The notes beneath the pieces were generated by a model. It saw nothing but the letters and a program-made list of their open reading frames with translations, was not told where the DNA came from and did not search any database. DNA of 57,063 nt from an uncultured Clostridia bacterium (GTDB taxonomy: Bacteria > Bacillota > Clostridia > Christensenellales > DTU072), in NCBI GenBank assembly GCA_944362765.1, contig CALVTP010000001.1, forward strand, positions 69,395 to 126,457, given 5' to 3'. The position numbers and the translations under genes are program-made. Positions 1-57,063 of the stretch are shown here, in pieces (within the stretch, counting starts at the first letter, position 1; the number at the start of each line of letters is the position of its first letter).

Positions 1-398
1 AAGGAGCCTGCCTGCGGCGGCACCGGGTAGACCATATCTCCGGTGAAGATAACGAGGTCGGGAGTGGTGCGTCGTATAAGTGTTTCGACGGCATCCAGAG
101 CTTTTTTATCTTTTCCTATCGAAAAAGCGCCCCCGCCGAGGTGTACGTCGGTAATCTGTAAAATTTTGAAGTCGCCGTTTTCGGCGTCATCCGGGACATA
201 GAAGGTCCAGACGCCGTCCACCAATTTGGGTTCGAAGCGGGAACCGAGGTACTCGGTATCCTCGACATTGCCCATATTGACTTCGTAGCCTATCAACCCC
301 ACCACAAAAATGACGACGAGCGCCAAAAGTATGGCAAGCAGCACGAGTCCGACGATTTTCCACGCAAGGTGTCTCTTTTTTTCTCTTTGAAGTGCCAT
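1..398 (-). CDS. Calcineurin-like metallophosphoesterase, partial (3' end outside window)
   Basis: About 132 N-terminal residues are present; the gene runs off the left edge. It starts with a short basic segment (MALQREKKRH) and one strong hydrophobic segment at about residues 12-36, so it is probably membrane-anchored with the enzyme domain outside. After it come ITDVHLGGG and DLVIFTGDMVYP, which fit the D-x-H and G-D metal-binding motifs that open the calcineurin-like phosphoesterase fold. The family hydrolyses phosphoesters at a two-metal site; the substrate here is unknown. The start is set by GGAGGAG six bases upstream and a good promoter. It is transcribed divergently from the MFS gene. 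Family call is fairly sure; substrate is not callable. Confidence 0.82.
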   Translation of the reverse strand, partial: MALQREKKRHLAWKIVGLVLLAILLALVVIFVVGLIGYEVNMGNVEDTEYLGSRFEPKLVDGVWTFYVPDDAENGDFKILQITDVHLGGGAFSIGKDKKALDAVETLIRRTTPDLVIFTGDMVYPVPPQAGS

Positions 399-425
399 AT
401 GTCTCCTCCGGAAAGTATCTAATAA

Positions 426-454
426 ATTATAACTTGAAAAGCCGTTTTCGTCAA
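426..454 (-). promoter_or_regulatory. Sigma-A-type promoter for the metallophosphoesterase
   Basis: Read on the minus strand: -35 TTGACG (454-449), 17 bp spacer, -10 TATAAT (431-426), about 28 bases before the start codon, followed by a GGAGGAG ribosome site. Confidence 0.75.
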
Positions 455-541
455 TATGCGCGGCAAAAAATTATGTTATAAAATTTACAGCAAAAGAGAA
501 TAAGATTTCTATTTTCGGTTATTTTCCGCGCACGTGCACTA

Positions 542-570
542 TTGACAGCCCGGGGCGCGGGGTGTATAGT
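542..570 (+). promoter_or_regulatory. Sigma-A-type promoter for the MFS transporter
   Basis: -35 TTGACA (542-547), 17 bp spacer, -10 TATAGT (565-570). A TATAAT at 570-575 overlaps but has a poor spacing. The start codon at 592 follows an ACGGAGGAAG ribosome site. Confidence 0.75.
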
Positions 571-591
571 ATAATCGTAAACGGAGGAAGT

Positions 592-2052
592 ATGGCTTTT
601 CAAACGAAACGCGACAAAGGGAATTATTACGCATCGCTGGTGTTGTTCGGATTTTTCGGACAGGTGGCGTGGTGTGTGGAAAACAGCTTTTTAAACCTTT
701 ATGTCTACCGCACGATAACCACCGATCTCAGCATTGTTTCGGCGATGGTAGCGTCCAGCGCGGTGGTGGCGACGCTGACGACGATAGTCATGGGCTGGGT
801 GACGGATAGAATAGGCAAACGTCGCCCGTTTATGGTGTATGGGTACCTGTTATGGGGAATTTCGGTAGCCGCATTCACACTTTGCTCGATTGACAACATG
901 CAAACCATTTTCGGACTCGACCACGCCGCGGCTGTCACTGCGGCGGCTGTAGGCATGGTAGTGGTGGATTGCGTGATGACATTTTTCGGCTCCACCGCAA
1001 ACGACGCGGCGTTCAACGCATGGGTGACGGATACGACGAATACGGGAAACCGCGGCAAGACCGAAGCTTTCCTCAGCATTCTTGCGTCGGCGGCGTATGT
1101 CGTTGTCTTCCTTCCTTTCGAAGCTTTCGGTATCACGGCAAACAAGTACTATGACGCGGCGGGAAATCAAGTGACCTCTCCCGTCGAAGGCGGCACGACG
1201 GTGACGGGGAACTGGCTGTTGTTTTATCTGTTGATAGGCGGGCTGGTGCTGGCTTCGGCGATAGCGGGATTTTTCATATTGAAGGACTCTCCCGAACTGA
1301 AACCGCAGCGCAAGATGCCCTTCAAGGAGCTCTTTTACGGTTTCCGTCCTTCCGTCGTAAAGCGGAACAAATACCTTTATCTGGTCTTTGCGACGCTTGC
1401 GATAGAGATGATGGCTAACAATTGCTTTTTCAACTATCTTATCATCTATTTAGAGAACACGATGCGCTGCGCCGACTATTTATGGGGCGGGTATCTCATA
1501 CCGATGGGGCTCATTTACGGGCTCGGGATGGGCGCGGGGTTGATTGTCGGCGTGCTTTTGGACAAGCGCAGCGACAAAGCCAAGTTTATCCTGCCCGGTA
1601 TCGTCGTAGCCGTAATCGGAGCCGTTGGAATGTATTTTTTCAGTCCCGACTTCATGGAAACGGGGCAGGCGATGTTGTGGCTGTTCTGTCTTGCGGCGTT
1701 GGTACAGGCGACCGGTCACAGCATAGTGACGGTAGTTTGCCTTGCTACGATAAGGAACCTGACTCCTCAGGGAAAGGTCGGAAGGTTCCAGGGCATCCGC
1801 ATGGTATTTTACGTGGCGCTTCCGATGGCGCTCGGGAGCATTGTTTCGGGAGTGGTTTCATCCGGCGACCGTTACATCACCGGCTATGACGAATTCGGGC
1901 ACGCCGTTTATACCTGCCCGCCGATAATCTTCCTTTTGACGGCGATAGTTTCGGTATTTGCGGTAATTCCGACGATTTTCCTGATGAAGGCACCCGAGGG
2001 AGCGCTTCTGAAGCCGCAGGAAGAGGAGGAGAACTTTCTTCCCGCCGAATAG
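592..2052 (+). CDS. MFS transporter, GPH/sugar-cation symporter type
   Basis: 486 residues with about 12 hydrophobic segments, the usual MFS size. The loop after the second segment reads GWVTDRIGKRRPFMVYGY, which matches the family A-motif (G-x-x-x-D-R-x-G-[RK]-[RK]) and the glycoside-pentoside-hexuronide/SLC45-like branch. A second weaker copy (GVLLDKRSDKAKFILPG) sits at the start of the second half, as expected for the two-fold MFS repeat. The likely role is proton- or sodium-coupled solute uptake at the membrane; the substrate cannot be read. I chose the start at 592 because ACGGAGGAAG is correctly spaced; an in-frame ATG at 562 lies inside the promoter. It stands alone between its own promoter and a bidirectional terminator. 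Confidence 0.85.
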   Translation: MAFQTKRDKGNYYASLVLFGFFGQVAWCVENSFLNLYVYRTITTDLSIVSAMVASSAVVATLTTIVMGWVTDRIGKRRPFMVYGYLLWGISVAAFTLCSIDNMQTIFGLDHAAAVTAAAVGMVVVDCVMTFFGSTANDAAFNAWVTDTTNTGNRGKTEAFLSILASAAYVVVFLPFEAFGITANKYYDAAGNQVTSPVEGGTTVTGNWLLFYLLIGGLVLASAIAGFFILKDSPELKPQRKMPFKELFYGFRPSVVKRNKYLYLVFATLAIEMMANNCFFNYLIIYLENTMRCADYLWGGYLIPMGLIYGLGMGAGLIVGVLLDKRSDKAKFILPGIVVAVIGAVGMYFFSPDFMETGQAMLWLFCLAALVQATGHSIVTVVCLATIRNLTPQGKVGRFQGIRMVFYVALPMALGSIVSGVVSSGDRYITGYDEFGHAVYTCPPIIFLLTAIVSVFAVIPTIFLMKAPEGALLKPQEEEENFLPAE

Positions 2053-2202
2053 GAAGAAATAAAGCTTTAAGGAATGCAGACGGTCGTTCCGACTATGCAA
2101 GAGCGTTCGTAACCTGCAAGGGCGTTTTCTTACCCGGGAAAGGGGCATCTCGAAGCTTTTCGCCGTAAAGTTTTCGGCGGTTTCAGTAAAGTTTTTCACC
2201 TC

Positions 2203-2255
2203 CTCGGCTGCCGCAAGGTTTTTTTAAAGAATGCTCGGCTGTCGCAAGGTTTTTT
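2203..2255. repeat. Two short direct repeats downstream of the MFS gene
   Basis: The motif CTCGGCTGCCGCAAGG plus a T-run (2203-2226) recurs at 2234-2255 with one base change, 31 bp apart. Just upstream, GTAAAGTTTT also recurs. No gene is seen in 2053-2293. Confidence 0.5.
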
Positions 2256-2293
2256 CAAAGGCTTCCGTTGAGATCCGTTAAATTCAAAAAAGG

Positions 2294-2321
2294 AAAAGTC
2301 CGCCCCGCGGCGGACTTTTTT
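2294..2321. terminator. Bidirectional rho-independent terminator
   Basis: Perfect 11 bp stem AAAAGTCCGCC / GGCGGACTTTT (2294-2304 / 2309-2319) with a 4-base loop. T-runs on both strands let it serve the MFS gene (+) and the MBG-repeat gene (-), which converge here. Confidence 0.85.
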
Positions 2322-2382
2322 GAAAATTTTCCTGTTGTCGACTGCAATCGGATTCGATTTCAAATCCCGGGCATGTCGATTA

Positions 2383-5300
2383 TCAAGCCTTCTTCTTCAG
2401 AAGGTAGACGGTGAGGGAAACGACGATTATCAACGCGGCGCCACCGATAAGGATTATCATGAGGTAATTGGTTTCGGGCTCCTCTTTGACGAATGCGAAG
2501 GCGGAGACGGTGTCGGCGGAATCGATGGTGATGTAGCCGTTTTCGACTCCGACCAGTCTTACCGAATAGACGCCGTCCTGTTTGACGAGTACTTTGACGG
2601 TTTCGAGGTCTTTCAGCGCTTCGGGCACCTTGACGGTGATGGAAGTGGGCTCGTCGCTATCGCCGTTCGTGGTGATATTGAAGGCACGCACGATGGTTTC
2701 GTTGGAGGAGATGACGTCGTTCAAATCCTTGTCGTTTTTATCCATTTTTTCGACTTCGAGTACCGTTTCGGGGTTGAAGCCGTTCTCGTTATCGACGATT
2801 ATATCGATGCCGGACTCGTTGGAGACGAGGTTTTCGCGCTTGATGACGAGGCTGACCACGACATTTTCGGGGGCGTAGTAGTCTTCGGTTTCGCCAGCAG
2901 AAAGGGTGACGGTGTATCTGCCGACGTCGGTGAAGGAGTTGGTGTGGAAGAGTTTACCGTCCATTTCCCAGCTGAATATGACGTCGGCGCCGGAGTTTAC
3001 GGAGGCTTCGATATGGAAGGCTCCGCCGTTATAAATGAACTCGAAGGAGAGCGACGGGACGGAGATGGAAGCGTTGAACTTCATTACTTCGAAGGTGGCG
3101 TCGTCGTTGAAGGTGAGTTCGTAGTTGTCGTTCGACCAATCGGCGTAGAGCGGATATTTTTGTTTTCTTATACCGATGTCGGAGTAGATGGTTATGCCGA
3201 GAGAATCGCCCTCTATGACGCTGCCTTCGACTATTTCCCAGGCATTTTGTAGGACGGTGTAGTTTCCGTCGGCTCTCCATTCCGCATGCTGGTCGTAAAG
3301 GCGGACGGAGACGGGGCGCGGGGTAACGGAGTATTTGCCGTCCGTCACGGTGATTTCGTAGTTCGGGTTATCTTGGGCGTAGCCTTCTTTCAGGTAGATC
3401 TCGTACTCGCCGACGTTTTTGTTGTCGGGATCGGATTTTTGGAGTGTGACGACGAGGTTATCGCCTTCGGCAAGACCCATACCGCCTATGACCATCGTCA
3501 ATTCTTTCAGCGGGTCGCCGTAAACGGTGGTGGCGTCTTGGATATCGAGAGTGATCGTTCTCGGGGTGACGGTGTAGCGGACGTTCTCGGAATTTGCGCT
3601 GAATTCGATGATATAATCGGGATTCAGGCTTTCAAGCGTACCGAGGGTGACTCTGTACGGACCTACATCCGCGAATGTTCCCCTTGCGAGTTTCTCGTAA
3701 GAGAGCGCGCCGTTCAGGCTGAAACCTTCGGGAAGTTCGATTCCGTCCTCTCTCACGACTTCGTAGGGGATATAGGCGTCGGCGTCGCCGTAGACGGAAG
3801 AGGTTTCCTCGGGAGTGACGAGAAGGGTTATCTTATCGATATCGACGGTACCCGCGACGTAATCGATATCGTAGTTCGGGTTATTGTCGTTGGTGAGGCT
3901 GCCTTGAGGAATGGGAATGCCGTAACCTGCCTGCATCGGAAGGTCTCCCGGGAAGCCCGCCAATTCCTCGCCTTCCACTTTATTGTAGACGGTGTAGGTG
4001 AAGTAATCTGCGGCGGGGAAGCATTCGACTGCGGGGTCGAAGAAGAATTCGACTCCGCTCTTTGCCGAGCTTTCCACTCTGACGGGGCGGCGGGTGACGG
4101 TGAAGGTGGCGCCGACGAAGGCGACGTTATAGTTGTCGTTTACGAACTCTTCGGTTGCCACAATGCCGTAGCTTCCGACGTTCTTGGCGCCCGACTCGAT
4201 ACCGAGCGCGCCCGCCGTAGGCTCATCATCTCCGATAAAGCCTTCGGTAATGAAAGTCAATTCGGGTGTGTTGACGGAAAAGTCGCTGCCGTCATACACT
4301 TCGGAGGCGTCAACGGCAATGACCGTGGCGTCCTTTTTGGTGATTTCAAAGGCGGTTTCGCTGCCCGAGAGGCTTACGGAGTAGTTTTCATTCTCCGTCG
4401 AAACGCCGTTTATTAAGTAAGTTCCGACATCTTCGCCGGCATCTCTTTCGAATACGACCCGGAGCTGTTCGCCGTTCACTCCGTCGACGGTGGCGCTGAA
4501 ATCGGGATCTTCCTCCCCGTACACTTTGGTAAGCGTTTCAAGAAGCTCGGAGGGGTTGACAGCCGATTCGTAAGCGGTGACGGTGAACACCGTATCCGAT
4601 TCGGTGATGACAGCCGAGTAGTTGGCGGCGAATTCCGCCTCGAGTACAACCGATGTAAAGGCGTAGCGTCCTACGTTTTCGCCCTCTTCTCTTATGAACG
4701 AGAATTCGACGGTTTCCTCACCTTCGCCCGCTTGTGAGGCGGCAAAGACGGGATCGGCTTCGCCGTACACCTTAGTCAGGAGTTCAACGGGAAGCGTAGA
4801 AGCGGAGACCGCTATTTCGGCTTTGGTGATTTCGATGTCGAACACCTTGGGGGAGCCGGCGGAGACGCCGATGTAGTAGTTCGGGTTTTCGATGACGACA
4901 TAGACGGCAAGTTTATAACTTCCGACGGCAAAAATTTCGTCGACGGAGGAGCCTCCGAGTCCGATTTCCGCATATTCGGTGGCGCCGATGTCGTCTTTGC
5001 CGACTATACCCGAATATTCTATATCGATCGCGCGCGGGAACGCGTTATAGGTGAAGCTGTTGATTGTTCCGGAGGTAAGCTCCGTTTCGTCGAGCGATAC
5101 CTGTAACGTCAATTGCTTTACGCCTATTTCGACGCCGTTGCCGTTGCCGCCGATAGTTACGATATAGTAATCGGTTTCGAAGGAGTCGCCGTGGTAGTAG
5201 CTTTCGCCGTTCATCTCGTAGTAGTAGGGGTAGTTATTCACCTCGAGCATGCCCGCATCGGCGCCCGTCAGGAAGACCCCGATATCTTGGGTGAAGTCGC

Positions 5301-8300
5301 CGTAGTAGGCGTTTCCTTCACCGCTCGCGACGAGGTTGGTGACATAGACGTCGGAGTCGGACTTATCGATCTCTCCCGTATATTCGAATTCGCCGTAGGT
5401 GTAGTAGCCGGAGTACAGATAGTAATCGACGGCGGCTTTGGTTACGACGTAGTCGGTTTGCGTGACGAAGTTGATGTTGTAGTTCGGGTTGTTGTCGTTC
5501 GTCATCGTGCCTTGGGTAATCTTATAACTACCGGGCAGCAGAACGTGATTGTGTTCACTGTACCGGGCGCCCTCGATATCGGCGTGACCGTCAAGGAGCG
5601 AGACATTGAATCCTCCGGCAGAGCTGTAGGTGATATTCAGAAGCTTGTCGGTGGCTTCTTCGTCGTATTTTGCGATGCCGAAGACAGTGCTCGCGGCGGA
5701 AGCGTAGACGGTGACGTTCTTTCTTTCTATAGTGTAGTAGACGCCGCTCGCAACGGATACTTCGTAGTTATTATTGTATCCCTGCGCCGAGGGGTTGTTC
5801 AGCGTGCCGCGGACGATTTCGTAGCTGCCGGCGTCGGCTTTTATGCCGTATCCTTCGCGGCTGAGTTTTCCGCCCAGGCTTTCGGAGCCGACAAGACCCG
5901 GTTTCTGACCCTCTTCGCCGTATTTATAATAGGTAACATAAGTAATGCTCTTTTCGGCGTCGCCGTAAACGGAGGAGGCGGCAATCGGAACCACCGTTAT
6001 CGGTCTCCGGGTAATCTCGTAGTAATAGGTTTTGTCAAACCTGAAGGTGTAGTTCGGATATTTTTGGGTGGTCAGCTCTCCTAAGAGGATGTTGTACTGC
6101 CCGACATTCATTTGTTTGGTGGTGGCGTTCGAAGAAGAGCCGTTCCTTGTCAATTTGCCGGTAACTTTAAAGTCCCCGACTTCGCCTTCGATTTCGTAGA
6201 ATATTTCGGAATCGGTTGCGTCGTTTCCGGCATATTCATGGGAGCCCCGTGCATTCTTTACGGTCAATTGCTTCGTCGTAACGATAACGGACTGACCGCC
6301 GAGGACCGTAAGCTCTATGCTGCCGCCGGAGTGCCTCATTCCCGAGATATCTATAACGTACTCACCGACGGTGGGATAGACGGTATTGTCGTCGCATTTA
6401 AGCACGGGAGCACCCTCGAAGTCGCTCTTGTCGTACATGACCGATTCGGAGAGGTTGTTTCTGATAAGATAGATTTCCCGAAGCTTTGCGTTGATGTCTT
6501 CAAGCTTGGTGCCGAAAGTAAACGTCGGCAATTTCGAAGAGTCGAGATAGACTATGGCTTTTATCGTTTCGACGGTAAAAGCGTCTTCCAAACCCGTTAT
6601 TTCGGTAACCCGATAGGGGAGATCGGAGTTTTCTTCGAGGTAACGGCTCAGCACATCGTCCGCTGCAAGATCGTAACTCCCGGCAGGGAGGCGACCTTTT
6701 TCGTCGAGGCTGAAACCGGTGATTTTCAAGCCGCCTTCGACAATGAATTGATAGGTGGGATAAGCCGAGACATCGAAGTCGGACGCGTAATAGGTGTTGC
6801 CCGCGGCAAGGCTCCATTCCGAGCTGTTCACGCCGTCGCCCGAGCCGTCCTCGCCGAAGATATCGGGGATGGGCTCGGAGTAGACGATACTCGGGATATT
6901 TTGAACCTGCAGCACGATCTCGCGGCGCGTGATGGTGAAGGAATTGGTGTCGAGGTCGTAATTCAGTTCGAAGTCGGGATTGGCTTCCGGGGTGAGGGTA
7001 CCTCTGTTCCATGCGTAGCTTCCCGGCTTTTCGCCTGCCGCTCTTTGAAGATTTCCTTTGAGTTCGGAGTAGAGATTGAAGTTATCTCTCACTTCGATGC
7101 CGTCATTGACTTCGGCTGAGAAGTAGCCGGAAGTCGGATCCGAATCGGCATATTGTTTGGAAACGGCGTTGGCGGTGACGGTGACCGGGAGCGCTTTTAT
7201 CGTGTAGCTGCCGGCAGCGTCGTAAACGAAGGTGAAGTTATTGACTTTATTGACGTCCGTCGAGTAAATATTGGTGATGGCTATCTTATAATTCCCGGCG
7301 GGAGAGGACTCGATGGCGTCGGTATTGAAGGTGATCGTCAAAGTGTTTTTGCCGCCGAGCGCGCTGACGAGCGCGTTGCCTTCCTGTTTTACGTCGGTAA
7401 CGACGGTGCCGTCGGCATCGAGCACCTTGGCGGAGAATGTAAGACCGTTTTCAAGTGACAGCGCGACGTGCTCTTGCCCGAAGTAACGCTCAAAATTCCC
7501 GGGGATTACTTCGATAATAAGCTTATTTATCGTAAAGTACAGCGAGGCGTCGTTAATTATGTTAAGGGCATAGACATCGGAGCTCAGCTCGTCCGTCAGG
7601 AAGAGGTATTGACCGGCAGACTCGCCTTTCGTTCTTTGAAGTTCTCCGCCGATTTCTCCCTCTCCGTTCAAGGTATATCCCTGAATCGTCATTTGTGAGG
7701 TGGTCAAAGTGTAGCTATAGCTTTCGGGATCGGCGGCGCCGTAGTACTTACTTTGCCCGGTGACAGGCGTAAGCGTGACCGGAAGGGCGTTTATCGTCAC
7801 GTTTCCGGGTACGATTTTGACGTTGTAATTTTCGGTGGTGTAGCCCGTGAGAGTGATGGCGCGCTCATAAGTCCCGACCGCGTTCCGGGTGGCATTTGCT
7901 GCGCGGAAGCCCGCGCTGTCTGCAAAGCCGAAGCTCAGCCCGGAAAAGTTTGCCTCATCGCCTTCGTGGATGCCGGTGACGGAGTAGCCCGTGCCCCAGC
8001 CGTTTTTATAATCGGCTCCGAAATCGAAGTCGTATACACCCGCGTAGTAGTAGGTCTTCGAATCGACGGTGACGGTAGCGTCCGCCTTTTTTACATTCAG
8101 AGTCACTTCGACGGCTTGTTCGGCGTCGTTGAAGTTCTTGCGCTCGCTGTCGGAAACCGTGAAGACCACCTTTATGGTGTGGCTTCCCGCTTTGTAATAA
8201 TCGGTAAGCCCCTTGGTGTTGTAGATCTTGGCGCCGTATTCAAATTTATAGGAGCCATTCAGTTTTTGTTTGCTGCCGTCGGCTTTTGCGGCGTTGTTGG

Positions 8301-11300
8301 TGACATTGATGTCATTAAAGTAGTAGTCGACGGTTCCGAGCGATACGCCGTAATCCAAAGTGATGGCGGCTTCCTTCCCGAGGTCGACGTTAAAGTCGCT
8401 CTTTTCTATCGTGTAATCAAGTCTTACCGTTTCGGAGTAGTTTCCTTTGCCCGTTACGGTTACAGAGTATTGCCCTGCGTCTGTACCGGAAGTCACGTTC
8501 ACCGTGTAGTCGGTGCCTTCGAGAAGAGTATAGCTGTCGTCGCCCAAAACGTCGGTATGGGTATCCAAAGAGGGGGTAAAGGTTTCCCCGGTGTAGGTAT
8601 ACGTCACATTATCCAACCCCAGCTTGATACCTTCCGCATTGAGAGGCTTAGCGCTTATCGTGGCGGCGACGGTATAGGTGGTTTGCGCTATATCGTAGTT
8701 GTCGTGAGGCACTATTTCTATGATGATATCTCTGCTGCCCGCGTTTTTGTCGGAGTATCGGACGGTGAAGGAGACGATAATTGTTCCTTTACCGTTATCC
8801 GCGTCCGCATCGCCCTGAACGGCGTTTTCGTAAGCGAATGAGACATAATCTTCCTTTGCGTCGGTTGTGCCGTCATAGACCTTTGTGGTTTCCTTGTATG
8901 AAGGGGTGATTGTAACAGTGCGCTTATCTATCTCTACGCCGGTGATTTCGTAAGCGGCGTTGTTGAGCTTGTAATTTCCCGCTTTTTTGCCGGTTAAAGA
9001 GTAGCCCTTAACCGTTATCGTCCTGCCGCTTCCGGCGTTCCCGTCGCTCAGTGTTCCCTTATAACCCGAAAGGCTGACTTCTCCGTTGTCGGCGGAAAGT
9101 ACGCCGTTCAATTGAGCGGTCAGTTCCTTTGTCGAAACCTCGGTGGAACCGTCGTATGTCAGGCTGCCCGCCAATCCGAACGACGCGTCAATTCCGAGTT
9201 CTTCGATTTTAAGCGAGACGGAGTCCGCATTATACTTGCCTTTCAGATAATTTGTCGCGTTTACGTTAAAGCTCAAACTGTTTATAGTTGTCGTTTGAAC
9301 ATCGGAACCGTTGAACGCGGGCTCGGTAAAGTAGACCGTTTCCGCGGCGGAACGGAATGCCGCGGAGAGGAGGTCGCTCCCGACAAGGTTTCCGAGTTTA
9401 ATACCTACGCCTATCGTACCCTCCGGATAATCGGTGGCGGCAAATTCCGTTACGGCGTCCGAGGTATACACGAAAGCCGTGACATCCGTGCCCAGCGCCT
9501 TAGTCCCGTCATAGACTTTTCCGGTAAAATCCGCTGCCGTATCCGCCCCGGTTTTTATGACTATCGCCATGGCGTCGATATTTACCTTTCGTTTTTCTAC
9601 TTTGTAAGAAGAAATGCCGCCGTCTGCTTTATCGGTGACGACTTCGGCGTCATAAGATTTTAAGATATCGTTATTGTCGGCTTTGAGCTTCAGATTGCCG
9701 GGAGAGGTCAACTCAAACCCCGGTGTGCCGGCGTTTGGCGAATTCAAAGTTATTGTAGAGCTTCCGGAGTAAGAAAGCGAGTCATAGCCGTAAGTTTTCG
9801 TCAGCCTGGCGTCTTCGTATATACCGAATGCCGACGCGTTTACGACTTTAGAGCCGTCATAGGTCTTGGATGTGGTGTCGAGCACGGCGCCGATATATAC
9901 CGTCATCGGAGATATCTTATAGGCGCTGCCGGTGTAAGTTCCGATTATTGTATTGCTGTATGTGCAAGTGACCGTCGGCGTATATGTTCCTGCGTATTTC
10001 GGGACATTCGACCACGAGCTTCCGCCAGCCGTCGTGCCGGAGTACGACAGGGAAAAGTAATTCATATTGGCTTTGCCGCCCGGGAAAAGCTTGTTGACGA
10101 TTTCGTCGACTTTGTCCGGCGCCGTATTTAACGTCGAGGTGAGATTGCCCGGATCGACCGTTACCGTCGCAGGCTTTGTACTTCGGTTATATGTAAGATC
10201 CGACGGCGGAGAGATGCCTATTTGGAGAAAATACCCTGTAATAACATGCGTTGTACCGCCGGTAGCGACTCTGTCGTTTATCTGAATGGTATACGAGCCT
10301 CCGTCAGCGATAGCATAGGGCTCTGACAGATTTGATACCGACTCATAAACCAAACCGAGGAAAACGTATCCCGGATTGATTGTGACTTTGTATGTAATTT
10401 TATTTGTCGGATTGAGTCCGGTTACGGCGTTTGTAGTTGTAATCGTTCCTCCGCTTGTCGAAACGGACTTATTGTCGGAGGAATTTGTCAGAGTACCGTT
10501 GCAATACGCTTTAAGTGCCGCGGAGATATTGTAGTAATATATGGTAGTAGCTGAAGAGTTTCCTAAATTATCCGTTGCGGTAATAACATATTTTCCTTCA
10601 CCGTTTGGAAAATCGAAAGTTACCTCATTCGTTGCGTCTGTATAAGTACCGAACGTCGACTGGGTGCCGCTGTTGCCATAAGTATATTTTATGCTGTTTA
10701 TGCCTGCCGATGAGTCTGAAATTGTCAGCGATTTAGTATTTGTATAAGAGCCGTTGGACAAAGAAAACGTAGGAGCGGCGGTATCCTTTTTATTGCATAT
10801 AACATCGAGATTATTTACGCGTCCGGGTTTGAAAGTTTTTCCGTAAATGCTAACATACCCGGAATAATTAAAATTTGAACTGCTTACATATCCTTCACCG
10901 GTGGTCAGAGAACCGGAATTGCCTGTTCCGTTGCTATATCCATCAATATGAAGAGTAAATGTTTTATTGCAGCCGTTTTCGACAATGTTCATGCGGAATT
11001 GGACTGAAACTGCTCTTTGCTGCAAAGCAAGATTAATATTCGGAACTCCGCTGATAGATACGGTGATCGAACCGCTTTTTGAAAAATCTTCCCATCCGCC
11101 GCCGACCCGCCATTTCTTATGCTCGGTGGAGTCTACTCGGGTCCATGAATTAAATGATGTTACAGTTGCATTTGCCGCTTCCGCCGCGCCCGGTTCCGGC
11201 GTTACGGACGGATTATCGGGAGCGTCGGGTATATCGGAGTCGCCCGGCAGTGTCGTTTCGGGTTCGTCCGGCAGGGGAGCGTCCGACTCATTCCCGGGCA

Positions 11301-11430
11301 GTGTGTTGACAAAATCGTCAATCTTCCTGTTGAAATCGAAAACGCTGAAAAACGCCGTAAAAGCTATCAGCAACACCGCGGATAAAATCAAAGCCGCACC
11401 CGCTATCGCCGCTCTTTTTGCCTTTTTCAT
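2383..11430 (-). CDS. Giant MBG/YDG-repeat surface protein, membrane-tethered
   Basis: 3015 residues. The N-terminus has a signal or anchor segment (about residues 8-30). A low-complexity Pro/Asp/Glu stretch follows (about 45-80), then lectin- or Ig-like beta domains. From about residue 500 onward, 20 or so repeats of about 80-100 residues carry MBG/YDG-type motifs such as KVYDGT, KTYDGS, TKVYGEADP, SVYGDAE and TVYGDPLKE, each followed by an N-P-N-Y-x-[IV] type strand. The last 28 residues are a hydrophobic segment and a KKKA tail, so the protein is probably fixed in the membrane by its C-terminus with no LPXTG signal. MBG domains are common in bacterial adhesins; adhesion or matrix binding is an inference. 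A ribosome site (GGGAGGA) and promoter support the start. Base composition matches the neighbours. Surface-protein call is strong; the ligand is unknown. Confidence 0.88.
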   Translation of the reverse strand: MKKAKRAAIAGAALILSAVLLIAFTAFFSVFDFNRKIDDFVNTLPGNESDAPLPDEPETTLPGDSDIPDAPDNPSVTPEPGAAEAANATVTSFNSWTRVDSTEHKKWRVGGGWEDFSKSGSITVSISGVPNINLALQQRAVSVQFRMNIVENGCNKTFTLHIDGYSNGTGNSGSLTTGEGYVSSSNFNYSGYVSIYGKTFKPGRVNNLDVICNKKDTAAPTFSLSNGSYTNTKSLTISDSSAGINSIKYTYGNSGTQSTFGTYTDATNEVTFDFPNGEGKYVITATDNLGNSSATTIYYYNISAALKAYCNGTLTNSSDNKSVSTSGGTITTTNAVTGLNPTNKITYKVTINPGYVFLGLVYESVSNLSEPYAIADGGSYTIQINDRVATGGTTHVITGYFLQIGISPPSDLTYNRSTKPATVTVDPGNLTSTLNTAPDKVDEIVNKLFPGGKANMNYFSLSYSGTTAGGSSWSNVPKYAGTYTPTVTCTYSNTIIGTYTGSAYKISPMTVYIGAVLDTTSKTYDGSKVVNASAFGIYEDARLTKTYGYDSLSYSGSSTITLNSPNAGTPGFELTSPGNLKLKADNNDILKSYDAEVVTDKADGGISSYKVEKRKVNIDAMAIVIKTGADTAADFTGKVYDGTKALGTDVTAFVYTSDAVTEFAATDYPEGTIGVGIKLGNLVGSDLLSAAFRSAAETVYFTEPAFNGSDVQTTTINSLSFNVNATNYLKGKYNADSVSLKIEELGIDASFGLAGSLTYDGSTEVSTKELTAQLNGVLSADNGEVSLSGYKGTLSDGNAGSGRTITVKGYSLTGKKAGNYKLNNAAYEITGVEIDKRTVTITPSYKETTKVYDGTTDAKEDYVSFAYENAVQGDADADNGKGTIIVSFTVRYSDKNAGSRDIIIEIVPHDNYDIAQTTYTVAATISAKPLNAEGIKLGLDNVTYTYTGETFTPSLDTHTDVLGDDSYTLLEGTDYTVNVTSGTDAGQYSVTVTGKGNYSETVRLDYTIEKSDFNVDLGKEAAITLDYGVSLGTVDYYFNDINVTNNAAKADGSKQKLNGSYKFEYGAKIYNTKGLTDYYKAGSHTIKVVFTVSDSERKNFNDAEQAVEVTLNVKKADATVTVDSKTYYYAGVYDFDFGADYKNGWGTGYSVTGIHEGDEANFSGLSFGFADSAGFRAANATRNAVGTYERAITLTGYTTENYNVKIVPGNVTINALPVTLTPVTGQSKYYGAADPESYSYTLTTSQMTIQGYTLNGEGEIGGELQRTKGESAGQYLFLTDELSSDVYALNIINDASLYFTINKLIIEVIPGNFERYFGQEHVALSLENGLTFSAKVLDADGTVVTDVKQEGNALVSALGGKNTLTITFNTDAIESSPAGNYKIAITNIYSTDVNKVNNFTFVYDAAGSYTIKALPVTVTANAVSKQYADSDPTSGYFSAEVNDGIEVRDNFNLYSELKGNLQRAAGEKPGSYAWNRGTLTPEANPDFELNYDLDTNSFTITRREIVLQVQNIPSIVYSEPIPDIFGEDGSGDGVNSSEWSLAAGNTYYASDFDVSAYPTYQFIVEGGLKITGFSLDEKGRLPAGSYDLAADDVLSRYLEENSDLPYRVTEITGLEDAFTVETIKAIVYLDSSKLPTFTFGTKLEDINAKLREIYLIRNNLSESVMYDKSDFEGAPVLKCDDNTVYPTVGEYVIDISGMRHSGGSIELTVLGGQSVIVTTKQLTVKNARGSHEYAGNDATDSEIFYEIEGEVGDFKVTGKLTRNGSSSNATTKQMNVGQYNILLGELTTQKYPNYTFRFDKTYYYEITRRPITVVPIAASSVYGDAEKSITYVTYYKYGEEGQKPGLVGSESLGGKLSREGYGIKADAGSYEIVRGTLNNPSAQGYNNNYEVSVASGVYYTIERKNVTVYASAASTVFGIAKYDEEATDKLLNITYSSAGGFNVSLLDGHADIEGARYSEHNHVLLPGSYKITQGTMTNDNNPNYNINFVTQTDYVVTKAAVDYYLYSGYYTYGEFEYTGEIDKSDSDVYVTNLVASGEGNAYYGDFTQDIGVFLTGADAGMLEVNNYPYYYEMNGESYYHGDSFETDYYIVTIGGNGNGVEIGVKQLTLQVSLDETELTSGTINSFTYNAFPRAIDIEYSGIVGKDDIGATEYAEIGLGGSSVDEIFAVGSYKLAVYVVIENPNYYIGVSAGSPKVFDIEITKAEIAVSASTLPVELLTKVYGEADPVFAASQAGEGEETVEFSFIREEGENVGRYAFTSVVLEAEFAANYSAVITESDTVFTVTAYESAVNPSELLETLTKVYGEEDPDFSATVDGVNGEQLRVVFERDAGEDVGTYLINGVSTENENYSVSLSGSETAFEITKKDATVIAVDASEVYDGSDFSVNTPELTFITEGFIGDDEPTAGALGIESGAKNVGSYGIVATEEFVNDNYNVAFVGATFTVTRRPVRVESSAKSGVEFFFDPAVECFPAADYFTYTVYNKVEGEELAGFPGDLPMQAGYGIPIPQGSLTNDNNPNYDIDYVAGTVDIDKITLLVTPEETSSVYGDADAYIPYEVVREDGIELPEGFSLNGALSYEKLARGTFADVGPYRVTLGTLESLNPDYIIEFSANSENVRYTVTPRTITLDIQDATTVYGDPLKELTMVIGGMGLAEGDNLVVTLQKSDPDNKNVGEYEIYLKEGYAQDNPNYEITVTDGKYSVTPRPVSVRLYDQHAEWRADGNYTVLQNAWEIVEGSVIEGDSLGITIYSDIGIRKQKYPLYADWSNDNYELTFNDDATFEVMKFNASISVPSLSFEFIYNGGAFHIEASVNSGADVIFSWEMDGKLFHTNSFTDVGRYTVTLSAGETEDYYAPENVVVSLVIKRENLVSNESGIDIIVDNENGFNPETVLEVEKMDKNDKDLNDVISSNETIVRAFNITTNGDSDEPTSITVKVPEALKDLETVKVLVKQDGVYSVRLVGVENGYITIDSADTVSAFAFVKEEPETNYLMIILIGGAALIIVVSLTVYLLKKKA

Positions 11431-11550
11431 ATTCGTCCTCCCATATACCTCGCGACGTGTGCGCCAACATAGGCGCGCGCGTAACGAAACTTATAAAAAT
11501 CTTTTTTTCGGGGTTTTGAAATTCTCGAACAGTCAAACTTCCCCGTAACC

Positions 11551-11578
11551 ATTATAAAATAAATAATGCTTTCGTCAA
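11551..11578 (-). promoter_or_regulatory. Promoter for the MBG-repeat gene
   Basis: Minus strand: -35 TTGACG (11578-11573), 16 bp spacer, -10 TATAAT (11556-11551). This leaves a leader of about 115 bases before the start at 11430. The gap 11431-11765 holds only this promoter and the terminator of the next gene. Confidence 0.7.
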
Positions 11579-11662
11579 GGGGTATCTTTAAAATATTTAC
11601 TATATTTTATTTAATATCTGTTATTACGGCAGTCGGGGACAAGCCGATACTCATACAAATAT

Positions 11663-11733
11663 AAAAAAAGAAGCGTACCCCGGATATGATCGCCGCACGT
11701 TAAGTTGTATTTCGTGCGGCGTCGGGATACGCG
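11663..11733 (-). terminator. Rho-independent terminator of the zinc-ribbon gene
   Basis: Two stacked stems: GCCGCACG / CGTGCGGC (11692-11699 / 11713-11720) and an outer GCGTACCC / GGGATACGC (about 11673-11680 / 11724-11732). Reading leftward, a run of seven Ts follows (11669-11663). Confidence 0.7.
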
Positions 11734-11765
11734 TTTTTTCGGAGCTTTAAATCTTATTTGTTTCT

Positions 11766-12356
11766 TTATTGCACGGAAAAATTACAGCAATCGCATTTAC
11801 TGCACTTTTTCGGCGGTTTGTCGCTTTTTACTACTTGTCCGCACTCGGCGCATTTATATTTTTTCATCTGTGCCGATTCGGCTCCCGAAACGCCGTTATA
11901 AGAAGCCTTAGAAGAGGAATTAGCTGCTCCGGATGCTGCTCTTGCCGATGCTCCGGAACTTGCTTCGGCGGAGTTTTTGCAGGCTTTTGAGGAGGAAGCT
12001 TCGGCGGAGTTTTTGCAGGCTTTTGCGGAGGAAGCTTCGGCGGAATTTTTACAGGCTTTTGTGTCCGAGGCTTCCGAACAATTTTTCACGGAGTTTTTCA
12101 TCGAACTTTCTTTTGCTGCTTGGGTAGAGGATACTTCGGCGGAAGCGGACTTCATGGAGCTTGCTTTCGAGCTACGGGCGGAATTTCCGGTTGCATTCGT
12201 CTTTGCTCCCGAAGAAGTGCGGGCGTTTGCCGCCTCTGTCGATTTTTCAGCCGCAGATTCGACGGAGTTTGCGCGGCGGTTCGATTGGTTCTTGATTTCT
12301 TTTTCGGTGCGGGCGCATTTGTCGGGGCTGCCGCAGCCTTTTACGGAATCAGTCAT
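11766..12356 (-). CDS. Zinc-ribbon (rubredoxin-like) protein with long Ala/Ser/Lys linker and Cys repeats
   Basis: 196 residues. The C-terminus (about 166-196) is a single metal knuckle: KYKCAECGQ then KKCSKCDCC, i.e. C-x2-C-x11-C-x2-C, like the small rubredoxin-like ribbons that hold Zn or Fe. Everything before it is low-complexity and basic (Ala, Ser, Lys, Asn), resembling a histone-H1-like tail, and contains three near-identical units of SS-x-KACKNSAEA, each with one cysteine. No signal peptide is seen, so it is probably cytoplasmic. The start has GGGAGG seven bases upstream. The opposite strand is also open here, but only this strand has the ribosome site, the ribbon and a terminator. Function unknown; nucleic-acid binding or redox buffering are guesses. 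Confidence 0.7.
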   Translation of the reverse strand: MTDSVKGCGSPDKCARTEKEIKNQSNRRANSVESAAEKSTEAANARTSSGAKTNATGNSARSSKASSMKSASAEVSSTQAAKESSMKNSVKNCSEASDTKACKNSAEASSAKACKNSAEASSSKACKNSAEASSGASARAASGAANSSSKASYNGVSGAESAQMKKYKCAECGQVVKSDKPPKKCSKCDCCNFSVQ

Positions 12357-12583
12357 GTTTTTACCTCCCGGTATTTTGATAGACTTAGTTTGCCCCGTTC
12401 CGATTTGTTTTATACTCGGGCTGATTTCGTCTGCGGGTTTTTCGGAGCGCTCGTTTTATTGCGGCTTAAATGGTGCCCGCGTGCCCACAGGAAAAAATTA
12501 TTTAATCTGTTCGGATCCGGATTTTGGTTAATTCCTTTCGTCGTCGGCACTTAGACTCGGTTAATCATGACGACAATCGGAAA

Positions 12584-13954
12584 TCAGCAGGCAGTAAGAG
12601 ATAGCGCTTCCCGTATGACGGCTTCCGACCCGCGTCCCAGCGACTTCGACATTTTTAAGATTGCTTCGTCTGTCGTCAGCGGCGGCACAGCCGTCAGTGA
12701 GCGAATGGCACGCAAGACCTTCTTTTCGCCGAAGGTTCCGATGAGTGTATCCATTGCCAAAGCCGTGCCCGCGCGAACGACGGCGTTGTACTCCGGAATC
12801 GTCGTGAAGCTCTCCGCGGCTGAAAACGGGAAGCGCGTATAGTTCGGATTGTAACCGCGCAGGAACTCCGTGACCGATTGTACCAACTTTTCGTCCTCCC
12901 GAAGCCTTTCCGAGTATTCGTCGCTTCCGCTTAGCCTGTACACCGATAAAAAGTAGGGAAGCCCCTCCGAGACCCACATGGCGTCCGAAGTTTGCGAAGT
13001 GCCGTAAAAATAAGTGCGTGCAACTCCTTCGGCAGCAGCATTTATAAGGCGTTCCCCGAAAAGTTCATCGCTTATCATCACCACCGATCCTTTCGTCATG
13101 AAGTCCGCCCCGAGCGGCGTCGAGATAACCTTAATGTGCGTCGGAGCCGAATCGGTCGCGGCGGCGTACGACGAAGAAAATTCATGAAGATACGGAAACA
13201 GTTTTTCGTTGTCGGTAACAACGTTACCGTCTACAAAAAAGGGTTTTTCCGTAGCTATCGCACCCGGAGAGTAACTTGAACCCCGGCACTCGGTAACTTT
13301 CTGCAACTCCTCTTCCCGAGTGTCTGTTACCTCTAAATCAGTAGCTATAGAAACCGAAACAGGCGTATAATATGTCATTTTATATTCGGAACGGTTCAAT
13401 CCGAATTCGTTTGAAAAATAGTTGAATTCATAAGAAAGGAATTCCTTGCCGTCGAACGGCGCAAGCGTCGGGTAGCAATCAAACAACCTTACCGAGCCGT
13501 CGCTTCTGCCGTAAACCGACTCCGACTCTGCAACCAAAGAAGTGTAGCCGAAATTAATCGTAACTTCACCTTGTGCGACGGGTTCGGGCAGCGCGACCGT
13601 GATCTCGCGCCCGCTGCGTTCCATTTTAGCCGCCATTCCGTTGACCGATACGCCGCCGAATTCCGTTTCGCCCCCCTTGAACCGTTTCTTTTGCGAAGAC
13701 GTGTACGCCGACTTGTCGCTCTCTTCATAAAGGAGTGAATTCATTACGAAAGTGACGCTTGAAATTGCCTCGGCAACGTCTATATTCATTGTGACATTTT
13801 CGGTAACATAGATACGGCTTAAATCGGTTTCCAATGAAGTTTTTATGTCGTAAGCAGCCAAAATACCTGTATGCTCTTCGTTTTTTGTGCACGAGATCGA
13901 TAGGATGGCGACCGCGCACGCTGCAAATATAGCGAATAAAAACTTGGTTTTCAT
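12584..13954 (-). CDS. Lipoprotein resembling an M1 aminopeptidase without its zinc site
   Basis: 456 residues from the ATG at 13954. The first 22 residues form a lipoprotein-type signal ending LSISC, so the protein should be lipid-anchored outside the membrane. The first half is beta-rich, like the M1 N-terminal saddle domain. Around residues 304-330, AAAEGVARTYFYG...MWVSEGLPYFL lines up with the M1 core H-E-x2-H-x18-E and its W-x-x-E-G element: the W-x-x-E-G half is kept, but both histidines of HEXXH are replaced. I infer a catalytically dead or repurposed gluzincin. The long in-frame extension upstream of 13954 is AT-rich and unlike protein. No ribosome site is visible; a weak promoter (TTGTTA, 17 bp, TAATAA) ends almost at the start codon. 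Confidence 0.65.
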   Translation of the reverse strand: MKTKFLFAIFAACAVAILSISCTKNEEHTGILAAYDIKTSLETDLSRIYVTENVTMNIDVAEAISSVTFVMNSLLYEESDKSAYTSSQKKRFKGGETEFGGVSVNGMAAKMERSGREITVALPEPVAQGEVTINFGYTSLVAESESVYGRSDGSVRLFDCYPTLAPFDGKEFLSYEFNYFSNEFGLNRSEYKMTYYTPVSVSIATDLEVTDTREEELQKVTECRGSSYSPGAIATEKPFFVDGNVVTDNEKLFPYLHEFSSSYAAATDSAPTHIKVISTPLGADFMTKGSVVMISDELFGERLINAAAEGVARTYFYGTSQTSDAMWVSEGLPYFLSVYRLSGSDEYSERLREDEKLVQSVTEFLRGYNPNYTRFPFSAAESFTTIPEYNAVVRAGTALAMDTLIGTFGEKKVLRAIRSLTAVPPLTTDEAILKMSKSLGRGSEAVIREALSLTAC

Positions 13955-14461
13955 GAAAAATCTTATTACATTGAAGGAGAAAAAATAACAAATTTCGGAA
14001 AAAATCAGCTTTGAGAATATACATAACAAAGATTTAATGCGGTGATATCCTGTATTTAAGAATAGAGCGAAAACCTTTAACTTCCGAAAAATCGCTTTAA
14101 AATAAGACCATTTATAAAACTTAAAGAAACCGTAGATTATTTTCCGTGAACGGCTGCTTTTATAAAGCCTGTTTTTGGTGCGTGATATGTAGATTAGTAT
14201 CGAGTCCGGCAATTAAAACAAGAAAAAAATATATCTTTTCCTTTCGCTGAGAATGCGTGCGTTTCCGCAAACAGGAATTTTTCTGCATAAAAATATACGT
14301 TAAGTATGAATACAAAATGAATAATATTCTATATTTCGGATACAAAGTGACAACATTTACTAAAAATTTCTTTCTTGCGCCAAAAATCTGAACTTGCAAT
14401 TTTGTGACAACGGGTCTATAATCAAAGCATAACAAAGCTCATAATTTTCCCCCTTATCATA

Positions 14462-14500
14462 GCTAAAGAGGGTCAACGCCTGGCGTTGACCCTCTTTAGC
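14462..14500. repeat. Perfect 39 bp palindrome (19 bp arms, 1 bp centre)
   Basis: GCTAAAGAGGGTCAACGCC (14462-14480), T, then its exact reverse complement (14482-14500). There is no T-run after it on either strand, so it is not a standard terminator. It could be a protein-binding dyad, a processed hairpin or a remnant of a small mobile element. Confidence 0.75.
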
Positions 14501-14940
14501 GTCTTGCCGTGTTAATGAGTTTTTTGATTTCCTCTCCGTTTTTCTGCCGCCGACAGAATTGTCCTAAGGATTAAAATACCGCGTCGCTTGTCGGATTTTT
14601 TGAAATTATGAAAATCGACTTCAGTAGATGAACTGTCTTTTTGTTGATCTCTTTCGAAGCATTCGGTTTCAGTCTGGCATCAATCGTCATCGCTTTCACC
14701 GGCGCCGAGATGTCAATCGGCACGGTAAAAAAATGGTATATTAAATATTGAAAGTTATTCCGAAAAAATGGAAGCAACTCCGATTTTTGCGTTGTATAAT
14801 TTTTGCTTCCCGTATTCGGCGTGCGAAATGCGTCTTCCGGGAATCGGGCGTCCCAATATAAATTTAAACGATGAGATGTTTGTCGATTTCTTCCCGACAT
14901 CAACAGCCGTGTTGATTTTTCGTTACCGGATAATAATTTA

Positions 14941-14970
14941 TTGCCAAAAGCCGCTCGGTTGGGCTATACT
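14941..14970 (+). promoter_or_regulatory. Promoter of trxB, predicted leaderless
   Basis: -35 TTGCCA (14941-14946), 18 bp spacer, -10 TATACT (14965-14970). The start codon is at 14977, exactly six bases after the -10, so transcription should begin at or next to the A of ATG. No ribosome site exists in this stretch. Confidence 0.65.
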
Positions 14971-14976
14971 TAATAT

Positions 14977-15852
14977 ATGGAATGCAATACTTTGATAATA
15001 GGAGCGGGTCCTGCGGGGCTGACTGCCGCTATATATTCGGCAAGAGCGGGTAAAAAGACCGTGGTTTTAGCCGGCGCTGCGCCCGGCGGACAAGCCCTGG
15101 AAACCTTCGAAATCGAAAATTACCCGGGGTTTAAGTCCGTCGACGGAGTCACTTTAATGGCGTCAATGACCGAACAAGCCTCCGCGGCAGGAGCCGAAAT
15201 TTTATATGAGAGGGCGGTTAAAGCCGATCTTTCACTTAAATCCGTATCCACAGATACTGAAAAGATTATAAAAGCTGAAAAAATCATTATTGCCACCGGG
15301 GCGAAACACCGCAAACTCTCACTTCCCGGAGAAGAGAACTTTATCGGGAAAGGGGTCAGCTTTTGCGCCGTTTGCGACGGAGGCTTTTTCCGTAAAAAGC
15401 ATGTTGCGGTGGTAGGGGGCGGCGACTCGGCACTGACTGAGGCGCTGTATCTTTCCGGCATTTGCGATTCCGTCACGCTCATTCACCGCAGGGAGGAGTA
15501 CCGCGCCGCAAAGGCGTTGGCGGACAAAGTTTTATCAGAACCCAAGATAAGACGAGTCACCGGAAACGTAACCAAGCTTATCGGTAAAGACAGACTTGAA
15601 AGAATCGAAGTGCTGTCAGCCTCGGGCGACGTTTCTTCAATAGATATCTCGGGATTGTTCGTGGCGATAGGCACCGACCCCGATACGCAATTGGTGGCAG
15701 GGCAGCTTGAACTCGACGAAGGCGGATATATCGTAACCGACGCGCTTATGGAAACTTCCGTCAAAGGGGTGTTTGCGGCAGGGGACGTAAGAGCGACTCC
15801 GCTACGGCAAATAGTCACCGCGTGTGCCGACGGCGCTATTGCCGCTAAGTAG
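14977..15852 (+). CDS. trxB: Thioredoxin reductase-like flavoprotein
   Basis: 291 residues. The FAD-binding motif GAGPAGLTAAIYSARAG is at about residues 9-25, the redox-active CAVC at about 131-134, and the NAD(P)H-binding GGGDSALTEALYLS at about 147-160. The closing FAD motif GVFAAGDVRATPLRQIVTACADGA is near the C-terminus. It should reduce thioredoxin with NADPH or NADH in the cytoplasm. The usual length is 305-315; here the protein stops right after ADGAIAAK, so the final helix is missing or very short. Canonical TrxB has CAT/VC, so CAVC is normal. The upstream promoter predicts a leaderless mRNA. No thioredoxin gene lies next to it. Confidence 0.88.
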   Translation: MECNTLIIGAGPAGLTAAIYSARAGKKTVVLAGAAPGGQALETFEIENYPGFKSVDGVTLMASMTEQASAAGAEILYERAVKADLSLKSVSTDTEKIIKAEKIIIATGAKHRKLSLPGEENFIGKGVSFCAVCDGGFFRKKHVAVVGGGDSALTEALYLSGICDSVTLIHRREEYRAAKALADKVLSEPKIRRVTGNVTKLIGKDRLERIEVLSASGDVSSIDISGLFVAIGTDPDTQLVAGQLELDEGGYIVTDALMETSVKGVFAAGDVRATPLRQIVTACADGAIAAK

Positions 15853-15949
15853 CCCCAGCCTCCTTTTCGCCATGAAGGAAAAGCCGTATTCCCGGGGCGG
15901 GATTTTAATTCCGTTTTTTGGACGGCGTCAATTTGCTGTCTTCGGGCGG

Positions 15950-16792
15950 TCAATTCGTTGTCTTCGAAACCAGCTCCGCAAGTTTACCCGCTTTTCTTGC
16001 GTTTTCAAGAAGCTTCTCGGTAACTACGGTGCCTGCCACAACGACAAAGGAGCGCCGGATGTCCGTCAGTTCCTTCGTCGTGCGCTTCCCGATGAGCCCG
16101 GAGTACTCGCGAGGGAAAGTTTCGGCAAAACGACCTTCGGTGCGGGTGATAGGCGAGACCGGATTATCGCCGGAATTAGCGCCGTAAAAACCGTTACCGG
16201 CATACGCTTTTTCGTCGGAGTCCGGAGTAACGATTTCGATTCTGGCACCTTCATCGCCTCCTGATCCGACCTTGTTTTCGCTCGCCTCAGACATGTCGGC
16301 GTCAGGGAAAACGGTTTCTCCTGTGGGGGAGCTTTCCCGGTTGTCTGCTCCCTCTATTTTCCGGATAGCCGCGCTGCCTCCCGCCCCGAGAGCAGCTCCG
16401 ATTAATCTTTTCATCAACACCACGAATTCTCCGGAGGCTCCCGCTACGCGCTTTACCGAAATTCCGCCCGCGTCGGTAATGAGCGTTTTCCTTCCCGATT
16501 TAAGTTCGATGTCAAGAAGTTTACCGATGAATTTTCCTTTCGCGGAGTAAATCTCCGCCCCCGGCGAAAACATATGCCCGTTTAATACGAATGCCTCTTT
16601 CCGCATATGTGCGGCAATCAATATGCTCTCCCCGATGACAATTTCTTCCCAAGGTATGAACATATGTTTATCGGTATATATGGCTCTCAAAACATATGTT
16701 TCGGGATCCAAAACTACACCTTTTACAAATCCGGCGAACTCCGCACGATCCCGGGTCAGCACCTTTTTTCCGAAAAAAGAACTTAAAAGCAT
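15950..16792 (-). CDS. PRC-barrel domain protein
   Basis: 280 residues. The N-terminal 85 or so residues (RAEFAGFVKGVVLDPETYVLRAI, then FIPWEEIVIGESILI) and a second stretch (AEIYSAKGKFIGKLLDIELKSG) look like two PRC-barrel units, small beta-barrels found in ribosome-maturation (RimM) and photosynthetic reaction-centre H proteins and in many sporulation or envelope proteins of Firmicutes. A Gly/Ser/Asp-rich linker follows. A short C-terminal piece (SFVVVAGTVVTEKLLENARKAGK) could be a helix that oligomerises or inserts. No signal peptide. The GAGGAGAAT ribosome site fixes the start. It is divergent from the acyl-CoA synthetase across only 59 bp, so their promoters overlap. Confidence 0.7.
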   Translation of the reverse strand: MLLSSFFGKKVLTRDRAEFAGFVKGVVLDPETYVLRAIYTDKHMFIPWEEIVIGESILIAAHMRKEAFVLNGHMFSPGAEIYSAKGKFIGKLLDIELKSGRKTLITDAGGISVKRVAGASGEFVVLMKRLIGAALGAGGSAAIRKIEGADNRESSPTGETVFPDADMSEASENKVGSGGDEGARIEIVTPDSDEKAYAGNGFYGANSGDNPVSPITRTEGRFAETFPREYSGLIGKRTTKELTDIRRSFVVVAGTVVTEKLLENARKAGKLAELVSKTTN

Positions 16793-16816
16793 ATTCTCCT
16801 CACTTCATATAAACAA

Positions 16817-16845
16817 TTGCAAATTTTATTAAAACATTGTATTAT
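16817..16845 (+). promoter_or_regulatory. Promoter of the acyl-CoA-synthetase-like gene, predicted leaderless
   Basis: -35 TTGCAA (16817-16822), 17 bp spacer, -10 TATTAT (16840-16845), then six bases and ATG at 16852. There is no ribosome site before this ATG. Confidence 0.65.
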
Positions 16846-16851
16846 TTATAT

Positions 16852-18447
16852 ATGAATACGGATAAGGGTATATTCGCATATTTGTCCGATTGGCTCATTG
16901 AACCCGAAAAGACGTTGGTGGAATACTATTCGCGCTCCTTTTCGCAGGCTGAATTTCGCGATATAACTTTAAAAACGGCTGCTTTTTTGACGGAAAATCA
17001 TTTCGAAGGCAGCGCCGCGATAATGCTTCCGAATATCCCCGAAGCCTTTTTCTCGCTGTATGCCGCGTCCGCTGCGGGTATGGCGGCAAACCTCATTAAT
17101 CCCAGACTCCCCGCCGAAACGCTGCGCAGAATTTTAGCCAAAACCGGTTCAAAAGTCATTTTTTTATACGATAAATTGTTGCCGCGACACCGCGCGGTGC
17201 TTTCCGAACTCGGAGTAAAACCGATTCTATGTTCGCCTCTTTATTTCAGAAAAGGCTTTAAAACATTATATAAGCTACTGAAAGTTTCAAAAAATGAGGA
17301 TTATTTTGAAATAATCGACAATTTTTCGCCTATAACTCCTCTCCCGAGTAACGGAGACGCACCCGCCGCTTTTATCCACTCCGGCGGCACAACGGGCGAG
17401 CCGAAAAGCGTTGTGATCTCGGCAAAGGCATTGAACGAATTGGAGCGCGCCGTCGTAACGAGCGTCCACCCCGACCCGAAAACCATTCCTGAAAACGGCG
17501 GAATGCTTATGATGCTGCCGCTGTTCCACGGCTTCGGATTGGGCATAGCCGCTCACACGATCGCTTGCCATATAAGAGTGGTTATGGAGCCGCTTTTCAA
17601 GGCAAAAGAAGCCGCAAAACTCATAAAAAGGCATAAAATCACACATATTGCCGGCGTGCCGAGCATGTACAGAAAAATCTCGGAGGAACCTTCTTTCTCG
17701 GGGCGCGCGCTTTCCGCGATAATGCGCGTATTTTGTGGCGGAGATATATTGAGTTCCGAAGTGAAGCGAAAATTTGACGGAATATTAAAAGAATCAGGCT
17801 CCGAAGCCGAGATTTTAGAAGGTTACGGCTTGACAGAAACCGCTTCCGTCGTCACCGTCAACCCCGTCGGAATGGTACGCCCGCGTTCCCAAGGAAAGCC
17901 GTTGAACGGAAATCGCATAAAAATCACCGCAAACGGCGTTACTCTTCCTCCTATGACCGAAGGTGAAATCGAGGTGGCGCCCGTATCTCTGATGAGCTGT
18001 TATTACGGGGATCCCGAGGCTACTTCCAAAGCCGTCTACACCGATTCGGACGGCGTCGGCTGGCTGAAAACGGGAGACATGGGATATATCGATAACGACG
18101 GATACCTCTACTTTTCCGAGCGAATCAAGCGAACCATCAAAATCGGTGCAATAAATGTATTCCCCTGCGAAATAGAGTCAGTTTCGGCTACCGTAAACGG
18201 CATTTCGGGAGCCTGTGCCGCAAGAATGAAGGATATAAACGGAAAACCGTACATCAGACTTTACGTCGAAACGGAAGGGGGACGGGAACTCGACAATCAA
18301 TTAAAGAACGCCATCAAAAAGAAGATTCAGTCGTCGATAATGCAATATGCCGTCCCGAGGGAGATCGTGAGGGTTGACTCACTCCGGCTGACGCCATTAG
18401 GTAAGACTGATTTTTTATATTATGAATCTCTTCCCACAAAATTATAA
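16852..18447 (+). CDS. AMP-dependent acyl-CoA synthetase/ligase (ANL family)
   Basis: 531 residues, normal for the ANL superfamily. The P-loop-like motif IHSGGTTGEPKSV is at about residues 183-195, the adenylate motif EGYGLTETASVV at about 323-334, and GWLKTGDMGYIDNDGYLYFSERIKR (about 400-425) holds the hinge-domain aspartate and arginine. The catalytic lysine region is near the C-terminus (TPLGKTD). It should activate a carboxylic acid to acyl-AMP and then to a thioester; the acid is not clear. I set the start at 16852 (MNTDKGIF) and not the in-frame ATG at 16837, because that one lies before the -10 box. The last codons (YESLPTKL) come from the end of a repeat element that begins at 18424. 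Confidence 0.85.
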   Translation: MNTDKGIFAYLSDWLIEPEKTLVEYYSRSFSQAEFRDITLKTAAFLTENHFEGSAAIMLPNIPEAFFSLYAASAAGMAANLINPRLPAETLRRILAKTGSKVIFLYDKLLPRHRAVLSELGVKPILCSPLYFRKGFKTLYKLLKVSKNEDYFEIIDNFSPITPLPSNGDAPAAFIHSGGTTGEPKSVVISAKALNELERAVVTSVHPDPKTIPENGGMLMMLPLFHGFGLGIAAHTIACHIRVVMEPLFKAKEAAKLIKRHKITHIAGVPSMYRKISEEPSFSGRALSAIMRVFCGGDILSSEVKRKFDGILKESGSEAEILEGYGLTETASVVTVNPVGMVRPRSQGKPLNGNRIKITANGVTLPPMTEGEIEVAPVSLMSCYYGDPEATSKAVYTDSDGVGWLKTGDMGYIDNDGYLYFSERIKRTIKIGAINVFPCEIESVSATVNGISGACAARMKDINGKPYIRLYVETEGGRELDNQLKNAIKKKIQSSIMQYAVPREIVRVDSLRLTPLGKTDFLYYESLPTKL

Positions 18448-18548
18448 TAGATTTACTTTAATGCACGCATAAAAATTGTTTTTATTAAGAAAGTTCCTAT
18501 CCCGTACGAGCTTTTTTCATCAGGAGTAAAAGATGTGGGAAGAGATTC
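18424..18548. mobile_element. MITE-like element with 14 bp perfect terminal inverted repeats (copy 1)
   Basis: GAATCTCTTCCCAC (18424-18437) and its exact reverse complement (18535-18548) bound 125 bp. The left end lies inside the 3' end of the acyl-CoA-synthetase gene and supplies its last codons and stop. The interior is AT-rich, carries CCCGTACGAGCTTTTTTC and has no open frame. Related ends and interior occur at 19438-19566. Confidence 0.6.
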
Positions 18549-18587
18549 AAAACCGCGTCTTGAGGCATATTTCACGTCGCTTCCGGG
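18430..18587. repeat. 158 bp direct repeat, copy A
   Basis: Matches 18850-19007 with about 14 base changes and no gaps (constant offset of 420). It covers most of the MITE-like copy 1 plus the first part of the left inverted arm. Confidence 0.85.
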
Positions 18588-18783
18588 CAAAAGAAACAAG
18601 TTTCCCACAGGGGCTCCCTTGATTGTATGTCGATACTAATCGGCGTGAGTTTCGCCCGAAACCGCAGGCAATGATGCCTCACGAGGCATCATTGCCTGCT
18701 TCGCCGTAAACTAACGCAATCCCGACTTCTGTCTGTTCAAACAGCTTTTGCCTTTTGCTTGCCCCAATCCGCTCCGTATCTCG
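18553..18783 (-). repeat. Left arm of a ~235 bp inverted repeat with internal hairpin
   Basis: Its reverse complement matches 19199-19434 along nearly the full length, e.g. GCGGATTGGGGCAAGCAAAA and GCGTTAGTTT-x-CGGCGAAGCA. The parts flanking the central hairpin (18664-18699) are almost identical between arms, while the hairpin stem differs in sequence but still pairs in both. Confidence 0.8.
18664..18699. repeat. Perfect 17 bp hairpin inside the left arm
   Basis: GCAGGCAATGATGCCTC (18664-18680), AC, GAGGCATCATTGCCTGC (18683-18699). The matching place in the right arm (about 19284-19319) pairs GCAAC with GTTGC and GAGGC with GCCTC around a different sequence. Confidence 0.85.
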
Positions 18784-18849
18784 TTCTTTACACGCTCGTC
18801 AACATCTCAACGCCTTCATCTTACAGTGAGGGGTCTATTTGTTGTAGCC

Positions 18850-19007
18850 CTTCCCGCAAAATAGTAATAGATTTACTTTAATGCACGCATAAAAATTGTA
18901 CTTATTAAGAAAGTTTCTATCCCGTAGGGGCTTTTTTCATCAGGAGTAAAAGATGTGGGAAGAGATTCAAAACCGCGCCTTGAGGCATATTTCACGGCGC
19001 TTTCGTG
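18850..19007. repeat. 158 bp direct repeat, copy B
   Basis: Second copy of 18430-18587. Its left end is degenerate (CCCTTCCCGC), so the 14 bp terminal inverted repeat seen in copy A is damaged, while the right end (GTGGGAAGAGATTC, 18955-18968) is intact. Confidence 0.85.
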
Positions 19008-19198
19008 AAGGACAGGAGCGAAGCGACTGTCCGTTTTGGAGCCAACTCTTATAATACCGAAGAGAAGGAAGAGATATCGTCTTAGAAAGATAGATTTTGC
19101 GGGTTATTAAATATTCTTAGGTCAATTCTGCGGAGCTATAATGAATCAAAATACACGATAAAGTAAAGCGTAACAATGTTGACTATCGAGTAAACTAT

Positions 19199-19434
19199 GA
19201 GATACGTAGCGGATTGGGGCAAGCAAAAAGGCAAACGCTGTTTGAACAAACAAAAGCCTTGTTTGCGTTAGTTTGCGGCGAAGCAACCGGCGGAGGCGAT
19301 AAAGCCTCTGCTAGTTGCGATTTCGGGCGAAATTGGCGAAGGGCTGTATAGACATACGCTCCGAGGCAACTCCCGAAGGGAGGAAACTTGTTTCTTTCGC
19401 CCGAAAGCGCCGTGAAATATGCCCCAAGCCGCGG
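19199..19434 (+). repeat. Right arm of the ~235 bp inverted repeat
   Basis: Inverted counterpart of 18553-18783. It contains a weaker hairpin at about 19284-19319 in place of the perfect one in the left arm, and abuts the MITE-like copy 2 just as the left arm abuts copy 1. Confidence 0.8.
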
Positions 19435-19437
19435 GTA

Positions 19438-19566
19438 TATAATTTTCTTCCCGTCTCTATCCCTTCCTTATGAGAAAAACCTGTACGTGCGTACAAGCTT
19501 TTTTATAAGTGTCTGTTTTCGCGAGCTGAAAAGTTTCTGACTTTAAATTGCGGGAAGAAAATTATA
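19438..19566. mobile_element. MITE-like element with 16 bp perfect terminal inverted repeats (copy 2)
   Basis: TATAATTTTCTTCCCG (19438-19453) and its reverse complement (19551-19566) bound 129 bp. Size, the shared CTTCCC ends and an interior GTACAAGCTTTTTTAT tie it to the element at 18424-18548. There is no open frame. Confidence 0.6.
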
Positions 19567-19794
19567 AAAAAATATTTTCTAAGGCGATAGAAATTTCTTC
19601 GAAGCGGTATTATTGTGATAAAAGAGGGGAATTATAAAATGAAAAAAATACAGTACGCAGCGTATTTATGCTGCCTACATTAAAAAGAGTATATACACAA
19701 ACATTAAAGAATCAAAAAATCCTAAATTATTAAAATTTCAGCACGAAAACAAATATAAATCTCAAAACTAATTCAATTAATTTAACAAAAATTA

Positions 19795-19823
19795 TTGCAA
19801 TTTATTCCCCTTTATGATATAAT
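19795..19823 (+). promoter_or_regulatory. Promoter in front of structured repeat A
   Basis: -35 TTGCAA (19795-19800), 17 bp, -10 TATAAT (19818-19823). A homologous promoter stands before repeat B. Confidence 0.65.
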
Positions 19824-19829
19824 TAAAGA

Positions 19830-20005
19830 GGACGGATACTTGATAAATTCTCGCTCCGTCAGCTCGAAGGGTGTTTGCCCTTGGGGCAAACACTTGGGCT
19901 ACGCACTTTTGCTGCTGCAAAAGTGCGCGCCCGCGCTCGCTCGAATCGTGGCAGAGTCGTTATTATCGTTGCTGTTTTACATCACAAGGTAGTCGCTTCG
20001 CTCCG
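19830..20005 (+). ncRNA. Candidate structured RNA / repeat A
   Basis: Starts about 7 bases after a good -10 box. It contains two perfect hairpins, GTGTTTGCCC/GGGCAAACAC (19871-19880 / 19884-19893) and CGCACTTTTGC/GCAAAAGTGCG (19902-19912 / 19917-19927). It ends in a 66 bp block (19940-20005) repeated at 20247-20312. No ribosome site or recognisable protein is present. A clear terminator is missing, so the 3' end is a guess. Confidence 0.4.
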
Positions 20006-20128
20006 ATATGATTTAAACATATAAGCATATGGATTATTGTTTACATAATATACCGTTTAAAGTATTATAATTCAGCTAGAAAAATAATATAAATTTTTAA
20101 ATTTAATCAAATAATTTAACAAAAAGTA

Positions 20129-20157
20129 TTGCATTTTTGGGTATAATGTGATATAAT
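20129..20157 (+). promoter_or_regulatory. Promoter in front of structured repeat B
   Basis: -35 TTGCAT (20129-20134), 17 bp, -10 TATAAT (20152-20157). The region upstream (TAATTTAACAAAAA) matches the one before repeat A. Confidence 0.65.
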
Positions 20158-20163
20158 GTACTG

Positions 20164-20345
20164 GGATAGAGTTGCGATTACCGCCGAGGGGCGGAGGCTT
20201 TGGTGTGCGCACTTTGCCAGGGGCTAAGCTGCGCGGCGGGTGTCTGCTTGAATCATGGCGGAGTCGTGAGTATCGTGGCTGTTCTACATCACAAGGTAGT
20301 CGCTTCGCTCCGGGAAGACTAGACCCACCCAACCGCCCACAAGGT
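20164..20345 (+). ncRNA. Candidate structured RNA / repeat B
   Basis: Contains a CCGCC-x4-GGCGG hairpin near its start and the 66 bp block (20247-20312) shared with repeat A with about 9 changes. A third partial copy of CACAAGG-T-x-G-x-CGCTTCGC follows at about 20339-20360. No protein signal. Boundaries are approximate. Confidence 0.4.
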
Positions 20346-20484
20346 TGCCGCTTCGCGGGTGTTATTATTTTAAGTATGATCTTTTGAAAGAACGGCGTTA
20401 TTTACCGGAAAATTTTTGTATAATTTTTTTCGAAGTTTCTTGTAGATATTTATTTAAAAATTTGTGTTTCGGAAGGCGAGTTTT

Positions 20485-20509
20485 TTCATCGGATACATTA
20501 TTCGATGAA
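20485..20509. promoter_or_regulatory. Dyad 1 upstream of the BspA-like gene
   Basis: TTCATCG (20485-20491) and CGATGAA (20503-20509) flank an AT-rich spacer. A close relative lies at 20644-20670. Confidence 0.45.
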
Positions 20510-20598
20510 TTGTTTTCCGGATGGGGTATTTATCTTGAAGCCTTTTGAGGTAGAAAAAGAGGAAAAATACTAAGTGCTAATTTAACATATCTAAAACA

Positions 20599-20627
20599 TT
20601 GACTATTTAATATTAAAGTAATATAAT
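20599..20627 (+). promoter_or_regulatory. Promoter of the BspA-like gene
   Basis: -35 TTGACT (20599-20604), 17 bp, -10 TATAAT (20622-20627). It predicts a leader of about 134 bases that contains dyad 2. Confidence 0.75.
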
Positions 20628-20643
20628 AATCGCAGAAAAAACC

Positions 20644-20670
20644 TTTCATCGAACAATTTATTCGATGAAA
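20644..20670. promoter_or_regulatory. Dyad 2 in the leader of the BspA-like gene
   Basis: TTTCATCGAA (20644-20653) and TTCGATGAAA (20661-20670) with a 7-base loop, about 10 bases after the predicted transcription start. It could act as an operator or as an RNA hairpin. Confidence 0.5.
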
Positions 20671-20767
20671 AACCGTTGTGGTATGGTAGGGGGAGAAACT
20701 TACTTGTTCCGACCGACTTTTTAAATCCCCTTGACGTAAATATTTATTATCCTTATCGGAGGAGAGT

Positions 20768-23700
20768 ATGAAAAGAAAGTTTTCGCTCTTTGTAACGATC
20801 GTGGTTTGTCTCCTGATTGCAGCAGGCATTCTTTCCGCGTGCAACGAAGGGGAGAAAAAGATAGTTTCCATCGATTTTGCCGATGGAGAATGGCAAACCA
20901 ATTACTATTTGGGGGAGGTTTTCAAACCTTGCGCCGCTACCGTTACATATGAGGACGGCTCCACCGAAACGGTTGCCGTTATCCCCGAAATGGTAAAAGG
21001 TTTCGATACTTCGAAGCTCGGAAATTACAATATCGAAATTACGATAAACGGCGTTACAAAGGTAATGACGATTACCGTCGTTGAGAAGGGCGAGGAAGCG
21101 CACGTCCACTCGATGGAGTTGACAGCAGCTAAGGAAGCAACTTGTACGGAAGGCGGCAACAATGCCTACTATCATTGCTCCGGTTGCAATAAGTACTTCA
21201 AGGACATAGAGGGCGAAGAAGAGACCACCGTCGAAGCGGAGACTATCCCCGCCGCGGGGCACGTTATCGTAGACGGAGTGTGTACTGCGTGTGGGGAATT
21301 AATTTATACCGAAGGCTTGGAGTATACGCTCAGCAGCGATGAAAGCTATTACATTGTTACAGGTATCGGCACCGCCTCCGGTGATATCATTATCCCCGAT
21401 ACCCATGAAGGGCTGTCGGTTAAAGAAATAGGAAGCGCAGCATTTATTAATTGCACCGAGCTGACGTCGGTAGAGATTCCGGCAAGCGTGAGCAAGATAC
21501 AAAATGGAAGCTATAGTGTCGGTGAAACCGGAGCAGCTATAAATTTCGAAGGCGCTTTTTTTGGATGCGTCAATCTTGAAAGCGTCACTTTTGTCGAAGG
21601 CAGCGAGTTATCCGGCATCGGGGATTTTGCATTCGCATATTGTAGCAGCCTTAAGTCGATAGATGTTCCCGATACTGTCACTAATATCGGAGAAGGGGCG
21701 TTCTTCTTGTCCAGCACCCTGACATCGATAGAGATTCCCGCAGGGGTCACTAGTATCGGAGTAGGGGCGTTTGGCACTTGCAGCAGTCTTGCAAGCGTTA
21801 CCTTTGCCGAAGGAAGCCGGTTGACAAGTATCGGAAGCGGTGCGTTCTCCGGTTGCAGCAGGCTGACATCGATAGAGATCCCCGCAGGAGTCACTAGTAT
21901 CGGAGGCTCTGCGTTCTACGGATGCAGCAGCCTGACATCGATTGAAATCCCCGCCGGGGTCACAAGTATCGGAGACTATGCGTTCCAGGGCTGCAGCAAT
22001 CTTGAAAGCGTCACCTTTGCCGAAGGAAGTCAATTGACTAGTATGGGAGAGGGTACGTTCTTCGGATGCAGCAGCCTGACATCAATACATATCCCCGCAG
22101 GGGTCACAAGTATCGGAGACTATGCGTTCAACGGCTGCAGCAATCTTGAAAGCGTCACCTTTGCCGAAGGAAGCCGGTTGACTAGTATCGGAAGCTATGC
22201 GTTCTACAGATGCAGCAGCCTTACCACCATCAGCTTTGCCGAAGAAAGTGAATTGACTATTATCGGAAGCTATGCGTTCCAGGATTGCAGCAGCCTTAAA
22301 TCGATAGAGATCCCCGCAGGGGTGACTAGTATAGGAAGCGATGCGTTCTACGGATGCAGCAATCTTGAAAGTGTTACCTTTGCCGAAGGAAGTCAATTGA
22401 CTAGTATCGGAGGCTATGCTTTCTATTTTTGCAGCAATCTGACGTCAATAGAGATTCCCTCAAGGGTCACCGGTATCGGAGACGATGCGTTCGGGGTATG
22501 TTATCCCACCATCGTTTACAATTATTCCGATTTAGAGATAACGGCGGGAAGCAGCGACCATGGCGGTGTCGCATATTATGCAGAAGTGGTGTTGACCGAA
22601 GACAATCTTGCCCATGTAAAAGATGAAAACGGCTATGTGACATACACCGATGGCGAAGAAGTGTTGCTTCTAGGCTATCTCGGAAGCGAGAAGGATATAG
22701 TTATACCCGAAGGCGTCACGAGAATAGCAAAGTATGCTTTCGACGGGGATGATATCGTTTCGGTCACATTGCCTGAAAGTTTAACTGAAATAGGAGATTA
22801 TGCATTTGAATTTTGTTATACCTTGAAAGAAGTTTACAATAATTCCGCCTTGGATATAACTGCGGGGCGCTATGAGCACGGATATGTGGCTTACTACGTC
22901 GTTAAGGTTCATAACTCTAGTGAAAGCGAAAGCATATTCGATGATGAAAGTGGATTTGCAATAGTTGACGGGGTTTTATATGGTTATAGAGGTTCGGAGA
23001 CGGTTATAATTATACCCGATATCGTGACAAGCATTGCAGATTATGCTTTCTACGGTAACAACTATATAATTTCCGTTTCGATCCCCGCCGGGGTCACAAG
23101 TATCGGAGAGTCTGCGTTCTATAAATGCAGCAATCTTGAAAGCGTCACCTTTGCAGAAGGAAGTCAATTGACTAGTATCGGAAGCGATGCGTTCCGGGAT
23201 TGTATCAACCTTAAATCGATAGAGATCCCCGCAGGGGTCACTAGTATCGAAGGCTGGATGTTCTACTATTGCAGCAGTCTTCAGTCGATAGAAATCCCCG
23301 CAGGGGTGACTAGTATCGGATTCGCTGCCTTCTCCGGATGCAGCAATCTGAATACGGTATATTACGCCGGCAGCATAGAAAATTGGTTTGATATTGAGTT
23401 TGGTTGGAACAATGGTTCCAATCCGTTATGTAACGGTGCCGATTTATATATCGGCGGAGAATTGGTGACCGCAGTGGTAGTACCCGAGAGCGTTACGGCA
23501 ATAGGCAATTGTCAATTTGCTGGTTGCACAAGCTTAACCTCGATAACCATCCATTCCGGGGTCACCGGTATCGGAAGCTCTGCGTTCGAGGATTGCAGCA
23601 GTCTTGCAAGCGTTACCTTTGGCGAAGGAAGTGAGTTGACTAGTATCGGAAGCGATGCGTTCTCGGATTGCAGCAGCTTGACATCGATAGAGATTCCCGC

Positions 23701-24094
23701 TGGCGTCACCGGTATCGGAAACTTGGCGTTCTACGGATGCATCAACCTGACATCGATAGAGATCCCCGCTGGCGTCACCGGTATCGGAACCTTGGCGTTC
23801 TTCGGATGCAGCAGCCTGACATCGATAGAGATCCCCGCAGAGGTCACAAGTATCGGAGATTGGGCGTTCCACGCCTGCAGCAATCTTGAAAGCGTCACCT
23901 TTGCCGAAGGAAGTCAATTGACAAGTATCGGAAGCTATGCGTTCCAGGTTTGCAGCAGTCTTGAAACCATTTACTACAACGGCACAGAGGAGCAATGGAA
24001 CGCGATAGAAAAGGGTACGGATTGGGACTATGGTTGCGGAAACTATGATGTTGTATTCCTTGGAGACGCGGGCGCCGAGGGCGGAGAGGGGTAA
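20768..24094 (+). CDS. BspA-like leucine-rich-repeat surface lipoprotein
   Basis: 1108 residues. A lipoprotein signal ends GILSAC (Cys 25), so the protein should be lipid-anchored outside. Residues about 35-110 look like a bacterial Ig-like domain (VSIDFADGEWQTNYYLGE...YNIEITINGV). A cysteine-containing spacer follows (ATCTEGGNNAYYHCSGC...CTACGE, about 125-180). The rest is BspA-type LRR_5 repeats of about 23 residues (LTSIEIPAGVTSIG-x-x-AF-x-GCS), in blocks separated by linkers at about 580-640, 700-750 and 870-910. The C-terminus (TIYYNGTEEQWNAIEKG) is typical of the family; there is no C-terminal anchor. The family is linked to adhesion in gut and oral bacteria; the ligand here is unknown. 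GGAGGAG precedes the start, and a terminator follows at 24150. Confidence 0.9.
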   Translation: MKRKFSLFVTIVVCLLIAAGILSACNEGEKKIVSIDFADGEWQTNYYLGEVFKPCAATVTYEDGSTETVAVIPEMVKGFDTSKLGNYNIEITINGVTKVMTITVVEKGEEAHVHSMELTAAKEATCTEGGNNAYYHCSGCNKYFKDIEGEEETTVEAETIPAAGHVIVDGVCTACGELIYTEGLEYTLSSDESYYIVTGIGTASGDIIIPDTHEGLSVKEIGSAAFINCTELTSVEIPASVSKIQNGSYSVGETGAAINFEGAFFGCVNLESVTFVEGSELSGIGDFAFAYCSSLKSIDVPDTVTNIGEGAFFLSSTLTSIEIPAGVTSIGVGAFGTCSSLASVTFAEGSRLTSIGSGAFSGCSRLTSIEIPAGVTSIGGSAFYGCSSLTSIEIPAGVTSIGDYAFQGCSNLESVTFAEGSQLTSMGEGTFFGCSSLTSIHIPAGVTSIGDYAFNGCSNLESVTFAEGSRLTSIGSYAFYRCSSLTTISFAEESELTIIGSYAFQDCSSLKSIEIPAGVTSIGSDAFYGCSNLESVTFAEGSQLTSIGGYAFYFCSNLTSIEIPSRVTGIGDDAFGVCYPTIVYNYSDLEITAGSSDHGGVAYYAEVVLTEDNLAHVKDENGYVTYTDGEEVLLLGYLGSEKDIVIPEGVTRIAKYAFDGDDIVSVTLPESLTEIGDYAFEFCYTLKEVYNNSALDITAGRYEHGYVAYYVVKVHNSSESESIFDDESGFAIVDGVLYGYRGSETVIIIPDIVTSIADYAFYGNNYIISVSIPAGVTSIGESAFYKCSNLESVTFAEGSQLTSIGSDAFRDCINLKSIEIPAGVTSIEGWMFYYCSSLQSIEIPAGVTSIGFAAFSGCSNLNTVYYAGSIENWFDIEFGWNNGSNPLCNGADLYIGGELVTAVVVPESVTAIGNCQFAGCTSLTSITIHSGVTGIGSSAFEDCSSLASVTFGEGSELTSIGSDAFSDCSSLTSIEIPAGVTGIGNLAFYGCINLTSIEIPAGVTGIGTLAFFGCSSLTSIEIPAEVTSIGDWAFHACSNLESVTFAEGSQLTSIGSYAFQVCSSLETIYYNGTEEQWNAIEKGTDWDYGCGNYDVVFLGDAGAEGGEG

Positions 24095-24149
24095 AAGCTT
24101 CAATCCCCAAAAGTTAAAGGATTCAACCCGTAACAGGTAAATGAATGTT

Positions 24150-24183
24150 CCCCGTCGGAAAAGCTTCCGGCGGGGAATTTTTT
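24150..24183 (+). terminator. Rho-independent terminator of the BspA-like gene
   Basis: Stem CCCCGTCGGAA / TTCCGGCGGGG (24150-24160 / 24165-24175) with one G-T pair, loop AAGC, then AATTTTTT. Confidence 0.85.
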
Positions 24184-24476
24184 GCAGTCGGAAGGGTAAA
24201 GGGATTTTTGGAATATGAAGGAAAGAGGATGGGCGTAGAGCCGGAAGACTGCGACGGGATGACGTTTCATTGGCTGCTTAAAAAAGAGTGATATGGGGCG
24301 TGAGTGGAGGGTTTTTCGTAAAAATAATCATGCTTCGGGCATTGGAAGGATTAAACGGATGGCTTTGCATTTGATGTTTATAAAAATCCGGGTATAAAAT
24401 TTTGGGCTGAACGATTGTATGAAAATAAACATGCCTAAGGCATGGGGAATGTCGGAGGCGGAGATTTTCAGGATGA
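24184..24476. other. Gene-free gap with short hairpins and possible coding remnants
   Basis: Two related hairpin motifs lie about 90 bp apart: ATGCTTCGGGCAT near 24331 and CATGCCTAAGGCATG near 24431, both preceded by AAAATAA. A 27-codon open stretch (ending at about 24438) reads VYKNPGIKFWAERLYENKHA, which looks protein-like but has no start signal. Probably a decayed gene end. Confidence 0.3.
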
Positions 24477-24737
24477 TTATTCCAGAGTTTTGTCGAGGTA
24501 TGCTCTGGTAACTTTGTTCAATATAGCTTCTCTCGTGTCGTTATTCAACGGATGAGCGATGTCTCGTGTGGTGCCGTCGTTAAGTTTTCTCGACGGCATA
24601 ACTATGTACGGTCCCGCTTCTCCTACAAGGTACTTGATGTCGTGCACCACAAACGCTTCCTCGAAAACTACGGAGGCGATGGCGCGCAGGCGCTTTCCCC
24701 GTGGAATTATTCGGATTTTAACGTCCGTTATGTTCAT
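24477..24737 (-). CDS. spoVG: SpoVG family regulator
   Basis: 86 residues beginning MNITDVKIRII; the hallmark RAIASVVFEEAFVVHDIKYL, MPSRK and RDIAHPLN stretches are all present, giving a near full-length match to the family (usual length 85-100). In Bacillus, SpoVG affects septation and sporulation, and in other Firmicutes it binds nucleic acid and regulates envelope genes. I chose 24737 because GGAGGGA lies about ten bases upstream and family members start here; an in-frame TTG at 24755 overlaps the ribosome site. It is divergent from murC. In Bacillus the gene depends on sigma-H, but here the promoter looks like sigma-A. Confidence 0.93.
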   Translation of the reverse strand: MNITDVKIRIIPRGKRLRAIASVVFEEAFVVHDIKYLVGEAGPYIVMPSRKLNDGTTRDIAHPLNNDTREAILNKVTRAYLDKTLE

Positions 24738-24772
24738 AAATTTTAGTCCCTCCAATCAAGTTGGTTAGCTTT

Positions 24773-24801
24773 ATTATACACCCGGTTTTGAAACAATTCA
24801 A
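24773..24801 (-). promoter_or_regulatory. Promoter of spoVG
   Basis: Minus strand: -35 TTGAAT (24801-24796), 17 bp, -10 TATAAT (24778-24773). Confidence 0.75.
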
Positions 24802-24910
24802 TATCTATTTGTAACTTAATTTTTGATTGTCAATAATTTCGGATATTTTTACCGAAAAGGCACCTTTTCAGCTGCCGCGGCATATTATAGTTTATGCTTC
24901 GGGGGGAGGC

Positions 24911-26242
24911 TTGAGGGTTCATTTTATCGGGATCGGCGGAGTGAGTATGTCGGCGCTTGCAAAGTTATTTGTCCTGAAAGGGCATAGTGTGACGGGTTCC
25001 GATCTGAAATATTCCAAATACGTCGAAGAATTGGCGGAGTGGGGAGTCGGGACTGTTATCGGGAGCCGCCCCGAGGAGGTGGACGAAGCCGATCTGGTGG
25101 TCTATAACGCCGCCGTCGGAGATGAAGATCCCGAACTGATGCGCGCCGTCCGTCTCGACAAGAAACGCATTTCCAGAGCGGCGCTTTTAGGTGAGGCGGC
25201 GGCAAAGTACCCCTATGTAATCTCTGTTTCCGGCACGCACGGGAAAACTACCGTGACGGCAATGCTCGCAACGATTTTCGACAACGCAAAAGAGATGTTT
25301 ACGGCGCATATCGGCGGAGAACTTCCGGGGTACGGCAATCTGATATACCGCGGCGAAAACCTGTTTTTGACGGAAGCGTGCGAGTACCAACGCTCCTTTT
25401 TGCGGCTGAAAAGCGATATCGGAGTCGTCCTGAATGCCGAATTGGACCACCCCGATTGCTACCGCGACAAACACGAAATCTATGAAGCATTCGAAAATTT
25501 TACATGCAATCTGAAAAACGGAGGAATCGCCTTGATAAACGCCGATTCCGAGTTTTATCGTGTGCGTAAGTGCGCATATAAAAAATGTAAAACCTTCTCT
25601 GTCTTTGCGCCTTCGGATTATACGGCTGTGGATGTGCTCCCTACAAAAAACGGCTGTTACGGCTTCCGAATCAAAAGAAGCGGATACCCGAATATCGATA
25701 TAGAGTTATCTGTTCCGGGAAGGCACAACGTCTGTAACGCGCTGGCGGCGTCGGCGGCGGCGCTGGAATACGGTGTCGCGTACGATTTGGTCGCGGAAGG
25801 CATCAAGCGCTTCACGGGGGTATCGGGGCGATTCGAATTTTTGCTCGCGACGGGCGGAGCGGCATACTATGCCGATTACGCCCACCACCCGACGGAATTG
25901 AGAGCTGCCGTCAATACCGCTCTCGGACTCAACCCGAAGCGGGTGATAGCCGTCTTTCAACCGCATACATATTCGCGGACGGCGGCTTTGAAGCGGGAGT
26001 TCGTGTATTCTCTTTCGGACGCGGACGCTGTCTTCATCTTCAAGGAGTTTGCCGCCCGCGAAAAGGGTGGCGGGATGAGCGCCTACGAACTTTTCGAAGA
26101 GTTTAAAAGGGTGCGGGAAGGAGTATATTATTATCAGGACATGCTCGGTCTTGCGGGCGCCGTGAAAAAGTTCGCGCGACCGGGCGACGCCGTATTATTG
26201 CTCGGAGCCGGGGACATAAAGAGGATGGCGGAAATACTTTGA
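24911..26242 (+). CDS. murC: UDP-N-acetylmuramate--L-alanine ligase
   Basis: 443 residues from a TTG start, the normal MurC size. The N-terminal nucleotide-binding motif RVHFIGIGGVSMSALA, the ATP loop SGTHGKTTVTAM (about residue 105), the EACEY and NAELDHPD motifs, and the closing ADYAHHPTE stretch are all clear. It joins L-Ala to UDP-MurNAc in the cytoplasm, the first amino-acid step of the peptidoglycan stem. The TTG at 24911 gives the usual family N-terminus and follows GGGGGGAGG, though with only one base between; the frame is open back to 24827 with no ATG, so a longer form is possible. No other mur or dcw genes adjoin it. Confidence 0.9.
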   Translation: MRVHFIGIGGVSMSALAKLFVLKGHSVTGSDLKYSKYVEELAEWGVGTVIGSRPEEVDEADLVVYNAAVGDEDPELMRAVRLDKKRISRAALLGEAAAKYPYVISVSGTHGKTTVTAMLATIFDNAKEMFTAHIGGELPGYGNLIYRGENLFLTEACEYQRSFLRLKSDIGVVLNAELDHPDCYRDKHEIYEAFENFTCNLKNGGIALINADSEFYRVRKCAYKKCKTFSVFAPSDYTAVDVLPTKNGCYGFRIKRSGYPNIDIELSVPGRHNVCNALAASAAALEYGVAYDLVAEGIKRFTGVSGRFEFLLATGGAAYYADYAHHPTELRAAVNTALGLNPKRVIAVFQPHTYSRTAALKREFVYSLSDADAVFIFKEFAAREKGGGMSAYELFEEFKRVREGVYYYQDMLGLAGAVKKFARPGDAVLLLGAGDIKRMAEIL

Positions 26243-26386
26243 AGCGGTTAGTTTGCTTGCGGGGCGTGAGTTTGACCATTGTTTCCGTTTTGCCGACGAA
26301 TGAGTAATAAACAGGTGTTAAAATCAGATATTATATTGTTTTTCTGCCTTTATACAATAATTTTTAGTAATATCTTATTCACACTG

Positions 26387-26415
26387 TTGCATTCGGGAAG
26401 GCGAAGTGATATAAT
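26387..26415 (+). promoter_or_regulatory. Promoter of the MDR-family dehydrogenase gene
   Basis: -35 TTGCAT (26387-26392), 17 bp, -10 TATAAT (26410-26415). The start at 26440 follows GGAGGGAG. Confidence 0.7.
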
Positions 26416-26439
26416 AAATCAGAACAAACGGAGGGAGCA

Positions 26440-27435
26440 ATGAAACTCTACAAAGCAACGGGCGAAAGAATTTTCAAAGAGCAGGAACTCGAAAACAATC
26501 CGCCCGAAGGTTATATCAGATTGAAGTTGGGGTTGATACTTCCTTCTGTCACCGATGTCGCCATATTCGAAGGGAAAGCGGGGGTGAACTATCCGCTGGT
26601 GCCGTGCAGAATGGCTACGGCGGCGGTGTCCGAGGACAGGGACGAATACGGGCTGAAACTCGGCGCCAAAGTCATCCTGAATCCTTATATCGATACGGCG
26701 GGAGACACTGAGACGGGTTATGCTCCGCCGAGGCTCTACGGAATAGACGAGGACGGTTTTTTAAGGGATTTCATCTCGGTGCCGATAGACAACATAGTGC
26801 CTTTTCCCGAAAACGTCAGGGAAGAAGAAGGGGTTTTCACCGACGTCGTTGCGATAGCGTTGAAGACGATAAAGTCGTTGAAAGTCAAAAAGGGCGATTA
26901 TGTGGCGATAATAGGCGGTTCGGTGTTGAATCTTATAATTGCGCAGCTTGCTATTTACTATCAAGCCATACCGATACTCATCACGTCCGATGAAAAATAT
27001 CTTTCTCTTGCGGCGGCTTCAGGGGTGTACTACGCTTTGAACGAGGCGAAGGAAAACGTTTCGCAGCGCGTCAGGCTGGTGACCGGCGGCAGGATGGCGG
27101 ATCACACCGTCATACAGGCGCTTACCGGGGTGACTCCCAACTATCTCTATACGATAACGGCGGAAGGCGGCACAAGCGTCATCGTCGGCACCCACACCGC
27201 ATTTACTCCCAAATTGGAGTGCGATATTTCGGAAATCGCCGCCAAGAACCTCACCGTGACGGGCGTCACTCACGCGCGGGAGGAGTTCAATGCGGCAATA
27301 AATCTGCTGGCACAAAAAATATTGAAATTTGACGGTTTTATCGATAAAACAGTGCCGTTGAAGGAGTCGGAAACGCTGTTTAAAGAGCTGTCGCGTGACG
27401 GAGCCGTCTCCGTCGTGGCGGCTATAAAGGCATAG
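26440..27435 (+). CDS. Zinc-type alcohol dehydrogenase-like (MDR) protein, probably without zinc
   Basis: 331 residues. The first half has the GroES-like layout of medium-chain dehydrogenases (YIRLKLGLILPSVTDVAIFEGK...PLVPCRMATAAVSE...GLKLGAKVILNPY). A Rossmann half follows (VKKGDYVAIIGGSVLNLIIAQLAIYYQAIPILITSDEKYLSLAAASG). The G-H-E zinc motif and the four-cysteine structural zinc loop of classical members are absent, and the glycine motif is G-G-S-V-L-N where G-x-G-x-x-G is usual. It may therefore be a zinc-free reductase or a non-catalytic relative. It is a single-gene unit with its own promoter. Family fair, function unknown. Confidence 0.65.
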   Translation: MKLYKATGERIFKEQELENNPPEGYIRLKLGLILPSVTDVAIFEGKAGVNYPLVPCRMATAAVSEDRDEYGLKLGAKVILNPYIDTAGDTETGYAPPRLYGIDEDGFLRDFISVPIDNIVPFPENVREEEGVFTDVVAIALKTIKSLKVKKGDYVAIIGGSVLNLIIAQLAIYYQAIPILITSDEKYLSLAAASGVYYALNEAKENVSQRVRLVTGGRMADHTVIQALTGVTPNYLYTITAEGGTSVIVGTHTAFTPKLECDISEIAAKNLTVTGVTHAREEFNAAINLLAQKILKFDGFIDKTVPLKESETLFKELSRDGAVSVVAAIKA

Positions 27436-27480
27436 CGCCGACGTCTTGACGAAAACTTCTTTTAAAAGTCGCTAAAACAG

Positions 27481-27509
27481 TTGACATTATTTTGTTTTGT
27501 ATATATAAT
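27481..27509 (+). promoter_or_regulatory. Promoter of rpmE
   Basis: -35 TTGACA (27481-27486), 17 bp, -10 TATAAT (27504-27509); close to consensus, as expected for a ribosomal-protein gene. Confidence 0.8.
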
Positions 27510-27555
27510 AGCTAAGCACTATAAACTATAACCGGCAAAATAAGAGGTCATAAAA

Positions 27556-27762
27556 ATGAAAGAGAAAATCCATCCGAATTACAAAGTTGTCGATGTCGTT
27601 TGCGCATGCGGCGCCAAGTTCAGGGCGGGTACCACCAAAAACGTCGACGTATTGAAGGTCGATATATGCAACCAATGCCATCCCTTCTACACAGGAAAAC
27701 AAAAGATTGTCGATGTGGGCGGCAGGGTCGACTCATTCTACAAGCGCTACGGCAAGAAATAA
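27556..27762 (+). CDS. rpmE: Ribosomal protein bL31
   Basis: 68 residues, usual length 65-90. It begins [22 protein letters not shown] and ends [14 protein letters not shown], both family hallmarks. Cys 16, Cys 18, Cys 37 and Cys 40 (C-x-C ... C-x2-C) are the zinc-binding set, so this is the zinc (C+) type and not the zinc-independent paralogue. It is a component of the large ribosomal subunit. AGAGGT is the ribosome site. It leads a likely operon with the DUF1385-PrmC fusion and prfA, with a hairpin between it and the next gene. Confidence 0.95.
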
Positions 27763-27783
27763 TCGTTTCTGCAACAATCCGGG

Positions 27784-27810
27784 TAGGTGCAGGCGACTGC
27801 ACCTATTTTA
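27784..27810 (+). terminator. Hairpin/attenuator between rpmE and the DUF1385-PrmC gene
   Basis: TAGGTGCAG / CTGCACCTA (27784-27792 / 27797-27805), loop GCGA, then TTTTAATTT. The weak T-run suggests partial termination, giving more rpmE than downstream transcript. Confidence 0.55.
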
Positions 27811-27838
27811 ATTTAAACTTGAATTCAAGAGGTCAAAA

Positions 27839-29689
27839 ATGGCACGGAAGAACAGTTCTCCCGTAGGCGGTCAAGCCGTTCTGGAAGGCGTGATGATGCG
27901 CGGACCCGGCGCCGAAGCCGTGGCGGTCAGAGACCCCGGCGGCGCCATTCAAATAGAATCGAGGAGACTGCCGCCGAAACCCGCGATAGCGAAAATTCCC
28001 GTCGTAAGAGGGGTGTGGTCGTTTGTTCAAAGTCTGGTCGACGGCACAAAGACTTTGATCCGCTCCGGCGAAGTCTACGGCGAAGACCCCGAAGAGGAAG
28101 AATCGGCTTTTGAAAAGAAGCTCCGCGAAAAATTCAAAATCAACCCCGTCAAATTCGCCGCATTCATCGGCGCCGTGCTTGGGGTGCTGCTCGCGGTCGC
28201 CATATTCGTCGTCGTTCCCACTTATGCCGCAAAAGGACTATATACCCTTATTAATCTCGAGCCGCTCGGGCATTACCTCAAAGTACTTATAGAAAACCTG
28301 ACGATAGGCGTCATTAAGGTGGCGATATTTTTGATATATATCGCTTTGGTGGGGCGGTTGAAGGAGATAAAGCGCCTCTTTTCCTACCACGGCGCAGAAC
28401 ATAAAACGATAGCATGTTACGAGGCGGGCGAGGAGCTTATCCCGGAAAACGTCAAAAAACATACGCGTTTCCACGATCGCTGCGGCACCAACTTTATCTT
28501 TATTGTCATGATGGTGTCGGTGATATTCAACGCCGTTTTCTTCGCTTTGATAGGCTGGGATCCCGAAGCGACCATTCTCGAAATTTTAGTAAGGATAGCG
28601 TTGATACCGCTTATCGCAGGCTGTTCGTACGAAGTTTTGAAGCTGCTTGCGAAATTCGATAATCCGTTTGTCAGGGTACTTAAAGCTCCCGGTTTGGGAC
28701 TCCAAAGGTTGACAACTCGAGAACCGGACGAAGGTATGATAGAAGTGGCGATAGCGGCTTTTAACGAAGCTATGGCTTTGGAAGCCGACCCCGAAAGGGA
28801 GACGAAAAAGTTTGTCACTTTCGTAAAACGCGAAAGCCTCGTTAAAGAGCTGGAGGAGATTCTTAAGAAGGCGGGAAACAAGTCCGCAAAGCGCGAAGCC
28901 GAACTCATTTTAATGAAACTCACTTCGACCGATACGCTTGCGGCGCTGAAAAGCATCCGCTTCCTGCCCGAGGACGCCAAAGCCGGAGCCAAAGCGTACG
29001 CCGAAGAGCGTGCGACGGGGAAACCCCTCCAATACGTGCTCGGAGAGGCGTATTTTTACGGGCGGACATTTATTTCCGATCCGCGCGCGCTGATTCCGAG
29101 ACAGGACAGCGAGTTTTTGGCGGAAGCGGCGATATCCGTCGCGAAGGAGTACTTAGACCGCGGCGTGACGCCCTCCGTATTAGAACTTTGCACCGGTTCG
29201 GGAGCGGTGGCGATAACCGTTTCCGAGGAGCTCGGTATCGCAGTCGACGCGAGCGATTGCGACGAGGACGCTCTGTCGCTTGCCGACGAAAACGTCGGAA
29301 AACATGAGGCGAAAGTCGAGCTTATCAAGAGCGATATCTTTGCCGAAATCGACAAAAAATACGACATTATCCTGGCAAATCCCCCCTATATCCCCTCCGG
29401 CGAGATAGCATCGCTGGACAGGGAAGTGGCGGATTACGAACCCCGCATTGCGCTGGACGGCGGCGCCGACGGATTGGATTTTTACCGCAGGATCGCAGCC
29501 GGCGCAGGCGAGAAGCTGAATCCGGGCGGCGTTATGATATTCGAAGCGGGGAAGGGCGAAGCGGAGGCTGTCGACGCCATTTTCGGCGCGAAGTCGGAGC
29601 GAGTAAGGGACTATTGCGACCCGCCGGTCGACCGCGTTCTGATCTACCGCGGATGCGCCGGGAAAACGGAAGGGGGAGCGGAGGAGTAA
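27839..29689 (+). CDS. prmC: Fusion of DUF1385 membrane protein and PrmC release-factor methyltransferase
   Basis: 616 residues. The first ~310 are a complete DUF1385 protein: GGQAVLEGVMMRGPGAEAVAVRDPGG at the start, three or four membrane segments (about 100-125, 150-170, 215-240, 255-275) and the YHGAEHKTIACYE motif (about 182-194). From about residue 330 comes PrmC: an N-terminal helical domain, GKPLQYVLGEAYFYGR, the SAM motif LELCTGSGAVAI and the signature ILANPPYIPSGE. PrmC methylates the glutamine of the GGQ motif in release factors, and its target prfA starts four bases downstream. In many Clostridia the two are separate neighbouring genes; here they form one frame, which would tie the enzyme to the membrane. 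DUF1385 function is unknown. Confidence 0.88.
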   Translation: MARKNSSPVGGQAVLEGVMMRGPGAEAVAVRDPGGAIQIESRRLPPKPAIAKIPVVRGVWSFVQSLVDGTKTLIRSGEVYGEDPEEEESAFEKKLREKFKINPVKFAAFIGAVLGVLLAVAIFVVVPTYAAKGLYTLINLEPLGHYLKVLIENLTIGVIKVAIFLIYIALVGRLKEIKRLFSYHGAEHKTIACYEAGEELIPENVKKHTRFHDRCGTNFIFIVMMVSVIFNAVFFALIGWDPEATILEILVRIALIPLIAGCSYEVLKLLAKFDNPFVRVLKAPGLGLQRLTTREPDEGMIEVAIAAFNEAMALEADPERETKKFVTFVKRESLVKELEEILKKAGNKSAKREAELILMKLTSTDTLAALKSIRFLPEDAKAGAKAYAEERATGKPLQYVLGEAYFYGRTFISDPRALIPRQDSEFLAEAAISVAKEYLDRGVTPSVLELCTGSGAVAITVSEELGIAVDASDCDEDALSLADENVGKHEAKVELIKSDIFAEIDKKYDIILANPPYIPSGEIASLDREVADYEPRIALDGGADGLDFYRRIAAGAGEKLNPGGVMIFEAGKGEAEAVDAIFGAKSERVRDYCDPPVDRVLIYRGCAGKTEGGAEE

Positions 29690-29692
29690 ACT

Positions 29693-30760
29693 ATGTTTGA
29701 AAAGCTTGAAGCGATATTGAAACGTTTCGAGGAGCTGACCGCGCTGGTTTCCGACCCCGAGGTCGTCAAACGTCGCGAGGAGTGGCAAAACCTTGTCAAA
29801 GAGCGCGCTTCCCTGGAAGAAGTCGCCGAAAAATACACCGAATACCTCAAAAACGAAGAGGAGGCTGCGGCTTGCCGAGAGATGATGACCGGCGGCGACG
29901 AAATGGCGGAGCTTGCCGAAGCCGAATACGAAGAATTAAAAAAGAAGAGGGAGGAGCTCGTTGACGAACTCAAAATCTTGCTTATTCCGAAGGATCCGAT
30001 GGACGACAAGAACGTCATCATCGAAATCCGCGGCGGCGCGGGCGGTGAGGAAGCCAGTCTGTTTGCGGGCGATCTGAGAAGGATGTACCACCGATTTGCC
30101 GAAAGGCTCAGATGGAAGGTGGAGGAGATAAATCTGAATGAAACCGAGCTCGGCGGCGTCAAAGAGGCGGTGTTCATGCTGAACGGCAAGGGCGCTTATT
30201 CCAAGATGAAGTACGAATCGGGCGTCCACCGCGTGCAGCGGGTGCCGGAGACGGAATCGCAAGGGCGGGTGCATACTTCCACCTGCACGGTGGCGGTGCT
30301 CCCCGAAGCCGAGGAAGTCGTCGTCGATTACAACGAAAAGGATTTCAAAATAGATACGTACAGGAGCGGCGGCGCAGGCGGGCAGCACGTCAATAAGACC
30401 GAATCCGCCGTCAGAATAACCCATCTTCCGACGGGAATAGTGGTCGAGTGCCAGGACGAACGCAGCCAAATCAAAAACCGCGAAAAGGCATGGAAAGTCA
30501 TGAATTCGCGGCTTTACGACCATTTCCGCTCCCAAAAAGACAAAGAGTACGCCGAAAACCGCAAAACGCAGGTGGGAACGGGCGACAGATCGGAACGCAT
30601 CCGCACCTATAACTTCCCGCAGGGCAGGGTGACCGACCACAGGATAGCGCTGACGCTTTACAACCTCAACGAATTCATGGACGGCGACATGTTCGAGATG
30701 GTCGAAGCGCTCCAGCTGTACGACAGAAATCTGAAACTCGGAAATATCGAAAACGACTGA
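29693..30760 (+). CDS. prfA: Peptide chain release factor 1
   Basis: 355 residues, normal length. The catalytic GGQ loop reads [17 protein letters not shown] (about residues 228-244), and the codon-reading region [14 protein letters not shown] is of the RF1 type (P-x-T), not RF2. The closing [26 protein letters not shown] is also classic. It releases the peptide at UAA and UAG stops. GGAGGAG in the end of prmC is the ribosome site, so the two are translationally linked. No frameshift, as expected for RF1. Confidence 0.95.
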
Positions 30761-30814
30761 ATTTAACGTATCTTCGCCCGCCGGAGAGCTTCGGAAGGGC
30801 ACGGGAGAGAAAAA

Positions 30815-32215
30815 ATGAAGGATAAAATTTTTTATAACGATTCGGTAAACCTGTTGGAAACGCACAACTTCACTCACGAGCTCCAGGACGTCCGCGAGCC
30901 GCACCTTTTCCGTGAAATGTACGACTATGAATCGGTGCCGAAGACGCTGTTCAATTTCATGCATGTGCCGATGAAGTGCGCCGAAGAAATCTGGATAACC
31001 GACACCACTTTCCGCGACGGACAACAGGGTCAGCGCCCGTTCACCCCCGACGAAATAGTCGACCTTTACAAATTGTTAAGTAAATTGGGCGGCAGGCGCG
31101 GCATCGTTCGTCAAAGCGAATTTTTCGTCTATTCCGACTCCGACAAGGAGGCGCTGAAACGGTGTCTGGAACTGGGGCTCGAGTTTCCCGAAGTTACCAG
31201 CTGGATCCGCGCGACCGAGTCGGACTTCAAACTCGTCAAAGAACTCGGAATCAAGGAAACGGGTATCCTTGTAAGCTGTTCGGACTACCATATCTTTAAA
31301 AAGATGAATCTGACGCGCGCACAGGCGATGGAAAAATATCTGGGTATAGTCAAGAAAGCATTGGACATCGGCATAAAGCCGCGCTGCCATTTCGAAGATA
31401 TAACGAGAGCAGATTATTACGGCTTTGTGGTACCGTTTGCGTCGAAGCTCAAAGAGCTGATGGATGAAAGCGGCATTCCGATAAAAATACGTTGCTGCGA
31501 CACCATGGGCTACGGTGTCACCTACCCCGGCGCGGCGCTGCCGCGTTCCGTCCAGGGCATCATCTACGGCTTGAAACACTATGCCGAGATTCCGTCGGAG
31601 CTTTTGGAGTGGCACGGACACAACGATTTTTACAAAGTGGTGACCAACGCTGCGACGGCGTGGCTGTACGGAGCTTCGGCGGTCAACTGCACCATGCTCG
31701 GTATCGGAGAGCGTACCGGCAACTGCCCCCTCGAAGCGATGGCTATGGAATATTGTTCTCTGAGAGGCGACGACGGCGGCATGAATCTCGAAGTCATAAC
31801 CGAAATCGCGGAGTATTTCGAAAAGAAGATGGGTTACGACATTCCGCCCCGAACGCCTTTCGTCGGCAGAAATTTCAACCTCACGCGGGCGGGGATACAC
31901 GCCGACGGCATGATGAAGGACAAAGAGATCTACAACATCTTCGACACCGAAAAGCTCCTGGGGCGTCCTCCGATGGTGGCTGTCGACGCGCACTCCGGTC
32001 AAGCGGGGATAGCCTTCTGGATGAACGCCTTCTTCAAGCTGAAAGGAGAGAAAAAGCTCGATAAGAAGGACTCCCTCGTGCAGGCGGTCAAGGAACTTGT
32101 CGACGAAGAATATGCGGGCGGCAGAACGACGGTGATGAGCGACGAAGAGCTTGTCGCGCTCATTAATAAATGCGATCCGGAACGCGTGAAGGAGCTTAGC
32201 TCGGAAAAAGAGTAA
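30815..32215 (+). CDS. Re-citrate synthase-like protein (HMG-lyase-like / isopropylmalate-homocitrate synthase family)
   Basis: 466 residues. The TIM-barrel start ITDTTFRDGQQGQRPFTPDEIVDLYKLL, the RCHFEDITRADYYGFVVPF stretch and the metal-binding EWHGHNDFYK motif place it in the family of isopropylmalate and homocitrate synthases. The leader FNFMHVPMKCAEEIWITDTTFRDGQQ and the segment RQSEFFVYSDSDKEALKRCLELG resemble, from memory, the Re-citrate synthases of Clostridium kluyveri and relatives more than LeuA, and no leuBCD genes adjoin it. If so it makes citrate from oxaloacetate and acetyl-CoA as the first step towards 2-oxoglutarate and glutamate. Homocitrate synthase is the main alternative. 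It follows prfA by 54 bases with an AGGGCACGGGAG-type site. Confidence 0.65.
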   Translation: MKDKIFYNDSVNLLETHNFTHELQDVREPHLFREMYDYESVPKTLFNFMHVPMKCAEEIWITDTTFRDGQQGQRPFTPDEIVDLYKLLSKLGGRRGIVRQSEFFVYSDSDKEALKRCLELGLEFPEVTSWIRATESDFKLVKELGIKETGILVSCSDYHIFKKMNLTRAQAMEKYLGIVKKALDIGIKPRCHFEDITRADYYGFVVPFASKLKELMDESGIPIKIRCCDTMGYGVTYPGAALPRSVQGIIYGLKHYAEIPSELLEWHGHNDFYKVVTNAATAWLYGASAVNCTMLGIGERTGNCPLEAMAMEYCSLRGDDGGMNLEVITEIAEYFEKKMGYDIPPRTPFVGRNFNLTRAGIHADGMMKDKEIYNIFDTEKLLGRPPMVAVDAHSGQAGIAFWMNAFFKLKGEKKLDKKDSLVQAVKELVDEEYAGGRTTVMSDEELVALINKCDPERVKELSSEKE

Positions 32216-32233
32216 TTTACCGTAAATACCCCC

Positions 32234-32261
32234 TTGAAAAATGCGCGACAGGTGGTACAAT
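32234..32261 (+). promoter_or_regulatory. Promoter of the P-loop protein / thrC / trpS unit
   Basis: -35 TTGAAA (32234-32239), 16 bp, -10 TACAAT (32256-32261). The start at 32305 follows GAGAGGA. Confidence 0.6.
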
Positions 32262-32304
32262 GTATATAGGGGAGTTTATCCCCAAAACAAATTGAGAGGA
32301 TATA

Positions 32305-32742
32305 ATGATTAAAATTATCTACGGTTCCAAAGGCACCGGCAAGACTAAGCGCATTATCGACGCCGCGAACTCTTCGATTTCGAAGGAACTCGGAGACATC
32401 GTCTTCATAACCGATACTTCGCGCTACATACGCGAGATAAAATACCAAATCAGATTCACCAACACCAAGGAATGCAAAATTGCTTCCGAGGACGGCTTGA
32501 TAGGGTTTATCCAGGGGATGCTGGAAGCCAACTATGACATACGTCTTTTCTTCATCGACGGCGCCGCACGCATGATAGGGAAGCCCGTTTCGGAGATGAA
32601 CAGCTTCTTCGAAAGGCTGAAAGGCATTTCTCATAAAACAGAAGCCACCTTCGTTTTGACTATCTCTGCCGACTACGACGAGCTGCCGCCGTTTATCAAA
32701 GAATTGACGGAGCCGGAGGAAATCCCCGCCGCAAAGGAGTAA
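32305..32742 (+). CDS. Small P-loop ATP-binding protein of unknown function
   Basis: 145 residues. The N-terminus MIKIIYGSKGTGKTKRIIDAAN is a clean Walker A loop (G-S-K-G-T-G-K-T), and IRLFFIDGAARM (about residues 74-85) could be the Walker B strand. No further domain, signal or membrane segment is seen. The ORF stops two bases before thrC and shares a transcript with thrC and trpS. The link to amino-acid metabolism is only by position. Not recognised beyond P-loop NTPase. Confidence 0.7.
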   Translation: MIKIIYGSKGTGKTKRIIDAANSSISKELGDIVFITDTSRYIREIKYQIRFTNTKECKIASEDGLIGFIQGMLEANYDIRLFFIDGAARMIGKPVSEMNSFFERLKGISHKTEATFVLTISADYDELPPFIKELTEPEEIPAAKE

Positions 32743-32744
32743 AA

Positions 32745-34232
32745 ATGGAATTTATCAGCACGCGCGGCTCCCGTCCCGTCACGGGCGAAGAAGCCGTACT
32801 TAAAGGCATTGCCGAGGACGGCGGTCTGTATGTACCGTCGTCTTTTCCCGAATTGACGAGGGAGGAGATGGAGAATATGCTCTGGATGGACTATTCCGAG
32901 CGTGCCGCCTGCATCCTTTGTAAATTCTTCGACGAAATTCCCGAAGCCGAAATGAAAAGCTATACCGACCGGGCGTATTCGCGTTTTACCGACTGCGAGC
33001 CCGCTCCCGTTATAGATATCGACGGGGAGTCATATATCATGGAGCTTTTCCACGGTCCCACACTGGCTTTCAAGGATGTGGCTCTCACTCTTTTGCCGCA
33101 TCTGATGACGGCTGCGAGAAAGAAATTCTCCAACGGAGAAAAGACGCTTATATTGGTGGCGACTTCGGGAGACACCGGAAAGGCTGCCCTCGAAGGTTTC
33201 AAGGACGTCGAAGGTACCGAAATAATAGTTTTTTACCCTTCGGAAGGGGTCAGCGAGCTCCAGAAACTCCAGATGCAGACGACTACCGGCTCGAATACCC
33301 ACGTCGTCGGCATAAAAGGCAACTTCGACGACGCGCAGACCGGGGTAAAGCGCATCTTCACCGATCCCGATTATATAGCGCGCTTCAAGGAAATGGGTTA
33401 TTCGCTCTCTTCGGCGAACTCGATAAACTGGGGGAGGCTTGCGCCGCAGATAGTTTATTACGTTTCCGCATACCTGGATCTTGTCGGAGCCGAACAGATA
33501 GACATGTACGACAAGATAAACTTCGTTGTGCCGACGGGAAACTTCGGAAATATTCTGGCGGCGTATTATGCCTATAAAATGGGACTTCCGATAGGTAAAC
33601 TCATCGTTGCCAGCAACTCCAACGACGTTCTGACGGAGTTTTTCTCGGACGGGAAGTACGACTCCAACCGCCCCTTCCATAAGACGATGTCCCCGTCTAT
33701 GGATATTTTGGTAAGCTCCAACCTCGAAAGGCTGCTTTTCGAAATGGGCGGCAGAGATCCCGCGTTCGTCCGCGAAAAGATGAGCGAGCTGAAGCGTTTC
33801 GGGATGTACAGCGTCGACTTCGACGAGATACCGGAGGAGTTTTCCCTCTTCGAGGGCTACTCCGCCACCGAAGAGGACACCGCCTCGGCGATAGACAACT
33901 TCTTCGAAACGCACGACTATCTCCTCGACCCGCACACCGCCGTCGCCGTCAGCGCCTACTACGACTACCTTACCGAAACGGGCGATCCGCTGAAAACTGT
34001 CATCGTTTCGACGGCGTCACCGTATAAGTTCGCGCATGACGTCTACCGTTCGCTGACCGGCTCCGACGAACGCGACCCGTTTATGGCGATAAAGAGGCTT
34101 CACGGCTATTCCGGCGTCCCCGTTCCCGATGAGATAGCTTCCCTGAAATATAAGGAATTGATTCATACCGACATCATAGAAAAAGAGGAAATGCCGGAAA
34201 AAATCTTTGGCATATTGACACAAAATGAATAA
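32745..34232 (+). CDS. thrC: Threonine synthase
   Basis: 495 residues. The N-terminus (MEFISTRGSRPVTGEEAVLKGIAEDGGLYVP) is that of the long class of threonine synthases, and the pyridoxal-phosphate lysine lies in GPTLAFKDVAL (about residues 104-114). The phosphate-binding ATSGDTGKAAL follows at about 143-153. It converts phosphohomoserine to threonine. AAGGAG precedes the ATG. It overlaps trpS by 8 bases. No thrB or hom is next to it. Confidence 0.94.
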   Translation: MEFISTRGSRPVTGEEAVLKGIAEDGGLYVPSSFPELTREEMENMLWMDYSERAACILCKFFDEIPEAEMKSYTDRAYSRFTDCEPAPVIDIDGESYIMELFHGPTLAFKDVALTLLPHLMTAARKKFSNGEKTLILVATSGDTGKAALEGFKDVEGTEIIVFYPSEGVSELQKLQMQTTTGSNTHVVGIKGNFDDAQTGVKRIFTDPDYIARFKEMGYSLSSANSINWGRLAPQIVYYVSAYLDLVGAEQIDMYDKINFVVPTGNFGNILAAYYAYKMGLPIGKLIVASNSNDVLTEFFSDGKYDSNRPFHKTMSPSMDILVSSNLERLLFEMGGRDPAFVREKMSELKRFGMYSVDFDEIPEEFSLFEGYSATEEDTASAIDNFFETHDYLLDPHTAVAVSAYYDYLTETGDPLKTVIVSTASPYKFAHDVYRSLTGSDERDPFMAIKRLHGYSGVPVPDEIASLKYKELIHTDIIEKEEMPEKIFGILTQNE

Positions 34233-35220
34233 AAAAATCATCTATTCGGGCATACAGCCCACCGGAATAATCACGATAGGCAATTTCATAGGCGCCATCT
34301 CCAATTGGCTGAAAATGCAGGACGATTACGACTGTATTTTCGGTATAGCCGATCTTCACGCACTGACGGTAAGGCAGGTTCCCGCCGAGTACAGAAAGCG
34401 GGCGCTCTCCTTTTTCGCGCAATACATCGCCTGCGGACTGGATCCCGAAAAGAGCATCCTTTATTTTCAGTCCCACGTTGCCGAGCACGCGGAGCTGCAA
34501 TGGATTCTGAATTGTTTTACCTACATCGGAGAGATGCAGCGTATGACGCAATTCAAGGACAAAGCTGCAAAACACGCCGACAATATCAACATGGGGTTGT
34601 TGGATTATCCCGTCTTGATGGCGGCGGATATTTTGCTGTATCAGACCTCGCTGGTGCCCGTCGGAATCGACCAGAAACAGCACCTCGAGATCACGAGGGA
34701 TATAGCCGTGCGCTTCAACAACCTCTATTCCCCGACTTTCACCGTGCCCGAAGCTTATATAGGCGAGCGCGGCGCCAAGATATACAGCCTTAGAGAGCCC
34801 GGACAAAAAATGTCAAAGTCCGACCCCGATCCCAATGCAGCCGTCTCGATAATCGAAGACGCCGACGTCATCATGAAAAAATTCATGAGCGCCGTCACCG
34901 ACTCCGACACCGTCGTGCGCTACGACCCCGAAAACAAACCGGGAGTTTCCAATCTTATGGTCATTATGTCGGAAATGGGAGGACTCGGGATTCAGGAGAT
35001 AGAGCGCCTCTACGGCGACAAAGGTTATGCCGTCTTCAAACGCGCCTGCGGCGAAGCAGTCGTCGAACGGCTGAAGCCGATAAAGGCGGAGTACGACAGA
35101 CTGATGTCCGACAAGGACTACCTGATGGCGGTGGCAAGGGACGGCGCCGAACGCGCCCGCAGGCTTGCACGCCGCACTCTGAATAAAGTAAAGCGCAAAG
35201 TAGGACTGGTGGAACAATAA
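34225..35220 (+). CDS. trpS: Tryptophanyl-tRNA synthetase
   Basis: 331 residues, normal for bacterial TrpRS (325-345). The class I signature appears as SGIQPTGIITIGNFIGAI (HIGH-like element GNFIG) and the second one as GQKMSKSDPDP (KMSKS). MDSELFYL-type helices and the C-terminal anticodon-binding helices are complete. It charges tRNA-Trp. It starts inside thrC (8-base overlap), so translation is probably coupled. No T-box is expected because it lies inside the transcript. Confidence 0.95.
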   Translation: MNKKIIYSGIQPTGIITIGNFIGAISNWLKMQDDYDCIFGIADLHALTVRQVPAEYRKRALSFFAQYIACGLDPEKSILYFQSHVAEHAELQWILNCFTYIGEMQRMTQFKDKAAKHADNINMGLLDYPVLMAADILLYQTSLVPVGIDQKQHLEITRDIAVRFNNLYSPTFTVPEAYIGERGAKIYSLREPGQKMSKSDPDPNAAVSIIEDADVIMKKFMSAVTDSDTVVRYDPENKPGVSNLMVIMSEMGGLGIQEIERLYGDKGYAVFKRACGEAVVERLKPIKAEYDRLMSDKDYLMAVARDGAERARRLARRTLNKVKRKVGLVEQ

Positions 35221-36084
35221 GTGTTCGGGTATATTTATGTCGACAAACCTAATATCCTCTTTAAGGACTTTGCAACGTACAAAGCCTATTATTGCGGATT
35301 ATGTAAGTCGATAGGCAAAAAAGAGGGGGCGCTCATGAGGCTGGGAGTCAACTACGACATCGCTTTTTTGAGTATACTCGCCCATAACTACGAGGACGCG
35401 GAGCCCGAATTCCGCGAGGAGCGCTGCTTCATCCATCCGATAGGACCCGTGTTTCCCGTAGTTTTAAACGACTCCGTTCAGGAAAGAATAGTTGACATCA
35501 ACACCGTTTTAGGTTACTATAAATTGTGCGACGACCTCGCCGACAAGGGCGGAATCCGCCATAAAACCGCGATTCTTGCGCTTAAACCGCACTACAAGCG
35601 GGCGGCAAAACGACTGCCCGAACTTGATGAGACCTTGAAAAAATGCTTCGCCGAGCTTGGGGCACTCGAAAAAGAGGGCTGCCGGGATATAGATAAACTT
35701 TCTTTAAACTCGGCGGACATGCTGGTCGCGGTAGGTAAAGCCGCCTGCAAAAACCACGACGAGCATCTTTATGAACTGTGCTTGAATCTCGGGCGCTGGA
35801 TCTATGAAATCGACGCCTTCGACGACCTGAAAAAGGACGTCGAAAAGGGGCGTTTCAACCCGTTTGCCACCGCCCCGGTGGAAGGGGAAGAGCTTCAGGC
35901 ATTGCGTTCTTTCGTCTCCGAAAGACTGTACGGGTACCTGAAAAATATCCGCACAGCGTACGATAAAATGCGTATAACTGTCAGCGAGGGACCGCTGTCG
36001 AATATAATTTATTTAGGGCTTCCACGAAAGACCGAAGAAGTCTTGAAGTCCGGAGGTATCAGATGCAAAAAGACCCTTTTGTGA
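35221..36084 (+). CDS. DUF5685 family protein, possible isoprenoid-synthase-like helical fold
   Basis: 287 residues from a GTG directly after the trpS stop codon. The opening MFGYIYVDKPNILFKDFATYKAYYCGLCKSIG is the DUF5685 hallmark, including C25-x2-C28, and a further Cys/His pair (RCFIHP) follows at about 69-73. Two acidic motifs, CDDLADKG (103-110) and EIDAFDDLKKD (196-206), sit about 95 residues apart in helical sequence, resembling the paired aspartate-rich metal sites of all-alpha prenyl synthases. That fold link is my inference; no product is known. The gene always seems to me to be paired with a J-domain-like gene, as here, where the next gene starts 22 bases before this one ends. Confidence 0.75.
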   Translation: MFGYIYVDKPNILFKDFATYKAYYCGLCKSIGKKEGALMRLGVNYDIAFLSILAHNYEDAEPEFREERCFIHPIGPVFPVVLNDSVQERIVDINTVLGYYKLCDDLADKGGIRHKTAILALKPHYKRAAKRLPELDETLKKCFAELGALEKEGCRDIDKLSLNSADMLVAVGKAACKNHDEHLYELCLNLGRWIYEIDAFDDLKKDVEKGRFNPFATAPVEGEELQALRSFVSERLYGYLKNIRTAYDKMRITVSEGPLSNIIYLGLPRKTEEVLKSGGIRCKKTLL

Positions 36085-36713
36085 TCCTTGGAGTCAGCGA
36101 AACGGTTACCCAAAACGAGCTTTACGAAGCATACAAGGCGGCGCGCGCCAAGTGGGAGAATCAAAGATTCGAACCGGGCGACGTCGGCGCCGAAGCCTGC
36201 GAAAAGCTGGATGAAATAGAGGAAGCGTACCGCGACGCGGAGGAGATCCTTTCCTCCCGCCATTTCGTGACGACCGTAAAAGACAAGCTGGATGAAGCGG
36301 ACTCTCTGGTCAGAAACCGCCGTTACGACGAGGCGCAGCGCGTGCTCGACAATATCACGGAAAGGACTGCCGAGTGGCATTTTCTGCAGTCTGTGATATA
36401 TTACTCCAAGCGGCGCTACACCGACGCGCGGAACGAATTGAATGAGGCTGTGAGCGAGGATCCGAACAACGCAAAATACGCCACCGCTCTGAAACACATG
36501 GAGGAAAAAATGCAAACGCATGAGGGGGAGGGCTACGCCCGTTCAAACGTCTACAACTACCGCGATGACGGCAGTAACGAAAGAAGCTATTCCAATGAAG
36601 CCGATTACAGGCGCGGCGGCAGAGGAATGACGCCTTGCGATTGCTGTACGAGCTTGCTTTGCGCGGACTGCTGCTGTGAGTGCATGGGCGGAGATCTTAT
36701 CAGCTGCTGCTAA
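36063..36713 (+). CDS. J-domain-like protein with TPR-like helices and a cysteine-string tail
   Basis: 216 residues. Residues 1-65 (DPFVILGVSETVTQNELYEAYKAARAKW...LDEIEEAYRDAEEIL) look like a DnaJ J-domain, but the HPD tripeptide needed to stimulate DnaK is absent (ARAKWENQRF in its place). Residues about 75-150 form helix pairs of TPR type (SLVRNRRYDEAQRVLDNI, YYSKRRYTDARNELNEAV). The tail (about 190-216) has ten cysteines in 25 residues (CDCC, CADCCCEC, SCC). No membrane segment is seen. It overlaps the DUF5685 gene by 22 bases and the next gene by one base (TAATG), so the three are probably made together. Function unknown. Confidence 0.72.
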   Translation: MQKDPFVILGVSETVTQNELYEAYKAARAKWENQRFEPGDVGAEACEKLDEIEEAYRDAEEILSSRHFVTTVKDKLDEADSLVRNRRYDEAQRVLDNITERTAEWHFLQSVIYYSKRRYTDARNELNEAVSEDPNNAKYATALKHMEEKMQTHEGEGYARSNVYNYRDDGSNERSYSNEADYRRGGRGMTPCDCCTSLLCADCCCECMGGDLISCC

Positions 36714-37258
36714 TGAAACGTCCGAGATTTTCCGCCGACAGGCTGGCGCTTGCGGGAATAGGCGCGGCGATAAGCCTCGGAGCAGTTATTCTTTCATTCT
36801 ATGTTACCAACCTTTCCCTGAGCCTTAATATCCTTGCGGCGTGCGGGATAATGCTGCCGCTGACAAAAAAGTACTACCGCGAAGCCGTTCTTGCATATGT
36901 CGCCGTCTCCGGACTGGGCGGCATTTTTGCTAATATTCACGTGCTGTCTTTTGTTTTGATAGGCGGTTTTTATACGATACTGACCGTCTTTTTGCATAAC
37001 CGCGAGCCTAAGATCAAATGGTATATCACCTATCCCGTAAAGATAGCGTATTCGTGCTTCGTGTTCCTGGTAATTTATTATCTTACCGACATCCTGGTAG
37101 TCAATTTCGAAGCGTTGAATATCAATATCGAACCGGCGGGGCTGTTGTATTTTCTGCTGAATCTGATTTTCACGATAGCGTTTTTACTATACGACGCGTT
37201 GCTGCTGTGGGGTTACAGATACGCCGTGCCGCTGGTCGAAAAAATCACGAAAAAATAA
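36713..37258 (+). CDS. Integral membrane protein, unknown
   Basis: 181 residues. About five or six hydrophobic segments (approximately residues 10-30, 33-50, 55-72, 75-92, 105-128, 145-168) with basic ends. The organisation loosely recalls small substrate-binding (S) subunits of ECF transporters, but no defining motif is seen. The start overlaps the stop of the cysteine-string protein (TAATG), which favours membership in the DUF5685 operon. An in-frame ATG at 36680 lies inside the previous gene. Confidence 0.6.
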   Translation: MKRPRFSADRLALAGIGAAISLGAVILSFYVTNLSLSLNILAACGIMLPLTKKYYREAVLAYVAVSGLGGIFANIHVLSFVLIGGFYTILTVFLHNREPKIKWYITYPVKIAYSCFVFLVIYYLTDILVVNFEALNINIEPAGLLYFLLNLIFTIAFLLYDALLLWGYRYAVPLVEKITKK

Positions 37259-37348
37259 GTCCGAAGCGGACAAAACCTTTGTTATCGGAGCGTTCCGAAT
37301 CTCCTTATCCAAAAAACCGAAAAACTCCCTTCCGGAAAAAACGTGTTC

Positions 37349-37741
37349 CTATTCGGCGCGTTCGGTGTCCGTTCTTTCGTCCGAATTTTTTCTGGACGGC
37401 GGCAGGATCTCCAACAAATATCCGGCGCCCACGTTCATAACCGTTTCGACGTGTTCGGAAGCGACTCTGTAAAATATTATTTTCCCTTCGCGCCTGGTGG
37501 TGACCAATCCGGCGTCGCGCAGGATCTTCAGCTGATGGGAAACCGTCGTCTGATTGAGGTTGAGAAGCGTCGCTATATCCCCCACGCAAAGTTCGTCTAT
37601 CGACAGCGCCGAGAGCATCCTGACCCGCGTGACATCGCAGAATACCGAAAAAAAAGAGCACATATCGGCTATATCCTGGTTGGACGGCAGATATTCCTTT
37701 ATCAGATTACAGGTGTTTAAGCTTGCAATAATTTCCGCCAT
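37349..37741 (-). CDS. ArsR/SmtB family transcription regulator
   Basis: 130 residues. The winged-helix core is clear: DVTRVRMLSALSIDELCVGDIATLLNLNQTTVSHQLKILRDAGLVTTRREGKIIFYRV (about residues 36-93). ELCVGD matches the alpha-3 metal site region of ArsR/CadC (ELCVCD), but the second cysteine is glycine; Cys 11, Cys 28 and Cys 35 are other possible ligands. Such proteins repress an operon until metal or another signal binds. A GGGAGGC site precedes the start. It is divergent from the 51-residue Cys/Gly miniprotein, a natural candidate target. The acidic tail after residue 110 has no fold signal. Confidence 0.88.
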   Translation of the reverse strand: MAEIIASLNTCNLIKEYLPSNQDIADMCSFFSVFCDVTRVRMLSALSIDELCVGDIATLLNLNQTTVSHQLKILRDAGLVTTRREGKIIFYRVASEHVETVMNVGAGYLLEILPPSRKNSDERTDTERAE

Positions 37742-37828
37742 GGCTGCCTCCCGGACTATCGTAAATCGGTAACAAACGAAGGAATCGGCGCATATTGTGG
37801 AAAGAAAAGAAATCTTGTCGGAGGGAAT

Positions 37829-37984
37829 ATGTTTCAGAACAGTTCTTTGGCGATGCTGCTTATCGTACTATGCTGCGGCTGCGACGGAGGGATCCAGGGA
37901 AACAATCAATGTCTGGCGCTGTTACTGATAGTGCTCTGCTGCGGCGGCTGCCAGGGCGGAAATTTCGGGGGACAGCTTACTTAG
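37829..37984 (+). CDS. Cys/Gly-rich tandem-repeat miniprotein (51 residues), probably membrane-bound
   Basis: Short frame with a strong ribosome site (GGAGGGAAT) right before the ATG. The product is two copies of one unit: LAMLLIVLCCGCDGGIQGNNQ, then CLALLLIVLCCGGCQGG with NFGGQ. Each unit is a hydrophobic stretch of 8-10 residues, a CC-G-x-C cluster and a Gly/Asn/Gln-rich tail; there are seven cysteines in all. The hydrophobic stretches are short for full membrane spans, so it may lie at the membrane surface or form an assembly. It is divergent from an ArsR regulator and ends just before the ung promoter. I do not recognise it from a named family. Confidence 0.6.
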   Translation: MFQNSSLAMLLIVLCCGCDGGIQGNNQCLALLLIVLCCGGCQGGNFGGQLT

Positions 37985-38013
37985 TTGACTTTCCGACGCG
38001 GGCGTTGTACTAT
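37985..38013 (+). promoter_or_regulatory. Promoter of ung, predicted leaderless
   Basis: -35 TTGACT (37985-37990), 17 bp, -10 TACTAT (38008-38013), six bases, ATG at 38020. No ribosome site. Confidence 0.6.
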
Positions 38014-38019
38014 TAGTGC

Positions 38020-38688
38020 ATGGTACACATCGGAAACGATTGGGACGACATTTTGCGGGAGGCGTTCGCCTCCCCTTGGTACAATGAACTGAGGGACTTT
38101 TTAAAAGAGGAGTACTCCCGCTTTACCGTCTATCCCGATATGCACGACATATTCAACGCCCTCAAAGCCACGCCCTATGCCGCGGTCAAAGCCGTCATAC
38201 TCGGGCAGGATCCGTATCACAACCCGCTGGAAGCGCACGGCATGTGCTTTTCGGTGAAGCCCGGCGTCAGGATCCCGCCTTCGCTCCAAAATATATATAA
38301 GGAGCTTAATGACGATTTGGGTATCCCTATTCCGAGAAACGGATACCTGAAACCTTGGGCAGAGCAAGGAGTGCTCCTCCTGAACACCATACTTACCGTC
38401 AGGCGCGGCGAGCCTTATTCTCATAAGGGAAAGGGTTGGGAGAAGCTTACCGATCTCATTATCGAAAAATTGAACGACAGGGAAGACCCCGTAATATTTT
38501 TGCTGTGGGGAGCCCCCGCAAGGGCAAAAAAAGCGCTTGTCACCAATCCCCGTCACTTCGTACTGGAAGCGCCGCACCCGTCGCCGCTGTCGGCGTACTC
38601 GGGTTTTTTCGGTTGTAAGCATTTTTCGCGCGTCAACGCAATTTTATTTTCTCTAGGCAAGGAGCCGATAGATTGGAGGCTCCCGTGA
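38020..38688 (+). CDS. ung: Uracil-DNA glycosylase
   Basis: 222 residues, normal for family 1. The water-activating motif [18 protein letters not shown] (about residues 62-79) and the DNA-intercalating [14 protein letters not shown] (about 187-200) are intact; [23 protein letters not shown] is also typical. It removes uracil from DNA to start base-excision repair. The mRNA is predicted to be leaderless. A terminator follows at 38757. Confidence 0.95.
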
Positions 38689-38756
38689 TTTAATGGGGCA
38701 GACACGCCGCATTTTCATGCGAAGTGCAGCCGATATGTCGTAATTCAGTCACAAGC

Positions 38757-38780
38757 TCCCCGATTTTTCGGGGATTTTCT
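38757..38780 (+). terminator. Rho-independent terminator of ung
   Basis: TCCCCGA / TCGGGGA (38757-38763 / 38768-38774) with a TTTT loop, then TTTTCT. Confidence 0.7.
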
Positions 38781-38781
38781 A

Positions 38782-38810
38782 TTGTATATGACGGTTATTT
38801 ATGATATAAT
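38782..38810 (+). promoter_or_regulatory. Promoter of nadE
   Basis: -35 TTGTAT (38782-38787), 17 bp, -10 TATAAT (38805-38810). The AAGGAGC element at 38831-38837 lies about 21 bases before the ATG, with a small GGCG/CGCC hairpin between them that could bring them together. Confidence 0.65.
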
Positions 38811-38858
38811 TACAAACAGAGTATTTCTGAAAGGAGCGGCGCGGTTCGCCGATAACTT

Positions 38859-39587
38859 ATGGATTTCGAAAAAGAGATGATAAACAGAGCGGCTTGGGTC
38901 AGGGAGCTGATGAAGGAAGCGGGCGCCAAGGGGATAGTTCTGGGGCTTTCGGGCGGCAAGGATTCGGCGCTCGCCGCGATAATCTGCAGGATGGCAACAC
39001 CCGAAGTCGTCGGTATAATTATGCCCTGCGAGTCGAAAAGAAATTACGAAAAGGACAAACGCCTGGCACTGTTGCTTGCCGAAAAATTCGACGTAAGGAC
39101 GTTGGAAGTCGACCTTACTCCGGTAAAGCAGGCATTCCGCTTGGCAGTGGAGGGACTTGACGAGAGCCAGACGCCGATGGCGTACGCCAACATGAACCCG
39201 AGGCTGAGGATGATTACGCTGTATAACTACGCCCAGAGAAAAAATTACCTCGTTTGCGGCACCGGAAACCGGAGTGAGATAACGATGGGATATTTTACGA
39301 AGTGGGGGGACGGCGCATATGACTTCAACCCGATAGGCGATCTGACGGTGAGGGAGGTGTACAAGCTTTTGCGGTATGCCGAGTGCCCCGAGGAGATCAT
39401 CAAGGAGCCCCCGTCGGCGGCGCTGTTCGAAGGTCAGACCGACGAACAGGAGATGGGCGTTACATACCGCGAGATAGACGACTACATTCTGGACGGAGTG
39501 GCGGAAGAGGAGGTCAAAGCCAAAATCGACGCCGCGTTTTGCCGTTCCGAACACAAGAGAACTTTGGGAAGGATCTATCCCGAATAG
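38859..39587 (+). CDS. nadE: NH3-dependent NAD+ synthetase
   Basis: 242 residues, the size of ammonia-dependent NadE with no amidase domain. The pyrophosphatase loop is GLSGGKDSALAA (about residues 31-42), and the later VCGTGNRSEITMGYFTKWGDGAYDFNPIGDLTVREVYKLLR is the family signature. It converts nicotinate-adenine dinucleotide to NAD with ammonia and ATP. It stands 68 bases upstream of the hydrogenase-associated set and may be co-transcribed with it, which would link NAD supply with an NADH-using hydrogenase; that is inference. Confidence 0.94.
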   Translation: MDFEKEMINRAAWVRELMKEAGAKGIVLGLSGGKDSALAAIICRMATPEVVGIIMPCESKRNYEKDKRLALLLAEKFDVRTLEVDLTPVKQAFRLAVEGLDESQTPMAYANMNPRLRMITLYNYAQRKNYLVCGTGNRSEITMGYFTKWGDGAYDFNPIGDLTVREVYKLLRYAECPEEIIKEPPSAALFEGQTDEQEMGVTYREIDDYILDGVAEEEVKAKIDAAFCRSEHKRTLGRIYPE

Positions 39588-39655
39588 GTCTTCTCGTAAC
39601 CTTTTACCTTTCGGTAATTCCCGATATTTACGGGCGAAAATATAACGGAGAGAAT

Positions 39656-40009
39656 ATGAAAATCAAACGCATTGTAGAACTTTTGGACGCAACGGTGTTT
39701 TGCGGAGAGGACATGATGGAGGTCGATCTGCACTCGGCGTGCGCTTCCGACATGATGAGCGACGTGCTTGCCTTCGTCAAAGATCAGGCGCTGCTTATTT
39801 CGGGGCTGTGCAATCCGCAGGTCATCCGCACCGCCGACATGATGGACATAAGATGTATCGCTTTGGTGCGCGGCAAACGCCCCACCGAGGACATGATAGC
39901 CATCGCCAGGGAGAAGGGTATAGCGCTGATTTCCAGCGATCACCGCATGTATTCCGCGTGCGGCACCCTTTACGCCGACGGGTTGCAGCCGGGTGAGATA
40001 ACGGTATGA
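39656..40009 (+). CDS. DRTGG-domain protein, hydrogenase-associated (first copy)
   Basis: 117 residues. It matches the small DRTGG-type domains found beside multimeric [FeFe] hydrogenases: MKIKRIVELLDATVFCGEDMMEVDLHSACASDMMSDVLAF...LISGLCNPQVIRTADMMDIRCIALVRGK...GIALISSDHRMYSACGTLYADGL. Such domains also occur in CBS- and phosphotransacetylase-type proteins as ligand-binding modules; the ligand here is unknown. The start follows ACGGAGAGA; the frame is open further upstream but overlaps nadE. It overlaps the next gene by four bases (ATGA). Confidence 0.8.
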   Translation: MKIKRIVELLDATVFCGEDMMEVDLHSACASDMMSDVLAFVKDQALLISGLCNPQVIRTADMMDIRCIALVRGKRPTEDMIAIAREKGIALISSDHRMYSACGTLYADGLQPGEITV

Positions 40010-40428
40010 CGGCGCTGCATCTGGAATTCGACGTCGCCGGGAACAATTTTGTTTCGGCGGGTTCGGCGTCGGATGAAGTAAAAAAGACACTGAAAATGCT
40101 CGGAGTCGACGCCGTTTCCGTAAGGAAGGTGGCTATCGCGATGTACGAAGGCGAGATCAACATGGTCATTCATGCGGGAGGAGGCAGAGCCGTCGTCGAC
40201 ATCTTCCCCGAAAAGATAGTCATCGTTTTGGAGGATCACGGACCGGGCATTCCCGATATCGCGCTTGCGATGAAAGACGGTTACTCCACCGCGCCGGACG
40301 CCATACGCGATCTGGGCTTCGGAGCGGGGATGGGGCTTCCGAACATGAAAAAGTACACCGACAGCATGAACATCGAAAGTACGGTGGGAGAGGGAACGAC
40401 GGTGACGATGACCGTCAATTTCACCTGA
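40006..40428 (+). CDS. Anti-sigma-factor-type ATPase (HATPase_c, RsbW-like)
   Basis: 140 residues. The N-box AIAMYEGEINMVIHAGG, the G1 box EDHGPGIPD and the G2 box GAGMGLPNMKKYTD mark a stand-alone GHKL ATPase of the RsbW/SpoIIAB sort. Those proteins bind a sigma factor or phosphorylate an anti-anti-sigma partner, but no sigma or STAS protein lies next to it. It sits between the DRTGG protein and the hydrogenase-like Fe-S protein and is probably part of a signalling set for the hydrogenase. The coupling by ATGA overlap upstream and 17 bases downstream supports one operon. Confidence 0.85.
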   Translation: MTALHLEFDVAGNNFVSAGSASDEVKKTLKMLGVDAVSVRKVAIAMYEGEINMVIHAGGGRAVVDIFPEKIVIVLEDHGPGIPDIALAMKDGYSTAPDAIRDLGFGAGMGLPNMKKYTDSMNIESTVGEGTTVTMTVNFT

Positions 40429-40445
40429 CCGTTCAAGGAGAGGGA

Positions 40446-41687
40446 ATGGATAAAAGTCTGCATACCGTTACGCTGGACTACGATAAGTGCAAAGGCTGTA
40501 TAGCCTGTATGAAGCGCTGCCCGACGGAAGCTATCCGCGTGCGTAACGGCAAAGCCAAAGTGTATTACGACCGCTGTATAGGCTGCGGCGAATGCGTCAG
40601 AATGTGCCCCCATCAGGCAAAGCTTCCCGCTTACGACCCGTTGGAGTGCATCTTTAATTATAAATACCGCATTGCGGTGCCTGCGCCGTCGCTGTTCGGG
40701 CAATTCAACAACCTTGACGACGTCGACCTGGTGCTGAACGCGTTGTTGGAGCTGGGGTTCGACGACGTCTTCGAAGTGGCGAGAGGCGCCGAGCTCATCA
40801 GTGAAGAGACCAGAAATCTGATGCGTGAAGGAAAGTTGAAAAAGCCGATAATTTCTTCGGCTTGTCCCGCCGTTCTGGAACTTATCATGATGCGCTACCA
40901 TTCGCTGCTGTCGCACGTAATAGACCTTGTGGCGCCCGCCGACGTCGCCCTCCGCCTCGCCAGGGAAAAAGCCGAAAAAGAGGGCATTCCGCCCGAAGAT
41001 ATCGGCGTATTTTTCATTTCTCCATGCCCGGCGAAGGTGTTTGCGCTGAAAACGGGAATCGGACTGAAACGTCCGCCCGCCGACGGCGTACTGTCGATAG
41101 GGGAACTCTATTTCAAACTTCTCGGAGTCATGAACCGTCTGAAAGGTAAGCCGCTGAAAAAGCTCTCCAAAACGGGGATTTTGGGGGTCAGATGGGCGGC
41201 TTCCGGTGGCGAATCGCTGGGGATATATCAGAACAGATACCTCGCCGCCGACGGCATGGAAAACATCAACAACGTCCTGAAAGCGATGGAGGACGGCAGC
41301 CTTAACTACATCGACTTTGTCGAGCTGGGGGCATGTCCATCGGGCTGCGTCGGAGGCGTTCTGAATGTCGAAAATCCTTTTGTCGCAAGGGTCAGGATCC
41401 GCGCGCTCAGAGACAAACTTCCCCCCGTCGCGAACAGAATGGAGGAGACCGAAAAGCCACGCGAGTTTTATCATTGGGAGTGCCCGCCCGAAGCGCAGGA
41501 CGTCTATAAACTAGATTCCGATTTTAAAGTGGCAATGGAAAAAATGCAGCTGATAGAAAGTATTTATAAAACTCTTCCTCACCTCGATTGCGGCGCCTGC
41601 GGAGCTCCGAGCTGCAGGGCTTTTGCCGAGGACGTCGCGCGCGGAGAGACCACTTACGAGATGTGTACGAGGCGGGAAAACAAATGA
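40446..41687 (+). CDS. Hydrogenase-like iron-sulfur protein with H-cluster-type cysteines (putative sensor)
   Basis: 413 residues. Domains in order: two [4Fe-4S] ferredoxin motifs (residues 15-55: CKGCIACMKRC, CIGCGECVRMC), a domain like the C-terminal part of [FeFe]-hydrogenase (about 75-335) and an Fe-S module at the end (CGACGAPSC, 382-390). The hydrogenase-like part keeps four cysteines in H-cluster-like positions: SSACPAV (C140), ISPCPAK (C194), and GACPSGC (C297, C301), but lacks the GGGQP that follows in true enzymes and has Ala at the proton-relay Cys. It is therefore more likely a redox or H2 sensor, or an electron-transfer partner, than a catalyst. It is co-transcribed with the two DRTGG proteins and the RsbW-like ATPase. 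Confidence 0.82.
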   Translation: MDKSLHTVTLDYDKCKGCIACMKRCPTEAIRVRNGKAKVYYDRCIGCGECVRMCPHQAKLPAYDPLECIFNYKYRIAVPAPSLFGQFNNLDDVDLVLNALLELGFDDVFEVARGAELISEETRNLMREGKLKKPIISSACPAVLELIMMRYHSLLSHVIDLVAPADVALRLAREKAEKEGIPPEDIGVFFISPCPAKVFALKTGIGLKRPPADGVLSIGELYFKLLGVMNRLKGKPLKKLSKTGILGVRWAASGGESLGIYQNRYLAADGMENINNVLKAMEDGSLNYIDFVELGACPSGCVGGVLNVENPFVARVRIRALRDKLPPVANRMEETEKPREFYHWECPPEAQDVYKLDSDFKVAMEKMQLIESIYKTLPHLDCGACGAPSCRAFAEDVARGETTYEMCTRRENK

Positions 41688-41998
41688 CGATAGAACACGT
41701 AATCAAGGCTTTGGATGCCCGAATCATCAATATTGAGGACCCGAACCGCGAAATTATCGGCGGGTATTGCGGAGACTTTTTAAGTAACGTCATCTCGAAA
41801 GCGCCTGCCGATTCGGTGTGGTTTACGGTGATGAACAACCAAAACGTCGCCGCCGTTCAGACGCTTGCGGACATTGCGCTGACGGTACTTTGCGAGGGTA
41901 CGGAGCCCGACGAAATGCTGAGTAAGCGGGCAAAGGAAAGGGGACTGAATATGATAGTCACCGAACTCGGAGTATACGAGGCGGTCAAGAGAGTTTAG
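41684..41998 (+). CDS. DRTGG-domain protein, hydrogenase-associated (second copy)
   Basis: 104 residues, similar in plan to the protein at 39656-40009: MTIEHVIKALDARIINIEDPNREIIGGYCGDFLSNVISKAPADSVWFTVMNNQNVAAVQTLADIALTVLCEG...GLNMIVTELGVYEAVKRV. The pair may bind the same ligand or form a heteromer. The start codon overlaps the stop of the Fe-S protein (ATGA). Confidence 0.8.
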   Translation: MTIEHVIKALDARIINIEDPNREIIGGYCGDFLSNVISKAPADSVWFTVMNNQNVAAVQTLADIALTVLCEGTEPDEMLSKRAKERGLNMIVTELGVYEAVKRV

Positions 41999-42000
41999 CC

Positions 42001-42690
42001 ATGCGCTACCTGTACGATCTCCACATCCACAGCGCGCTTTCGCCCTGCGCCGACAACGACATGACGCCCGTAAACATAGTGGCGTATGCCGCGGCGATGG
42101 GACTCGAGATAATTGCGGTGTCCGATCATAACGCCATCGGGAACGTCGCCGCCGCCATGGAAGTGGGGGAAGCGCTGGGCGTAGTCGTCGTACCGGGAAC
42201 GGAGATCCAGACCAACGAAGACATTCACGTGCTGTGCCTTTTCCCCGATTTGGAAAGCCTTGAAAATTTTTTCGCGGAACTGCCGTTCTCTCCCCTTAAA
42301 AACCGTCCCGACGTCTTCGGCGAGCAGTTGATAATAAATTCCGACGATGAAATAGTCGGCAGGGAGGAGCGCCTGCTTCTGACCGCGGCAGAGATAGGGG
42401 AGCCGGAGCTCAGAAAACTATGCCTCAGGCACGGCGGAGTGGCTGTACCCGCGCACGTCGACAGGGCGGCATTCGGCATGGTGGCGGTGCTCGGAGCGGT
42501 GCCGGAGGAGTATACGGCGGTGGAATTTTCGGGAAAAGGCAGCCCGTCGGGTTTCCCCGGAAAGAGGACGCTTTGTTCTTCGGACGCCCACACCCTCGGC
42601 GACATCGGCTCCGCGCGGAATTTTGTGGAGCTTAAAGAGCTGAGCGCTAAGGCGCTTATCGGGTATCTCAGAAAAGAAGACGACCGATGA
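42001..42690 (+). CDS. PHP-domain metal-dependent phosphoesterase
   Basis: 229 residues. The PHP motifs are intact: DLHIHSALSPC (7-17), SDHNAIGN (about 41-48), PGTEIQT (about 64-70), PAHVDR (about 150) and SSDAHTLGDIG (about 197-207), together giving the trinuclear metal site. Family members hydrolyse phosphoesters, e.g. nucleotides or histidinol phosphate. Its place at the end of the hydrogenase sensor set hints at processing of a signalling nucleotide, but this is inference. It starts two bases after the second DRTGG gene. Confidence 0.85.
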   Translation: MRYLYDLHIHSALSPCADNDMTPVNIVAYAAAMGLEIIAVSDHNAIGNVAAAMEVGEALGVVVVPGTEIQTNEDIHVLCLFPDLESLENFFAELPFSPLKNRPDVFGEQLIINSDDEIVGREERLLLTAAEIGEPELRKLCLRHGGVAVPAHVDRAAFGMVAVLGAVPEEYTAVEFSGKGSPSGFPGKRTLCSSDAHTLGDIGSARNFVELKELSAKALIGYLRKEDDR

Positions 42691-42829
42691 CGCCGTCCCT
42701 TGCCGTTTATCGATGGGACAGGCGGACAAGCGTACGGGAAAGCGGTCTTCCGCGCGCGGAAGCGACGAATTATCTTTTAAAAGCCCTTTCTTTGACAAAT
42801 TAATCACCGAAATTTCATAAAATGGCGGG

Positions 42830-42857
42830 TTGTATTTTCATATTCGGTTGATAATAT
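42830..42857 (+). promoter_or_regulatory. Promoter for a candidate small RNA
   Basis: -35 TTGTAT (42830-42835), 16 bp, -10 TAATAT (42852-42857). It predicts a start at about 42864, the first base of a hairpin. An earlier TTGACA at 42792 with CATAAA may be an additional weak promoter. Confidence 0.4.
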
Positions 42858-42863
42858 ATAATC

Positions 42864-42997
42864 GTCGTAAGGATACGACAAAATCAGACGCTTTGCCCTT
42901 TTTCGACGCTTGCAGGGCTTTTAATAAAGGCGTAAAATTTTTAAATATTCTCAATCCCTCCTCCACAACTCAGAGCCGGCAAGCGGGCTCTTTTTTT
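42864..42997 (+). ncRNA. Candidate small RNA (~134 nt) with CU-rich seed and terminator
   Basis: The gap between the PHP gene and hydC (42691-43186) holds a compact RNA-like unit: 5' hairpin GTCGTA-AGGA-TACGAC (42864-42879), a second stem GCCCT/AGGGC (42895-42899 / 42914-42918), an exposed CCCTCCTCC (42956-42964) that could pair with Shine-Dalgarno sites, and a strong terminator (42972-42997). There is no credible reading frame. CU-rich motifs of this kind mark many Firmicute regulatory RNAs. The call is by structure only. Confidence 0.4.
42972..42997 (+). terminator. Rho-independent terminator
   Basis: AGAGCC / GGCTCT (42972-42977 / 42986-42991) followed by a run of seven Ts to 42997. It ends the candidate small RNA and shields the hydC promoter from upstream reading. 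Confidence 0.8.
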
Positions 42998-43123
42998 GTG
43001 CCGATTTCAAAAGGCGTGTCGCGCCGGACGATTCCGGATATGCCGTCCTCGTATACGCGAAGCAGATAAGGAAAATATTTACCGAAAATTATAAGTAAGT
43101 TCTTTTCTTTTTTAACGCGCGTG

Positions 43124-43132
43124 TGTTATAAT
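43124..43132 (+). promoter_or_regulatory. Extended -10 promoter of the hydrogenase operon
   Basis: TG-T-TATAAT (TATAAT at 43127-43132) with a weak -35 (TTCTTT, 43104-43109). The expected start lies next to the CGCGC palindrome at 43140-43151. Confidence 0.6.
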
Positions 43133-43139
43133 TTATTAG

Positions 43140-43151
43140 CGCGCATGCGCG
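43140..43151. promoter_or_regulatory. Palindrome at the hydrogenase promoter start site (possible operator)
   Basis: CGCGCATGCGCG, a perfect 12 bp palindrome just after the -10 box. A half-related ACGCGCGTG lies at 43115-43123, inside the -35/-10 spacer. The spacing on both sides of the -10 box suits a repressor. It does not match the Rex consensus. Confidence 0.45.
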
Positions 43152-43186
43152 TGACAGTAAATACGACAAATTCTTTGGAGGAATCA

Positions 43187-43684
43187 ATGGCAAAGATCAA
43201 ACTTACAAAGTTACCTTTCACGGATACCCCGGAGCAGGCGAAGGCGCTGGACGATAAGCTGGAAGAACTTAAATCGGTACCGGGCGGGTTGATGCCGGCG
43301 CTGCAGTACGCGCAGGAGATCTACGGTTACCTGCCCATCGAGGTGCAGAAGCGTATCGCGGAGAAGCTGAACGTTTCGTTGGAAGAGGTTTTCGGCGTGG
43401 CGACCTTCTACGCACAGTTCACTCTTCAACCTCGCGGCGTTTATCAGGTGGCGGTCTGTCTCGGCACTGCCTGCTACGTCAAGGGAGCCGGCGATATCAT
43501 CAACGCCTTAAAGACAAAGCTCAACTGCGAATCGGGCGAGTGCACCGAGGACGGCAGGTTTTCGTTGGTGGAGACGCGCTGCATCGGCTGCTGCGGTCTC
43601 GCGCCGGTCATGACGATTAATTCCAACGTCTACGGCAAGGTGACCACCGATCAGCTTGACGGCATTCTGAGGGAGTACATGTAA
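43187..43684 (+). CDS. hydC: NuoE-like 2Fe-2S subunit of the trimeric [FeFe] hydrogenase (HydC)
   Basis: 165 residues. A helical N-terminus (GGLMPALQYAQEIYGYLPIEVQKRIAEKLNVSLEEVFGVATFYAQF) and a thioredoxin-like domain with the 2Fe-2S ligands C91, C96, C132 and C136 (CLGTAC, CIGCC) match NuoE/HydC. In the trimeric enzyme it relays electrons between the flavin subunit and the hydrogenase. The start follows TTTGGAGGAATC; the upstream in-frame ATG at 43121 lies before the -10 box. It is the first gene of the hydrogenase transcript. Confidence 0.92.
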   Translation: MAKIKLTKLPFTDTPEQAKALDDKLEELKSVPGGLMPALQYAQEIYGYLPIEVQKRIAEKLNVSLEEVFGVATFYAQFTLQPRGVYQVAVCLGTACYVKGAGDIINALKTKLNCESGECTEDGRFSLVETRCIGCCGLAPVMTINSNVYGKVTTDQLDGILREYM

Positions 43685-43687
43685 AAA

Positions 43688-44230
43688 ATGCGGGAGCTGG
43701 CTTTGAACATCCTGGATATTGCCGAAAACTCGGTGAAAGCCAAGGCTTCTTTGATAGTCATTACGATAGAAGCCAAAGGCAATCTTTTGACTATCACGAT
43801 TTCCGACAACGGCAAGGGTATGGACAAAGCCTTCCTCGAACGGGTGACCGATCCGTTCACGACGACGCGCACGACAAGAAAAGTGGGTATGGGAATACCT
43901 CTTTTCAAGGAGGCGGCAGAGACTACCGGCGGCAGTTTTTCGATAGATTCCGAACCGGGAGCCGGCACCGTCGTCAAGGCAAGTTTCGTCATCGATTCGA
44001 TAGACCGCGCCCCCTTAGGAGACGTCGCCGAAAGCGCCGTGACGCTTTTAAGGGAGGATATCGACTTTGTGTGGGTGTACACCGTCGAGGACAAGTCCTT
44101 TACGTTCGACACCCGCGAAATAAAAGCGGAATTGGGCGGTATACCGATAGACTCGCCCGAAATCATTTCATTTTTAAAAGACATGCTGAAAGAGAACATC
44201 GAAAGCATCAACGGAGGTATAATTTTATGA
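43688..44230 (+). CDS. GHKL ATPase (histidine-kinase-like ATP-binding protein) of the hydrogenase operon
   Basis: 180 residues. N-box ALNILDIAENSVKA, G1 box ISDNGKGMD, F box DPFTTTRTTRKVGMGIPLFKEAAE. It lacks a dimerisation/phospho-acceptor helix and any sensor domain, so it is a stand-alone ATPase. Such genes recur between hydC and hydB in other bacteria; the partner and role are not established. It starts three bases after hydC and overlaps the next gene by four bases (ATGA). Confidence 0.85.
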   Translation: MRELALNILDIAENSVKAKASLIVITIEAKGNLLTITISDNGKGMDKAFLERVTDPFTTTRTTRKVGMGIPLFKEAAETTGGSFSIDSEPGAGTVVKASFVIDSIDRAPLGDVAESAVTLLREDIDFVWVYTVEDKSFTFDTREIKAELGGIPIDSPEIISFLKDMLKENIESINGGIIL

Positions 44231-44598
44231 AATCAATAGCCGACATCAAGGCGATAAGGGATAAGATGCAAGCCCGAATCGTCAATCGCGACAACTCCGA
44301 CGCCGAGCAGGAGACCCGTATAGTAGTCGGAATGGCTACCTGCGGCATAGCGGCGGGCGCGCGTCCCGTCTTCAACGAATTCGTCGACCTCGTGGCGGAG
44401 AAGGGATTGCACAATGTCAAAGTCACCAGGACGGGTTGCCTGGGCATGTGCAAGCTGGAGCCCATCGTCGAAGTCTTCGTTCCCGGCGAGGAAAAGGTGA
44501 CTTATGTCAAAGTCGACCCCGAAAAGGCAAAAGAAATATTTACACGTCACATCATCGGCGGACAGGTGGTCGGCGACTACCTCATCGGCGAGCAATAG
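44227..44598 (+). CDS. Thioredoxin-like 2Fe-2S ferredoxin
   Basis: 123 residues. A (2Fe-2S) thioredoxin-fold ferredoxin resembling the N-terminal part of HydB: VGMATCGIAAGARPVFNEF, TGCLGMCKLEPIVEVFVPG, VKVDPEKAKEIFTRHIIGGQVVGDYLIG. Cysteines are at about 39, 71 and 75; the usual fourth ligand of the first pair (C-x4-C) appears as C-G-I-A-A-G, so one expected cysteine is absent. It probably passes electrons to or from HydB. It is translationally coupled upstream. Confidence 0.82.
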   Translation: MKSIADIKAIRDKMQARIVNRDNSDAEQETRIVVGMATCGIAAGARPVFNEFVDLVAEKGLHNVKVTRTGCLGMCKLEPIVEVFVPGEEKVTYVKVDPEKAKEIFTRHIIGGQVVGDYLIGEQ

Positions 44599-44608
44599 GA
44601 GGAAGCGT

Positions 44609-46402
44609 ATGTTCAGAAGTACCGTACTAGTTTGCGGCGGCACAGGCTGCCACTCCAATCACTCCGGCGAGATATTCGATGCTTTCCAGAAGCAGCTTGC
44701 CGAGCAGAAGCTTTCCGACGAGGTTATGCTTGTCAAGACGGGCTGCTTCGGACTTTGCGCCGTCGGTCCCGTCGTCATTATCTATCCCGAAGGCTCCTTC
44801 TATTCCCACGTTACGGTCGACGACGTTCCGGAACTTATTTCGGAGCACCTTATAAAAGGAAGACTGGTCAGAAGGCTCCTTTATAAAGATCACAAGACCG
44901 AGGAGATCACCAAGGCGCTCTCCGAGACCAACTTCTACAAAAAGCAGACGAGGGTAGCGCTCAGAAATTGCGGTGTCATCAACCCTGAGAACATCGACGA
45001 ATACATAGCTTACGACGGCTATCAGGCTCTCATCAAGGTGCTTACCGAAATGCAGCCGCAGGAAGTCATCGACGTCATCAAGGCGAGCGGACTGCGCGGC
45101 AGGGGCGGTGCAGGCTTCCCGACGGGGCTGAAATGGCAGTTCTGCCGCAACGCCAAAGCCGACGAGACCGGCATCAAGTACGTCTGCTGTAACGCCGACG
45201 AGGGCGACCCCGGCGCGTTCATGGACAGAAGTATTCTGGAAGGCGATCCTCACTCCGTCATCGAGGCGATGGCGATAGCCGCTTACGCGATAGGCGCCTG
45301 CCAAGGTTATATCTATATCCGCGCCGAGTACCCGATAGCCGTTCAGCGCATCAGAATCGCCATTCAGCAAGCCAAGGAATACGGACTGCTCGGGAAGAAC
45401 ATACTCGATACGGGCTTTGACTTCGATCTCGACGTGAGACTGGGCTCCGGCGCCTTCGTCTGCGGCGAAGAGACTGCGCTGATGACCTCTATCGAAGGAA
45501 AGCGCGGCGAACCGCGTCCCCGTCCTCCCTTCCCCGCGAACAAGGGCTTGTTCGGCAAACCGACTATTCTGAATAACGTCGAGACCTACGCAAACGTCGC
45601 CCAGATCATTCTGAAAGGCGCCGATTGGTTTGCTTCGATGGGCTCCGAAAAGAGCAAAGGCACCAAAGTATTCGCGCTTGGCGGAAAAATCGTCAACACC
45701 GGCTTGGTGGAGATCCCGATGGGTACGACTTTGAGAACCGTCATCGAGGACATCGGCGGCGGTATCCCGAACGGCAAGAAGTTCAAAGCGGCGCAGACCG
45801 GAGGACCTTCCGGCGGCTGCATCCCCGCTTCGCTTATCGACGTGCCGATCGACTACGAAAATCTGGCGGCGATAGGTTCCATCATGGGTTCGGGCGGACT
45901 CATCGTCATGGACGAAGACAACTGCATGGTCGACATCGCCAAGTTCTTCCTCGAATTCACCAAAGACGAAAGCTGCGGCAAGTGCACTCCCTGCCGTATC
46001 GGTACGACGAGGCTTTTGGAGTACCTCAACAAGATAACCTCCGGAAACGGTACCATGGAAGACTTGGAAGAGATGGAAAAGCTGTGCTATTACATCAAAG
46101 ACAACGCGCTTTGCGGTTTGGGACAGACGGCTCCGAACCCCGTTTTAAGCACATTGAGATACTTCCGCGACGAATACATCGCGCACATCAAAGAGAAGCG
46201 TTGCCCGGCGGGCGTATGTAAGGCGCTGCTTTCGTACGAGATAACCGACGCATGCAAGGGCTGCACGCTTTGCGCGAGGAACTGCCCGGTAGGAGCCATC
46301 ACCGGCGCGGTCAAGGAAAAGCACGTCATCGACAAGTCGAAGTGCATCAAGTGCGGCGTTTGTATGGAAAAATGTAAGTTCGGCGCCGTAGTCAGGAAGT
46401 AG
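44609..46402 (+). CDS. hydB: NADH-binding flavin subunit of the trimeric [FeFe] hydrogenase (HydB, NuoF-like)
   Basis: 597 residues. Order: a thioredoxin-like 2Fe-2S domain (C9, C14, C46, C50), the FMN loop GLRGRGGAGFPTGLKW (161-176), the NADH motif CNADEGDPGAFMDR and GSGAFVCGEETALMTSIEG, the NuoF [4Fe-4S] site ESCGKCTPCRIGT with a distal Cys, and two more [4Fe-4S] clusters at the end (CKGCTLCARNC, CIKCGVCMEKC). It oxidises NADH or reduces NAD and exchanges electrons with ferredoxin; with HydA and HydC it makes the electron-bifurcating class of enzyme. The start at 44609 has AGGAGGAAGC; the frame is open upstream but overlaps the previous gene. Confidence 0.94.
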   Translation: MFRSTVLVCGGTGCHSNHSGEIFDAFQKQLAEQKLSDEVMLVKTGCFGLCAVGPVVIIYPEGSFYSHVTVDDVPELISEHLIKGRLVRRLLYKDHKTEEITKALSETNFYKKQTRVALRNCGVINPENIDEYIAYDGYQALIKVLTEMQPQEVIDVIKASGLRGRGGAGFPTGLKWQFCRNAKADETGIKYVCCNADEGDPGAFMDRSILEGDPHSVIEAMAIAAYAIGACQGYIYIRAEYPIAVQRIRIAIQQAKEYGLLGKNILDTGFDFDLDVRLGSGAFVCGEETALMTSIEGKRGEPRPRPPFPANKGLFGKPTILNNVETYANVAQIILKGADWFASMGSEKSKGTKVFALGGKIVNTGLVEIPMGTTLRTVIEDIGGGIPNGKKFKAAQTGGPSGGCIPASLIDVPIDYENLAAIGSIMGSGGLIVMDEDNCMVDIAKFFLEFTKDESCGKCTPCRIGTTRLLEYLNKITSGNGTMEDLEEMEKLCYYIKDNALCGLGQTAPNPVLSTLRYFRDEYIAHIKEKRCPAGVCKALLSYEITDACKGCTLCARNCPVGAITGAVKEKHVIDKSKCIKCGVCMEKCKFGAVVRK

Positions 46403-46414
46403 GAGGACGAAAAT

Positions 46415-48163
46415 ATGGAAGAAGTAAAAATGATAAACCTTAAAATTAACGGACAGGCGGTCAGCGTGCCCGAAGGCACCACCATATTGGACGCCGCCAA
46501 AAAGATAGGCATAAAAATCCCCACCCTCTGCTACCTCAGGGACATCAACGCGATAGGCGCCTGCCGCGTCTGCGTGGTGGAGGTCAAGGGTGCAAGGAGC
46601 CTTGTCGCTTCCTGCGTCTACCCCGTTTCGGAAGGCATGGAAGTCATCACCAACTCCAAAAGAGTTCTGGATTCCAGAAAGACTACGGTCGAACTCATTC
46701 TTTCCGACCACAAGAAGGAGTGTCTGAGCTGCATAAGGAGCGGTAATTGCGAATTGCAGACGCTTTCCGAGGAGCTCGGCTGCAACGTCAACAACTACCG
46801 CGGTTCGACGAACTCGTACCCGGTCGACGACTCCACTCCCTACCTTGTCAGGGACAACGAAAAGTGTGTGCTCTGCCGCAGATGCGTAGCGGCGTGCAAA
46901 AATTACCAAGGGATAGCCGTCATCGGTCCCAACGCGAGAGGCTTCGATACCCATATCGGCTGCGCCTTCGAAAAGCCGCTTGCCGACGTGCCGTGCGTGG
47001 GCTGCGGACAGTGCATAGCCGTCTGTCCCGTTGGCGCTTTGCATGAGCGCGAAGAAATCGACGACTGCCTTCAGGCTATCCGCGATCCCGAAAAGAGAGT
47101 CATCGTCGGCACCGCGCCTTCCGTCAGAGTGGGACTCGGCGAAGAGTTCGGTTGCCCCATCGGTACCAATGTCGAAGGCAAGATGGTCACGGCTTTGAGG
47201 TATCTCGGATTCGACGACATTTTCGACGTCGACTTTGCCGCCGACCTCACCATCATGGAAGAGGGCACCGAGTTCATTTCGAGGCTGAATAACGGCGGTA
47301 AGCTTCCGATGATGACGAGCTGCTCCCCCGCGTGGATAAAGTTCGTCGAGCATAATTATCCCGAACTCATCGACAATCTTTCCACCTGCAAGTCGCCGCA
47401 GCAAATGTTCGGCGCCGTCTGTAAGACTTACTACGCCGACAAATTGGGTATCGATCCCAAGAATATCGTTGTCGTCTCGGTCATGCCCTGCACCGCGAAG
47501 AAGTTCGAAAAGGGAAGACCCGACCAATCGGCGGCGGGAGTTCCCGATATCGACATTACTCTGACGACGAGAGAGCTTGCGCGGCTTATCAAGCGCGAAG
47601 GCATCATCTTCAACGAACTTCCCGAATCCGAATTCGACGCTCCTCTCGGTATCTCCACCGGCGCGGGCTTGATTTTCGGCGCTACGGGCGGCGTTATGGA
47701 AGCGGCGCTCAGAACGGTAGCCGACGTCCTCGAAGGGAAAGACCTTAAAAAGGTGGACTACACCGCGGTTCGCGGTACCGAAGGCATAAAGGAAGCCGAA
47801 CTCAAAATCGCCGGCAAGAAGATAAAAGTCGCCGTGGCTTCGGGACTTGCCAACGCCAAAGTGCTGATGGATAAAGTGAAAAACGGCGAAGCCGATTACC
47901 ACTTCATCGAGATAATGAGCTGTCCCGGCGGCTGCGTCAACGGCGGCGGTCAGCCGATAAAGTCGGGCTTCGTGAGGAACAATTACGACGTCCGCGCCAT
48001 CCGCGCGCAGTCGATATACGACGCCGACAAAGAGATGAAGTACAGAAAGTCGCACGACAATCCCGCGATAAAGGAGCTGTACGCCGAATACCTCGGTGAA
48101 CCGAACGGACATAAGGCGCACAAGATCCTGCATACCTCTTACGTCAAGAGGAACAACTATTAA
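46415..48163 (+). CDS. hydA: [FeFe]-hydrogenase catalytic subunit (HydA)
   Basis: 582 residues. Order: N-terminal 2Fe-2S (C39, C50, C53, C67), the H99-C103-C106-C112 cluster site, two [4Fe-4S] clusters (C151-C161 and C194-C204), and the H-cluster domain from about 225. Its motifs are TSCSPAW (301-307), MPCTAKKFE (357-365) and EIMSCPGGCVNGGGQP (499-514), and the C-terminal RKSHDNPAIKELYAEYLGEP is classic. The first motif has Ser where the textbook sequence TSCCPxW has a second Cys. It lacks the extra C-terminal 2Fe-2S domain of some trimeric enzymes. It reduces protons or oxidises H2. Maturation genes hydEFG are not in the window. Confidence 0.94.
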   Translation: MEEVKMINLKINGQAVSVPEGTTILDAAKKIGIKIPTLCYLRDINAIGACRVCVVEVKGARSLVASCVYPVSEGMEVITNSKRVLDSRKTTVELILSDHKKECLSCIRSGNCELQTLSEELGCNVNNYRGSTNSYPVDDSTPYLVRDNEKCVLCRRCVAACKNYQGIAVIGPNARGFDTHIGCAFEKPLADVPCVGCGQCIAVCPVGALHEREEIDDCLQAIRDPEKRVIVGTAPSVRVGLGEEFGCPIGTNVEGKMVTALRYLGFDDIFDVDFAADLTIMEEGTEFISRLNNGGKLPMMTSCSPAWIKFVEHNYPELIDNLSTCKSPQQMFGAVCKTYYADKLGIDPKNIVVVSVMPCTAKKFEKGRPDQSAAGVPDIDITLTTRELARLIKREGIIFNELPESEFDAPLGISTGAGLIFGATGGVMEAALRTVADVLEGKDLKKVDYTAVRGTEGIKEAELKIAGKKIKVAVASGLANAKVLMDKVKNGEADYHFIEIMSCPGGCVNGGGQPIKSGFVRNNYDVRAIRAQSIYDADKEMKYRKSHDNPAIKELYAEYLGEPNGHKAHKILHTSYVKRNNY

Positions 48164-48179
48164 TTTCGCACGACTCCGC

Positions 48180-48198
48180 CCCGCGGGTTTCCCGCGGG
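48180..48198. repeat. GC-rich hairpin between hydA and the next gene
   Basis: CCCGCGGG (48180-48187), TTT, CCCGCGGG (48191-48198). There is no T-run. It may stabilise the 3' end of the hyd transcript or limit reading into the next gene. Confidence 0.6.
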
Positions 48199-48215
48199 AG
48201 CGGGGTAAGGAGCTT

Positions 48216-49262
48216 ATGGCAAACAGAAGATTTCACAAAAAACAGCGCTTTACCCCCGACCCTTCATATGTTCCGCCTTACGACGCGGCAGTGCTGCGGC
48301 TGGGGCTGGAATACCTGAAGCTGTCCGAAGCCGTCGCAGAGAAACTTTCGGGTGCCGGTATCGCCAGCGTCATGGACGTCGTAGTCAGGGAAGAAAGGGA
48401 TTTTTATCGCATTTCCGGTTTCGACAAAAGGAACCTCGGAGAGCTTAAAAGCGCGTTGAACAACAGGCGTTTAAGGCTGAAACCCCCGAAAGAAAGGGAG
48501 GAAAAGCCGAAAACCGAACAGCGCGACGGCGTCAGACAAAGCAAAGAACATTCCGAAAACGGAAAAGAGGAGCGCGTGAGAGGCGCGGGGCGTGAAAGAG
48601 GGGAACGCAATTTGCGCGAAAACTCCGGGCGCACCGTGAGTTTCGAGCGCCGCGACAGGGGCGTCGACCGCAACGCCGGAGATTCCCGCGATCACTCCGC
48701 CGGGGTAAAGAAGGGAGAGGAACGCAATCAAAGCAGGAGATCCCGCCCCGACAAAGGCGACAAGAAAAGCAAAAACCCGAGGATATGGAATCCCGACGGC
48801 GTCAGCGAAAAGCACACCAAAGAGGAACGCGAAAAGCGTCGTCCGCGCCGCCCGAAGGTCGAACATCCCTCCGATATATATATAAAGATAAACAAAAACA
48901 ACAAATGGGGCTTTGCTACCCGTGACGGGAAAGAAGTCATTGCTCCCGAGTACGACGACGTCTTTACTTTCAAAGAGGAGCTTTGCTGCGTTGAACGTGA
49001 GGAGGCTTTCGGCTTTATCGACAGAGAAGGAAACGTCGTAATACCTATTATATATGAGTGCGCTTCCTCTTTTTCGGAGGGCTTGGCGTGCGTATTCAAA
49101 GGGGGAGTATGCGGCTATATCGATAAGACGGGAGCCGAAGTCATTCCGTTCAGATATGACGCGGGTACCCCTGTCACAGACGGCGAATGTCGCGTGAAGA
49201 AGGCGGGAAAGTGGGGAGAACTCCATATTTCGGAGCCGGAAAACATCAGATGGATAAACTGA
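48216..49262 (+). CDS. WG-repeat protein with an N-terminal alpha-CTD-like helical domain
   Basis: 348 residues. Residues about 30-90 (LEYLKLSEAVAEKLSGAGIASVMDVVVREERDFYRISGFDKRNLGELKSAL) line up well with the C-terminal domain of RNA polymerase alpha, but the residues that touch DNA in alpha (Arg 265 and Asn 268 of E. coli) are Ala and Glu here. Then comes a highly charged, Arg/Glu/Lys-rich linker (about 92-215) and three or four WG-type beta repeats (KWGFATRDGKEVIAPEYDDV, AFGFIDREGNVVIPIIYE, VCGYIDKTGAEVIPFRYD). No signal peptide. The start follows GGGGTAAGGAG. It overlaps the next gene by 13 bases. Function unknown. Confidence 0.7.
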   Translation: MANRRFHKKQRFTPDPSYVPPYDAAVLRLGLEYLKLSEAVAEKLSGAGIASVMDVVVREERDFYRISGFDKRNLGELKSALNNRRLRLKPPKEREEKPKTEQRDGVRQSKEHSENGKEERVRGAGRERGERNLRENSGRTVSFERRDRGVDRNAGDSRDHSAGVKKGEERNQSRRSRPDKGDKKSKNPRIWNPDGVSEKHTKEEREKRRPRRPKVEHPSDIYIKINKNNKWGFATRDGKEVIAPEYDDVFTFKEELCCVEREEAFGFIDREGNVVIPIIYECASSFSEGLACVFKGGVCGYIDKTGAEVIPFRYDAGTPVTDGECRVKKAGKWGELHISEPENIRWIN

Positions 49263-49885
49263 AAAGCACCGTTTTCGGCGCAATTTCGGCGTTGATAATA
49301 TTCTTTTTTGTCATTCTTGCGGGAGTATCGGTTTCACCCGCAGCCGAGGCGTACGCCCCGAAAATTGCGCGTGTGCTGTATGACGACGTGCCGCTTGTCG
49401 ACGAAAACGGCGAGGTGCTGATGAAACTTAATGCGGATGACGAAGTGGAGGTGACGGGCGAAGCGACCGCTTTCGGCTGTCCCGTTACCGTTTCCGGTAC
49501 CTTCGGCTATATAGAAAAGGAATTTTTGTATTTCCCTGATGAAAGTACGGGTGCCTTGGAGATCCGTTCCGTCAAAGTGCTGGCGGAGGGCGTCGGAAAG
49601 GAAGTCGAATTGAAAGCGGCTCCTTCGAAGGACTCCGAAACGGCGGAAACGCTTGGCGACGGAGTGCGGCTGGACGTAACGGAGTGCGACTCCGCCGATT
49701 ACTACCGGATAGTCGGCGGCGATTACCGCAACCTGTACATAGCCAAGGAAAACGTGACGACGTCGCTTACCAGAAATCAGCGCGTCGCAGTCATCGTCAT
49801 TGCCGTTTCGGCTGTGGCGGCGGCGATGTCGTTCGGATTGATATACCTTCACAGAAACCGTGACCGCTTCAAGAATAAGCGTTGA
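49250..49885 (+). CDS. Membrane protein with SH3-like external domain, two anchors
   Basis: 211 residues from an ATG inside the previous gene (13-base overlap). It has a hydrophobic N-terminal segment (about 10-32), then two SH3-like beta units (ARVLYDDVPLVDENGEVLMKLNADDEVEVTGE and VKVLAEGVGKEVELKAAPSKDSETAETLGDGVRLDVTE), then a second membrane segment (about 180-202) and a basic tail. This predicts an extracytoplasmic domain held at both ends, like the MBG protein but small. SH3-like domains of this kind often bind cell wall. No enzyme motif. Confidence 0.65.
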   Translation: MDKLKSTVFGAISALIIFFFVILAGVSVSPAAEAYAPKIARVLYDDVPLVDENGEVLMKLNADDEVEVTGEATAFGCPVTVSGTFGYIEKEFLYFPDESTGALEIRSVKVLAEGVGKEVELKAAPSKDSETAETLGDGVRLDVTECDSADYYRIVGGDYRNLYIAKENVTTSLTRNQRVAVIVIAVSAVAAAMSFGLIYLHRNRDRFKNKR

Positions 49886-49894
49886 TTTTTTAAC

Positions 49895-51286
49895 TTATCC
49901 CTCAATCAAAATATTTCTGCCGTTCTCCCGCGGGATGTCGTTATAAAGATATGCGGGCTCTGAAGCGCGCGAGATTATCTCTGTTTCCAGCTTGCCGCCC
50001 GAATAGGGCACCTCGATGAATTTTTCGGAAAAGATGTTGAAGCCGTCCAATGCTTCCGAGTAAACTTTTTCGCCGTCGGAGTAGACGTTCAAAGTGAAGC
50101 CGTGCGCCGCCGCCAGCCCGTAATTTGTCAACAGGAAACGCGCTTTTCCTTTTTCCGCCGAAAGACAAGAAACGGAGTATTGGTACCCTAAATGATGTTT
50201 AAGGTAGTCGAAAACCGAAATTTTGCCATTTTCAAGGAGGTTCGGATTATAGGGAACGGAAAGCTCGGCAAGCTTTGCTTCGTCAAGGTAAAGCTGCTGC
50301 CATTGTTTCAACAGATAGTTGTTTCCGTCTTCGATGTAGTTATGCTCTATCGAAAGAGAAGTCAGCCCGTAGCCCGCCGCCTGTCGGATTATGCCGTAAG
50401 GATCGACGCCGTCGGGTGACGCGTTTCCCCACGGCATTTCGCCGTCGTTGACGGAGTATTTGCACTTGTTCAGAAGCTTCGGATAGTTTTCGTCCGTCCA
50501 GTCCATCATCCCCCATTCGTGGGAGTAGCCGACGAGGTAGTCGTCGTGGAGCCCCGCGCGGCTTTCGTATTCCTCGGGTACCATCGAAAGGTACTCGGGA
50601 GTTCTGACCATGATGAAAAATTGCTCGGGAAAACTTGAAAAGACCTTTTCGACGATTTTTCTTTCGTTCAGGTTGTGTACCGAGGTGTGACCTTCACCCC
50701 ATAGCCCGATGAACCCTAATTGTATGGCGTAGATGACTCTGTTGACGAGTGCGGAATTTTCCTCGAAAAAGCCCTTTATCTGATCGATATGAGACAGCAC
50801 ATTCTTGGTGCGGGGACCGCTTTTTCCGTTTTCGTCGGATTCGTAAGCGAAGCGTAAAAGTACCCTTATTCCCAAGGAATCCAGGTATTCGAGATATGCT
50901 TTCAGCTCCCGAAAAGCCGAAGAGGGGATGTCAGTGTTACAATATTTAATAAGATAGACGTAGATTTGCATTAGCACGGCGTCGTCCGGGGTGACACGGG
51001 AAAGCGCCGACTCCAGCGTCTCGTAGGCGTCCGTACCGGAGCCGGGATATCCTTCGCCCGCCCCCAAGGTGATGTATGCCTCGCCCCTGAAACCTCTCAG
51101 CGGATTGACGGGGGCGGTTTCCTTGGAAGAATAGGGGACCGAGTCGTCCTTAAGATACTTAAAAGAGGTGTTTGCCGCAGGGTAATCGGCGATTTTTATC
51201 TTTGTGCAGCCGCCGAACAGCAGCGACAGACTCATGACGGCGGCGCCGGCAAACGCCGCTACGGTACGTTTCAATTTCGTCTTCAT
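49895..51286 (-). CDS. DUF4874/DUF4832 lipoprotein (glycoside-hydrolase-like TIM barrel)
   Basis: 463 residues. A lipoprotein signal ends LLFGGC (Cys 27). NPLRGFRGEAYITLGAGEG (about 61-79), VLMQIYVYLIKYCNTDIPSSAF, LRFAYESDENGK and YAIQLGFIGLWGEGHTS (about 185-201) match DUF4874, a barrel that resembles glycoside hydrolases; the acidic residues in LWGEGH are likely at the active site. The rest (YLVGYSHEWG..., LFLTNYGLAAAHGF) fits DUF4832. Extracellular glycan processing is the likely role. The promoter predicts a leaderless mRNA: -10 TATAAT lies six bases before the ATG and no ribosome site is present. It converges with the gene at 49250. Confidence 0.82.
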   Translation of the reverse strand: MKTKLKRTVAAFAGAAVMSLSLLFGGCTKIKIADYPAANTSFKYLKDDSVPYSSKETAPVNPLRGFRGEAYITLGAGEGYPGSGTDAYETLESALSRVTPDDAVLMQIYVYLIKYCNTDIPSSAFRELKAYLEYLDSLGIRVLLRFAYESDENGKSGPRTKNVLSHIDQIKGFFEENSALVNRVIYAIQLGFIGLWGEGHTSVHNLNERKIVEKVFSSFPEQFFIMVRTPEYLSMVPEEYESRAGLHDDYLVGYSHEWGMMDWTDENYPKLLNKCKYSVNDGEMPWGNASPDGVDPYGIIRQAAGYGLTSLSIEHNYIEDGNNYLLKQWQQLYLDEAKLAELSVPYNPNLLENGKISVFDYLKHHLGYQYSVSCLSAEKGKARFLLTNYGLAAAHGFTLNVYSDGEKVYSEALDGFNIFSEKFIEVPYSGGKLETEIISRASEPAYLYNDIPRENGRNILIEG

Positions 51287-51292
51287 ATAAAA

Positions 51293-51321
51293 ATTATACC
51301 TAATATATAATCGGGTTTCAA
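51293..51321 (-). promoter_or_regulatory. Promoter of the DUF4874 lipoprotein, predicted leaderless
   Basis: Minus strand: -35 TTGAAA (51321-51316), 17 bp, -10 TATAAT (51298-51293), six bases, ATG at 51286. This is the strongest of the four leaderless-type promoters in the window. Confidence 0.75.
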
Positions 51322-51470
51322 GTTCGTAAAGCTGATCCGGCGTCCGGAAATCGCCGTTTCAAGAGGCTATATAAAGAGAGGAACGCTTTCACGGAGCAGG
51401 GGCGGACGCCGTAAATTGAGCTGCACCCGCATTTAACCGCCTTTTTCGAAAAATGGAAAAACGGGCATAG

Positions 51471-51501
51471 AAAAACCTCTTTTATCATTCGACAAAAGAG
51501 G
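51471..51501 (-). terminator. Rho-independent terminator of tRNA-Pro (and rpsT)
   Basis: CCTCTTTT / AAAAGAGG (51476-51483 / 51494-51501); on the minus strand it is followed by TTTTT (51475-51471). Confidence 0.8.
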
Positions 51502-51510
51502 CTTTCGCTT

Positions 51511-51587
51511 TGGTCTGGGTGAGAAGATTTGAACTTCCGGCCTCTTGAACCCCATTCAAGCGCGCTACCAAACTGCGCCACACCCAG
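51511..51587 (-). tRNA. tRNA-Pro (anticodon GGG)
   Basis: 77 bases including an encoded CCA (51513-51511). Acceptor stem CTGGGTG/CACCCAG, D-arm GCGC...GCGC, anticodon stem CTTGA/TCAAG around the loop ATGGGGT (anticodon GGG at 34-36), and T-arm GGAAG-TTCAAAT-CTTCT. The discriminator is A. It reads CCC and CCU proline codons. It lies 38 bases behind rpsT and may be cut from the same transcript. Confidence 0.95.
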
Positions 51588-51624
51588 AAATCAGGGAGCA
51601 ACTCCCTGTCATGTCGTGGAAAAA

Positions 51625-51891
51625 TTACGCTTTGGCGTTCTCGAGGTTATAGAGCATCTTCGAAAAACGAGCCACCTTTCTGGAAACGGTGTTGTCTTTG
51701 TAGACGCCCGACTTCGTGATGATGCTGACGGTGACGGGGAGAAGAGCCTTGGCTTCCTCGACGTTGCCGGCGGCGATAGCCGCTTCATATTTCTTTTGAG
51801 CGTTCCTGCAACGGGTGCGACGGGCGGTATTGCGCTCGTTTTCCTCTTTGGTGATGCGGATTCTCTTTTTTTGCGATTTGATATTTGCCAT
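51625..51891 (-). CDS. rpsT: Ribosomal protein bS20
   Basis: 88 residues, normal length. It begins MANIKSQKKRIRITKEENERN and is highly basic, with KSGVYKDNTVSRKVARFSKMLY in the second half, as usual for S20. It binds 16S rRNA in the small subunit. AAGGAG lies eight bases upstream. It is divergent from gpr, the arrangement found in many Firmicutes. Confidence 0.95.
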   Translation of the reverse strand: MANIKSQKKRIRITKEENERNTARRTRCRNAQKKYEAAIAAGNVEEAKALLPVTVSIITKSGVYKDNTVSRKVARFSKMLYNLENAKA

Positions 51892-51934
51892 TATTCACTC
51901 CTTAATTGAGCCGTTGTAATTCAAGTGCCTAATA

Positions 51935-51963
51935 ATAATACCACAACAATATAAAGTTTGCAA
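51935..51963 (-). promoter_or_regulatory. Promoter of rpsT
   Basis: Minus strand: -35 TTGCAA (51963-51958), 17 bp, -10 TATTAT (51940-51935). Confidence 0.65.
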
Positions 51964-52006
51964 ACGATTTTCGTATCAATTTTATTAAATAGAGCACACT
52001 TTTACC

Positions 52007-52798
52007 ATGCGCATATATAATAGCCTTTCGGACGTCGCGGAAAGCGACGGCTTTTGGAGTTTATTCAGAGAAAACGAGCACGTTTCCGTCAGACGGGTCA
52101 AAGAAAACGGCGTCGAATCCGCCTTTGTCTTTATCGAAAAAGAGCTTTCGTTCGACTCGGAATATATTAATGAGGTGCTTCAAACGGTGGGAAGAGAACT
52201 TAAAAGGCTACTGAAATCCGTCGGAGCCACCAAAAAAGGGCTTATTCTTGCAGTAGGAGTAGGAAACGAAGGCATGACGGCGGACTCCCTCGGCGCAAGG
52301 ACGTTGAAGTACCTCGATATCACCGAGCACCTCAACGCCGCAGGCGTAAAAGCGCGAAACCGCGGCAGACTTGCGGCAATTGCGCCCGGGGTCGGCGGCG
52401 TCACCGGTATAGATTCGTTCGACGTCGTAAAGGGAGTTTCGGAAAGATTGAAACCCGCCGCCGTGATAGCGGTAGACACCCTTTCAGCAAAGGTGGCGGA
52501 GAGGTTGAAAAGAGTGGTGCAATTGTCGACGGACGGGCTGGTGCCCGGTTCCGGAGTGGGGAACGCAAAGCGTGCGCTGTCGGAAGAAACGCTGGGCGTT
52601 CCCGTCATTGCGGTAGGAGTGCCGCTCGTCATAGAAGCAGTCGATATACGCTTGGAAGGGGAGGAGGAACCCTTGTCGGACAAGGTCAGGAAACGCCTCG
52701 ACGGTCTTGTCGTGACGGTGAAGGAAATCGACCTTGCCGTAGAGGACTTTGCTAAGGTCATAGGAGGCGCGATAAACTTCGCGGTACACGGCACCTGA
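52007..52798 (+). CDS. gpr: Germination protease GPR (spore protease), short form
   Basis: 263 residues. Matches the aspartic-type spore protease family: LILAVGVGNEGMTADSLGARTLKYLDITEH, AIAPGVGGVTGIDSFDVVKGVSERLKPAAVIAVDTLSA, IQLSTDG-like VQLSTDGLVPGSGVGNAKRALSEETLGVPVIAVGVPLVI. GPR degrades small acid-soluble spore proteins during germination, so its presence argues for spore formation. It is about 60-100 residues shorter than typical members, and the N-terminal propeptide is not obvious. Transcription is usually by forespore sigma factors; I see no clean sigma-A promoter or ribosome site, which fits but does not prove that. It is divergent from rpsT. Confidence 0.88.
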   Translation: MRIYNSLSDVAESDGFWSLFRENEHVSVRRVKENGVESAFVFIEKELSFDSEYINEVLQTVGRELKRLLKSVGATKKGLILAVGVGNEGMTADSLGARTLKYLDITEHLNAAGVKARNRGRLAAIAPGVGGVTGIDSFDVVKGVSERLKPAAVIAVDTLSAKVAERLKRVVQLSTDGLVPGSGVGNAKRALSEETLGVPVIAVGVPLVIEAVDIRLEGEEEPLSDKVRKRLDGLVVTVKEIDLAVEDFAKVIGGAINFAVHGT

Positions 52799-52835
52799 AC
52801 GGCACCATTTAATTTTTCCGGGCATATTTTGAAAT

Positions 52836-53621
52836 ATGATGATCGCCGTGACGGACTCCGGTATAGGCGGGCTTTGGGTGTTGGCGTCGCTCCGGAAAAA
52901 ATTTCCGTATGAAGAGTATATATATTATTCGGATAACCGCTTTCAGCCATACGGTATCCGAAACTCCGATTTTTTAAAAGAGCGCTTTCATGCCGTTTCA
53001 GAAGAACTCGCCTTGATGGGAGTCGAATTGACGGTGGTCGGTTGTAACACTATGTCGGTCACGGTCGGGCTGAAAGGGGGGATAGAGACAAACATGGATT
53101 CGGTGTGGATCTGCCCCGAGGCGCACCCCGAAAGGGAGAAAACGCTGATAATGGCTACGCCGCTTTCCGAGCGCTCCGATTACATCGTTTCGTTAAAAGA
53201 AAAAGGCGCGCGTGTACTTTCCGACGGCGCTCTAGCAGGGATTATCGAAGGGCTTTACGAAGGCTGCGGAGAGGGGACGTCTTCGTCGGTTCTCGAAAAA
53301 GAAGCGGAAAAGATTTTAAAGGCGGAGCCGCTTTTATCCGACGGCTGGGAGGCGGTTTCTCTCGGCTGTACCCATTACATATATTTCAGAGAGCTTATAG
53401 CGCGTCTTTCCGGGGCGGAACGGATTTACGACGGCGTTTCGCCGGCAGTGCTCCGCGCAGCAAACCATATAGAAAACTTCCGGAAATCGAGGGGCGGCAG
53501 GAGCGAAAACTTCGTCCGGAGGGCGCCTTGCGGTAATGGCGGAGTAAGATTTATCTTTTCCGGAGCGGACGAAAGCCAAAAATACGGAAGAATTTTTTCA
53601 AAGATAGCAAACGGGGAGTAG
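52836..53621 (+). CDS. murI: Glutamate racemase-like (Asp/Glu racemase family)
   Basis: 261 residues. The N-terminal motif TDSGIGGLWVLASLRKKFP with YYSDNRFQPYG, the first catalytic cysteine in VVGCNTMS (about residue 70), and the second in LGCTHYIYF (about 177) match glutamate racemase, which makes D-glutamate for peptidoglycan. The family usually has D-S-G-x-G-G and a cysteine pair, both present. The C-terminal 50 residues (RKSRGGRSENFVRRAP...) are less typical. Two ATGs (52836, 52839) are possible and no ribosome site is visible, so it may rely on coupling with gpr 37 bases upstream. Confidence 0.85.
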   Translation: MMIAVTDSGIGGLWVLASLRKKFPYEEYIYYSDNRFQPYGIRNSDFLKERFHAVSEELALMGVELTVVGCNTMSVTVGLKGGIETNMDSVWICPEAHPEREKTLIMATPLSERSDYIVSLKEKGARVLSDGALAGIIEGLYEGCGEGTSSSVLEKEAEKILKAEPLLSDGWEAVSLGCTHYIYFRELIARLSGAERIYDGVSPAVLRAANHIENFRKSRGGRSENFVRRAPCGNGGVRFIFSGADESQKYGRIFSKIANGE

Positions 53622-53741
53622 TTAAGGGCGTCGGGAGCATAAAAAACCTTCAAACAGAGGCGAAAACCGCTCCGGACGGATTGACGCCGACAGACCGGGA
53701 AGGAAAGAGCAGTCCCGTTATAATGAATTTACCGATTTTTG

Positions 53742-53770
53742 TTGAATTTTTTTTCCGCGTATAGTATCAT
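53742..53770 (+). promoter_or_regulatory. Promoter of the EF-G-like gene
   Basis: -35 TTGAAT (53742-53747), 17 bp, -10 TATCAT (53765-53770). AAGGAG at 53789-53794 precedes the ATG at 53803. Confidence 0.6.
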
Positions 53771-53802
53771 ATTCTTACTGTTTAATTTAAGGAGAAAATG
53801 GA

Positions 53803-55869
53803 ATGGCTGTTTTTCACAAGGACAAGATACGCAATATAGCCCTTATCGGGCATGGCGGCGAAGGCAAGACTTCTTTGTTGGAGGCGATGCTCTTCAAGAC
53901 CAAGGCGATCGACCGTCTCGGCAAAGTCACCGACGGCACCACCGTATCCGACTATGACCAGGAAGAGATCGCGCGTAAAATGTCTATAAGCCTTTCGATG
54001 GCTTACGTATCGTACAAAGACTATAAATTCAACATCCTTGACGTCCCCGGCTTTTTCGACTTCGAGGGCGAGATGGTTGCGGCGTTGTCGGTTGCGGACG
54101 CGGCGATATTGGTGACGGGCGCTAACGGTTCCGTCCCCGTCGGTGCAGAGAAGGCGCTCGAATATTGCGCCGAAAAGAGCGTTCCCGTCTTTATCTGGGT
54201 CAACGGCGTCAACAAGGAAAACTCCAGCTTCGATGCCACTCTGCAAGCCTACCGCGAAAAGTACGGCTCCAAGGTTCTGGCGATAGAGCTTCCGATAATG
54301 CAGGGAACCTCGATGACCGGCTATGTCGACGTCGTAGCGGGGAAAGCCTATGACTTAAACGGCTTAGAGACAGCCGTTCCCGCGGCGCTCGAAGGGAAAC
54401 TTGCCGAAGAGGACGCCGTTTTGATGGAAGCCGTTGCCGAAGCGGGCGAGGAACTGATGGAAAAATATTTCGGCGGCGAAGAAATTTCCGCCGACGAGAA
54501 GAAGGGCGGACTCAGGACGCGTTTTGCCGCTGCCGAGGTCTATCCCGTTATAGCCGGCGTCGCCGTCGACAAGCCCGTTCTGACGGCACTTTTCGATCAT
54601 ATTGCGGAGCTCTTCCCCGCGCCCGGTGAATCGGTAAAGCACGGCTACACAGCGGGAGGAAAGCACGAAACCGTCGTCGTTGACGAGAACGGCAAGTTCG
54701 CCGCCCAGGTCTTCAAGACCGTCGTCGACCCGTTCATCGGAAAACTTCTGATGTTCAAGGTCATGCGCGGCAAAGTCTCCACCGGCGACACCGTCTATAA
54801 CGTCGAAGCCGACGAGAACGAAAAGATCTCCGCGATGAGCATAATGCGCGGCAAGAAGCAGGAGTCCGTCGATCAGATGTTCGCGGGCGACATCGGTGCG
54901 TTTGCAAAGCTGAACTACACCACCACCAACAACACCCTTTGCGACCCCTCCGAGGTCATTAAGTTCGATCCCATCGAATTCCCGAAACCCGTCATTTCCT
55001 TTGCCGTCTCTTCGGCGGACAAGGGCTCCGAAGACAAAGTGTTTGCGGGACTCAACAAGATGCTCGACGAAGACGCCACCTTCACCCTCGAAAAGAACGC
55101 CGAGACCAACGAGATGATAATCTCCGGCATGGGTGAAATGCAGCTCGACATCATCTGCAAGAAGGTCAAGAACAAGTTCAACGCTACCGCTGTGCTGAAA
55201 GAGCCCAGGATAGCCTATCGCGAGACCATCAAAAAGACCGTCGAAGCCGAAGGTAAACACAAAAAGCAATCGGGCGGCGCAGGGCAGTTCGGACAGTGCT
55301 CCGTCAGGTTCGAGCCGGGTGCCGCGGACGGCGTGTTCGAATTCGTCGACGCCGTTGTCGGCGGAGCTATTCCGCGTCAATACATTCCCGCCGTCGAAAA
55401 GGGACTGAGGGAAGCGGCTCCGAAAGGTATCCTTGCAGACTATCCCGTCATCAATCTGAAGTGCACCGTCTTCGACGGCAAATCGCACCCCGTCGACAGT
55501 AAGGAAATCGCCTTCATCACGGCAGCCAAATTGGCGTTCCAGGACGGTTGCTCCCGCGCCAATCCCGTCTTCCTCGAACCCATAATGCACATCGACATTA
55601 CCGTCCCCGATTCATACATGGGCGACATCATGGGCGACCTCAGCAAACGTCGCGGCAGAATCCTCGGTACCGACTCCGTCAACGGAAAGACCGTCGTCTC
55701 CGCAGAAGCGCCGCAGGCGGAACTTGCAAAGTACGCCACCGACCTCAGGAGCATGACGCAGGGAAGAGGTAAGTTCTCGACCGCTTTCGAGCGCTACGAG
55801 GAAGTTCCCGCTTCTCAGGCGGCAAAGATCATAGAGGATTACAAAAAGCGTCAGGCTGCCGCTCAATAA
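53803..55869 (+). CDS. EF-G paralogue (FusA2-like translational GTPase)
   Basis: 688 residues with all five EF-G domains, but the G-domain motifs deviate: G1 is GHGGEGKTS (canonical EF-G GHxDxGKTT), G3 is DVPGFFDF (DTPGHVDF), and G4 is NGVNKENSS (NKMD). In EF-G the His of G3 is needed for GTP hydrolysis, and here it is Phe. The later domains (ISGMGEMQLDII, GGAGQFGQCSVRFEPG, YPVINLKCTVFDGKSHPVDS, MGDIMGDLSKRRGRI) are well kept. This is the secondary EF-G class found beside true EF-G; its role in translation or ribosome rescue is not settled. The ATG at 53803 with AAGGAG eight bases before is preferred to the out-of-frame ATG at 53798. Confidence 0.88.
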   Translation: MAVFHKDKIRNIALIGHGGEGKTSLLEAMLFKTKAIDRLGKVTDGTTVSDYDQEEIARKMSISLSMAYVSYKDYKFNILDVPGFFDFEGEMVAALSVADAAILVTGANGSVPVGAEKALEYCAEKSVPVFIWVNGVNKENSSFDATLQAYREKYGSKVLAIELPIMQGTSMTGYVDVVAGKAYDLNGLETAVPAALEGKLAEEDAVLMEAVAEAGEELMEKYFGGEEISADEKKGGLRTRFAAAEVYPVIAGVAVDKPVLTALFDHIAELFPAPGESVKHGYTAGGKHETVVVDENGKFAAQVFKTVVDPFIGKLLMFKVMRGKVSTGDTVYNVEADENEKISAMSIMRGKKQESVDQMFAGDIGAFAKLNYTTTNNTLCDPSEVIKFDPIEFPKPVISFAVSSADKGSEDKVFAGLNKMLDEDATFTLEKNAETNEMIISGMGEMQLDIICKKVKNKFNATAVLKEPRIAYRETIKKTVEAEGKHKKQSGGAGQFGQCSVRFEPGAADGVFEFVDAVVGGAIPRQYIPAVEKGLREAAPKGILADYPVINLKCTVFDGKSHPVDSKEIAFITAAKLAFQDGCSRANPVFLEPIMHIDITVPDSYMGDIMGDLSKRRGRILGTDSVNGKTVVSAEAPQAELAKYATDLRSMTQGRGKFSTAFERYEEVPASQAAKIIEDYKKRQAAAQ

Positions 55870-55890
55870 TCCGCAAATTCCGCAGTAACA

Positions 55891-55918
55891 AAAAGCACCG
55901 GGCAGCCGGTGCTTTTTT
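55891..55918 (+). terminator. Rho-independent terminator of the EF-G-like gene
   Basis: AAAAGCACCGG / CCGGTGCTTTT (55891-55901 / 55906-55916), loop GCAG, followed by Ts. Confidence 0.85.
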
Positions 55919-55925
55919 GATCCCT

Positions 55926-55958
55926 AAAAAAGCCCTCCTTTTACAGAGAGGGCTTTTT
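55926..55958 (-). terminator. Rho-independent terminator of the malic enzyme gene
   Basis: AAAAAGCCCTC / GAGGGCTTTTT (55927-55937 / 55948-55958). It ends the minus-strand gene with a T-run and lies back-to-back with the EF-G terminator. Confidence 0.8.
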
Positions 55959-55983
55959 AAAACAAATCTGTTTAGGCTGATTG

Positions 55984-57063
55984 TCAGATCCTTGCCACTC
56001 CGCTGTCGCGCGCGGCTTTTGCAACGGCTTCGGCGACGGTCTTTCCGACGCGCGGATCGAATGCCATCGGAAGGATGTAATCAGCCGAAAGTTCCTCGTC
56101 TGAGACAAGGGAAGCGATCGCTTCTGCGGCGGCAAGCTTCATCTCTTCGTTGATATCCTTTGCCCTTACGTCCAGCGCGCCGCGGAATATGCCGGGGAAA
56201 GCCAGAACGTTGTTGATTTGGTTGGGGAAGTCGCTCCTGCCCGTGCCCACTACGGCGGCGCCGGCTTTCAGGGCGAGGTCGGGCATTATTTCGGGCACGG
56301 GGTTTGCCATAGCCATGACGACGGCGCCGGGCGCCATGCCGCGAACCATCTCTTCGGTGACGACGTTGGGGGCGGAAACGCCGATGAAAATATCGGCACC
56401 CTTCATGGCGTCTTTCAGCGAGCCGGTTTTACCGTCTTTATTGGTGAAAGCGGCTATTTCGGCTTTGATGCCGGAGTTCCCTTCGTTGTTTGCGGAGATG
56501 ATACCTTTTCTGTCGCACATCAGAATGTCCTTTACGCCGACGGCGGCGAGAAGTTTGGCTATCGCGACGCCCGCGGCGCCCGCTCCGGAGAAAGCCACCA
56601 CACAATCTTTTAATTGTTTTTTTACGATCTTGAGGGCGTTGATGATGGCGGCAAGACAGACCACCGCCGTACCGTGCTGATCGTCGTGGAAGATCGGAAT
56701 ATCGCTGATTTCCTTTAATTTTCTTTCGATTTCAAAGCAGCGGGGAGCGCCGATATCTTCGAGGTTGACGCCGCCGAAGGAGCCAAGGAAGAGGGAAATC
56801 GCTTTGACTATTTCGTCGGGATCTTTACTTCTTACGCAGAGCGGAATGGCATCGACGCCGCCGAAGGCTTTGAACAACACGCACTTGCCTTCCATGACAG
56901 GCATGCCCGCTTCGGGTCCGATATCACCGAGTCCCAAAACGGCTGTGCCGTCGGTTATGACCGCGACGGTGTTCCAGCGGCGGGTGAGCTCGTAGGATTT
57001 AGAAATATCTTTTTGAATTTCCAAACACGGTTGAGCTACGCCCGGGGTATATGCCAAGGACAA
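55984..57063 (-). CDS. NAD(P)-dependent malic enzyme, partial (5' end outside window)
   Basis: 360 codons are present; the first visible residues LSLAYTPGVAQPC are an internal family motif, so roughly 40-60 N-terminal residues lie beyond the right edge. Visible: TDGTAVLGLGDIGPEAGMPVMEGK, the catalytic-lysine region (CVLFKAFGGVDAIP), the metal site IPIFHDDQHGTAVV, and the Rossmann motif VAFSGAGAAGVAIAKLL. The protein ends after AKAARDSGVARI, so it is the short type without a phosphotransacetylase domain. It decarboxylates malate to pyruvate with formation of NADH or NADPH. The cofactor choice cannot be read safely. Confidence 0.93.
   Translation of the reverse strand: MSLAYTPGVAQPCLEIQKDISKSYELTRRWNTVAVITDGTAVLGLGDIGPEAGMPVMEGKCVLFKAFGGVDAIPLCVRSKDPDEIVKAISLFLGSFGGVNLEDIGAPRCFEIERKLKEISDIPIFHDDQHGTAVVCLAAIINALKIVKKQLKDCVVAFSGAGAAGVAIAKLLAAVGVKDILMCDRKGIISANNEGNSGIKAEIAAFTNKDGKTGSLKDAMKGADIFIGVSAPNVVTEEMVRGMAPGAVVMAMANPVPEIMPDLALKAGAAVVGTGRSDFPNQINNVLAFPGIFRGALDVRAKDINEEMKLAAAEAIASLVSDEELSADYILPMAFDPRVGKTVAEAVAKAARDSGVARI

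Follow-up and report, generated by a model that had tools for sequence, protein, structure and literature searches.

Origin of the inverted arms

In an uncultured Clostridia bacterium, two arms of about 235 bp face one another as reverse complements, and at the centre of each stands a hairpin whose sequence differs from that of the other. The locus raises the question of what these arms are and how a stem can change its sequence while its flanks stay the same. We addressed it in a window of 57,063 nucleotides (the whole stretch of DNA analysed, to which all window coordinates refer) from a draft genome of 1.71 Mb in 68 contigs. An initial annotation had read the two centres as the replacement of both strands of a stem under selection on structure, and had proposed a structured RNA, a recombination site folded as single-stranded DNA, or the end of a mobile element.

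The inverted arms are real. Inverted-repeat blocks I1, I2, I3, and I5 (74% to 91% complementary) run along 18553-18816 and 19165-19434, and blastn joins 18503-18805 with 19176-19487 in a single alignment at 73%. The flanks named in the initial annotation are found in the window sequence, as is its perfect 17 bp hairpin, here called A (18664-18699, plus strand, block I9), in which 18664-18680 and 18683-18699 pair at 17 of 17 positions. The unrelated centre of the other arm (hairpin B with its flanks, 19281-19322, minus strand, from the module map and hairpin comparison) also folds as described, being paired except at 2 of the first 15 positions. The class A arm folds at -78.8 against a mean of -57.4 (z -5.2) and the class B arm at -93.3 against a mean of -67.1 (z -6.2), each beating 200 of 200 dinucleotide shuffles. 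Because, in its predicted fold, the B arm is closed by a stem of GCGGCTTGGGGCA... against ...TGCCCCAATCCGC, we treat the stretch of about 235 nt as a single closed and branched domain (D2). This folded module, a member of a genome-wide repeat family, makes up the two arms, once in direct and once in inverted orientation.

The window array starts inside the 3' end of an open reading frame for an acyl-CoA-synthetase-like protein (16837-18447, plus strand, from the ORF list; an AMP-ligase by inspection), whose final codons lie within the first M1 stem and whose last residues and stop are supplied by the element. The first copy of the M1 domain (18420-18552, plus strand, block I7), an outer stem GAATCTCTTCCCACA/TGTGGGAAGAGATTC enclosing a terminator-like hairpin, is followed on the same strand by class A D2, the first arm (18553-18783), by linker f (18771-18842), which joins D2 to the following M1, by M1 copy 2 (18848-18968), by the start of a second D2, of which there is the closing-stem strand only (18972-19001), and by M3, the left half of the terminal long hairpin of the array (19009-19102, block I6). 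On the minus strand follow an inverted copy of linker f (19165-19210), class B D2, the second arm (19199-19434), and M1 copy 3, TATAATTTTCTTCCCGC...GCGGGAAGAAAATTATA (19438-19566, block I10). M4, the right half of the long hairpin (19567-19615, plus strand, block I6), completes the layout. These assignments come from the module map, joined by inverted-repeat blocks for the first and third M1, M3, M4, and both D2 arms, and by folding for the arms. Array start within an upstream frame, recurrence at many loci, and an arm that is one repeating domain of a larger unit all lie beyond what the initial annotation had seen.

The window ORF list contains no frame of at least 80 amino acids between 18447 and 20072, and shorter open stretches are frame-shifted between the copies compared (by eye), so a protein-coding role for the arms was rejected. 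A second palindrome-rich repeat (GTGTTTGCCCTTGGGGCAAACACTTGGGCTACGCACTTTTGC...) lies downstream of the array at 19841-19995 and 20157-20345, and recurs downstream of the GAPDH array (L036, about 3560-3900; L codes denote sequence stretches around repeats, G codes the genomes of other species). It may represent a further repeat family accompanying the arrays. Also downstream, at 20768-24094, is a large leucine-rich-repeat ORF (BspA-like by inspection).

A genome-wide family of modular arrays

The 1 kb of the window gave 180 blast matches in its own genome, and among the matches listed at least nine are over 700 nt long with 80% to 93% identity, the window itself excluded. Core sites with at most one mismatch number 161 in this genome, compared with 3 for the reversed pattern. 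We examined 34 stretches around matches in the same genome and eight further ones. Along an array the module order is M1, D2, linker f, M1, with the mutually pairing M3 and M4 last; tandem units are spaced about 400 bp apart, and many arrays are closed by the long M3...M4 hairpin. An inverted unit stands between M3 and M4 in the window and at L023, L024, L025, and L027, and this placement is the reason for the inverted arms of the window. Terminal inverted repeats were looked for and found, with M1 bounded by TTTTCTTCCCGC and GCGGGAAGAAAA and M3 pairing with M4 at 74% (19051-19088 with 19576-19613 in the window). The TTTT/AAAA part of the M1 ends is unpaired in 26 to 28 of 67 copies, mostly in inner units. 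In a check for target duplication, the flanks of the arrays proved to be inverted rather than direct copies, and no direct target duplication was recognised at the arrays.

Known RNA families were rejected as the identity of the arrays, since Rfam 15 at gathering scores returned one tRNA only in the window, with no family match in the array, and a search of eight array loci at E values up to 5 gave, inside the arrays, only matches far below the gathering scores. A TPP riboswitch (L032, 1689-1780) and a large SRP RNA (L037, 3307-3471) each adjoin an array.

Exchange of hairpins and two-sided changes

The arm is covered by 27 of 99 merged matches, from which the hairpin classes were drawn. Class A comprises 13 copies with 6 sequences and class B 14 copies with 11 sequences, and their flanks are common to both. 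Among these copies there are no random centres, yet folding is not perfect throughout: one of the 13 A copies (L022) has three mispaired positions, the others being fully paired apart from G-U, and most B sequences carry one or two mispairs. Pairs 4, 6, 7, and 10 of class B each occur in two different Watson-Crick forms. One copy (L044) combines the outer part of B with the A hairpin, and the reciprocal chimera, with the outer part of A and the B hairpin, is found at L021 (2078-2312). From these reciprocal chimeras and the repeated A and B copies it follows that the stem was replaced by exchange between subfamilies that recombine at their common flanks. The difference between A and B is therefore not compensation in place, and the replacement of both stem strands at one site that the initial annotation envisaged is not upheld.

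A third class, C, occupies the same slot as A and B. Its 18 copies show two-sided changes at 9 of 44 pairs (shuffle mean 4.8, reached in 0 of 500 shuffles) and in 32 cells (11.5 in shuffles, 0 of 500), for a structure predicted from the same alignment; further pair types are not in excess, with 497 of 500 shuffles as high, and four of five measures lie above the controls. The class C spacers of L027 (2985-3400), L043 (2515-2920), and L050 (2650-3060) have a common insert of about 170 to 190 nt, with a 45-codon open frame on the opposite strand (by eye).

M1 consists of a junction and an outer stem around a terminator-like hairpin with a T run. Over 67 copies, including those of G001, G005, and G006, two-sided changes are present at 28 of 39 pairs (shuffle mean 11.7, 0 of 500) and in 108 cells (24.5 in shuffles, 0 of 500), the structure having been drawn up from these same copies; with the structure slid by one to three columns, 16 to 19 pairs and 25 to 48 cells were counted. 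Two-sided changes support the structure of B, class C, and M1, and to that extent structure is kept while sequence changes. Selection as the sole cause does not follow, because template switching can also make or repair perfect stems, and here the stems copy adjacent coding sequence. By its form M1 appears to resemble an intrinsic terminator, and it may descend from a native one, possibly an older terminator type of the genus.

Array starts at stop codons

At dozens of places in the genome, arrays sit mostly exactly at the ends of protein genes. At the typical array start, the first M1 opens with ...TAATTTTCTTCCCGC and reads away from the gene. The TAA of TAATTTTCTTCCCGC is the in-frame stop of a frame of at least 60 codons at 31 of 42 array starts, compared with 13 of 95 other TAATTTT sites in the same DNA; the 42 starts are a manual selection of outermost 5' copies, without inner or inverted units, and the gene ends are open-frame calls rather than annotated genes. 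All 31 exact junctions, three of which are on short or ambiguous frames (L045, 68 codons; L048, 65; L106, 112 with a longer rival frame), use TAA, while the 123 long frames there end in TAA (73), TGA (36), or TAG (14), array genes included. The other 11 of the 42 starts are inexact. Frames read through in the window, L022, and L044 and stop inside M1, 19 to 26 nt on; arrays begin 4, 7, 14, 18, and 22 nt behind the stop at L032, L047, L041, L021, and L046, respectively, and 140 and 146 nt behind it at L103 and L049; the end of the closest long frame lies 25 nt downstream of the array start at L042.

Family searches with 20 upstream proteins gave matches for 14. Those above curated cut-offs at exact junctions are [FeFe] hydrogenase (L031), NADP-glutamate dehydrogenase (L033), GMP synthase (L038), and pyruvate:ferredoxin oxidoreductase (L039). 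HisIE (L032), DnaA (L046), and FolD (L022, below the cut-off) precede junctions that are not exact, and upstream GroEL, GAPDH, single-strand-binding protein, and L7/L12 were named by inspection.

Stems complementary to the host gene

In about half of the arrays tested, the outer hairpin holds a backward copy of the end of the preceding gene. The right arm of M1 reads GCGGGAAGAAAA, then TTA, and then often the reverse complement of the last codons of the host gene. In 29 arrays, with flanks and arms entered by hand and L022 scored 0 through a one-base offset, the best match to the array's own gene averages 6.86 nt, compared with 3.33 nt after permutation (4.52 in the largest of 10,000 permutations), and matches of at least 7 nt occur in 14 of the 29 but in at most 6 in any permutation. 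The longest match, 18 nt in the guaA array, covers the stop and the five codons TIEWE; several first units have a match of only 3 to 5 nt. At the far right end of the groEL array, ten bases (TTAATACATA) are complementary to the gene end. The length of the complement rises with that of the insert between the M1 core and D2 (rho 0.57, P 0.0013, 29 of 31 first units), a correlation that is partly built in, as a match can hardly pass the insert into fixed sequence.

Inner units of L025, L031, L034, L050, and the window carry the same gene-specific arm despite a different left arm of their own, pointing to duplication within the array. In M1 copy 2 of the window, AGATTC, the complement of the upstream gene end, is present again in the right arm.

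Sister species and distribution

Orthologues of GroEL (resolved at 12 loci, all but 3 of 15) and GAPDH (at 8, all but 2 of 10) stop at the equivalent residue, and the core sequence is missing from what follows; one resolved GAPDH locus ends 7 nt behind the stop. For 14 further genes, sister ends have the same or a neighbouring last residue (TAA 15, TGA 5, TAG 3) in the 23 of 29 that could be resolved, and TTTTCTTCCCGC stands behind the gene in 0 of these 23 (counted from the listing; the other 6 of 29 gave no resolved end). In the window's own gene, resolved in five of six orthologues, ...YYES/YYEA/FYEK is common and the sequences then diverge; unlike its orthologues, the window protein continues LPTKL*, residues read from the element.

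A search of 46 orthologue stretches with the M1 model returned 14 matches at E values of up to 1. Behind rplL of G006 the full model matches from the stop codon (43 bits, E 3e-6), and behind rplL of G005 its inner hairpin does (E 9e-5). Further G005 matches include a weak one at PFOR (E 0.02-0.03) and one on the minus strand of a stretch without a resolved gene end (L157, E 2e-6), and nothing at seven GroEL and five GAPDH sister loci reached E 0.1. The native terminator region behind rplL resembles the inner hairpin of M1 in both L130 (G005) and L131 (G006). Most of the ends examined lack M1, but rplL at least, with its M1-like structure, does not count as empty.

At GroEL and GAPDH, the two loci compared, a search beyond the array did not recover the native 3' sequence. 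At GroEL similarity resumes about 600 bp past the array, and at GAPDH the contig ends some 500 bp past it. Since this sequence was not found at either locus and no target duplication was recognised, the arrays do not have the form of a clean insertion.

Blast matches are confined to 4 of 38 genomes, all of one genus (the own genome, G001, G005, and G006). Among 297 genomes of the order, the M1 covariance model R2, which includes the outer stem, has matches in 4 (own, G001, G006, and G009), and these too belong to a single genus. Strict filters applied and at most 11 candidates were scored per genome, so that divergent members may escape; G005, found by blast, was missed. G001 and G009 have M1-like elements 1 to 3 nt behind stop codons, with unrelated outer stems. 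Behind the same gene (L113 and L119), the 262 nt element of these two genomes has one difference, compared with 14 in the final 180 coding bases, reflecting either strong constraint or recent transfer. An exact-pattern scan of genome contigs returned two records, one of them equal in length to contig 1 of G001, CALVUD010000001.1 (own-genome records were possibly excluded there), and a scan of viral contigs returned 0 records.

Search for a mover

The Y1_Tnp search, covering the sole transposase family sought, found one copy that is open at a contig start and one with an internal stop. The element of this Y1 enzyme looks IS200-like and its ends look unlike M1 (both by eye), on which ground IS200/Y1 was rejected as the mover; the Y1 family thus yielded no transposase whose ends match. 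In a close copy in G001 (L055, 4600-5650), an element of IS200 type (by eye) occupies the position of the central hairpin. For reverse transcriptase, PF00078 (RVT_1) had no match in the own genome (92% complete), while the same search was positive in 3 of 14 control genomes, and retro-transposition by the organism's own reverse transcriptase (group II intron or retron) was rejected.

Comparison with known repeats

YPAL elements of enterobacteria, described by De Gregorio et al. in 2006, reportedly cluster just behind stop codons. The comparisons that follow draw on excerpts of the sources cited. YPAL/RU-2 and ERIC, comparable to the present arrays, are mobile repeats said to be expressed with the upstream gene and possibly to affect its RNA, and YPAL targets span or adjoin dyad symmetry (PMC2229807). 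YPAL makes target duplications of 3 to 26 bp, whereas none was recognised here, and the excerpted account does not mention a gene-specific stem for YPAL or ERIC (PMC2229807). BOX elements of Streptococcus pneumoniae, of 67 to 637 bp, are also modular, with variable tandem inner modules and predicted stem-loops (PMC3049150); the arrays here share the variable inner repeats but differ in their unit of about 400 bp, three exchangeable folded cores, start at a stop codon in most arrays, and right arm that copies the host gene. REPINs and BIMEs with RAYT are likewise many-copy hairpin repeats and miniature mobile DNA (PMC3116915), but REPs measure 20 to 40 bp (PMC3733652), compared with about 235 bp for D2, and the sole Y1 enzyme found here is IS200-like by eye, with ends unlike M1.

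The inner hairpin and T run of M1 are shared with intrinsic terminators, and similar hairpins occur behind rplL in G005 and G006. Unlike a terminator, M1 has an outer stem extendable into coding sequence, and D2 stands behind it in tandem units. Template-switch (quasi-palindrome) mutation resembles the present case in that reverse-complement copying creates or mends stems (PMC8794818, in excerpt), but it is a mutational process rather than an element, and here would have to act repeatedly at one fixed gene-end hairpin. In open-licence literature, covered by titles and abstract openings, there was no report of repeats that combine an exact junction at stop codons with stems specific to the gene.

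Explanations for the arrays

Of the three identities proposed in the initial annotation, a mobile element fits best. We consider it somewhat more probable than an even chance that the arms are D2 domains of a non-autonomous mobile hairpin repeat at gene ends, which brings a stop and a terminator and whose stems are completed by fold-back copying. This reading builds on the stop-codon position, the lack of the core in those sister gene ends that were checked, the two-sided changes, the gene-specific arms, and the chimeras. From these we infer mobility, tolerance through the element's own stop and terminator, fold-back copying, and array growth by duplication and exchange. The element would consist almost wholly of hairpins, with the unit M1, D2 (A, B, or C), and linker f in tandem, and its insertion would be tolerated since it carries its own stop codon and terminator. 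Lengthening of the right arm would come from fold-back synthesis (template switching): with its GCGGGAAGAAAA end folded back on the left arm, a strand would be extended along a small number of codons before rejoining the element at CCGCG. Arrays may grow by tandem duplication and exchange between loci, and A and B hairpins may swap via their common flanks. Excerpts of published work describe template switching as able to create and mend perfect stems (PMC8794818) and, in yeast, connect mutations of this kind with RNA-DNA hybrids where transcription is strong (PMC3820800), a link that would fit the gene-end position.

The most serious rival, which we nevertheless judge unlikely, is that the arrays are functional structured RNAs, with M1 a genus-specific 3'-UTR terminator, M1 and D2 setting the ends or stability of mRNA, and RNA-structure selection accounting for the stems. 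A terminator-like hairpin directly behind stop codons, two-sided changes with strong folding, and the M1-like elements that follow stops in G001 and G009, their outer stems unrelated, all speak for it, as does the better conservation, behind one gene of these two, of 262 nt of element (1 difference) than of the last 180 coding bases (14). The M1-like matches behind rplL of G006 and G005 strengthen it and weaken the mobile reading; M1 could have been inherited vertically as a kind of terminator and have spread later. Against it, no RNA role is evident for gene-specific stems of up to 18 nt, the bulk of the array lies past the first T run, similarity between loci of up to 93% amounts to recent copying, and no Rfam family reaches its own threshold inside the arrays. 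Distinctly less probable again is a mobile element inserting by a route tied to translation termination or to mRNA 3' ends, joining behind the last sense codon, replacing the native stop and 3' UTR, and writing the reverse complement of the gene into its own stem.

Template switching and gene conversion alone could give the identity of the stems and the A/B replacement, leaving the structures functionless. The coding-sequence complement makes up the extra length between M1 core and D2, and excerpted work has perfect hairpins both made and mended in this way (PMC8794818), but M1 hairpins vary on both sides over 67 copies and the precise stop-codon position would require a further process; we find this slightly more doubtful than an insertion coupled to termination. 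We give very little credence to D2 as an attC-like recombination site, folded as single-stranded DNA, with arrays built by site-specific insertion of small circles. Tandem units of about 400 bp in the same orientation, each with one folded module, would suit such a site, whereas locus-specific right arms common to the units of one array (L025, L031, L034, L050, and the window) indicate local duplication, and the window's array has no ORF of at least 80 amino acids.

The position of the repeats makes the way in which they find gene ends directly testable, since DNA-level insertion has no obvious means of stop-codon recognition, yet 31 of 42 starts are exact to the base. The gene-specific stems are many natural replicates of reverse-complement copying beside conserved coding sequence, and could help tell RNA-structure selection from mutational hairpin repair, a difficulty of covariation tests. 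For the organism itself, the repeats lie behind core genes such as groEL, gapdh, gdh, guaA, and rplL; should M1 act as a terminator, these genes would have been given a new one.
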